From the NCBI GenBank assembly GCA_013334325.1, contig JAAXXT010000025.1:1-35907 (forward strand): a stretch of 35,907 bases of DNA, written 5' to 3'. Of the stretch, positions 1 to 35,907 are shown piece after piece. The stretch comes from Erysipelotrichaceae bacterium. Lineage in GTDB: Bacteria > Bacillota_I > Bacilli_A > Erysipelotrichales > Erysipelotrichaceae. The position numbers and the translations under genes were made by a program. Position 1 is the first letter of the stretch. Each line of letters begins with the position of its first letter. The notes beneath the pieces are model-generated. The model did not search any database, was not told the origin of the DNA, and worked only from the letters and a program-made list of their open reading frames with translations.

Positions 1-156
1 AGAAAAAAAGAAGCTGAGTATCTAGGTGTTCCAGAAGGTACGGCGGCTTATTTGACAGTTGCTAAGAACTTTGATGAAGAAGGACGAGTCTATGAAATAT
101 CTGAAGTCTATGGAATTTCAGATGTCATGCATTTTACGATTGAACAAGATGAATAA
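1..156 (+). CDS. GntR-family regulator, C-terminal end of UTRA domain (partial)
   Basis: Only the last 51 residues are inside the window; the 5' part lies off the left edge. The reading frame is open from base 1 to a TAA at 154-156. The tail reads MHFTIEQDE, which is also the exact C-terminus of the second GntR regulator at 21547-22275, and the DNA of the last 28 bases differs at a single position. The ligand-binding UTRA domain of HutC/FarR-type GntR proteins commonly ends in this kind of beta strand. By inference this gene is a paralogue of the 20.8-22.3 kb pair and could regulate the adjoining glycerol operon. Its DNA-binding domain cannot be seen. Confidence 0.75.
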   Translation, partial: RKKEAEYLGVPEGTAAYLTVAKNFDEEGRVYEISEVYGISDVMHFTIEQDE

Positions 157-171
157 GTTTTGATTTAGCCA

Positions 172-200
172 TTTAAGAAACACTCATTATAGTGTATAAT
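172..200 (+). promoter_or_regulatory. Promoter of the glycerol-3-phosphate operon, with overlapping palindrome
   Basis: A perfect -10 box TATAAT lies at 195-200, with a weak -35 TTTAAG at 172-177 and a 17-bp spacer. The 13-bp palindrome TTATAGTGTATAA (187-199) overlaps the -10 box and could be a repressor operator. The adjacent partial GntR gene is an obvious but unproven candidate for the repressor. Confidence 0.55.
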
Positions 201-225
201 TTAGATACAAGTTAATCACCGGTAG

Positions 226-265
226 AGAAAGCGAGACCACATATAATAGATGTTTTCGCTTTTTT
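226..265 (+). promoter_or_regulatory. GlpP-type transcription attenuator in the operon leader
   Basis: AGAAAGCGA (226-234) pairs with TCGCTTTTT (256-264), with one G-U pair, across a 21-nt loop; the arm runs straight into a T tract. This is an intrinsic terminator between the promoter and the first gene. Because the operon ends with glpP, the natural reading is the leader terminator that GlpP overrides when glycerol 3-phosphate is present. The hairpin is visible; GlpP action is inferred from the known Bacillus glp system. Confidence 0.65.
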
Positions 266-279
266 ACTTGGAGGTAACC

Positions 280-1707
280 ATGTTTGACATCATCATCATC
301 GGGGCAGGTATCGTAGGCTGCAATTTAGCCTATCAACTCAGTTTGACCAATCTTAAAGTATTGGTCCTAGAAAAAAACGCTGAGATTTTAAACGAAGTCA
401 GTAGTGCCAATTCTGGGATCATCCATACAGGCTATGATCCTAAAGACGATACATTAAAAGCACTCTTAAACGTAAAAGGAGCTGCACTAACCAAAGAACT
501 TTGTGAATATTTTCAAGTGCCTTTTTTACAGTGTGGCAGTATGGTTGTAGCACACGATGATAAAGAGATAGACATGCTAAAAGCACTGCAGATTAAAGCA
601 GCTCAACGTAAGATCCCTTGTGAACTTCTATCTCAAGAAATCTTAAGACAAAAAGAACCACACATAGCCGACTCAGTCATCAAAGCGTTGTTTTTCCCTA
701 CGACTGGGGTCATTATTCCTTGGGAACTAGGTTATGCCTTAATGGACAATGCCTGCTTCAATGGGGTCACTTTAAAAAACAGTGAAGCAGTTATCGCTGT
801 AGAGAAAAAATCATCCTATATCGTTAAGACTCCTAAATCATCTTATGAAGCGAAGATGGTCATCAATTGTACTGGACTTTATGGAGATAAGGTCGCTCGT
901 TTAGCTCAAGCCGATTATCCTATAAATCTGATCTATAAAAAAGGGGAGTATCAAGTTACTGATAAAACGGATGCTTCTTATCTTAATCATATTCTATTTC
1001 CTTTACCTACTGAGAAAGGAAAAGGGGTCTTGGCTGTTAAGACTGTGGAAGGAAATCTATTGTTTGGCCCTAATAGTAATATCGTAGAAGATCCAACTCA
1101 TCAAGATACGACATCTATTGGTTTAGCTGAAGTCAATTCTAGGATCCATGAGATCATTAAACCTTTACCTCAAAATAGAATGATCAGACAATTCGCTGGG
1201 ATAAGACCTGGTAGTCCTACTAAGGATTTCATCATCGAGAATCATGAGAAATGGGTCAATGTCATCGGGATAGATTCGCCTGGTCTAGCGAGTTCACCTG
1301 CGATCGCTCAATATGTGATCGAACAATTCGTTCAACCTGAGTTTCATCCAGAAACACTTAATCGTGAACTTTATATCCATCCTAAGCCTTTACTACTGAT
1401 GTCTCTAGATGAAAGAAATGCCTTGATCAAAACGAATCCTAATTATGGGAAGATCGTTTGTCTATGCGAAGATGTCTCAACTCAAGAAGTCATCAATGCG
1501 ATCCATTCTCCATGTTCAACTCGTAGTATCAAAGGCATAAAACGAAGGGTAAGACCTGGTAGTGGTCGATGTCAAGGTGGTTTCTGTGAATCAAAGATCG
1601 TTGACATCTTATCAAAAGAACTCAACATTCCTAAACAACAAGTCCTCTACGACAATGACAATACTTCCTTTTTGACCCCGATGGAGGATCTCTATGAAAC
1701 AAAATAA
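280..1707 (+). CDS. FAD-dependent glycerol-3-phosphate dehydrogenase-like oxidoreductase with C-terminal BFD [2Fe-2S] domain
   Basis: The 475-residue protein starts with a Rossmann FAD motif (GAGIVGCN, residues 8-15) and is a DAO-type oxidoreductase of the GlpA/LhgO group. The C-terminal ~85 residues form a BFD-like Fer2 domain with Cys394-x-Cys396 and Cys431-x4-Cys436, the expected ligands of a [2Fe-2S] cluster. An earlier in-frame ATG at 250 lies inside the attenuator hairpin. The ATG at 280, five bases after GGAGG (270-274), is the better start. It overlaps the next gene by 14 bp and heads an operon ending in glpP, so oxidation of glycerol 3-phosphate to dihydroxyacetone phosphate is the likely reaction, with electrons passed to the next gene product as in anaerobic GlpABC. 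Another hydroxy acid substrate (as for LhgO) cannot be excluded. Confidence 0.85.
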   Translation: MFDIIIIGAGIVGCNLAYQLSLTNLKVLVLEKNAEILNEVSSANSGIIHTGYDPKDDTLKALLNVKGAALTKELCEYFQVPFLQCGSMVVAHDDKEIDMLKALQIKAAQRKIPCELLSQEILRQKEPHIADSVIKALFFPTTGVIIPWELGYALMDNACFNGVTLKNSEAVIAVEKKSSYIVKTPKSSYEAKMVINCTGLYGDKVARLAQADYPINLIYKKGEYQVTDKTDASYLNHILFPLPTEKGKGVLAVKTVEGNLLFGPNSNIVEDPTHQDTTSIGLAEVNSRIHEIIKPLPQNRMIRQFAGIRPGSPTKDFIIENHEKWVNVIGIDSPGLASSPAIAQYVIEQFVQPEFHPETLNRELYIHPKPLLLMSLDERNALIKTNPNYGKIVCLCEDVSTQEVINAIHSPCSTRSIKGIKRRVRPGSGRCQGGFCESKIVDILSKELNIPKQQVLYDNDNTSFLTPMEDLYETK

Positions 1708-2935
1708 AGTCATCATCATCGGTGGAGGATCTGCCGGTTTAGCCTGTGCCATTGCCTTAAGAGAAAAAGGTATCCAAGATATCTTACTTTTAGAGAAGGA
1801 AAATGAATTAGGAGGCATCCTCAATCAATGTATCCATAATGGATTTGGTCTTCATATGTATAAGAAAGAATATACAGGACCGATGTATGCCCAACATCAC
1901 ATCGATCGATTTATGGAACTACAGATCCCTTATATTATCGATGCGACAGTATTAGACATCAGTGAAGATAAGATCGTAACTGTCTCAGAACCCAAGGGAA
2001 TCTATTCAATTCAGGCAGAAGTCATCGTCTTAGCGATGGGCGCTCGTGAAAGAACACGAGGCAATATCCAGATCCCAGGCGATCGTTGTGTTGGGGTATG
2101 GACCGCAGGTAACGCCCAAAAGTATCTCAATATGGATGGATATTTGGTTGGGAAAAGGATCTTTATCTTAGGTTCAGGTGATATAGGGCTCATTATGGCA
2201 AGACGTTTATCTTTAGCGAAAGCCAAGGTCGTTGGTGTCGCAGAAATCATGCCTTACTCCAATGGCTTGACTAGAAACATCGTTCAGTGTCTTCATGATT
2301 TCGATATACCGCTATATCTATCTCATACGATCACTCAAATCAAAGGTGATGGAAGAGTAGAAGGTATTACCTTATGTCAAGTCGATGAGAATCGTCAACC
2401 CATGTTTGAGACTGCCAAACACTTTGGGGTAGATACGGTCTTACTTTCTGTAGGTCTTATTCCTGATAATGTCTTAAGTGAAAAAGCCAAAGTAAGCTTA
2501 GATCTTAAAACGAAGGGTCCCTTAGTAGACAGTGAACTGATGACTTCTACGCCTGGTATCTTTGCGTGTGGTAATGTGCTTCATATCCATGACTTGGTCG
2601 ATCATGTCTCGATGGAAGGTATCTTGGTGGCTTCTTCGATCATCAAGTACTTCGAAGATCAAGACTCCTTAGATCTTATCCCTGTTAAATCAAAAGGCTT
2701 CTTAAACTATGTGCTTCCTCAAAGTATCAATCCTAAGAGTGATACCGTCTTATTGAAGTATAGAGTAAGCAAACCAATGACTAAAGGTTTCTTAAGGATC
2801 ATTTGTAATGACCAAGTCTTATTAAAGATCCCTAAAGTAGATCTTCATCCTTCAGAGATGCAGAGTTTTAATTTGACGAAAGTCATCCTAGATAAAATCA
2901 ATTCAAACGTAATTGTGGAGCTCAGCGATGAATAA
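1694..2935 (+). CDS. NAD(P)/FAD-dependent pyridine-nucleotide oxidoreductase, partner of the GlpA-like enzyme
   Basis: The 413-residue protein has two dinucleotide-binding motifs: GGGSAGLACA near the N-terminus for FAD and LGSGDIGLIMARR in the middle for NAD(P). It also has the late FAD-contact segment TPGIFACGN. This is the layout of the COG0446 pyridine-nucleotide disulphide oxidoreductase fold, but no redox-active CxxxxC pair is evident. The protein plausibly transfers electrons between the flavin dehydrogenase upstream and NAD(P) or another carrier, in the position GlpB holds in other bacteria. The start overlaps the upstream gene by 14 bp, with GGAGG at 1683-1687, and its 3' end overlaps the DUF1667 gene, so the three are translationally coupled. 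Confidence 0.85.
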   Translation: MKQNKVIIIGGGSAGLACAIALREKGIQDILLLEKENELGGILNQCIHNGFGLHMYKKEYTGPMYAQHHIDRFMELQIPYIIDATVLDISEDKIVTVSEPKGIYSIQAEVIVLAMGARERTRGNIQIPGDRCVGVWTAGNAQKYLNMDGYLVGKRIFILGSGDIGLIMARRLSLAKAKVVGVAEIMPYSNGLTRNIVQCLHDFDIPLYLSHTITQIKGDGRVEGITLCQVDENRQPMFETAKHFGVDTVLLSVGLIPDNVLSEKAKVSLDLKTKGPLVDSELMTSTPGIFACGNVLHIHDLVDHVSMEGILVASSIIKYFEDQDSLDLIPVKSKGFLNYVLPQSINPKSDTVLLKYRVSKPMTKGFLRIICNDQVLLKIPKVDLHPSEMQSFNLTKVILDKINSNVIVELSDE

Positions 2936-3296
2936 ACAAGTGATCTGTATCGTATGTCCTAAAGGATGTAAAGTCTTAGTGAGTGAAGAGAATGGGGTCT
3001 ATACGACTACAGGCAATGCCTGTAATCGAGGCAACATCTATGGGATACAAGAAGCCATAGAGCCTAAACGTATGTTGACATCGACCGTAAAGATCAACGG
3101 TGCGCTTCATCAAAGATGCCCAGTAGTATCCAGTGGTCCCATTAAAAAAGAACTCATCATGGAAGCTCTAAAGGTCTTAGAAACGATAAGCTTGAGTGCT
3201 CCTGTCACCATTGAGCAGATTATATGTCATAATATCTGTGACAGTGGCGTAGACATCCTTGTTTCACGCACCATGGGAAAAACAAATGATCTCTAA
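2928..3296 (+). CDS. DUF1667 cysteine-motif protein of the glycerol-3-phosphate operon
   Basis: This 122-residue protein has an N-terminal CIVCPKGCKV motif (Cys7, Cys10, Cys14) and a fourth cysteine in GNACNRG, a set suited to binding Fe-S or zinc. It matches the DUF1667/COG3862 family, which is commonly found beside the same two flavoproteins; its biochemical role has not been settled. I chose the ATG at 2928, seven bases after TGGAG, over an in-frame TTG at 2913 that would remove the ribosome site. It overlaps the upstream stop and the downstream glpP start, so the four proteins are likely made together. A small electron-transfer subunit (a GlpC-like role) is an inference from context. Confidence 0.8.
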   Translation: MNKQVICIVCPKGCKVLVSEENGVYTTTGNACNRGNIYGIQEAIEPKRMLTSTVKINGALHQRCPVVSSGPIKKELIMEALKVLETISLSAPVTIEQIICHNICDSGVDILVSRTMGKTNDL

Positions 3297-3846
3297 ACAA
3301 AACATCATCCCCGTTATTACCTCAATGAAGGGTCTAGAAGATTTCTTGATGACCCCTTTAAAAGTCTTTATCCTACAAGATGTCCATATCAATCATCTCA
3401 GTTATATGATCAAGACCGCTCATGAGAATCATCGTGAAGTCATCGTTCATATCGAACTGATCCAAGGTCTAGCGAATGATGAATATGGGGCTCAGTTCTT
3501 GATCCAACAGATGCATGTCGATGGGGTCATCAGTTCAAAACCCAAGATCATTGAAATGACTCAAAAGAATCATTGTTTAGCCATCTTAAGAGTATTCATC
3601 ATGGATTCTAAATCCATTAAACGAAGCCTACAGATCATTGAAACTACGAAACCAGATGTGGTTGAATTCTTGCCTTCTTTGATTTATGAGATCTTTCCTG
3701 AATTCATCAAAGACATCAAAGCTGAAGTATGGGCAGGTGGTCTAGTCAAAACGACTTCTCAAATCAGTGCCATCTTAAAAACAGGCATTCATAGGATAAC
3801 CGTAAGTAATCTTGAATTGGCTGTAAAAACTGCTCGATTCGATTAA
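3286..3846 (+). CDS. glpP: Glycerol uptake operon antiterminator GlpP
   Basis: The protein has 186 residues, the usual length for the G3P_antiterm family. The sequence has the family's TIM-barrel-like character: a segment on remote-object vigilance (VFILQDVHINHL), then VDGVISSKP, then the C-terminal VWAGGLVKT and HRITVSN segments. GlpP binds glycerol 3-phosphate and allows RNA polymerase to read through leader terminators of glp genes. I prefer the ATG at 3286 (GGGAA just upstream); a longer TTG form from 3259 has no ribosome site. It overlaps the DUF1667 gene and is the last gene of an operon that itself starts with an attenuator, giving a positive feedback loop. Confidence 0.87.
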   Translation: MISKQNIIPVITSMKGLEDFLMTPLKVFILQDVHINHLSYMIKTAHENHREVIVHIELIQGLANDEYGAQFLIQQMHVDGVISSKPKIIEMTQKNHCLAILRVFIMDSKSIKRSLQIIETTKPDVVEFLPSLIYEIFPEFIKDIKAEVWAGGLVKTTSQISAILKTGIHRITVSNLELAVKTARFD

Positions 3847-3873
3847 AACACCTTGGATTTCCAAGGTGTTTTT

Positions 3874-3875
<2 letters not shown>
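3847..3875. terminator. Bidirectional terminator between glpP and glpK
   Basis: AACACCTTGG (3847-3856) and CCAAGGTGTT (3861-3870) form a perfect 10-bp stem with loop ATTT, with T runs on both strands. The plus-strand T tract contains the glpK stop codon. The core CCTTGGATTTCCAAGG recurs in the terminator at 9504-9528. Confidence 0.9.
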
Positions 3876-5379
<1,504 letters not shown>

Positions 5380-5400
5380 CTAGAGCTGAGCTCTAAGAAA

Positions 5401-5427
5401 AAGCAAGCCTGCGCCGCAGGCTTGCTT
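5401..5427 (-). terminator. Strong hairpin between the membrane hydrolase and glpK
   Basis: AAGCAAGCCTGCG and its exact reverse complement flank a single central base, a 13-bp GC-rich stem, and on the minus strand it is followed by TTTTTCTT. It is an intrinsic terminator for the hydrolase. A TATAAT at 5435-5430 (minus) would start a transcript almost at the hairpin, so it could instead be an attenuator in the glpK leader. Only 33 bp separate it from the glpK start, too little for a separate promoter. Confidence 0.8.
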
Positions 5428-5442
5428 ATATTATATGCCTTT

Positions 5443-7506
5443 TTATTTCAAGAATGAATAGACGATCGTATTGGCAGCAGTGATCAATGTAAAGAGTACT
5501 GTGTTGAAGAAAGCAGCAGTCATCACATTACCAGTCATCTTATACAGACGTTTGGCATAGATCGTTGCAACGGTCAAGGAAGGGATGGTCGCAAACAACA
5601 AGATACTGTTGAGCGATTGTCCAGGTTCCATAGCGACCATATTCGTAAACAAGCTTCCGTATTGCATGATCATCCAAATAACCAAGCCACCGACGACCAT
5701 GAAGATCGCAACAGCGTAGCCTTTCCAACCATTGATATAAGTATTGTTGGTATTGAGGTTGATGGCGATTGAAACAAAGAAGTAATAAACCAAGAAGAAT
5801 GGAGCGTATTGTAAAGCAGACATCACATGGGAAACTTCAAAGGTTTTGATAGCCCATGACCAGAATCTGAAGTCTACGACCAAGAGATAGTCGATGGTAT
5901 ACAACAAAGCATAACCAGCAGCCAATAAGGTCAAGGCTAAGCCTAGAGCCAACATGACTTGTTTACATGTAACGGAAACCCCATAAGATCTGAAATCGAA
6001 AGCAGGGTTGGTGCTACGATCGAAGAAGTGAATGATCGAGATGATCATAACTGCAACCAAAGCACACATGATGGCCCAATAAACGACTTGATTGGTGGTA
6101 GGTTGATTGAACCAAGCACTTTGTACAAATAGTTTACCAGCATCTGTAGCCATATAACGCATCGTCAAGGCTCCAAAGAAAGCCAAACCAGCAGCGCCGA
6201 TTTTAGAGAAGCTCTTTCCTTTGTCTTTGACATAAGTAATGATCAACATAACAACAGCAAACACCATAACGACTTCTGCACCCTTTTGTAGAAGTGCTAA
6301 GCCATCAGCTTGTTTATCCATCAAAGTCGGGAAGAAGTAAGCTGGGAAGAAAGCACTAAAGGCGATAATGAGCCAATAGAGGGCTTTCTGAGCACCAGTC
6401 TTAGGACCAGCCACTAGAGTTTCAGTAGGATTATTTAAACCTGAGAAAGCTTTTGTCTTGGTCAAGAGTAGATTGGCCAAAGGCATAAACATAATGAAGA
6501 ATCCTAATAAAGCAATGAATTCAAAGATTTCTTTCCAGAACCATGTTTGATTAGCTCCTGAAGAAATGATCATATTGGCACTACGTGCTGAATCAAAGGC
6601 TTTATTATAGAAATCAATTTGATTTCCTGTGGTTTCAATAGAGAAATGATTCCAAGGATGTGTTTCATAAGGTGTATAGATGATGCGTGTTCCACCATTA
6701 GGTAAGGTATACCATTTACCAGCGGTAGGACTTGAAGGATTACCTAAGAAGGCTCTACCATCGATCTCTTGGACATAGTCCTTATAGATCATGGTATCCC
6801 CAGTAGCTTCAGCTTTAGAGTCAAAGAAGAATTCATCAAAATGAGCAGCGATGATCCCATTGACACGGGATCCATACATGGCATTGGCTGTCGCAGCATT
6901 GACGCCTAAGTAACCAGTATATAGATAATCGGAAGCAACAGCTAAGCTCGCATGGATCTTACGGATCCCTGTGGTAGCGAATTGTTGTTCATCCATAACA
7001 ACGGCCATAACTGATGAGAAGGATCCCATAGAATGTCCACTGACTGCAATCATTCCATTCCCATTAAAATCTTTGAGAACGTAGGGTTGAGCATAGATGT
7101 ATTGAACAGCATCAAACAAAGCAGTAGGCCAGAATGAGAAGAAGGCAGAAGAATTGGTCTTATCCAGTTTATTCATGGAGTGACCTTGTTCATACATATC
7201 GAGTGCTAAAACGACATAACCACGTTTCGACAATTCGATTGCAGGAGCATCCTGCATTTCAGCTGAATTCAAGTAACCATGTGTGGTAACGATGGTCGCT
7301 CTTGGATCGTCTGCACTGGCCCCTTTAGGTAAGTACAGTAATCCTGATAGAACGCCTTTTTCAGTGGTAAAACTGATACGCTTGACGTCTACAGAATAGA
7401 ATGAGGTATTGATCATGTTGGCGAATATGCTTGCCACAATCACAACAACCAAAGACAAGACAAACAGCTGTTTTGAATTCTTAATCAAAGCCTGAATCTT
7501 CTTCAT
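5443..7506 (-). CDS. Membrane-anchored alpha/beta hydrolase with large polytopic C-terminal half
   Basis: In this 687-residue protein, residues ~14-33 form one membrane anchor. An alpha/beta hydrolase domain follows, with oxyanion-hole HGYLN and nucleophile elbow GHSMGS. The second half, from about residue 325, has roughly eight or nine hydrophobic segments. By topology the hydrolase should be extracytoplasmic. I do not recognise a characterised family with this architecture; the substrate is unknown. The GGAGG site is 11 bases from the ATG, a long gap. The gene lies upstream of glpK on the same strand, behind a cre-like site and a leader hairpin resembling the GlpP attenuator at 226-265. A lipid or glycerol-ester substrate feeding GlpK is a hypothesis from context only. 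Confidence 0.75.
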   Translation of the reverse strand: MKKIQALIKNSKQLFVLSLVVVIVASIFANMINTSFYSVDVKRISFTTEKGVLSGLLYLPKGASADDPRATIVTTHGYLNSAEMQDAPAIELSKRGYVVLALDMYEQGHSMNKLDKTNSSAFFSFWPTALFDAVQYIYAQPYVLKDFNGNGMIAVSGHSMGSFSSVMAVVMDEQQFATTGIRKIHASLAVASDYLYTGYLGVNAATANAMYGSRVNGIIAAHFDEFFFDSKAEATGDTMIYKDYVQEIDGRAFLGNPSSPTAGKWYTLPNGGTRIIYTPYETHPWNHFSIETTGNQIDFYNKAFDSARSANMIISSGANQTWFWKEIFEFIALLGFFIMFMPLANLLLTKTKAFSGLNNPTETLVAGPKTGAQKALYWLIIAFSAFFPAYFFPTLMDKQADGLALLQKGAEVVMVFAVVMLIITYVKDKGKSFSKIGAAGLAFFGALTMRYMATDAGKLFVQSAWFNQPTTNQVVYWAIMCALVAVMIISIIHFFDRSTNPAFDFRSYGVSVTCKQVMLALGLALTLLAAGYALLYTIDYLLVVDFRFWSWAIKTFEVSHVMSALQYAPFFLVYYFFVSIAINLNTNNTYINGWKGYAVAIFMVVGGLVIWMIMQYGSLFTNMVAMEPGQSLNSILLFATIPSLTVATIYAKRLYKMTGNVMTAAFFNTVLFTLITAANTIVYSFLK

Positions 7507-7531
7507 TATGATGTATTCCTCCCTAAGTTAG

Positions 7532-7592
7532 CTGTAAATAGACAATAAAAAAGCAAATATACTTCCTTGCCTGTTTCTCTGTTTCTTTACAG
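7532..7592 (-). promoter_or_regulatory. Structured leader of the membrane hydrolase: attenuator-like hairpin
   Basis: On the minus strand GCAAG (7570-7566) pairs with TTTGC (7557-7553) and is followed by six T residues. Around it CTGTAAA (7592-7586) can pair with TTTACAG (7538-7532). The segment AGAGAAA..GC(G/A)AG and the 3' part GCTTTTTTA are shared in the same order with the leader at 224-266. It resembles a GlpP-type attenuator, but the stem is short. Confidence 0.4.
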
Positions 7593-7616
7593 TCTTATTA
7601 ACTTGATTAAAGTGTA

Positions 7617-7630
7617 TCATAGCGCTTACA
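7617..7630 (-). promoter_or_regulatory. Catabolite-responsive element (cre)-like site
   Basis: The site reads TCATAGCGCTTACA on the plus strand. Against the cre consensus TGWNANCGNTNWCA it has one mismatch (position 2). It lies at the predicted transcription start of the membrane hydrolase, a position where CcpA binding would repress. Confidence 0.5.
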
Positions 7631-7637
7631 TTTGTGC

Positions 7638-7666
7638 AATATGATAATGTAATAACTTATTGACAA
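7638..7666 (-). promoter_or_regulatory. Promoter of the membrane hydrolase
   Basis: On the minus strand TTGTCA (7666-7661) and CATATT (7643-7638) are separated by 17 bp. It predicts a start near 7631 and a leader of about 125 nt. Confidence 0.5.
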
Positions 7667-7684
7667 AGCTCTAAAAACACTGAT

Positions 7685-8515
7685 CTACGATGTACGCAAA
7701 GTTAAAGTGATGAGCTCTGGCCCATTGAAGAATCGAATGGGAATGATACTGTTTCCTAGTCCTCGACTGATACACATAGTGGTCTTATCTTGTGTCCATA
7801 AACCTGAAGTATATTTAGGTAATATTCCTTGATCAGGTGCGATAAGGCCTCCTATGACAGGTAATCTCATTTGTCCCCCATGCGCATGACCTGAAAAGAC
7901 AAGATCTAAACCATATGATACATAAAGTTCAAAGTTTTCTGGATGATGGGCAAGTAATAGAATAAAATCTGTTTTCTCAACTTGGCTCATCATAAACTCA
8001 AGTGCGTAAGAAGGTGATGAGTTTTCATTTAATCCAAGGATCTTTATGGATTCATTGGCACTGTTTTTAAAATCAATAACTTGATTTTCTAGAATGATGA
8101 CTCCTGCTGAGCTAAGGTTCATCTTCAATGAATCATACAGGCTTTGATCGATCCAACTCTCATGATTTCCACTTACGAAATAGATCGGTGCTAGATCTTT
8201 TATCCCATGGATCAAATCCATCACAGAATCTAGATTTGGATGAGAACTGTCGATAAGATCTCCAGTGATGAGGATCAGATTAGGTTTCTGAGAGATGACT
8301 TTATCTATTAGTGTTGATTGTTTATTCCCAAAATTCTCATTATGAAGATCTGAGATCTGAACGATCTTGAATCCATCAAAAGAAGATGGCAATTTAGAAT
8401 TCACTAAAGTATATTGAGTTGTCTCAATAGTGAAATTTGGAAGTATCGATAAGGCAAAAAGAAAAACCAATAAAGCCAGAAAGATCATCGTTTTCTTATG
8501 TTTTATTGGTTTCAT
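7685..8515 (-). CDS. Membrane-anchored metallophosphoesterase (YkuE-like)
   Basis: A 276-residue protein with an N-terminal membrane anchor (residues ~10-28) followed by a calcineurin-like phosphoesterase domain. The metal-ligand motifs appear in the family order: ISDLHNE, TGDLIDS, GNHES, LAHHPE, and the late GHAHGGQ. This order matches the YkuE-type group, several of which act at the outer face of the membrane. The stop of the upstream SDR is three bases from its ATG (TAACCTATG), so translation is probably coupled; no separate ribosome site is visible. The natural substrate cannot be deduced. Confidence 0.85.
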   Translation of the reverse strand: MKPIKHKKTMIFLALLVFLFALSILPNFTIETTQYTLVNSKLPSSFDGFKIVQISDLHNENFGNKQSTLIDKVISQKPNLILITGDLIDSSHPNLDSVMDLIHGIKDLAPIYFVSGNHESWIDQSLYDSLKMNLSSAGVIILENQVIDFKNSANESIKILGLNENSSPSYALEFMMSQVEKTDFILLLAHHPENFELYVSYGLDLVFSGHAHGGQMRLPVIGGLIAPDQGILPKYTSGLWTQDKTTMCISRGLGNSIIPIRFFNGPELITLTLRTS

Positions 8516-8518
8516 AGG

Positions 8519-9418
8519 TTAGAAAGGATAAGTAACCTTAGTGATGTCTACTGAATAAGCCCATAAGTCATCTTGAGCTTGTTTACTTAAAGCGATTCTC
8601 TTAGGTGTATCGAGCTTAACCATGGTTTTCTTATCTGGTCCATAAAAATTGCCTGAGATGGCTTGTGGATCTAATGCGGCCATAATGGTTGGTTTAGCCC
8701 CATCTTCAGCGGAAGAAACAGAAGCTAAGAAAAGATTGATGAAGAACTGGATGAACTTAGAACGCTTACCTGTATCGAAGAGACCAGTCTTTGCGACACC
8801 AGGATGAGCCGCAACCACAACGATATGTGATCCTGAGAAGGTAACACGTCTTCCTAAGGCGATCGTATAGACAAGATTAGATAGTTTAGATCTAGAATAA
8901 GATCCAAATGAACTGTAACCACCTTTCTCATACATAAAATTCGTGAAGTTTAAGCTGCCTTGTTTATGAGCCATACTAGAGAGATTGACGATGCGTGCTT
9001 TATCACTCAACAAGTCCCATAAGAGAGCGGTTAAACGGAAATGTCCTAGATGATTGACCCCGATTTGGCTTTCATAGCCATCTTCAGTCAAGGCATAAGG
9101 TACAGCCATAATACCTGCGTTATTGATGAGGATATCGATCTTTGTTTTATTCTTATGCATCTCACGTGAGAAATTCTCAATAGATTTTATACTCGCAAGA
9201 TCCAAAGACATCAAGACTAACTTTGCGTTAGGAGTTTCTTCTTTGATTTTTAATATGGCTGCTTTTCCTTTTTCTTCAGAGCGAGAAGTCATAAATACTT
9301 GAGCTCCATTTATTGCGAAATAACGTGCGGTCTCAAAACCTAATCCATTATTGGCTCCGGTAATCACGACTTTCGTATGAGAGAGATCTATCTGTTTTAA
9401 ATCGTTGAATTGAATCAT
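8519..9418 (-). CDS. Short-chain dehydrogenase/reductase (retinol dehydrogenase/protochlorophyllide reductase-like)
   Basis: A 299-residue classical-to-extended SDR. It has the cofactor motif TGANNGLG near residue 21, the structural NNAG motif, the catalytic serine in NLSSM, and the YSRSK catalytic Tyr/Lys pair. The first beta-alpha-beta ends in SRSEEK, a basic position that favours NADPH. Ribosome site AGAGGA precedes the ATG. A good -10 (TATAAT, minus strand near 9460) lies upstream but no clear -35. It is followed directly by the phosphoesterase gene. The substrate is unknown; such SDRs act on alcohols, retinoids or lipids in different organisms. Confidence 0.87.
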   Translation of the reverse strand: MIQFNDLKQIDLSHTKVVITGANNGLGFETARYFAINGAQVFMTSRSEEKGKAAILKIKEETPNAKLVLMSLDLASIKSIENFSREMHKNKTKIDILINNAGIMAVPYALTEDGYESQIGVNHLGHFRLTALLWDLLSDKARIVNLSSMAHKQGSLNFTNFMYEKGGYSSFGSYSRSKLSNLVYTIALGRRVTFSGSHIVVVAAHPGVAKTGLFDTGKRSKFIQFFINLFLASVSSAEDGAKPTIMAALDPQAISGNFYGPDKKTMVKLDTPKRIALSKQAQDDLWAYSVDITKVTYPF

Positions 9419-9503
9419 GGGTGTCCTCTTTTTTGTTTATCTTAGAATTCTAACACGCTTCACATATTATAAACAAATCATGACCGAAAAACGACTTTCA
9501 CAT

Positions 9504-9528
9504 ATAAAAACCTTGGATTTCCAAGGTT
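9504..9528 (-). terminator. Terminator of the small membrane-protein pair
   Basis: AACCTTGG/CCAAGGTT is an 8-bp stem with a 4-nt loop. On the minus strand it is followed by TTTTTATATG. The 16-bp core is identical to that of the terminator at 3847-3875. Confidence 0.8.
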
Positions 9529-9542
9529 AGATGACGTTTATT

Positions 9543-9698
9543 CTATTTACCCATTATGATAAACACACCAGAAACGATCGCTAGACAAGATAGAAGTAGA
9601 CCTAATGATGGGACTGGAATCTTTACCAAGGCTGAAGCTCCGGAAACAATCAACCATAGTCCTAAGAGTAGAAATCCCATATTCTTTGTTATTTTCAT
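9543..9698 (-). CDS. 51-residue two-helix membrane protein
   Basis: This is a short minus-strand gene, ATG at 9698-9696 with AAAGGAGA six bases upstream and TAG at 9545-9543. It reads MKITKNMGFLLLGLWLIVSG and continues with a second hydrophobic stretch (LGLLLSCLAIVSGVFIIMGK). The excellent ribosome site, the two clean transmembrane segments separated by a short proline-containing turn, and the terminator after it support a real gene. I do not recognise a named family. It is 17 bp downstream of the lmo0937-like gene and shares its transcript, so the two products may work together in the membrane, possibly under envelope stress (inference). Confidence 0.75.
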   Translation of the reverse strand: MKITKNMGFLLLGLWLIVSGASALVKIPVPSLGLLLSCLAIVSGVFIIMGK

Positions 9699-9715
9699 AC
9701 ATTCTCCTTTATTGT

Positions 9716-9865
9716 TTATAAAATACGTTTACCCTGAATAATCTTGATCAAGACAATGATGACAGCGATCACCAACAAGACATTGATGAATCCACCGATC
9801 GTAGTAGAAGTAACGATGCCTAATAACCATAAGATAATAAGTATAGTGGCAATGGTCCAAAGCAT
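9716..9865 (-). CDS. lmo0937-family small membrane protein
   Basis: A 49-residue protein, MLWTIATILIILWLLGIVTS then TTIGGF and a second hydrophobic helix ending in KIIQGKRIL. This two-helix pattern with MLWTI..LWLLG, a TIGG turn and a basic end matches the lmo0937 family of Firmicutes membrane peptides, whose function is unknown. AAAGGAGA precedes the ATG by seven bases. It is the first gene after a strong promoter at 10022-10050 and a structured leader of about 150 nt, which is remarkably long for a 49-codon gene. Confidence 0.85.
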   Translation of the reverse strand: MLWTIATILIILWLLGIVTSTTIGGFINVLLVIAVIIVLIKIIQGKRIL

Positions 9866-10015
9866 TTTGAGTCTCCTTTCCTTTGATTTGTCAAAGTTTA
9901 ATAAAGTGGTTCCTAATCAAAGTCAAAATGTATCCTCCGGATACTGGTTTTAGATCGATTAGGTCAAGATTCTGCTCTATTGTGACCTTCATAAAGTTTG
10001 AAGGTTAGAGGATAC
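9866..10015 (-). promoter_or_regulatory. Structured 5' leader RNA, candidate riboregulator
   Basis: The promoter predicts that the RNA starts at about 10015, exactly at GUAUCCUC (10015-10008). That 8-mer is fully complementary to GAGGAUAC (9937-9930), closing an 86-nt domain that holds the hairpin ACCUUC/GAAGGU. The same GGAUAC can instead form a local hairpin GUAUCC-GGA-GGAUAC (9944-9930), so two folds exclude each other. Further down, CUUUGAUU and AAUCAAAG can pair, the latter immediately before the AAAGGAGA ribosome site. I do not recognise a known riboswitch class. Confidence 0.5.
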
Positions 10016-10021
10016 TCCTTT

Positions 10022-10050
10022 ATTATAGGCTTATTTTACACATTATACAA
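10022..10050 (-). promoter_or_regulatory. Promoter of the small membrane-protein pair
   Basis: On the minus strand TTGTAT (10050-10045), a 17-bp spacer, and a perfect TATAAT (10027-10022). Confidence 0.75.
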
Positions 10051-10144
10051 ATCACCTACTAAGCTACACCAGATCTTGAGACAGTTATTTATGTCTAAAA
10101 GTAATGGTTTATAGATAGTGAGAGATGAGTTAAAAAACTTGAAG

Positions 10145-10153
10145 TGTTATAAT
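10145..10153 (+). promoter_or_regulatory. Extended -10 promoter of the flavodiiron gene
   Basis: TGTTATAAT is a perfect extended -10 element (TGnTATAAT); no good -35 is visible. Start of transcription near 10160 would give a leader of only about a dozen bases that still contains GGAGG (10163-10167). Confidence 0.55.
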
Positions 10154-10171
10154 GAAAACGCTGGAGGAATT

Positions 10172-12709
10172 ATGAAATCACTTAAACTATCGAATACTTT
10201 AACCTGGGTTGGAGCACTAGATCCTGATCTAAGAGTCTTTGACATCATCATGGAAACAAAGTTTGGGACTACCTATAACAGTTATGTCTTAAAAGGCACT
10301 TCTAAGACCGCTTTGATCGAAACAGCTAAACTAAAGACCTTTGATCAATACATCGAAAAGGTCAAAGAAGTCGTAGACCCGAAAGATGTAGATTATATCA
10401 TCGTCAATCATACTGAACCTGATCATAGTGGATCTGTGGTCAAGCTTTTAGAATTTAATCCTAAGATTCAAATCATTGGGACAGCTTTAGCCATTGAATA
10501 TCTTAAAGAGATCGTCAATGGGGAATTTGATTATCGTATCGTAAATGAAGGGGAGACTTTGGATTTAGGAGATCTTACGCTTGAGTTCATTATGGCGCCT
10601 AATCTACATTGGCCAGATACGATGTATACCTATGTGAGAGAAAGCGGGGTCTTGTTTACCTGTGACTCTTTTGGGGCCCATTATAGTTTTGATCAAGTTC
10701 TCTTATCTAAAGTAAGTGCGCTTGATGATTACCACGAAGCACTTAAGTATTATTACGATATGATCTTAGGTCCTTTCCCTAGCTTCATGCTTAAAGCACT
10801 AGATCGTATACAGGATCTTCCTTTAACTATGATTGCTCCAGGACATGGACCTGTACTAGATGTCAGAATCCCTGAAATCATGGCGACTTATCGTGATTGG
10901 GCGACCATCGTCAATCCAAATACACGTAAGACCGTCATTATGCCTTATGTGTCTTCTTATGGTTATACTGAGAAACTCGCTAAAGCCATCAAAGAAGGAA
11001 TACAAGAAGCAGGGGATATCGAAGTCAGAAGTTTCGATTTGGTCACTACACCGATCGCCAAAGTCGCAGGAGAGATCTTCTACGCCGATGGGGTCTTATT
11101 AGGAACGCCTACTATATTAGGAGATGCCTTAAAACCATTATGGGATCTTACCAGTGTTCTATATCCTGTTATTCATGGAGGTAAGATCGCTTCCGTCTTT
11201 GGATCTTATGGCTGGAGCGGTGAAGGTGTACCTAATCTCGTCGCTCGTTTAGGAATGCTAAGAATGGATGTCGTCGATGGATTAAGCATTCGCTTTAATC
11301 CAGATGAAAAGAAACTTGCGATTGCGAAAGCTTGGGGCAAAGAATTTGGAAAGAAACTGCTTGAACGTGATCAAATCAAAGGTCGTTTAAGAGCGTGGAA
11401 ATGTATCTTATGTGGAGAGATCATCATCTCTGAGAATCGTCCTAATATTTGTCCTGTCTGTGGAGCACCTGCGGATCAGTTTATTGAGATCCCATACAAT
11501 GAGACCACTTTCCATCAAGATAGCAATGAGACTTTTGTTTTAATCGGTGCTGGAGCAGCAGCCATCAACGCAGCAGAAGCCATTCGTATTAGAAATACAA
11601 CAGCAAAGATCGTGATTCTTTCTGAGGAACAACGTCTTACCTATAATCGTCCTCAATTAACGAAAGATTTCATGGGAGACTATGATTCAGCAGGATTCTT
11701 ACTTAAAGAAAGAGAATGGTACGTCGAAAACAGTATCGATCTTCGTTTAGGTGTTAAAGCCACCAAGATCGATCCAACTCAAAAAACCGTTGAATTAAGC
11801 GATGGATCTAGTGTCTCTTATTCAAAATTGATCCTAACAACAGGGGCTTCTTGTTTTATCCCACCGATCAAAGGCAGTGTCAATGAGAATGTGGTCGTTA
11901 TAAGAAATACTAAGGATGTGGATAAGATTAAAGAATTGATCCCTATGATCAAGAAAGTTGTCGTCATCGGAGGAGGTATCTTAGGTCTAGAAGCTGCTTG
12001 GCAGTTTAAAAAGCTAGGTTTAGAGATCGTCGTCTTAGAATTGGCTCCAATGCTGATGACAAGACAACTCGATGATGTATCTTCATCTCGTTTACGTAAA
12101 TTAGTAGAAGCTCAAAACATCGCTGTTCATACGGCTGTTCAAATCACTGAGATCAGTGCTGAAAACAATTGGGCAAAAGGGGTCTTATTGGCTGATGGAC
12201 GCTTCATCGAAGGAGACTTGATTGTAGTTTCTGCTGGGGTAAAAGCCAATGTCGATCTCGCAAAAGAAATAGGTGTCACAGTAAACAGAGCCATCGTCGT
12301 CAATGAGAAGATGGAAACCAATATACCTGATGTCTATGCGGCAGGGGATTGTGTTGAGTTTGGTGGTATAAACTATGCGATCTGGCCTCAAGCACTTGAG
12401 CAAGGTAAAGTCGCAGGAGCCAACGCTGTAGGAGACAATACAGCCTATTATGGGGTCATTCCTATCGTAAGCATGCATTGTTTAGAAACAGAGCTCTTTG
12501 CCTTAGGTGATCCAGGTAAAGATCCTAATAAGAAATACAATGTGATCGATTTCGTCGATGATATAAAGCACGCTACAGCTCGATACTTCTTCACTCAAGA
12601 TGGATTGGTTGGAGGTGTCTTACTACATGATATGAGTAATTCCATCAACTTGATCGATGGGATCAACAATCATTTAAGTCCAGAAAAATTCTTAGCTAAA
12701 GTCATATAA
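10172..12709 (+). CDS. Fused flavodiiron protein-rubredoxin-NAD(P)H:rubredoxin oxidoreductase
   Basis: One 845-residue cytoplasmic chain carries a whole electron path. Residues 1-245 are a metallo-beta-lactamase fold with the complete diiron ligand set His80-x-Glu82-x-Asp84-His85, His146, Asp165, His225. Residues ~250-395 are flavodoxin-like (FMN). Residues 408-436 are a short-spaced rubredoxin with Cys411-x2-Cys414 and Cys427-x2-Cys430. Residues ~450-845 form an FAD/NAD(P)H reductase with GAGAAAINAAEA, GGGILGLEAAW and the late VYAAGDC motif. Such proteins reduce O2 to water or NO to N2O, protecting anaerobes. The arrangement matches the triple-fusion type of flavodiiron proteins (I believe called class F). 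A GTG at 10118 is in frame, but the ATG at 10172 has GGAGG (10163-10167) just upstream. It stands alone as a single-gene unit. Confidence 0.95.
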   Translation: MKSLKLSNTLTWVGALDPDLRVFDIIMETKFGTTYNSYVLKGTSKTALIETAKLKTFDQYIEKVKEVVDPKDVDYIIVNHTEPDHSGSVVKLLEFNPKIQIIGTALAIEYLKEIVNGEFDYRIVNEGETLDLGDLTLEFIMAPNLHWPDTMYTYVRESGVLFTCDSFGAHYSFDQVLLSKVSALDDYHEALKYYYDMILGPFPSFMLKALDRIQDLPLTMIAPGHGPVLDVRIPEIMATYRDWATIVNPNTRKTVIMPYVSSYGYTEKLAKAIKEGIQEAGDIEVRSFDLVTTPIAKVAGEIFYADGVLLGTPTILGDALKPLWDLTSVLYPVIHGGKIASVFGSYGWSGEGVPNLVARLGMLRMDVVDGLSIRFNPDEKKLAIAKAWGKEFGKKLLERDQIKGRLRAWKCILCGEIIISENRPNICPVCGAPADQFIEIPYNETTFHQDSNETFVLIGAGAAAINAAEAIRIRNTTAKIVILSEEQRLTYNRPQLTKDFMGDYDSAGFLLKEREWYVENSIDLRLGVKATKIDPTQKTVELSDGSSVSYSKLILTTGASCFIPPIKGSVNENVVVIRNTKDVDKIKELIPMIKKVVVIGGGILGLEAAWQFKKLGLEIVVLELAPMLMTRQLDDVSSSRLRKLVEAQNIAVHTAVQITEISAENNWAKGVLLADGRFIEGDLIVVSAGVKANVDLAKEIGVTVNRAIVVNEKMETNIPDVYAAGDCVEFGGINYAIWPQALEQGKVAGANAVGDNTAYYGVIPIVSMHCLETELFALGDPGKDPNKKYNVIDFVDDIKHATARYFFTQDGLVGGVLLHDMSNSINLIDGINNHLSPEKFLAKVI

Positions 12710-12726
12710 TCCAAAGCCCTTCGATT

Positions 12727-12761
12727 GAGTCTGTTCATTTAATTGTGACAGATAAATAAAA
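12727..12761 (+). repeat. Left terminal inverted repeat of the IS3-family remnant
   Basis: Matches the reverse complement of 13226-13260 at 28 of 35 positions, the inner 15 exactly. Confidence 0.75.
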
Positions 12762-12769
12762 GGGCTAGA

Positions 12770-13165
12770 TTAGAGAGCTAACTGCCGATACTGAATCGGA
12801 GTTAGCTCTTTTAATTGTTCCTGTAATCTTTCTTCATTGTAATAGATAACGTAATCTGAAACAACTTGAATCATTCTTTCTACGGTAAGATGCTTGAATT
12901 AGTAAACAGACTCGGTTTTTAAGTCACTGAACCAGGACTCAATCGGGACGTTGTTAACCCAGCTTCCTTTGTAGGAGACACTGTGGATGAGTCGTCCTTG
13001 CTTTAACTTCGTATCTCGACACATTCGAATCTTCTTGGGATTACCCAAATCATATTCTCGAGCAAACTCTTTTGAAGTTTTCGCCCCACTTAGATACAAC
13101 TGTAGTATTTTCTCTTTCTCTTCAAGCGTATACACGGCGTGTTATATTGTCATGCGTTCTTTCAT
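12770..13165 (-). pseudogene. Decayed IS3-family transposase, orfA start joined to orfB end
   Basis: An ATG at 13165 follows AAGGAGGACTGA, but codon 8 is TAA. The frame then continues as YTLEEKEKILQLYLSGAKTS and REYDLGNPKKIR, the helix-turn-helix N-terminus of an IS3/IS150 OrfA. After about 60 residues it joins directly to the C-terminus of OrfB: HSVSYKGSW, PIESWFSDLKTE, another in-frame TAA, then YYNEERLQEQLKELTP and QYRQLAL. In an intact OrfB the glutamate in this PIES..LK.E region is the E of the DDE triad; the two aspartates are deleted. The whole 132-codon remnant stays in one frame, so the deletion preserved phase. It cannot encode an active transposase. Confidence 0.88.
12774..12812 (+). 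terminator. Hairpin in the IS remnant that can end the flavodiiron transcript
   Basis: AGAGCTAACT (12774-12783) and AGTTAGCTCT (12800-12809) pair perfectly, with an inner CCGAT/ATCGG stem, followed by TTTTAATT. It lies within the orfB tail and is the first good terminator after the stop at 12709. Confidence 0.65.
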
Positions 13166-13225
13166 TCAGTCCTCCTTGAGTTTAACTTATAAAAAAACAC
13201 TAGATTTCAAGTTTCTAATGTGTCG

Positions 13226-13260
13226 TTTTATTTATCTGTCCCTTTTAACTAAACTAACTC
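13226..13260 (-). repeat. Right terminal inverted repeat of the IS3-family remnant
   Basis: Outer part TTAACTAAACTAACTC (13245-13260) is repeated exactly at 15940-15955. Confidence 0.75.
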
Positions 13261-13289
13261 GTTTCGAAAATGGGCTTAAAGTAACGGCT

Positions 13290-13320
13290 GATTTGACAGG
13301 TTGCGTCAAATCGTTATAAT
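13290..13320 (+). promoter_or_regulatory. Strong promoter with overlapping operator upstream of the glycosyltransferase
   Basis: TTGACA (13293-13298), 16 bp, TATAAT (13315-13320): both boxes are perfect. GATTTGAC (13290-13297) and GTCAAATC (13305-13312) form an 8-bp inverted repeat spaced by 7 bp that covers the -35 and spacer. It is upstream of the start site, so it is a DNA operator candidate rather than an RNA hairpin. Confidence 0.7.
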
Positions 13321-13395
13321 GTATTAAGCATTAATTTAGACTCTTTCTATAATAACTATCTGATTCATTAAAATCTATAACGGGGAGAAGCAATC

Positions 13396-14751
13396 ATGAA
13401 GAAGTTAAGGACATATTTGGAAAAACCACTTACCGCTGTAGATTTGATCCTATTTGCATTTTTCGGGATTCTTTGCTTCCTTAGTTTTGAACAAGGTGGC
13501 GATTTATCGCACACTGGTATATCATCTTTCGCTTATCTTAAAGGTCATTTTTTTGATTTTTACGACTATAACAAAGCCATTGTCATCGAGAACAATTATC
13601 TTCCTAGCACTTATATACTTTACGCAATTTGGAATTTACCGATTCATCTTTTTGGATTAATAAACGAAACTACTTTAAAAGTGCCATTATTGGCACTTTA
13701 TTGGTTTAAACTACTACCTACCTTGGCTTATTTCGCCTCAGCCTTTTTGGTTTATAAGATAAGTATACTAATTGGACTAAAGACACTTATTTCAAAATGT
13801 GCAGCTTATGCTTTTCTAACGATGCCGATTGGCTTTTTTAGTCAGTTTGTTTTTGGTCAATATGATATCTTCACTGTATTCTTCATGTTAATTGGATTAT
13901 ACTACTACTACAAAAAGAATAACCTCATGTTTGCTGTTTTTATGAGTCTAGCCATGACTTTCAAATACTTTCCATTTCTGATTTTTATGCCCTTGTTGAT
14001 GTTGGTAGAAAAGAATGTCTTCAAAATCATCAAATACAGCATCATACTCATGTTACCATTATTACTTGAGGTCCTAATCTACTTACCATCTCAAGCCTTC
14101 CGAACAGGGATATTTGGCTTTGGGGCTACTAATTACATGTTTTATGCGAGCTTTGACCTTACTATTGTATCGATAAGAATTGTAGTTATGCTATGGATAC
14201 TTCTATCTACTTATGCTTATTTTAAAGAACTCTCTGATGATTTTGAAATCATAAAATGGTCCTTATTTTTAAGCAATCTTGTCACTTTCCTTATATTTGG
14301 TCTTTCTTTTTGGCATCCACAGTGGTTACTGTTTGCAGTACCATTTTGGGTCTTGGGAACAACCTTGTCTAAGAAATTTGATATCTTTATGATTATTGAG
14401 TTTCTTATAATGGTTTTCTTTGTGATCTTTACAGTAAATATATGGCCCCTTAATGTAGACCAAAATATGCTGACTTTTGGTATCTTCAAATCTTTCATTG
14501 TTGGAGATATTAATGCAGGATTAACCATGGCTAAATTATATATCTTTAATAATTTAGATATTTTGTATACCGTATTTTCTTCCTTACTTTTAGTGTATGT
14601 GTTGTTTAAACATCCGAAATACCAAATTGAAAAGGTTGAAGATGCTGAAATAACAGGAATGGGATGGAACTTCTTAAGGATTCGATTTGTACTTGGTATT
14701 TCATTCTTTATCATACCTGCCTTCTATATCCTAATCAAAAACATTTTTTGA
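13396..14751 (+). CDS. Polytopic GT-C glycosyltransferase (GT87/DUF2029-like)
   Basis: A 451-residue membrane protein with about ten to twelve hydrophobic helices. The central part FGQYDIFTVFFMLIGLYYYY followed by SLAMTFKYFPFLIF matches the GQ(Y)D...L..K..P pattern of GT-C enzymes of the GT87/DUF2029 group, which use polyprenyl-phosphate sugars to extend glycolipids or glycans on the outer face. An early segment with acidic residues (FEQGGDLSHTG) lies in the first loop, where GT-C catalytic aspartates occur. GGGGAG precedes the ATG. It stands alone between an IS remnant and decayed sugar-nucleotide genes, has its own strong promoter, and looks richer in A+T and in TTA/ATA codons than its neighbours, all suggesting acquisition by transfer. 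The sugar and acceptor are unknown. Confidence 0.75.
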   Translation: MKKLRTYLEKPLTAVDLILFAFFGILCFLSFEQGGDLSHTGISSFAYLKGHFFDFYDYNKAIVIENNYLPSTYILYAIWNLPIHLFGLINETTLKVPLLALYWFKLLPTLAYFASAFLVYKISILIGLKTLISKCAAYAFLTMPIGFFSQFVFGQYDIFTVFFMLIGLYYYYKKNNLMFAVFMSLAMTFKYFPFLIFMPLLMLVEKNVFKIIKYSIILMLPLLLEVLIYLPSQAFRTGIFGFGATNYMFYASFDLTIVSIRIVVMLWILLSTYAYFKELSDDFEIIKWSLFLSNLVTFLIFGLSFWHPQWLLFAVPFWVLGTTLSKKFDIFMIIEFLIMVFFVIFTVNIWPLNVDQNMLTFGIFKSFIVGDINAGLTMAKLYIFNNLDILYTVFSSLLLVYVLFKHPKYQIEKVEDAEITGMGWNFLRIRFVLGISFFIIPAFYILIKNIF

Positions 14752-14801
14752 TTCTATTATCTTATAGCAATGCACCTAATCGAAACACTTTATAGACGTT
14801 T

Positions 14802-14909
14802 TCATCCCATTAGAGCGATAAAATAGTCATTTTTTTCATAGACCTGACTTAAGTCGAAGGGCTTATGAACACGACTGATTTGTCTTTCATCGCAACCACG
14901 ATTAAGTTG
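14802..14909 (-). pseudogene. Unrecognised coding remnant
   Basis: A stop-bounded minus-strand frame of 35 residues reads like real protein (for example VHKPFDLSQVYEKNDYFIAL) but lacks a start, and a frame shift may extend it (ENVYKVFRLGALL). It lies downstream of the decayed deoxysugar genes on their strand, so it may be another piece of that cluster. I cannot name the family. Confidence 0.35.
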
Positions 14910-14924
14910 TTAAATCCGATTATT

Positions 14925-14978
14925 ATAAAAAAGGAAGTTGATTTAAGCTCGGGTCAACCGATAAGCAACACTTCCTTT
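14925..14978 (-). terminator. Long-loop hairpin after the decayed reductase
   Basis: AAAGGAAGT (14930-14938) pairs with ACTTCCTTT (14970-14978); on the minus strand a run of T follows. It lies 30 bp after the stop of the reductase fragment and looks like the old terminator of the sugar cluster. Confidence 0.5.
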
Positions 14979-15008
14979 AAGTTTTATGTTTATGAATAAA
15001 ATTATCTT

Positions 15009-15191
15009 TTATCGCCACGAATCTGTAATGATATTTTCGTAATGAAGTGTTTTCAACATTTTTGAGATGTCTGCGTTAAAAGTATTCGCTCCTGAAACTA
15101 AAAAGGTTGTCTCATTGAGTGGATATTTTTCACTAATATCAACAGTGTCGCTTCTTCTTTGAATATTGGTCTCTGTTTCTTGACGAGTCAC
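15009..15191 (-). pseudogene. C-terminal fragment of a ferredoxin-reductase-like sugar reductase
   Basis: About 60 residues remain. NETTFLVSGANTFNADISKM resembles the final NAD-binding strand of flavin reductases (usually ..FICGP..) and is followed by LKTLHYENIITDSW and a stop, the normal end of such enzymes. Together with the rfbF and rfbG remnants upstream on the same strand, a CDP-6-deoxy-hexulose dehydrase reductase (AscD/DdhD-like) is the likeliest origin. The flavin and iron-sulphur domains are absent. The identification rests on weak motif similarity and context. Confidence 0.45.
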
Positions 15192-15247
15192 ATAGAGGGA
15201 AAGTGATCTATATCAAGGGTACTTCCAATATGATGATGCAAAGACTA

Positions 15248-15409
15248 TCAGTAATTTAGCATTGAAAAGAGATTAGGTTGGCTCGAAGGCTCCAGTGAAT
15301 AACCCTTTACTTCAGCACCACACTCGATTAAGATTTTGGTTAGCCAAGATCCTTTAAACCCAGTATAACCGGTAATGAATTCTTTCTTGTCTTTATAAAA
15401 TGAGGACAT
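15248..15409 (-). pseudogene. rfbG: CDP-glucose 4,6-dehydratase, N-terminal fragment
   Basis: The remnant reads MSSFYKDKKEFITGYTGFKG and then SWLTKILIECGAEVKGYSLE up to PNLFSMLN before a stop. TGYTGFKGSWL is the Rossmann NAD motif typical of RfbG, and GYSLEP..PNLF is its usual following segment. Only ~50 of ~360 residues are left; the rest is deleted, the next recognisable sequence being the reductase fragment. It is now in one frame with the end of rfbF. Confidence 0.8.
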
Positions 15410-15412
15410 GTA

Positions 15413-15926
15413 TTTCCACTTCTTCCAAGGAACTTTATCTGTCGCCCATAGTTTTTCAAGTAACTCTCTATCTCTTAATGTATCCATACATTACCAAAAC
15501 CCAAAATGTTTAGTGGCGTTCAACTGACTAGCTTAAGCAATGTTTCAAGCGAATCACGTTCAAATACTGTGTATCATCCTTGATAAATCAAAGATTTCCA
15601 GTTGTAGAACCATGAAACCACCATGGCCCCATCCTCAAATGATTTTTCTTTGAAACTTTCAATTGTATCTCAAGCATTAAATTCAAGCATCACGAATCTT
15701 CCTCCGGATTGAATCGCTGTTAAGGTCGCTATCTTGACACTGTTTTGATGTTGTTTTAACAATTTGACATGATCAACATCTGCCACACCATCTTCATAAG
15801 TTGGAAAAAAGGTTCATCTCCTACATAATTCGCAATTCTCTTGACGTGATCACCGATCATCGTGGTAAGACCAGTATCGACAATCTTCACTTTCCAAGAT
15901 TCTGAACTGTTGGCATGAACTGACAT
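15413..15926 (-). pseudogene. rfbF: Glucose-1-phosphate cytidylyltransferase, 5'-truncated and frameshifted
   Basis: The frame pieces SSESWKVKIVDTGLTTMIGD, GDEPFF, TYEDGVADVD, ATLTAIQSGGRF, SFKEKSFEDGAM, VFERDSLETL and MDTLRDRELLEKLW occur in the order found in RfbF, which makes CDP-glucose from glucose 1-phosphate and CTP. A frame shift sits in a T6 run after GDEP (near 15807), and in-frame TGA and TAA codons interrupt the second half. The N-terminal ~120 residues, including the nucleotide-binding loop, are missing: homology ends right where the IS-end-like sequence at 15931-15956 begins. The break therefore looks IS-mediated. Confidence 0.85.
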
Positions 15927-15930
15927 TTTA

Positions 15931-15956
15931 CTTATCCCTTTAACTAAACTAACTCC
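15931..15956 (-). repeat. Solo IS-end-like repeat
   Basis: Shares TTAACTAAACTAACTC with the right end of the IS3 remnant, in the same orientation, and a gapped match to its inner part (TTTTACTTAT-CCC against TTTTATTTATCTGTCCC). No transposase sequence is attached; truncated rfbF abuts it. Its TTAACTAAA also forms an inverted repeat with TTTAGTTAA at 15971-15979. Confidence 0.6.
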
Positions 15957-16053
15957 TATGAAGTGCTTTTTTTAGTTAAGGCATATGAATGGTTGAAGTG
16001 AAAGGAATAAGATAGACTAAAAGTATAAAGTTATGTATAGAAAGGTAAAACAT

Positions 16054-16749
16054 ATGACAACTAATCTTTTTCTCTCTTTACGAGAAAGTCTAGAAGCAGT
16101 ATTGATCGTTGGGATCATTTTATCGAGCTTGACTCAGCAACATAAAGATAAACTAAAACCTTATGTCTATGTGGGTAGTTTAGCGGGATTACTTGTGAGT
16201 TTATTAGGAGGCTATTTACTATTTAGTTCAGCTCAAGGTCTAGAAGAAGAGACCCTTGAACTCATTGAAGGGATCATGATGCTTATCGCCTCAGGTCTCA
16301 TCGCATATTTCGTGGTATGGATGTCTCAGCAAAACGCAGATGTCTCAGCCTCATTATCAAATCGTGTCTCAAAGACTTCGACGGGAATTGGTTTGGCTCT
16401 TCTGGCGTTTTTTGGGATATTAAGAGAAGGCACAGAATTGGTGGTCTTTACCTTAGCGAACTTAAGCACACAAGCGAATGATGTAGCCTTAGGAACGATA
16501 TTAGGCATCGTTTTAGCGATCGTCATCGGAGTCGTGATTTTTAAATCTTCTATAAAATTGAACTTAAACTGGATCTTTAAGATCTTAGGTTTAGTCCTTA
16601 TCTTTATCGGATCAGATCTGTTCGTAGAAGGCATCGCTGAGCTCACAAAGATGTTTGAATCTGTAGAGTTGTTGATTCAAGGTGCTTATATTGGATTGGC
16701 TTTATGGATATTTCTTAAGGATGATCTCAAGAGAATACTTAAACGATAA
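16054..16749 (+). CDS. FTR1-family (EfeU-like) permease
   Basis: The protein has 231 residues with about seven transmembrane helices. FTR1/EfeU iron permeases carry two RExxE motifs; here they are RESLE (helix 1, residues 9-13) and REGTE in the middle of the protein, in the expected spacing. These glutamates carry the metal through the membrane. There is no EfeO or EfeB partner beside it. Start: an ATG at 16033 has no ribosome site, whereas the ATG at 16054 has AAAGG upstream and begins at helix 1. The next gene downstream is the Mn exporter mntP, separated by its own promoter. Iron or another divalent/trivalent metal is likely; direction of transport is not proven by sequence. Confidence 0.85.
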   Translation: MTTNLFLSLRESLEAVLIVGIILSSLTQQHKDKLKPYVYVGSLAGLLVSLLGGYLLFSSAQGLEEETLELIEGIMMLIASGLIAYFVVWMSQQNADVSASLSNRVSKTSTGIGLALLAFFGILREGTELVVFTLANLSTQANDVALGTILGIVLAIVIGVVIFKSSIKLNLNWIFKILGLVLIFIGSDLFVEGIAELTKMFESVELLIQGAYIGLALWIFLKDDLKRILKR

Positions 16750-16764
16750 TAAGTCATACTCAAC

Positions 16765-16793
16765 TTGACATGGACCACTCCTTCAACTAAAAT
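16765..16793 (+). promoter_or_regulatory. Promoter of mntP
   Basis: TTGACA (16765-16770), 17-bp spacer, TAAAAT (16788-16793). Start expected near 16800, exactly at the base of the riboswitch. Confidence 0.8.
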
Positions 16794-16796
16794 TGT

Positions 16797-16909
16797 GATG
16801 ATATGAGGGAGTACTTGGCACCTTGTGCGGTTTTGTCAACAACCCGATGAGCGATCATCTGGCAAACCTTAAACAAAGAGACTCATAACCAAGCGGATAT
16901 GAGTTTTTA
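16797..16909 (+). promoter_or_regulatory. yybP-ykoY Mn2+ riboswitch with overlapping terminator
   Basis: GAGGGAGTA (16805-16813) and the CCCGATGAG..ATCTGGCAAACC part (16843-16868) match the conserved loops of the yybP-ykoY class. The basal helix pairs TATGAG (16802-16807) with CTCATA (16882-16887). The same CTCATA is the 5' arm of a terminator with TATGAGT (16898-16904) followed by TTTTT. Ligand-stabilised P1 would therefore disrupt the terminator: an ON switch. Genes of the mntP family are known targets of this class. Confidence 0.85.
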
Positions 16910-16928
16910 TTTGCTAGAAAGAGGAAAG

Positions 16929-17489
16929 ATGGATTTCTACTCGATACTGATCATCGGTGTTGGATTGTCTATGGATGCTTTCGCTGTAGCTTTAGTCAAA
17001 GGATTATGTACTAAGGACCATCGTTTTCGCTTCGCACTAAAAATAGGGCTTTATTTTGGATTCTTTCAAGGGTTTATGACCTGGTTGGGTTATACCTTAG
17101 GTTTATCTTTTAGTTCATTGATCAATAATTATGATCATTGGATCGCGTTTATCCTCTTATCGATCATCGGTGGAAAGATGATCTATGAGGGTCTTCAAGT
17201 CAAAGATCTTAGTTGTGAAGTCGATCCAGGAACTGCGTTTCTCCCCATGTTAAGTGTCTCACTGGCCACCAGTATTGATGCTTTGGCGGTAGGAATCAGT
17301 TTAGCTTTATTAAGCACATCCATTTTATCGACCTCATTGATCATTGCTTTGGTTACGCTTTCTTTATCCATAATAGGTGTCATCATTGGTAAACGCTATG
17401 CTTCACTTTTAGACAATAAAGCAGAGATCTTAGGAGGCATAGTATTATTAGGGATTGGGCTTAAGATCTTAATCGATCATTTAACTTAA
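16929..17489 (+). CDS. mntP: Manganese efflux pump MntP
   Basis: The 186-residue, six-helix protein has the length usual for MntP/YebN. It opens with the family signature MDFYSILIIGVGLSMDAFAV and repeats the same theme in the second half (SLATSIDALAVGISLAL), as expected from its internal duplication; the aspartates in SMDAFAV and SIDALAV are the metal-transport residues. It exports Mn2+ from the cytoplasm. The in-frame ATG at 16899 lies inside the riboswitch terminator; the ATG at 16929 follows AGAGGA. Riboswitch control, visible directly upstream, independently supports the Mn role. Confidence 0.95.
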   Translation: MDFYSILIIGVGLSMDAFAVALVKGLCTKDHRFRFALKIGLYFGFFQGFMTWLGYTLGLSFSSLINNYDHWIAFILLSIIGGKMIYEGLQVKDLSCEVDPGTAFLPMLSVSLATSIDALAVGISLALLSTSILSTSLIIALVTLSLSIIGVIIGKRYASLLDNKAEILGGIVLLGIGLKILIDHLT

Positions 17490-17495
17490 ACTAAA

Positions 17496-17529
17496 AAAAC
17501 AGGATATCACTTATGGATACCTGTTTTTA
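17496..17529 (+). terminator. Terminator after mntP
   Basis: AAACAGG/CCTGTTT outer stem with an imperfect ATATC/GGATA extension and a T run after it. Confidence 0.7.
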
Positions 17530-17604
17530 TCTTTATCTAGTGGTGTAAAATAGAACTAGGTAGATTATTAGATTGTGTTGACCCAGAAATCAAAGAGGCT
17601 CATT

Positions 17605-18510
17605 ATGAGAACAGATGCTCGTTTAACTCAAGCCTATAAAGACGCTCGCGTTGAAATCATCGATAAACAATCAAAACTGGTCTTTATGAGTGATTGTCAT
17701 CGAGGAGACGGGAGTTCATCAGATGAATTCAGTCGAAATCAAAATGCGATGGTGTATGCGCTTTACGATTATCTCGATAAAGGTTTTACCTATGTTGAAG
17801 CAGGTGATGGGGATGAACTGTGGGAACATAAGAAATATAGAGACATCAAATTAGCTCATATGGATGTTTTTATGGCCCTTAAGATGTTTCATGAGAAGAA
17901 TAAATTGATCATGCTTTATGGGAATCATAATATCTTCTTAAATGATCATGATTATGTCGTGAAGAATCTGTATACCTGCTATGACAAATACACCGAAACA
18001 GTCTTTGAACTTTTAAATCACATCAAACCTATAGAAGCTTTGGTTTTAAAAGTAAAAGATACCAATCAAGAGATCTTAACGGTCCATGGTCATCAAGGTG
18101 ATTTACCCAATGATCAAAACTGGTTTATATCTATGTTGTCTTTACGATATTTCTGGCGTTTTATGCATGCCTTTGGGATGCAAAATCCATCAAGTCCTGT
18201 TCGTAATGCCCAAAAACGTCATAAGATCGAAAAGAACTATAATAAATGGATCGAAAAACATCAGATGATGTTGATCTGTGGTCATACTCATCGTTATAAA
18301 TTTCCTCGCTCAAATGAACTACCCTATTTCAATACAGGGTGTTGTGTGTATCCCAACAGTATGACGGCGATCGAAATTGAAAATGAAGAGATCATCTTGG
18401 TTCAATGGAGAACGATCGTAAATTTAGAAGGTTGTCTACAAATCGTGCGTGAAGTCTTACGAGGCCCAGTACCTTTATCTAGCTTTGATCTTAAAGTCAA
18501 AACGAAATAG
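17605..18510 (+). CDS. Cytoplasmic metallophosphoesterase (LpxH-like fold)
   Basis: A 301-residue soluble protein of the calcineurin-like phosphoesterase superfamily. The metal motifs are FMSDCHRGDG, EAGDGDELWE, YGNHN, VHGHQGD and the final CGHTHR. The GDGDELWE element and general order recall the UDP-2,3-diacylglucosamine hydrolase-like subgroup, but nothing else here suggests lipid A, so that substrate is unlikely. AGAGG is placed for the ATG at 17605; a TTG at 17575 would be the longer alternative. It stands between the mntP terminator and the next, separately promoted, hydrolase. Confidence 0.85.
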   Translation: MRTDARLTQAYKDARVEIIDKQSKLVFMSDCHRGDGSSSDEFSRNQNAMVYALYDYLDKGFTYVEAGDGDELWEHKKYRDIKLAHMDVFMALKMFHEKNKLIMLYGNHNIFLNDHDYVVKNLYTCYDKYTETVFELLNHIKPIEALVLKVKDTNQEILTVHGHQGDLPNDQNWFISMLSLRYFWRFMHAFGMQNPSSPVRNAQKRHKIEKNYNKWIEKHQMMLICGHTHRYKFPRSNELPYFNTGCCVYPNSMTAIEIENEEIILVQWRTIVNLEGCLQIVREVLRGPVPLSSFDLKVKTK

Positions 18511-18531
18511 ATGATTATTTAATAATATCTC

Positions 18532-18560
18532 TTGTCAATGAACTAAGGAAACCTTTATAG
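18532..18560 (+). promoter_or_regulatory. Promoter giving a leaderless transcript
   Basis: TTGTCA (18532-18537), 17 bp, TTATAG (18555-18560), or TATAGT with 18 bp. The predicted start coincides with the ATG at 18568. Confidence 0.5.
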
Positions 18561-18567
18561 TATACTC

Positions 18568-19305
18568 ATGAAGAAATGGATTAATCTGATAAAATCATGG
18601 TTTAGAAAAAGACGAGAACTTAAGCTTCCTGTCATTTATTGCGTTCATGGTTTTGGGATCAGAAGAACCATAGAATTTGACCCACTTAGGAAATATTTTG
18701 AATCAAAAGGACATCAAGTTGTATGCGTAGATCTCTTTGATCAACTCAATGAAAAGGACGATGATCCTCAGGTATGGTTTTCTAGAGCTGAGCTAGGATT
18801 AAAAAACCTAAGTGCGCAAAAAAGAAAGATATGGCTTGTAGGTTTCTCAATGGGAGGGGTCATCGCGACGAAACTAGCGTCCATCTATCCTGTTGAACGA
18901 GTGGTCTTATTGGCACCAGCCTTTGAGTATCTATCACTTCAAACAGTTATAAATGTGGCTGAGAAAGTAGCGCGTAAAGTCACCAATAAACCTAAAGTCA
19001 TTCCTTCGACTTATCCTGCCTTACCTGATCATTTCACTTTGACCTTTAGAAAAATCGTATTGATGTGTAAAGACGCTATCGATGAGGTGGATGTGCCTGT
19101 TTTGTTTCTTCATGGAAGTGATGATGAAGTCATACCCGTTAGAAGTAGTCAAAATGCATATGCTAAGTTAGCTCATCCTAAAAAGCTTCTTATGGTGATA
19201 GAAGGAGTGAATCATCGTTTATTGGATGATGAATATCACAATCAAGATATACTTAAAATCATAGAGTGCTTCTTTAAGAAACAAATCATCAAAGAAGATA
19301 GATAA
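18568..19305 (+). CDS. Alpha/beta hydrolase (carboxylesterase/monoacylglycerol lipase-like)
   Basis: A 245-residue serine hydrolase. The oxyanion region is CVHGFGIRR, the nucleophile elbow GFSMGG, the acid probably the aspartate in LHGSDDEVIP, and the base the histidine in GVNHRL, all in the normal order. A basic N-terminus (KKWINLIKSWFRKRRELK) precedes the first strand and may lie on the membrane. No ribosome site precedes the ATG, and the promoter sits so close that the mRNA is probably leaderless. The substrate is not evident; short-chain esters or monoglycerides are typical for this group. Confidence 0.82.
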   Translation: MKKWINLIKSWFRKRRELKLPVIYCVHGFGIRRTIEFDPLRKYFESKGHQVVCVDLFDQLNEKDDDPQVWFSRAELGLKNLSAQKRKIWLVGFSMGGVIATKLASIYPVERVVLLAPAFEYLSLQTVINVAEKVARKVTNKPKVIPSTYPALPDHFTLTFRKIVLMCKDAIDEVDVPVLFLHGSDDEVIPVRSSQNAYAKLAHPKKLLMVIEGVNHRLLDDEYHNQDILKIIECFFKKQIIKEDR

Positions 19306-19432
19306 CTAAGTATTAGGAATGAAATTTAGATGCTTTTAAGAAGCCTTATATCTATTATACGATTCTACAGTATAAACTAGACATAAAGATATTGAAGTTT
19401 GGGCTTTTCACTTCGTGTTAAGTTTCCAAAGG

Positions 19433-19441
19433 TGTTATAAT
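19433..19441 (+). promoter_or_regulatory. Extended -10 promoter of the glycerate kinase gene
   Basis: TGTTATAAT, a perfect TGnTATAAT element; the -35 is weak. It leaves a leader of about 60 nt, in which I see no recognised RNA motif. The rest of 19306-19432 shows nothing further. Confidence 0.55.
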
Positions 19442-19509
19442 GGTTTTAATAAGTAGTAGGTTTTAAACCCCGTATTTTGGGTACCACAATCATAGAAAGA
19501 AGATGAGCG

Positions 19510-20652
19510 ATGAAAATTCTATTAGCCCCGGATTCATTTAAAGAAAGCATGAGTGCTTCTGAAGTTTGCCAAAGTATGGAGAAAGGCATTCGGAAGGTTT
19601 TTCCTGATGCTTTGGTTGTATCAATGCCTATGTCTGATGGAGGAGAAGGTCTTTTGGCTTCTTTAGTAGAAGCTACCAATGGGACCCTTTATTCTACGAT
19701 GGTTACTGGACCACTACGTGAACAAGTCTCTGCTTCTTATGGATTATTAGGAGATAAAGAAACAGCGATCATTGAAGTGGCTCAAGCCTGTGGTTTACAA
19801 CTTGTCCCTAAAGAATCACGTAATCCTTTTGCGACTTCTTCTTATGGGGTAGGGCAATTGATCCTAGAGGCACTTAAACTTAAACCAAAACGTCTTATTA
19901 TCGGTTTAGGAGGCTCTTCAACCAATGATGGTGGAGCTGGAATGCTGAGTGCTTTAGGTGTTAAGTTTACCGATACGATAGGTCATGAACTTCGTTTAGG
20001 CGGAGGATTCTTAAATCAGTTGGCGAGTGTAGATATTTCAGGATTAGATTCTAGATTAATGGGATTAGAGATCGTTGTGGCTTGTGATGTTATGAATCCT
20101 TTAACGGGTTCAAAAGGTGCAAGCGTTGTATTTGGTCCTCAAAAAGGAGCCGATCTTTTAATGGTAGAGATCTTAGATAAGAATCTTAAGCATTATGCCT
20201 CTGTCATGAAGAAAACACTCAATAAAGAAATCGATTCAGTCCAAGGGGCTGGTGCAGCAGGAGGCATCGGTGCAGCGTTAATGGCTGTGCTAAATGCGAA
20301 ACTCACCTCAGGCATCAATACAGTCATTCAACTCACGAAGTTTGAGACTCATCTTAGTGATGCTTCCTTGGTTTTAACAGGAGAAGGCAGTATCGATGAA
20401 CAGACTTCTTTTGGGAAGACGGTGCTTGGGATCGCAAAAGCTTCTAAACGTAAAAAAGTTCCTGTCATTGCCTATTCAGGAAGAATCAGTGGTAATTTAG
20501 AAAGCTTATATAAAGCAGGTGTTACAAGTGCTGTGAGTATCGTGCCTCGAGTATGTACCCTAAATGAAGCCTTGATTGAAGGACCTAACAATATAGAAAT
20601 GGCTGTTGAGAATACGATGCGTTTATTAGTTAATGTCAAGAAATTTAAGTAG
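19510..20652 (+). CDS. glxK: Glycerate kinase (GlxK/GckA type)
   Basis: The 380-residue protein belongs to the type-1 glycerate kinases (COG1929). The N-terminus MKILLAPDSFKESMSASEV is the family signature; other conserved parts are MPMSDGGEGLL, GLGGSSTNDGGAGMLSALG and LTGEGSIDEQTSFGKT. It phosphorylates D-glycerate with ATP, feeding glycolysis at the phosphoglycerate level. Length is normal. No glycerate-forming enzyme or transporter is adjacent, so the source of glycerate is unknown. Two GntR regulators follow after a terminator. Confidence 0.93.
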   Translation: MKILLAPDSFKESMSASEVCQSMEKGIRKVFPDALVVSMPMSDGGEGLLASLVEATNGTLYSTMVTGPLREQVSASYGLLGDKETAIIEVAQACGLQLVPKESRNPFATSSYGVGQLILEALKLKPKRLIIGLGGSSTNDGGAGMLSALGVKFTDTIGHELRLGGGFLNQLASVDISGLDSRLMGLEIVVACDVMNPLTGSKGASVVFGPQKGADLLMVEILDKNLKHYASVMKKTLNKEIDSVQGAGAAGGIGAALMAVLNAKLTSGINTVIQLTKFETHLSDASLVLTGEGSIDEQTSFGKTVLGIAKASKRKKVPVIAYSGRISGNLESLYKAGVTSAVSIVPRVCTLNEALIEGPNNIEMAVENTMRLLVNVKKFK

Positions 20653-20677
20653 ACTCCATAGTGGAGTCTATTTTTTT
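20650..20677 (+). terminator. Terminator after the glycerate kinase gene
   Basis: TAGACTCCA/TGGAGTCTA, perfect 9-bp stem with a 3-nt loop, then seven T. The stop codon TAG is its first three bases. Confidence 0.92.
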
Positions 20678-20794
20678 AGCACTGATTTGATCCAATGATT
20701 TTCAAAATCATAACAAAAATAAGTACCTTATTAACAAAAAAACCAAAAAATAACTACTTAAAAGATTATAAAAATCATACTTTATACTATTCTT

Positions 20795-20803
20795 TGGTAT
20801 AAT
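20795..20803 (+). promoter_or_regulatory. Extended -10 promoter of the GntR pair
   Basis: TGGTATAAT (TGnTATAAT) ends seven bases before the ATG at 20810, so the transcript should begin at or next to the start codon. Confidence 0.6.
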
Positions 20804-20809
20804 TGACTT

Positions 20810-21550
20810 ATGTACTATCTCTTCGTAAACAAATCTTCAAAAACTCCGATTTATCAGCAGTTGGCTACCAGTATCCGTTTGGCAATTTCGGACCATGTTT
20901 TGAACCATGACGATCAGCTTCCAACCGATGAAGACATTTGTGTTCAATTCGGTATCAGTAACATCGTAGTGAAACAAGCGTATTCGGTTTTAGCGTCGGA
21001 ACATTTAATTACCAGGATCCGTGGGAAAGGCACATATGTGACGACGGTTCCTCAGATTGAAGCCACTTTCTCTGATTTTAGACAATTAGATCAACAATTT
21101 TCCAATCTAGGTGTCACTAAGAAACTGAACCTCATCGAAGTCATTGATCATCATGACTTAGCTTATTCTTATTTGAATCTCCAAGAAGGCGAGTTGGCTT
21201 TTAGAATCACATTAAGTGCGATCTATCAAAAAACGCCAGTGTATTGTCAAGAAATGGTCTTACCTTGTTCATGGTTCCCAAATCTAGATAAGGTATTTAT
21301 CAATCCTAATTATTCTGTATCGATGTTGGCTAAAGACATGTATCAGTTACCTTTGGCTCATTCTAGCCATGACTTCTCACTTGAGAACTTATTGTCTTCT
21401 ACCTCTCAAATGCTTCAAGTCACACGTCATGAAGCAGCCTATGTCTTTAGAAGCACCTATAGGGATACCCATAAAAAACCTTTGTTTTTTATCCAATCTA
21501 CCTATCCTGGTCGATATTTGAAATTGACCTATAAGCAGGAGAAACAATGA
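20810..21550 (+). CDS. GntR-family regulator (HutC/UTRA type), first of a pair
   Basis: A 246-residue regulator. Residues ~8-75 are a GntR winged helix (TPIYQQLATSIRLAISDHVL, then LPTDEDICVQFGISNIVVKQ and GKGTYV in the wing), and residues ~90-240 a UTRA effector domain. The promoter's -10 lies so close to the ATG that the mRNA is likely leaderless; no Shine-Dalgarno is present. Its TGA overlaps the ATG of the second regulator (ATGA), so they are co-translated and may form heterodimers. The effector is unknown; UTRA domains bind sugar phosphates, histidine derivatives or fatty acids. Confidence 0.88.
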   Translation: MYYLFVNKSSKTPIYQQLATSIRLAISDHVLNHDDQLPTDEDICVQFGISNIVVKQAYSVLASEHLITRIRGKGTYVTTVPQIEATFSDFRQLDQQFSNLGVTKKLNLIEVIDHHDLAYSYLNLQEGELAFRITLSAIYQKTPVYCQEMVLPCSWFPNLDKVFINPNYSVSMLAKDMYQLPLAHSSHDFSLENLLSSTSQMLQVTRHEAAYVFRSTYRDTHKKPLFFIQSTYPGRYLKLTYKQEKQ

Positions 21551-22275
21551 ATATTACACTAGATCGACGTTCAAAAACGCCTTTATCTCAACAATTAGAA
21601 ATCGATTTACGTTTAAAGATGATCAGAGGAGAACTTCAACCTGGCGCAGTTATGCCCAGTGAAAGTTCATTAAGTGCAGAGCTTGGGATTTCTAGTAGTG
21701 AAGTGATAAAAGCTTATGAAGCTTTAGCGAATGGGAATCATCTTACCCTAAAGAATTCAACTTGGGTCGTTAGTTTCGGGAAAGTATCACGTATCATATT
21801 CGAAAAATTTACGTCCTTGGTAGACATCATCAAACTCACAGGGTCAACACCTAAAATCAAGACCTTGACCGTAAGTAAGGATTATAAGACCCCAAAAGAC
21901 ATCAGTGTAGAAATGCCATTAGGTAAGATCCTATTCGCTCGTAGACTTTATTATGGGAATGATAAACCTATGGTTTTGGTAGATTGTTATTTCCCTCAAG
22001 ATTTATTTCCTGGATTCGATGTGATTCTTAAATCGGATGAACCTTATTATGAATTGTTTAAATCAAAATTCAATTTAGAGTTCAGTCGTTCTGAAAGAAC
22101 AATAGAAGCACTCAATCTGAAGAAAAGAGAAGCTGAGATCTTCGATGTCCCGGTAGGAAGTGCCTATAGTTATTCAATCGTAAAGACCTATGATACCTTG
22201 AATCGATTGATTGAAGTGAATGTTTGTTGGCTTATGCCAGATGCGATGCATTTTACAATTGAACAAGATGAATAA
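21547..22275 (+). CDS. GntR-family regulator (HutC/UTRA type), second of a pair
   Basis: This 242-residue protein has a GntR winged helix (TPLSQQLEIDLRLKMIRGEL, MPSESSLSAELGISSSEVIK) and a UTRA domain. The wing lacks the usual GKGT(Y/F)V: it reads NSTWVVSF, so DNA contact at the minor groove may differ from the first regulator. The C-terminus MHFTIEQDE is shared with the partial gene at 1-156. ATGA overlap with the upstream gene indicates coupling. It ends in a terminator, so its targets are not necessarily downstream. Confidence 0.86.
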   Translation: MNITLDRRSKTPLSQQLEIDLRLKMIRGELQPGAVMPSESSLSAELGISSSEVIKAYEALANGNHLTLKNSTWVVSFGKVSRIIFEKFTSLVDIIKLTGSTPKIKTLTVSKDYKTPKDISVEMPLGKILFARRLYYGNDKPMVLVDCYFPQDLFPGFDVILKSDEPYYELFKSKFNLEFSRSERTIEALNLKKREAEIFDVPVGSAYSYSIVKTYDTLNRLIEVNVCWLMPDAMHFTIEQDE

Positions 22276-22299
22276 ACAAGCAGAAATGCTTGTTTTTTT
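22276..22299 (+). terminator. Terminator after the GntR pair
   Basis: ACAAGCA/TGCTTGT with loop GAAA, followed by seven T. Confidence 0.88.
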
Positions 22300-22305
22300 A
22301 ATCCA

Positions 22306-22360
22306 GTTTATAAGCTTTTTAGTTTATGCAAGATATGATTAAATGGTTAAGCTTGTAAAC
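22306..22360. repeat. Inverted repeat upstream of the RibBA-like gene
   Basis: GTTTATAAGCTT (22306-22317) and AAGCTTGTAAAC (22349-22360) match at 11 of 12 positions as an inverted repeat with a 31-bp spacer. It is upstream of the likely -10 (TATAAA near 22400), so a two-site operator is more likely than an RNA hairpin. The regulator is unknown; the neighbouring GntR pair are candidates. No FMN riboswitch is present in 22300-22447. Confidence 0.4.
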
Positions 22361-22447
22361 AATCTCGGTCAATAAGCTCCATTAATCTATTGGATTATGG
22401 TATAAAGGTGATGCTGAAGCAGTGATGTATTCATCAAGGAGATCATT

Positions 22448-23644
22448 ATGAAATTTAATACCATTCCCATGGCGATTAGCGCCACCCAACAAGGGAAACC
22501 CATCATTATCTTAGACGACGAAAGTGCAGACTCCAAAGCTCATTTAATTTTAGCTGCGGAAAAGACGATCCCAGAAACCTTAGCTATATTCAATGAATAT
22601 GGACAATCTACTCTACATGTTGCTTTAGAAGCCTCACGTATGTTGGATCTAGGATTTAAAGCGAGTTTTGATGACAATACTTATCTTGTTGTCAATTCGA
22701 TTTCTATTCAATCAAAAGGCATAGGTTCTGATCATTCATTAGAAGCTAGACTTGAAACAATCGTTAAATTAGCGGATTATAATTCGACCTTAATGGATTT
22801 TGTTCAACCTGGTCATGTTTATATTACCCAAGCTCATTTTGGAGGCGTTCTAAAAAGAGTAGGTCATGTAGAAGCTTCTGTAGATTTAGCTCGCTTAGCA
22901 GGTTTAAGACCTGTTGGTTTAGTAAGTGAGATCGCTCATCAGGATGGAAAAAGATTGACTCATGATGAACTAAAAGAATTGGCAGAAAAAGAAAAATTCG
23001 TTGTTATTAAAATAGAGGATTTAATCGCTCATCGTAGACAAAGAGAATCAACTATTAAGCGCGCTTCAAGTGCTAATCTTCCTACACGCTATGGTAACTT
23101 CACTATCGTAGGCTATGAAAATACCTTAACCAAGGAACATCATGTAGCTTTGGTAAAAGGTGATATCACAGATGGAAAACCTGTCTTGATCAGAGTTCAT
23201 AGTGAATGTTTAACAGGGGATGCTTTTGGCTCCTTACGTTGCGATTGTGGTCAGCAATATGATGCCGCAATGAAAGCCATCGAAAAAGAAGGAAGAGGCG
23301 TTCTTCTCTATATGCGTCAAGAAGGAAGAGGCATAGGCCTCATCAATAAGATTCGTGCCTATAATCTACAAGATCAAGGCATGGATACAGTCGAGGCAAA
23401 TCTCGCTTTAGGGTTTGCAGCGGATATGCGTGATTATGGGATAGGAGCTCAAATCTTAGCTGATCTCAAGATCAAACAATTGCGTCTTATGACCAATAAT
23501 CCACGTAAACTCGTAGGTTTATCTGGTTATGGGATAGAGATCGTAGAGCGTATTCCTATTCAACTTAATCACAATGAGAAGAATGAACAGTATCTAAAAA
23601 CAAAACAAGTTAAATTGAATCATTTATTAAAATTTGAAGAATAG
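22448..23644 (+). CDS. ribA: RibBA-like protein: degenerate DHBP-synthase half, intact GTP cyclohydrolase II half
   Basis: The 398 residues have the RibB-RibA layout. The C-terminal half (from ~205) is a complete GTP cyclohydrolase II: zinc cysteines Cys254, Cys265 and Cys267 in [19 protein letters not shown], then [20 protein letters not shown] and TNNPRK. The N-terminal half keeps the fold and length, but the catalytic loop normally DDEDRENEGD reads [10 protein letters not shown] (residues 23-32), losing the Arg, both Glu and the terminal Asp, and GHTEA is GHVEA (His140 kept). 3,4-dihydroxy-2-butanone 4-phosphate synthesis is therefore unlikely. No other rib gene is in the window. GTP cyclohydrolase II opens GTP to a diaminopyrimidine, the first step to riboflavin. 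AAGGAG precedes the ATG. Confidence 0.88.
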
Positions 23645-23648
23645 AAAA

Positions 23649-23677
23649 ATAGACCACATGTAGTGGTCTATTTTTTT
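23649..23677. terminator. Bidirectional terminator between the RibBA-like and ADP-ribosylglycohydrolase genes
   Basis: ATAGACCAC/GTGGTCTAT, 9-bp stem, 5-nt loop, T runs on both strands; the stop codon of the minus-strand gene lies inside. Confidence 0.9.
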
Positions 23678-24999
23678 ACGAGTTCTAATGTTTGATTAAC
23701 CAATTCATCTACAGTGACGATATTGTGTCCTATGATAGAAGTAGCGAGCGTTTTATGATATGGATTAGACCAAAGTTCAGGTATCTTGGTTTCACCAAGC
23801 ATCATACCTAAGATAGAACCTGTAGTAGCTCCATTACAATCAGTATCAAAGCCTGGTTGAACGGCCATACATAAACTCTTCCCAAAATCTTTATCCCCAT
23901 AAAGCAGGGCAGTAACGACGATCATCGCATTGGAGTTGGTGTGACACCATCCATGAGAATCGCCTTCATCGTATAACTTATGGATCTGTTGAATGACTTC
24001 ATCATAGGTCATTTTTTCTCTAAACCAAGTTAAGACCACTTGGATGTCTTTTCTTAAACGGCTTCTCGCAGGAATCTCATCGAGACCAGCTTCAATTACC
24101 GTTAAAATATCATCACTTGCGGCTGCAGCTGCAATCATCGCAGCCATCATCATTTCCCCGTAGATCCCATTCTTGATATGTGAGATCGAAGCATCTCTAA
24201 ATGCCATCTCAGCGGCTAAATCAGGATCACCAACGTTAATGTATCCAAAGAAATCTCCTCTAATCTGGGCTCCGATCCATTCACGATATGGATTCAGATA
24301 AGTAGCTGTATCAGGAGCCAATAAACCAATACCAGCATTACGATACGCTACACGTTCAGCCGTACAGGTCGCAAACATTGGGATCCAATTCAACCACGCT
24401 TCTAAGACATCATTAGGGGTGAATTCTTTCCCATAGGTTTGAACCAATTTCATCGCAAAAACAGTGTAATTGGTATCATCGTCGATAGGTGCGATCCCGT
24501 TGATGTTATCAGCCCATGTCGCATATGGATTGGCTTGTTTTTCCCAATAAGGTGTAAAATCTTTCTTTTCGATATAACGATTCATAGGAAAATTCTGGGT
24601 GTCTTTTAAGAGTTTATGAAGGTCTTTACTTTGCCAACCTTCAACAGGTTTACCCAATAGACATCCACTAATTCGACCAATCCAAGCACCACTTAGTTTA
24701 TTTTTAAGTTGATCCTGGGTAAGTTCAAGTTTAAAGGTATGTCTACGATTGGGTTTAGCAGATTGGATACCTGGATAATCTGAAGGTTCAATAAAAGGAT
24801 ATCCTTTAATCACAGGAGCGTTATCCAACTGTGTCTTTAGGGATTTCGCCATTTCTTCTTGGTTTTCGGTTTTAGCACGTTTGGCTATTTCTTCACAAAC
24901 AGCGCGCAATAATCTAACATCTCGACCTTCATCTCTTGCCTGTTTCCATTCTAAAAGCATTTCTGGAGCAAAGCGTATCCATGGTTGATCTTTTAACAT
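23668..24999 (-). CDS. ADP-ribosylglycohydrolase family protein
   Basis: In this 443-residue protein, after an N-terminal helical extension of ~95 residues, the domain begins with LSGAWIGRISGCLLGKPVEG. The dimetal-binding motifs are IDDDTNYTVF and, near the C-terminus, GFDTDCNGATTGSILGMM, as in DraG/ARH enzymes that remove ADP-ribose from proteins or small molecules. The extension resembles that of larger bacterial members rather than minimal DraG. It is transcribed alone, convergent with the RibBA-like gene; a 15-bp palindrome between promoter and ribosome site suggests regulation. No ADP-ribosyltransferase is nearby, so the substrate is open (protein, nucleoside or sugar-linked). Confidence 0.88.
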   Translation of the reverse strand: MLKDQPWIRFAPEMLLEWKQARDEGRDVRLLRAVCEEIAKRAKTENQEEMAKSLKTQLDNAPVIKGYPFIEPSDYPGIQSAKPNRRHTFKLELTQDQLKNKLSGAWIGRISGCLLGKPVEGWQSKDLHKLLKDTQNFPMNRYIEKKDFTPYWEKQANPYATWADNINGIAPIDDDTNYTVFAMKLVQTYGKEFTPNDVLEAWLNWIPMFATCTAERVAYRNAGIGLLAPDTATYLNPYREWIGAQIRGDFFGYINVGDPDLAAEMAFRDASISHIKNGIYGEMMMAAMIAAAAASDDILTVIEAGLDEIPARSRLRKDIQVVLTWFREKMTYDEVIQQIHKLYDEGDSHGWCHTNSNAMIVVTALLYGDKDFGKSLCMAVQPGFDTDCNGATTGSILGMMLGETKIPELWSNPYHKTLATSIIGHNIVTVDELVNQTLELVKK

Positions 25000-25017
25000 A
25001 AGGTTCTCCTAAAGGTT

Positions 25018-25032
25018 ATAGTGAAACTATAT
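25018..25032 (-). promoter_or_regulatory. Palindromic operator candidate before the ADP-ribosylglycohydrolase gene
   Basis: TATAGT-GAA-ACTATA, perfect 6-bp arms around 3 bp, placed just upstream of the AGGAGA ribosome site and downstream of an AT-rich -10 region. No protein is assigned. Confidence 0.4.
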
Positions 25033-25063
25033 CATAATATAAATAGATAAAAAAACCATATTA

Positions 25064-25089
25064 TGAAAAAAGTGTTCTTAAGAACACTT
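25064..25089 (-). terminator. Terminator of the AHSA1/PhnB operon
   Basis: AAGTGTTCT and AGAACACTT with one base between, followed by TTTTTTC on the minus strand. Confidence 0.85.
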
Positions 25090-25091
25090 AC

Positions 25092-25532
25092 TTATTTAAC
25101 AGCTGCAACTAATTCAGCGACATCAAGCTTTTTCATTTTAAGCATCGCTTCCATCGCTTTTTGAGCTTTCTTAGGATCAGGATGATTCAATACTTCACTT
25201 AGAATAGATGGAACGATTTGCCATGATACACCATACTTATCGGTCAACCATCCACATTGGCCTTCTTCACCACCTTCAGTCAATTTATCCCAATAGTAAT
25301 CAACTTCTTTTTGATCCTCACAATCTACATACATGGATATCGCAGGAGTGAATTTAAAATATGGACCTCCGTTAAAAGCGATATAACGTTGTCCATACAA
25401 CTCAAATGATACCGATGAATCATCTTCATCGATCTCGTCAATGATTCTTGAATCCTTAAATATAGATACATAGAATTGAGCAGCTTCAAGTGCTTTATCA
25501 TCAAACCATAGAAAGGGTGTTATTTTTTGCAT
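25092..25532 (-). CDS. PhnB-like VOC-fold protein (3-demethylubiquinone methyltransferase-like)
   Basis: A 146-residue single-domain VOC protein. MQKITPFLWFDDKALEAAQF, FNGGP, then GQCGWLTDKYGVSWQIVP near the end match the PhnB/COG3865 group, in which annotations as 3-demethylubiquinone methyltransferase are inherited and not demonstrated. The frame can be opened further upstream, but the ATG at 25532 begins exactly at the domain and directly follows the stop of the previous gene (25534). It is the last gene of a three-gene operon. Metal binding and substrate are unknown. Confidence 0.85.
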   Translation of the reverse strand: MQKITPFLWFDDKALEAAQFYVSIFKDSRIIDEIDEDDSSVSFELYGQRYIAFNGGPYFKFTPAISMYVDCEDQKEVDYYWDKLTEGGEEGQCGWLTDKYGVSWQIVPSILSEVLNHPDPKKAQKAMEAMLKMKKLDVAELVAAVK

Positions 25533-25533
25533 A

Positions 25534-25959
25534 CTATTTTCTCGTTTCAGGGGCATCATAATTAAGTTGCCATCCAATACCAAATTGATCTATAAAATAA
25601 GCATATGATTTACTCCAAAATGTTTCGGAGAGGGGAATAATAACATTTGCGTTGACCATCAATTTTTCGTAAATGGATTTTTGTTCATCAAGATCATCAC
25701 ATTGAATAAACAAGGTAATGTTTTCACCTACAAGGATGGGTTTTTCAACTTGAGTATCTGAGATCATGATTTGTGTTCCTGCGAGTTTTAGGTTCGCATG
25801 GGCAACTCTATTTTCACTTTCAACACTCACAGTCATTGAATCGGGGATGTCTTTAAAAAGAGTAATATGAGGTGTTTCAATATTGAATGCTTTGACGTAA
25901 AATTCAATCGCTTCTTTCGCATTCCCATTGAAGTCGATAAAGTTATTGAGTTGTATCAT
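25534..25959 (-). CDS. PhnB-like VOC-fold protein
   Basis: The 141-residue protein opens MIQLNNFIDFNGNAKEAIEF and ends with SYAYFIDQFGIGWQLNY, the typical start and end of PhnB-like glyoxalase-fold proteins. FNIETPHITLFKDIPD is the usual second strand region. It lies two bases after the AHSA1 gene and one base before the next VOC gene, so the three are coupled. It shares its general family, but not close sequence, with the downstream VOC protein; both may bind the same kind of small hydrophobic compound (inference). Confidence 0.85.
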   Translation of the reverse strand: MIQLNNFIDFNGNAKEAIEFYVKAFNIETPHITLFKDIPDSMTVSVESENRVAHANLKLAGTQIMISDTQVEKPILVGENITLFIQCDDLDEQKSIYEKLMVNANVIIPLSETFWSKSYAYFIDQFGIGWQLNYDAPETRK

Positions 25960-25961
25960 TT

Positions 25962-26381
25962 TTACTTACCTTTAGATTCAACATAGCCTTTGAATCGATC
26001 TAAGATGGCTTGCCAACCTTGTTTTTGTAGTTCAATACTATTCTCATCCTCTGTCTCGAAAGACTCTACTACTTTCACTTGAGATCCTTCTTGAGTGAAG
26101 CGGACTTCCATTTTACGTCCATCACCCATAGTACTTTTAATCAAGCTGTTCAATTGGACTTCATCATGGATCCCCCAAAAATCAAATCCGAATTTTCCAT
26201 CTCGAGATTCCATACGTGATGTGAATCGTCCTCCAACACGTAAATCATTGGTGGCGGTTGGGGTATGCCAATCATCAGATGCTGCATTCCATTGGGTAAT
26301 ATGCTTAGGTAATGTCCAACAGTCCCATACCAATTCTAGAGGTGCAGAGATGCTTGTCTCTATCGTTATCGTTGTTTTCAT
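25962..26381 (-). CDS. SRPBCC/AHSA1-domain protein
   Basis: The 139-residue protein starts TITIETSISAPLELVWDCWT and continues with WNAASDDWHTP and GGRFTSRMESRDG, the pattern of the AHSA1 (activator of Hsp90 homologue 1-like) subgroup of the START-like SRPBCC fold. Such bacterial proteins bind small hydrophobic ligands and often sit with VOC proteins, as here. It heads the operon behind the promoter at 26408-26436. No Hsp90 interaction should be assumed. Confidence 0.88.
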   Translation of the reverse strand: MKTTITIETSISAPLELVWDCWTLPKHITQWNAASDDWHTPTATNDLRVGGRFTSRMESRDGKFGFDFWGIHDEVQLNSLIKSTMGDGRKMEVRFTQEGSQVKVVESFETEDENSIELQKQGWQAILDRFKGYVESKGK

Positions 26382-26407
26382 TTATTCCTACTTATCTTTC
26401 TAAACCT

Positions 26408-26436
26408 ACTATGCCAATTTAAAAGTACTTTTTCAA
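26408..26436 (-). promoter_or_regulatory. Promoter of the AHSA1/PhnB operon
   Basis: On the minus strand TTGAAA (26436-26431), 17 bp, CATAGT (26413-26408). Confidence 0.55.
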
Positions 26437-26471
26437 GCAATATACTCCCAATAGCTCTCTATGGTTTATGA

Positions 26472-27938
26472 CTAAATTAAGTTTATTCTTTGAATCCTTC
26501 CTTCAAGCTTAGATTTTAGGTTGGTATGGGTCATTAAATACTCTTCGAACACATTGGTTAATGAAGTACAGAGGGTGATGGGACTGAAGTTCGCAATAAC
26601 ATCATTGGTTTTGATATTCCAGAATTTCTCCATATTGTTTAAATGATAAGTCTGTATGCCCACTTTATAAAGAGTTTTAGGATCTATGGCTTGCCCATTG
26701 ATCTCAAAGCATGTGATCTTTCTTGTTTTCGCATCATAGATGATCTTGGTCCCATGATTAACTTGATAGTTTTCAAATGTTTGATCCATTCTTTCAGGAA
26801 CCAAGATATACTCGAAAATACTCTTCAATTGAGCTCCACTTAGTTTAATCTGATGAACTGCTTCAGCAAAAGGGAAAATGGTGTATAGATCTGCAACTGT
26901 TACATTGGGACCTAATTCAGTCTTTCTAATGGCACCAGAACCCAACATCATAAGATCTAATCCCAACATATCTTTTCCTATGTCTGAAAAAAGATTTCCT
27001 AATTCGGTCTCTTCATAACGGACTGGATGAGTTAGTTTTCGTGATAGGTGAGTTAAGATACGATTATATTTCTCATCGACTTGGTCCTTATATCTCGTAA
27101 TGATGTGTTCAAGTACTGTATCTTTTGGACAAGTATCTGCGTTGATTGGAATAAGCTTCCAAGTGTATTCCTGAATACGATTCTTTTCTTTATCGATCAT
27201 CAGATCGAAGCGTCCTATTTGAGCAGTTCCTACACCTGCTTGTGTCACAAGGATATCGTTTATTTTTGCGGGTTCTTTTAGAATGGTATGAGAATGCCCA
27301 CCTATAATAAGATCCACTCCCCATTCAGGATCCAAAAGCTCTGCCAGTTTACAATCATTTTCGAATCCTATATGAGTCAATAATACCGTAAGATCAACAT
27401 CTACTGTACGATAGGTATCACAGATCTTACCGACCTCAGAAGCAGCATCCTTTATATCAATAAAGGTGGAAATAAACTTGTCTGATTTTAATGAGTCTAA
27501 GATCGCTTCCGTTAAGATGCCTATAAATAAGATCTTCAACCCATCGATCTCAATAAAACGATGCCCATTCAACAATCTTGTGTTTTGATTTTTAAGATAG
27601 AAATTCGCAGAGATGATGGGAAACTTAGCATATTTCTCTAGAAAGAGTAAATGAGGTAAACCATAATCTACCTCATGGTTTCCTATACAGGCAATATCAG
27701 GGGCAATATAGTTCATGATTTCCATCGTTGAGATACCTTTGAATTCAGAATCGATCAAAGATCCTTGAAGCATATCCCCAGCGATACAATACAAAACGCT
27801 TTCTTCTTTTTCTCGTACGTCGGTTACATAACCAGAAAGCATCGATACTCCACCCACCAACTGTTGATTGTCTTTGGATAAAAAATCCCCATGCATATCA
27901 TTTGAATGCAAAATAACCAATTTTTTAAGTTCCTTCAT
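26472..27938 (-). CDS. Cytoplasmic 5'-nucleotidase/2',3'-cyclic phosphodiesterase-like protein (YunD-like)
   Basis: The 488-residue protein has the UshA-type two-domain layout. The N-terminal calcineurin-like domain carries LHSNDMHGDF, IAGDMLQG, IGNHEVDYG, THIGF and GGHSHT; the C-terminal 5_nucleotid_C domain follows from about residue 300 (TELGNLFSD, then GSGAIRK). Unlike UshA it has no signal peptide, the chain starting MKELKKLVIL, which fits the cytoplasmic YunD group. It should dephosphorylate nucleotides or related phosphodiesters. AAAGG precedes the ATG. It is transcribed alone, divergent from the P-type ATPase. Confidence 0.87.
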   Translation of the reverse strand: MKELKKLVILHSNDMHGDFLSKDNQQLVGGVSMLSGYVTDVREKEESVLYCIAGDMLQGSLIDSEFKGISTMEIMNYIAPDIACIGNHEVDYGLPHLLFLEKYAKFPIISANFYLKNQNTRLLNGHRFIEIDGLKILFIGILTEAILDSLKSDKFISTFIDIKDAASEVGKICDTYRTVDVDLTVLLTHIGFENDCKLAELLDPEWGVDLIIGGHSHTILKEPAKINDILVTQAGVGTAQIGRFDLMIDKEKNRIQEYTWKLIPINADTCPKDTVLEHIITRYKDQVDEKYNRILTHLSRKLTHPVRYEETELGNLFSDIGKDMLGLDLMMLGSGAIRKTELGPNVTVADLYTIFPFAEAVHQIKLSGAQLKSIFEYILVPERMDQTFENYQVNHGTKIIYDAKTRKITCFEINGQAIDPKTLYKVGIQTYHLNNMEKFWNIKTNDVIANFSPITLCTSLTNVFEEYLMTHTNLKSKLEGRIQRINLI

Positions 27939-28055
27939 ATATGGCCTTTCGAGTGAATCTTCTACTTATAATCATAGTCTTTTTAGGATGATTGTAAACT
28001 AGACAAATGAATGTTTTAGACTCAACTTATGAATCTTTTTCTAGTATTCACAAGT

Positions 28056-28084
28056 TTGACTAAGAGCAGTTAAAGTGATAAAGT
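28056..28084 (+). promoter_or_regulatory. Promoter of the P-type ATPase transcript
   Basis: TTGACT (28056-28061), 17 bp, TAAAGT (28079-28084). Confidence 0.65.
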
Positions 28085-28090
28085 ATCAAG

Positions 28091-28200
28091 GTTAAAGGGA
28101 GTAGAGGCCCTCTGGGTGATCCGTTTCGTCAGCACGACTTAGGTCCGGACGTATCAAAATCTCAAGACTTTATCATTTTTTAATGATAAGGTCTTTTATT
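28091..28200 (+). promoter_or_regulatory. yybP-ykoY Mn2+ riboswitch with terminator
   Basis: TTAAAGGGAGTAG (28092-28104) and CCGTTTCGTCAGCACG..CCGGAC (28121-28150) carry the conserved core of the yybP-ykoY class, more canonically than the mntP copy. A terminator follows: AGACTTTATCATT (28165-28177) pairs with AATGATAAGGTCT (28182-28194), then TTTTA. Such switches turn on metal-export genes when Mn2+ rises. The terminator's 5' arm could also pair with TGATAAAGT (28076-28084), but that overlaps the -10 box, so it would be transcribed only from another promoter. Confidence 0.88.
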
Positions 28201-28221
28201 TTAGACCTTAAAAGGAGCAAC

Positions 28222-30810
28222 ATGAGCAAACAAAAAGCATGGTATGAGAAGACTTTGTTGGATGTATTGGCTACGAAAGACGTGCAAAATGGTTTGAGTA
28301 CGCAAGAAGTTCTCGATTCGAGAACACAAAATGGGGAAAACAAACTTGAAGAAGGCAAGAAAAAGTCATTCATAAAACTCTTTCTTGAACAATTCGATGA
28401 TGCAATGATCTTGATCTTGATCGTTGCAGCTGTTATTTCTGCGTTTATGGGAGAAGTTACTGACGCAGCCATCATTATGGCCATTGTTATTTTGAATGCT
28501 GTATTGGGCATACTTCAAGAAAACAAAGCTGAGAAAGCTTTAGCAGCACTTAAAGAAATGTCTGCGCCTATGGCGAAAGTTCGGCGTAATGGACAAGAAG
28601 TGGTCATCGCTTCTAAAGAGGTGGTCGTTGGGGATATATTGCTTTTAGAAGCTGGAGATAGAGTTGCTGCGGATGTAAGATTGGTAAAAACATCCAGTTG
28701 TCAGATCCAAGAATCTTCGTTGACAGGAGAATCTGTCCCAGTCGATAAGAGTGCTGATCTAGTTTTGGGTGAAAAATCTGCTTTAGGTGATCGTAAGAAT
28801 ATGGCGTATGCTTCATCTAATGTTACCTATGGAAGAGCCATTGGCTTAGTTACAAGCATTGGGATGTCCACTGAAGTAGGGAAGATTGCTACAATGTTGA
28901 ATGATTCAACGAAAGAAGAAACGCCTCTTCAAAAGAAACTCAATGATTTGGGTAAAGCCTTAGGTATAGGTGCGTTATTGGCTGTTATTTTGATTTTCGC
29001 GATTGGGGTTTTCAATCAGCGAGATATATTGGATATGTTTTTGACATCTGTTAGTTTGGCAGTCGCTGTTATTCCTGAAAGTTTACCTGCGGTTGCCACC
29101 ATCGTTATGGCGATGGGTGTTCAACGTATGGCCAAACGTAATGCGATCATTCGTAATTTATCCAGTGTAGAAACTTTAGGTGGAGCGACAGTTATATGTT
29201 CTGATAAAACTGGGACCTTAACTCAAAATAAAATGACAGTAACGGATTATTGGATCAATTATGAATCCAATCTAGATGAACTTCATAAAGGTGCTTTCTT
29301 ATGTAACGATGCACGTTTGGTCGATGGGACATGGGTAGGAGATCCTACTGAGACTGCTTTATCTCAATGGGCCATACAATCTGACTTAGAAACTGAAGTC
29401 ATCAAAGAAAGCTATCCTCGTGTCGCTGAAGTTCCTTTTGATTCTGGTCGTAAGAAAATGACAACCATCCATCAAACAACGGATAAGATTATTGCCTATG
29501 TCAAAGGTGGCGTGGATGAGGTCTTAAGTGGCGTTACTCACATCGCTGAAGGCGAATCCAATCGATTAATCACAGATCAGGATAGACAAAATATCCAAAA
29601 GGCTAATGAAGAGATGGGATCAAGAGCCCTACGTGTATTGGCACTTGCTCGACGAGAACTCAAGTCGATGGTTGAAGATGGAGATGTCTCCGTTGAAAAT
29701 CATCTTACTTTCGTTGGTTTAATGGGGATGATCGATCCACCACGCGAAGAAGTTAAGGTTGCGATCCAAGAATGTCGAAGTGCTGGAATACAGCCTGTTA
29801 TGATCACAGGTGATCATCGTACTACGGCAGAAGCCATAGGTCGTCAGATTGGTTTAATGAAAGATGGAGATCGTATCGTTACTGGAGTCGAGCTTGATCA
29901 AATGAGCGATGATGATCTCTTCAAAGAAGTAAGACATATCGCAGTATATGCACGTGTATCTCCTGAACATAAGATGCGCATCATCGATGCGTGGAAGAAA
30001 CATGGGGAAATCGTCGCAATGACTGGGGATGGGGTCAATGATGCCCCAGCACTTAAGAAATCAGACATTGGGGCTGCGATGGGCATCGTAGGAACGGAAG
30101 TCGCTAAAGGTGCAGCTGATATGGTCTTAGCCGATGATAACTTCGCCACGGTCGTCCATGCGGTTGAAGAAGGAAGAAGAATAAGAGACAATATCGCAAA
30201 GGCCATCAGTTATTTGCTTTCGTGTAATGTAGGTGAGCTTGGTGTAATCTTAGTTGCGACCCTGTTAAATTGGAGCGCTCCTTTGCTTCCAATTCATATT
30301 CTATGGATCAATCTTGTTACGGATAGTTTACCTGCTTTAGCCTTAGGTGTAGATCCTGCTCAAAAAGGCATCATGAAAAGAAAGCCTAATAGAGATACAA
30401 GCCTCTTAAATAAAGGAATGATCTATCGTATAGGATATCAAGGTTCATTGATTGCAGCATTGACCATCATAGCCTTCTTATATGGTTCTGATGTGAGCAA
30501 TGGAGGATCACTTGAATTAGGTAGATCTATGGCATTCTGTGTCTTGGCATTTAGTCAATTGGCTCATTCATTCAATATTCATTCAAATACTCGTAGTGTA
30601 TTTACATCCTTCTTTGTCAATAAATGGTTGATAGGTTCTACGCTTATCAATGTCAGTATGATGTTGGCTGTTCTATTTATTCCAAGCGTCAATACACTGT
30701 TTAAAGTTGTTCCTATTGATATTCAACATTGGGAAGTCGTTATTGGTCTTTCTCTAATGCCATTGTTGATTGTTGAAGTCATGAAACTGCTTAAAATAAA
30801 CGGGAAATAA
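28222..30810 (+). CDS. P2-type cation-transporting ATPase (Ca2+/Mn2+ class)
   Basis: An 862-residue P-type ATPase of the SERCA/PMCA/SPCA-like group. It has the N-terminal cation_ATPase_N domain, actuator loop TGES, the IPESLPA ion-binding motif in helix 4, phosphorylated Asp328 in CSDKTGTLT, nucleotide-domain KGGVDEVL, MITGDHRTTA and TGDGVNDAPALK, and about six C-terminal helices with NLVTDSLPALALGVDP. These usually export Ca2+ or Mn2+. The yybP-ykoY riboswitch directly upstream argues for Mn2+ export here. Start at 28222 follows AAAGGAG by five bases; a TTG-like extension from 28183 would lie in the riboswitch terminator. Confidence 0.93.
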   Translation: MSKQKAWYEKTLLDVLATKDVQNGLSTQEVLDSRTQNGENKLEEGKKKSFIKLFLEQFDDAMILILIVAAVISAFMGEVTDAAIIMAIVILNAVLGILQENKAEKALAALKEMSAPMAKVRRNGQEVVIASKEVVVGDILLLEAGDRVAADVRLVKTSSCQIQESSLTGESVPVDKSADLVLGEKSALGDRKNMAYASSNVTYGRAIGLVTSIGMSTEVGKIATMLNDSTKEETPLQKKLNDLGKALGIGALLAVILIFAIGVFNQRDILDMFLTSVSLAVAVIPESLPAVATIVMAMGVQRMAKRNAIIRNLSSVETLGGATVICSDKTGTLTQNKMTVTDYWINYESNLDELHKGAFLCNDARLVDGTWVGDPTETALSQWAIQSDLETEVIKESYPRVAEVPFDSGRKKMTTIHQTTDKIIAYVKGGVDEVLSGVTHIAEGESNRLITDQDRQNIQKANEEMGSRALRVLALARRELKSMVEDGDVSVENHLTFVGLMGMIDPPREEVKVAIQECRSAGIQPVMITGDHRTTAEAIGRQIGLMKDGDRIVTGVELDQMSDDDLFKEVRHIAVYARVSPEHKMRIIDAWKKHGEIVAMTGDGVNDAPALKKSDIGAAMGIVGTEVAKGAADMVLADDNFATVVHAVEEGRRIRDNIAKAISYLLSCNVGELGVILVATLLNWSAPLLPIHILWINLVTDSLPALALGVDPAQKGIMKRKPNRDTSLLNKGMIYRIGYQGSLIAALTIIAFLYGSDVSNGGSLELGRSMAFCVLAFSQLAHSFNIHSNTRSVFTSFFVNKWLIGSTLINVSMMLAVLFIPSVNTLFKVVPIDIQHWEVVIGLSLMPLLIVEVMKLLKINGK

Positions 30811-30818
30811 CTGAAATT

Positions 30819-30851
30819 AATGCGCAGGAGCTTAGCTCTTGCGCATTTTTC
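30819..30851 (+). terminator. Terminator after the P-type ATPase gene
   Basis: AATGCGCAGGAGC/GCTCTTGCGCATT (one G-U pair) followed by five T. Confidence 0.9.
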
Positions 30852-30864
30852 ATTTGGTAGATTA

Positions 30865-30873
30865 TGCTATACT
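30865..30873 (+). promoter_or_regulatory. Extended -10 promoter before the structured leader
   Basis: TGCTATACT (TGnTATACT). Start predicted near 30880; the -35 is poor and overlaps the previous terminator. Confidence 0.5.
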
Positions 30874-30879
30874 TTATAT

Positions 30880-30977
30880 AAGATTTTATGGTTATTTATC
30901 ATCCGAGTATGTTGATTATGACGCATTATCATATGCTTTGAACTATAGATAAATAACTAACTACAAAGGAGAACAAC
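30880..30977 (+). promoter_or_regulatory. Hairpin-rich 5' leader, unknown regulatory RNA
   Basis: GTTATTTATC (30891-30900) and GATAAATAAC (30948-30957) are exact reverse complements. Nested inside, AGTATG (30906-30911) pairs with TATGCT (30932-30937), and TGATTATG (30913-30920) with CATTATCA (30924-30931, one mismatch) around an ACG loop. The large internal loop holds ATCCG on one side and TTGAACTATA on the other. It ends 7 bases before AAAGGAG. There is no T tract, so control of translation or mRNA stability is more likely than termination. Unrecognised. Confidence 0.5.
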
Positions 30978-31790
30978 ATGCCTACTGTCATCATTAATGG
31001 GATAAACATCTTCTATGAAGAAAAAGGAAATCCTAAAAGCGAAAATGTAGTATTTTTTCTCAATGGAGTAATGGCTTCAACATCCAGTTGGAGTTTTCAA
31101 GTTCCCGTTTTTGAAAAACTAGGATTTAGAATCATTCTTCATGATTTTAGAGGTCAACTTAGATCAGATAAACCTGAAGGCAGTTATACATTTAAACAAC
31201 ATGCGGATGATACCATAGAACTTATGAATTATCTCCACATAGATCAAGCCCATATGATTGGGACATCTTATGGGGGCGAAGTGGCATTAAAACTAGCCAT
31301 AGATCATTCTGCACGAGTTAAAAGCATCTCTCTTATCGATTCTGTAAGTGAACTTGATGAAGTTTTAAAAGGCTTAGTTTATGGCTGGATCGATGCGGCC
31401 AAAGCTAAAGAAGGGGAGAGATTCTTTAAGTTGATGATGCCTACGATCTATTCAGATACTTTTATTAAAAATAATGGTGAAATGCTTGAAAAAAGAGCTG
31501 TTGCGATGAGACAGATCGATCCATCATACTTTGATGGACAGATCTCACTGTATAAGACCTTTTTAAATGATGTGTTTATGACGCAAGCACTTCATACGAT
31601 CTCATGTCCTACTCTGATCATATGTGGGGAAAATGATATTTTGAAACCACGTAAATTTTCGAAGATCATCCATGATGAAATCAAAGGTTCTGAATATTTG
31701 ATCATCCCTGATTGTGGTCATGTAACTATATTTGAAAAGCCCAATGATTTGAATTCTGCTTTATTAGGTTTCGTTTTGAAGCAAAACTAA
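30978..31790 (+). CDS. Alpha/beta hydrolase (3-oxoadipate enol-lactonase-like)
   Basis: The 270-residue serine hydrolase of the Abhydrolase_1 group has MPTVIINGINIFYEEKG at the start, the HDFRGQLRSDKP turn, nucleophile elbow GTSYGGE, aspartate in CGENDILKP and histidine in DCGHVTIFEKP. The order and spacing are complete, so it should be active. Family members include enol-lactonases, haloperoxidase-like esterases and C-C hydrolases, and the sequence does not decide among them. AAAGGAG precedes the ATG. The leader carries an elaborate hairpin, and the radical SAM gene follows after 3 bp. Confidence 0.87.
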   Translation: MPTVIINGINIFYEEKGNPKSENVVFFLNGVMASTSSWSFQVPVFEKLGFRIILHDFRGQLRSDKPEGSYTFKQHADDTIELMNYLHIDQAHMIGTSYGGEVALKLAIDHSARVKSISLIDSVSELDEVLKGLVYGWIDAAKAKEGERFFKLMMPTIYSDTFIKNNGEMLEKRAVAMRQIDPSYFDGQISLYKTFLNDVFMTQALHTISCPTLIICGENDILKPRKFSKIIHDEIKGSEYLIIPDCGHVTIFEKPNDLNSALLGFVLKQN

Positions 31791-31793
31791 GGT

Positions 31794-32693
31794 ATGAGTC
31801 CTATTCAATATATCGACGCTAAAACCATTATTTCAGAATATAGAACTGAAAATGAATGGTTTGGGGCAAACTACAATATGAACATTTATAAGGGCTGTAA
31901 TCACGGTTGTATTTACTGTGACAGTCGAAGCGAATGCTATCAAGTTGAAAATTTTGATCAGGTAAGAGCTAAAAACAATGCCTTAACTTTAATCGAAAGA
32001 GATCTAAAATCTAAGACGAAGAAAGGAGTCGTTGGGAGTGGGGCAATGAGTGATCCTTATAATCCTTTTGAGAAAGAACTATGCTTAACACGTGGTGCTT
32101 TAGCATTACTTCATCGATATGGATTTGGGGTCTGTCTATTTACGAAAAGTGATCTTATCTTAAGAGATCTCGACCTACTGTGTGAGATATCTCGACATTC
32201 ACCAGTCTTAGCCGCCATTACGATCACAACCAGCGATGATGCTTTATCAAAGAAGCTAGAAAGAAATGTTTCTTTAAGTTCTGAACGTTTTAAAGCCATC
32301 AAAGGTTTAAGTGATGCGGGTTTATTTGCGGGAGTACTTCTTATGCCTGTATTACCATTTATCGAAGATACACCTGAAAATATTCGTTCCATAGTAAGGA
32401 TGGCCCATGATCATCATGCGAGATTTATTTATGCGACACCTCATTTTGGGGTGACGCTACGAACCAATCAAAGAGAGTGGTATTATAATAAACTAGATCT
32501 TCTTTTTCCAGGATTAAAAGAACAATACATCAAGACATTTGGGAATGAATATGCGTGCTCATCTCCTAGATCTAAGCAACTTTGGTCTGTCTTTACCCAA
32601 GAGTGTGATCGATATGGGATCTTATATCGTATGGATGACATCATCAAGACAACTCAAAAAGGCTATGGGTATGAACAGATATCACTTTTCTAA
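31794..32693 (+). CDS. SPL-type radical SAM protein
   Basis: A 299-residue protein of the COG1533 (spore photoproduct lyase-like) family. The [4Fe-4S] ligands are in YKGCNHGCIYCDSR, a CxxxCxxC motif, preceded by the family's EYRTENEWFGANYNMNIY segment; VGSGAMSDPYNPFEK and FTKSDLILRDLDLL are further conserved strands of the TIM barrel. Most members other than SplB itself lack a known substrate. Two extra cysteines lie near CDSRSEC. It begins 3 bp after the hydrolase stop with only AAGG close by, so translation is probably coupled. Whether it acts with the hydrolase is unknown. Confidence 0.9.
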   Translation: MSPIQYIDAKTIISEYRTENEWFGANYNMNIYKGCNHGCIYCDSRSECYQVENFDQVRAKNNALTLIERDLKSKTKKGVVGSGAMSDPYNPFEKELCLTRGALALLHRYGFGVCLFTKSDLILRDLDLLCEISRHSPVLAAITITTSDDALSKKLERNVSLSSERFKAIKGLSDAGLFAGVLLMPVLPFIEDTPENIRSIVRMAHDHHARFIYATPHFGVTLRTNQREWYYNKLDLLFPGLKEQYIKTFGNEYACSSPRSKQLWSVFTQECDRYGILYRMDDIIKTTQKGYGYEQISLF

Positions 32694-32721
32694 CCCGTTT
32701 ATTTAGATGCACTAAAAAGAG

Positions 32722-32727
32722 TATAAT
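32722..32727 (+). promoter_or_regulatory. -10 box of the sensor kinase operon
   Basis: Perfect TATAAT ending nine bases before the ATG at 32737; no clear -35. The leader would be three bases or fewer. Confidence 0.5.
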
Positions 32728-32736
32728 AAATTTGTT

Positions 32737-34149
32737 ATGAAATCATTCTTCAAGAATTCAGCGATTATATTCGTTGTCCTAGGTTTAGCGACTTTTTTAT
32801 CTTACTTATTTGCATTTTTTGATTTTCAAGAAGCAACAATCATTATTATTTATATGTTGGCTGTTATTTTCATTTCTCAAACAACCTCTACCTATATCTA
32901 TGGATTAGCTGCCTCATTGATCAGTGTCTTGGCGTTTAACTTTTTCTTTACTCATCCACTATATACTTTCAATGTTTCTCAACCTGATTATCTCTTTACA
33001 TTCTTCGTGATGTTCGTAGCGAGTTTTTTATCGAGTTCATTGACCTCTAAACTAAAAAACGAAAAAATAGTCTCTCAAGAAAGAACGAAGCAAGTTCTTC
33101 TAATGGAAGGCATCAATAAACTATTCCAGAATTTCCCTCTTCAAAATGCCCTAAATGCAACTTCCCATCTGATTTCTGAATCAATCGAAGGTAATGTTGA
33201 GATCCAAGTAAAACTGGACCAAGTAGATTTCTATAGTTCTACCAAAGAATACTCCATAAACACACTTGCTAAGAAAACAAAAGCAAACTTAAGTTTTGGT
33301 GAGCAGATTATTGGTCAAATAAAACTTGCGACAAATGAACCTATAAAACAAGAATGGCTTAATAGTATTGCTTCAATCATCAGTCAAAATCTTGAGAAGA
33401 TTGACTTGATAGACAAACAAAACCAAGCAGAGCTGAAAATTAGAGAACAAAAACTTAGAAATAATCTATTAGGTGCGATCTCTCATGATTTAAGAACCCC
33501 ATTGGCGACCATAATAGGTTCTAGTGATACTTTAATCGAGAATGCTTCTAAATTATCTGAAGAAGATAAAACCTTATTATTGAACAATATCAAAGAAGAT
33601 TCTACTTGGTTAATGAATTCCGTAGAAAACATCCTGAGTTTTATGCGCGTTGAAGAAGGTTTTCATTTAAATACACATTTGGAGTCTGTTGAAGAGTTAT
33701 TTGGGGATGTTTTATCTAGAGTGATTTCACATACAGGTACTCGTGTTGAACTAGAATTACCTGATCAACCCATTTACTATCCTATGGACATCCAATTGAT
33801 GGAGAAAGTATTGTTGAACCTAGTAGATAATGCATTAAAATATTCTCCAAAAGATAGTAAGATCATGTTAAGAGCCTATGTTCAAAAAGATGAGTTTGTA
33901 TTTGAGGTATCTGATCAAGGACAAGGAATACCTGACGATGAAAAGAAAAAGATATTTGAACGCTTTTATACCTTTAAGAGTGATACTGCATTCAATCGAA
34001 GAGGTTTAGGTTTAGGTTTAGCCATATGTAAAAGCATAGTAGAAGCACATCATGGGATCATAATAGCGAAAGACAATAAACCAAGTGGAACAATCATTCG
34101 CTGTATCTTCCCATATACAGGAGGTCAATATGAAAATACTGCTCATTGA
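32737..34149 (+). CDS. KdpD-like sensor histidine kinase lacking the N-terminal KdpD/USP domains
   Basis: The 470-residue protein begins directly with the four-helix DUF4118 membrane domain, recognisable by FNFFFTHPLYTFNVSQPDYL and SSSLTSKLK. A coiled linker (110-235) leads to HisKA with phospho-acceptor His250 in GAISHDLRTPLATI and a HATPase domain (NLVDNALKYSP, DQGQGIP, RRGLGLGLAICKSIVEAHHG). Full KdpD is ~900 residues with an ATP-binding KdpD domain and a USP domain at the N-terminus; both are absent here. No ribosome site precedes the ATG. It overlaps the response regulator gene by 20 bp. With RCK genes downstream, K+ or osmotic sensing is likely. Confidence 0.9.
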   Translation: MKSFFKNSAIIFVVLGLATFLSYLFAFFDFQEATIIIIYMLAVIFISQTTSTYIYGLAASLISVLAFNFFFTHPLYTFNVSQPDYLFTFFVMFVASFLSSSLTSKLKNEKIVSQERTKQVLLMEGINKLFQNFPLQNALNATSHLISESIEGNVEIQVKLDQVDFYSSTKEYSINTLAKKTKANLSFGEQIIGQIKLATNEPIKQEWLNSIASIISQNLEKIDLIDKQNQAELKIREQKLRNNLLGAISHDLRTPLATIIGSSDTLIENASKLSEEDKTLLLNNIKEDSTWLMNSVENILSFMRVEEGFHLNTHLESVEELFGDVLSRVISHTGTRVELELPDQPIYYPMDIQLMEKVLLNLVDNALKYSPKDSKIMLRAYVQKDEFVFEVSDQGQGIPDDEKKKIFERFYTFKSDTAFNRRGLGLGLAICKSIVEAHHGIIIAKDNKPSGTIIRCIFPYTGGQYENTAH

Positions 34150-34813
34150 AGATGATGCTTCTTTAAGAAGCTTTATGCGGGTATTACTAAACGCTCAAGG
34201 CTATGAAACCATAGAAGCCTCTAATGGACGTCAAGGTATTACTTTATCTTTATCCTATGCTTTTGATATTATAATCCTTGATCTAGGATTACCAGATATC
34301 GATGGGCTAGAAGTATTAAGTCAAATTAGACCATTTGTTCAATGTTCGATCATCATCGTTAGTGCTAGAGATAAAGAGAATGATAAAATCACAGCCCTTG
34401 ATAGTGGAGCAGATGATTACTTAACGAAACCCTTTAGTGCTCAAGAGCTTTTGGCTCGACTTCGGGTTGGGCTTAGACATCGACCTATTCAAAAACAAGA
34501 AGTAGAAACGCGTATCCAAATCAAAGATCTATGCGTAGATTTTGAGAAGCATAGTTGTATGGTATCTGATCAAGAAATACACTTAACCCCTATAGAATTT
34601 CAAGTACTTGGGATTCTAATGCTTCATCATGGGAAAGTCATGACACATCATAATCTGGTAAAACAAGTATGGGGGGAAGGATCACTTGATTCTGATATTC
34701 AAACCTTACGTGTCACCATGGCTAACCTTAGACGAAAGATTGAACTGAATCCAGCTCAACCAAAATATATCCTGACAGAGATTGGGATAGGATATCGTTT
34801 CATCGAAAATTAA
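34130..34813 (+). CDS. kdpE: KdpE-like response regulator (OmpR family)
   Basis: A 227-residue regulator. The receiver domain has the acidic pair Asp8-Asp9, phospho-acceptor Asp51 (ILDLGLPDIDG) and Lys in YLTKPFS; the C-terminal Trans_reg_C winged helix has LTPIEFQVLGIL, VWGEGSLDSDIQTLRVTMAN and LRRKIE. The ATG at 34130 follows GGAGGT; the upstream ATG at 34085 lies within the kinase gene without a ribosome site. No kdpFABC genes are in view, so the target could be the RCK-controlled K+ transporter just downstream, which is separated by a terminator. Confidence 0.9.
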   Translation: MKILLIEDDASLRSFMRVLLNAQGYETIEASNGRQGITLSLSYAFDIIILDLGLPDIDGLEVLSQIRPFVQCSIIIVSARDKENDKITALDSGADDYLTKPFSAQELLARLRVGLRHRPIQKQEVETRIQIKDLCVDFEKHSCMVSDQEIHLTPIEFQVLGILMLHHGKVMTHHNLVKQVWGEGSLDSDIQTLRVTMANLRRKIELNPAQPKYILTEIGIGYRFIEN

Positions 34814-34850
34814 CTTTATACCATTTTTATAAGCAAGCTCTTATCTTAAC

Positions 34851-34873
34851 ACCGTATTTATACGGTTTTTTTT
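34851..34873 (+). terminator. Terminator after the kdpE-like gene
   Basis: ACCGTA/TACGGT with loop TTTA and eight T. Confidence 0.85.
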
Positions 34874-34896
34874 ATACTTTTCATGAGGTGAAAAGA

Positions 34897-35169
34897 ATGA
34901 ATGAAGAACTTATGAATAGTATCAAGGAATCGATAAAAGCCTATGATTATGAAACAGCTTATGATTATATAGCGAGATTATTTACTCAAGAACCAAACAG
35001 TAGTAAACCGCATTTATATCTAGGCATCATCAGTGAACTTAAAAAAGATAGAGCAGAAGCGATGCGTCATTTTAGAGCGGCACTTGCCTTAGACGGGACT
35101 GATCAAGTCGTATTATACAATCTGTATCGGGTAGGTGATGGTTCTAAGACCCCCATTAGATTTGAGTAG
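34897..35169 (+). CDS. Small TPR-like protein
   Basis: The 90-residue, all-helical protein has two tetratricopeptide-like units: YETAYDYIARLFTQEPNSSK, then PHLYLGIISELKKDRAEAMRHF followed by RAALALDGTD. The A/G/L/Y/P positions of TPR helices are met. A C-terminal tail (VGDGSKTPIRFE) breaks from the repeat. GAGGTG sits seven bases before the ATG; a GTG nine bases earlier would use part of that site. It is eight bases upstream of an RCK protein and probably co-transcribed, so it may be an adaptor for the K+ transport module (inference). Confidence 0.8.
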   Translation: MNEELMNSIKESIKAYDYETAYDYIARLFTQEPNSSKPHLYLGIISELKKDRAEAMRHFRAALALDGTDQVVLYNLYRVGDGSKTPIRFE

Positions 35170-35177
35170 GTAAGGCC

Positions 35178-35825
35178 ATGTATGTCATCGTTGTAGGCTG
35201 TGAAGTTCTTTCAGCTAAATTAGCGAAAGAATTGGCCAACTTAAATCATAATGTTGCTGTTATAGAAAGAGATGAGAAGAAACTAGAGTGTTTAGGTCAA
35301 GGATTCAATGGATTAATCATCAAAGGCATTGAATTTGATCAAGATAATCTTATTGAAGCTGGAATTCATCAAGCTGATGTGGTTCTTGCTTTGACTGATG
35401 ATGATAATCTAAACATAACAGTATCCCTTGTTTCTACCCATATATTTAATGTTAAAAGAGTAATTGCACAAGTCATTGATCCTGAACGTAGGAATATATA
35501 TGAACTATTAGGGATTGAGTCTTTTAGTACGATAAAAATGGGCGTCAATGCTTTATTATCACGTATGGACATTACTAAGGTTGAACAATTGGTCCAAGTA
35601 AGTTCAGGCATAGAAATCACAAGGATACAACTTAAACGTGATCTACCAATCAGTGTTAAGCAAGTGTATGAACAAGCAAATACGATCATTTCAGTCAATA
35701 TCCATAATGGAGTGACCAATTTGGTCAATCAAGACACTGTTTTAGAAAATGGTGACTTAGTCGTATGTAGTCATCATATTCGTGATCGTCAAGCTTTGAT
35801 GGATCTACTCGTGAAGGAGAATTAA
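35178..35825 (+). CDS. RCK (TrkA-N/TrkA-C) regulatory protein with altered glycine motif
   Basis: The 215 residues form a Rossmann RCK_N domain (1-~125) plus a TrkA_C domain (~135-215, ending in LENGDLVVCS). Such proteins gate K+ channels/transporters (Trk, Ktr) on binding nucleotides; TrkA_C domains often bind c-di-AMP in Firmicutes. The usual GxGxxG is G7-C-E9-V-L-S12, so the second and third glycines are replaced, although Glu30 at the end of strand 2 is kept. Nucleotide binding may be altered or lost. A second RCK gene with an intact motif starts two bases after its stop, so the pair may form a hetero-oligomer. Confidence 0.87.
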   Translation: MYVIVVGCEVLSAKLAKELANLNHNVAVIERDEKKLECLGQGFNGLIIKGIEFDQDNLIEAGIHQADVVLALTDDDNLNITVSLVSTHIFNVKRVIAQVIDPERRNIYELLGIESFSTIKMGVNALLSRMDITKVEQLVQVSSGIEITRIQLKRDLPISVKQVYEQANTIISVNIHNGVTNLVNQDTVLENGDLVVCSHHIRDRQALMDLLVKEN

Positions 35826-35827
35826 TT

Positions 35828-35907
35828 ATGAAGGCACTTGTTATTGGAGGAGGAAAAGTAGGGTATTTTCTTGTTAAAACACTTTTGGAACACAACACCA
35901 AAGTTAC
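35828..35907 (+). CDS. Second RCK (TrkA-N) protein, 5' part only
   Basis: The gene runs off the right edge after 26 codons. It reads MKALVIGGGKVGYFLVKTLL, with a canonical GGGKVG nucleotide-binding motif, unlike the upstream RCK protein. AAGGAG lies before the ATG, overlapping the upstream gene's end. A TrkH/KtrB-type transporter is expected just beyond the window (inference). Confidence 0.85.
   Translation, partial: MKALVIGGGKVGYFLVKTLLEHNTKV

Follow-up and report, generated by a model that had tools for sequence, protein, structure and literature searches.

A conserved leader of about 91 nucleotides precedes a two-gene operon for tiny membrane proteins in an Erysipelotrichaceae bacterium; it moves together with this operon and holds complementarities that are mutually exclusive. 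We propose, with a probability of about 0.6, that it is a cis-regulatory RNA at the 5′ end of the operon mRNA, in which a signal shifts the balance between two folds. That the leader is real, conserved, restricted to one lineage and acts as an RNA is more probable still; that both folds form and regulate, we infer from the pairings described below. All positions refer to the window, i.e., the whole stretch of 35,907 nucleotides that was analyzed.

A leader upstream of two small membrane protein genes

The first gene of the operon (9716–9865, minus strand) encodes a membrane protein of 49 amino acids belonging to the lmo0937 family (DUF5670). It scored 51.2 bits against PF18919 and 53.6 bits against NF033488, thus exceeding the curated cut-offs of 23.5 and 30 bits, respectively. 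Its partner (9543–9698, minus strand), a membrane protein of 51 amino acids, matched no family; orthologous open reading frames were found in G002, a genome of the same genus, in G007, and at a locus of another genus (L143). The operon is predicted to end with a terminator at 9509–9528 (minus strand). An lmo0937-family gene and a 51-residue partner downstream of the leader, as described in an earlier sequence-only reading of the window, are present in both the window genome and G002, and all the elements named in that reading were found between 10015 and 9866 of the minus strand.

Upstream of the leader, a perfect −10 element TATAAT (10022–10027, minus strand) is identical in G002, and the distance from TATAAT to the following GTATCC is 6 bases in both genomes. 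The best −35 element available, TTGTAT (10050–10045, minus strand; spacer of 17), agrees with the consensus at three of six positions, and because of this weakness the consensus promoter scan of the window listed nothing at the leader. The promoter, which had been called strong, is therefore not clearly strong. Transcription is predicted to start near 10015 on the minus strand, a placement that is credible because it is conserved in G002. The conserved element, delimited by this start and by a short U-tract, covers 9925–10015 (minus strand), or predicted +1 to +91.

The first bases of the predicted transcript, GUAUCCUC (DNA GTATCCTC; 10008–10015, minus strand), have as their exact complement GAGGAUAC (DNA GAGGATAC; 9930–9937, minus strand), with 70 nucleotides between the two strands of this helix, called P1. 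The 3′ strand of P1 can alternatively enter a local hairpin, GUAUCC-GGA-GGAUAC (DNA GTATCC-GGA-GGATAC; 9930–9944, minus strand), which is followed by A-UUUU. P1 and the hairpin have the GGAUAC strand in common and are mutually exclusive, and both are invariant in G002. A Shine-Dalgarno (SD)-like GGAGG (9938–9934, minus strand), conserved in G002, lies mostly inside the 3′ strand of P1. The remaining elements, on the same strand, are the P2 hairpin ACCUUCA-loop-UGAAGGU (9985–10005; 7 bp in the window) and the block AUAGAGCAGAAU (9969–9980), which is the same in G002 at 12 of 12 positions. The third helix of the sequence-only reading (9881–9922, minus strand) pairs CUUUGAUU (DNA CTTTGATT; 9922–9915) with AAUCAAAG (DNA AATCAAAG; 9888–9881), the latter just 5′ of the AAAGGAG ribosome site. 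It is present in the window but absent from G002, whose spacer is shorter; the ribosome site itself is outside the conserved element.

Conservation of the leader in a second genome

A sequence search found one relative of the leader, in G002 (77% identity over 91 nucleotides, E value 2e-11), where it precedes the same two-gene operon. The element is identical at 69 of 90 aligned columns; the corresponding values are 20/35 further upstream and 23/44 downstream. Exact blocks of 9, 12 and 27 nucleotides are shared, and GTATCCTCT, ATAGAGCAGAAT and AAAACCAGTATCCGGAGGATACATTTT are unchanged in the alignment. The longest exact string common to both leaders is 27 nucleotides, as compared to at most 11 in 300 shuffles. 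The fourfold-degenerate sites of the two peptide genes are nearly saturated (14/35 identical; 5/17 and 9/18 for the individual genes), the coding DNA in the blocks common to the two genomes is mostly 68–74% identical, and the aligned non-coding DNA of the mntP block shows 53% identity. Because the fourfold sites and this non-coding DNA have diverged so far, the conservation of the leader points to selection on its nucleotides, and the alignment supports strong purifying selection. Furthermore, conservation begins at the predicted +1 and stops at the U-tract, as would suit an RNA element of about 91 nucleotides rather than a plain promoter. The proposal of a regulatory-RNA leader is thus strengthened by the apparent purifying selection and by its start at the predicted +1, but it loses the third helix.

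Pairings within the leader

Folding of the leader is better than that of its dinucleotide shuffles, 2 of 200 of which did equally well (z = −3.0). Its complementary strand folds nearly as well (z = −2.95), so that the folding energy by itself is no proof of an RNA. Of the shuffles, 0.16% contain a sequence exactly complementary to the 5′ 8-mer. In G002, six of the seven P2 pairs are kept, with one C-G replaced by A-U through changes on both sides, one U-A changed to U-G, and one pair lost. The main length change between the two leaders, an indel of 6 nucleotides, falls in the P2 loop, and the minimum-energy fold predicted for G002 does not include P2.

A competitor of P1 at an early stage is UAGAG of AUAGAGCAGAAU, which can pair with CUCUA (10010–10006, minus strand). 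For short transcripts, the predictions in both species go from the CUCU/AGAG pairing together with P2 to P1, and P1 is predicted to be favored by 5–8 kcal/mol in the first 90–95 nucleotides of both. The full-length predictions are opposite: the window favors the hairpin by means of a window-specific extension, and G002 remains in P1. Hence the claim of mutually exclusive folds holds for the two pairings, both kept in G002, whereas the full-length switch of the window requires downstream pairing that is specific to it. Covariation is uninformative: of the two sequences, both have the same P1 and the same hairpin, and P2 has one compensatory pair. The shuffle control for pairing was equally uninformative, the observed value being reached in 266 of 500 shuffles.

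Distribution of the leader and mobility of the operon

The covariance model of the leader (R1) was used for a wider homologue search covering 273 genomes of the family, 316 of the order and a class sample of 395. In none of these three sets was a credible copy detected beyond the window genome and G002, which have one copy each; the 314 other genomes of the order gave none. The one weak extra hit, in the class sample (G528, E value 0.004), was A+T-rich with the core missing, and the two weak genus matches that were inspected fall in coding genes. R1 gave no match at 80 GTDB loci encoding lmo0937 relatives (0/80) and no credible one at the remaining lmo0937 loci of the order. The leader is therefore not a trait of the lmo0937 family at large but is specific to one lineage. 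Pattern scans of IMG/VR returned 10 and 6 matches, none of them supported by R1, and BLAST against phages and plasmids found no leader.

The sister genome G001, which has about 93% identity with the window, is without the stretch matching 9490–10107, which comprises the promoter, the leader, both genes and the terminator; about 40 bp stand in place of this unit (G001:C162, L206 5298–5338). In G002 the operon and the mntP cluster adjoin back to back; in the window they are about 7 kb apart. The leader travels with the operon, and the unit is movable. Elsewhere in the window, a stretch of about 60 nucleotides at 7603–7663, adjoining a gene that ends at 7685, has two places in G002 at 82–84% identity and is possibly a dispersed repeat.

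Rfam search and the mntP leader

In accordance with the earlier statement that it could not be matched to a known class, the leader was below the gathering threshold for every family in the copy of Rfam used. The E. coli alx leader is a known Mn2+ riboswitch; taken as a control (L205 1298–1640), it gave no RF00080 match at E ≤ 1 with the same copy, which seems to lack RF00080 or not to report it. The negative result for the operon leader is for this reason weaker than it looks.

A second leader is located at 16803–16912 (plus strand) of the window, upstream of the mntP ATG at 16929. Its core contains GGAGUA, GUCAACA and CUGGC, and its UGAG/CUCA closure has a strand in common with a terminator. 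By this architecture it resembles a yybP-ykoY Mn2+ riboswitch. Neither the mntP leader of the window nor 20 relatives matched RF00080 in the Rfam copy used, which leaves this apparent Mn2+ riboswitch unreported. A model made from two sequences, the mntP leaders of the window genome and G002, found 79 of the 273 family genomes, and the genes downstream of such leaders include mntP and those for P-type ATPases. Thirty aligned mntP leaders covary strongly (95% of cells paired, double changes at 19 of 24 pairs, 0 of 500 shuffles). Since a model of the same style is able to detect a widespread element, the operon leader is truly rare. The two leaders are alike in being conserved between the same two genomes, and in the mntP leader, too, a P1 strand belongs to an alternative structure, there a terminator; they differ in that the operon leader is narrow in range, and no sequence similarity between them was noticed.

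Possible mechanism and alternative explanations

In the regulatory RNA that we favor, the 5′ end would pair with GAGGAUAC to form P1, closing a domain with the P2 hairpin and the invariant AUAGAGCAGAAU. In the alternative fold, CUCU would pair with AGAG of AUAGAGCAGAAU and GUAUCC locally with GGAUAC. A signal, which may be a small molecule, an ion or a protein, would tip the balance between the two folds and so alter the amount of operon mRNA that is transcribed to its end, escapes decay or is loaded with ribosomes. The hairpin and U-tract at the end of the element suggest attenuation, although as a terminator the structure scores poorly. The hairpin (9944–9930, minus strand) has an energy of −4.9 kcal/mol and is followed by four Us after an A; judged by a stable G+C-rich stem and a long U-tract, it does not qualify as an intrinsic terminator (score −47 in the window and −42 in G002, against −10 and −4 for the operons' own terminators). 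With the ribosome site outside the conserved element as well, the leader shows no clear expression platform. The SD-like GGAGG inside the P1/hairpin region makes 5′-end stabilization or ribosome standby possible as well.

Among the alternatives, a riboswitch of an undescribed class deserves tentative consideration. P1 would close the aptamer, the hairpin with its U-tract would be the OFF platform, and ligand-bound P1 would allow transcription to continue. Such an arrangement would account for the GGAUAC strand common to P1 and the hairpin and for the conserved U-tract; the invariant unpaired AUAGAGCAGAAU and AAAACCA resemble an aptamer core, and the Rfam copy used gave no match. As in transcription-attenuating riboswitches, the leader begins at the transcription start, and its domain-closing strand is common to an alternative hairpin followed by Us. 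Unlike in these, the hairpin is a weak terminator, only two examples are known, and neither an Rfam family in the copy used nor a ligand goes with them. The poor terminator score is one point against a riboswitch; others are a range that is very narrow for the metabolite type (2 of 316 order genomes, one copy in each) and gene functions that suggest no ligand. More speculative is the idea of a new, very narrow riboswitch class responding to an envelope- or metal-related signal, in which P1/hairpin exchange at the 5′ end would control the pair of tiny membrane proteins.

It is rather unlikely that the leader is a 5′ mRNA stabilizer of the STAB-SD style, in which the P1 terminal stem and/or the SD-like GGAGG would constitutively block an exonuclease. 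P1 would indeed start at the first predicted nucleotide, the conserved GGAGG sits well upstream of the true ribosome site, and a strong terminator is absent. The STAB-SD leaders of Bacillus likewise carry an SD-like GGAGG far from the translated start, plus a terminal stem; in this comparison, drawn from general knowledge, the operon leader differs in that its GGAGG strand can be sequestered by either fold. A stabilizer would have no need for an invariant unpaired block of 12 nucleotides or for a competing hairpin that is exactly kept.

Control at the DNA level is less probable again. A repressor would bind half-sites with the sequence GTATCC at +1 and, at about +72, the GTATCCGGAGGATAC palindrome, an inverted repeat of fair operator shape that is kept in both species. 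However, the perfect palindrome occurs once each in the window genome and G002 and is missing from the remaining genomes of the genus, near-matches in these two genomes are no commoner than those of a reversed control, and a regulator gene was recognized beside neither operon. A regulon is rejected, as the palindrome does not recur at other promoters, and an operator leaves the invariant AUAGAGCAGAAU unexplained. Finally, a leader-peptide attenuator is dismissed: the 33-codon open frame that spans the window leader (AUG at leader position 24) has no equivalent start in G002, which has only a 6-codon frame in another register, and third codon positions are conserved too.

The lmo0937 family and the meaning of the leader

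The 49-amino-acid protein belongs to the same small membrane protein family (NF033488) as lmo0937 of Listeria monocytogenes, which depends on sigma-B (PMC7690807, PMC2813243) and to which the sRNA Rli51 binds (PMC11394854), whereas a leader of the operon type was not found across the family. This regulation supports a stress context, though not the mechanism proposed for the leader. In other genera of the family, lmo0937-family genes were seen by eye to lie directly before secreted ice-binding-type adhesin-like proteins and to come after YtxH-like reading frames (G014, loci L004 and L006; G283 and G284, loci L139 and L138). These neighbors suggest an envelope-stress setting.

The leader provides a test case for cis-regulatory RNAs that are too rare for covariation methods: nucleotide conservation in a pair of saturated genomes picks it out, which Rfam scans and R-scape-type tests cannot do. 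Proteins of the lmo0937 family span many phyla and their function is not known, so a conserved leader offers a handle on their signal. If the leader proved to be a new riboswitch class, its ligand would reveal the role of these proteins.
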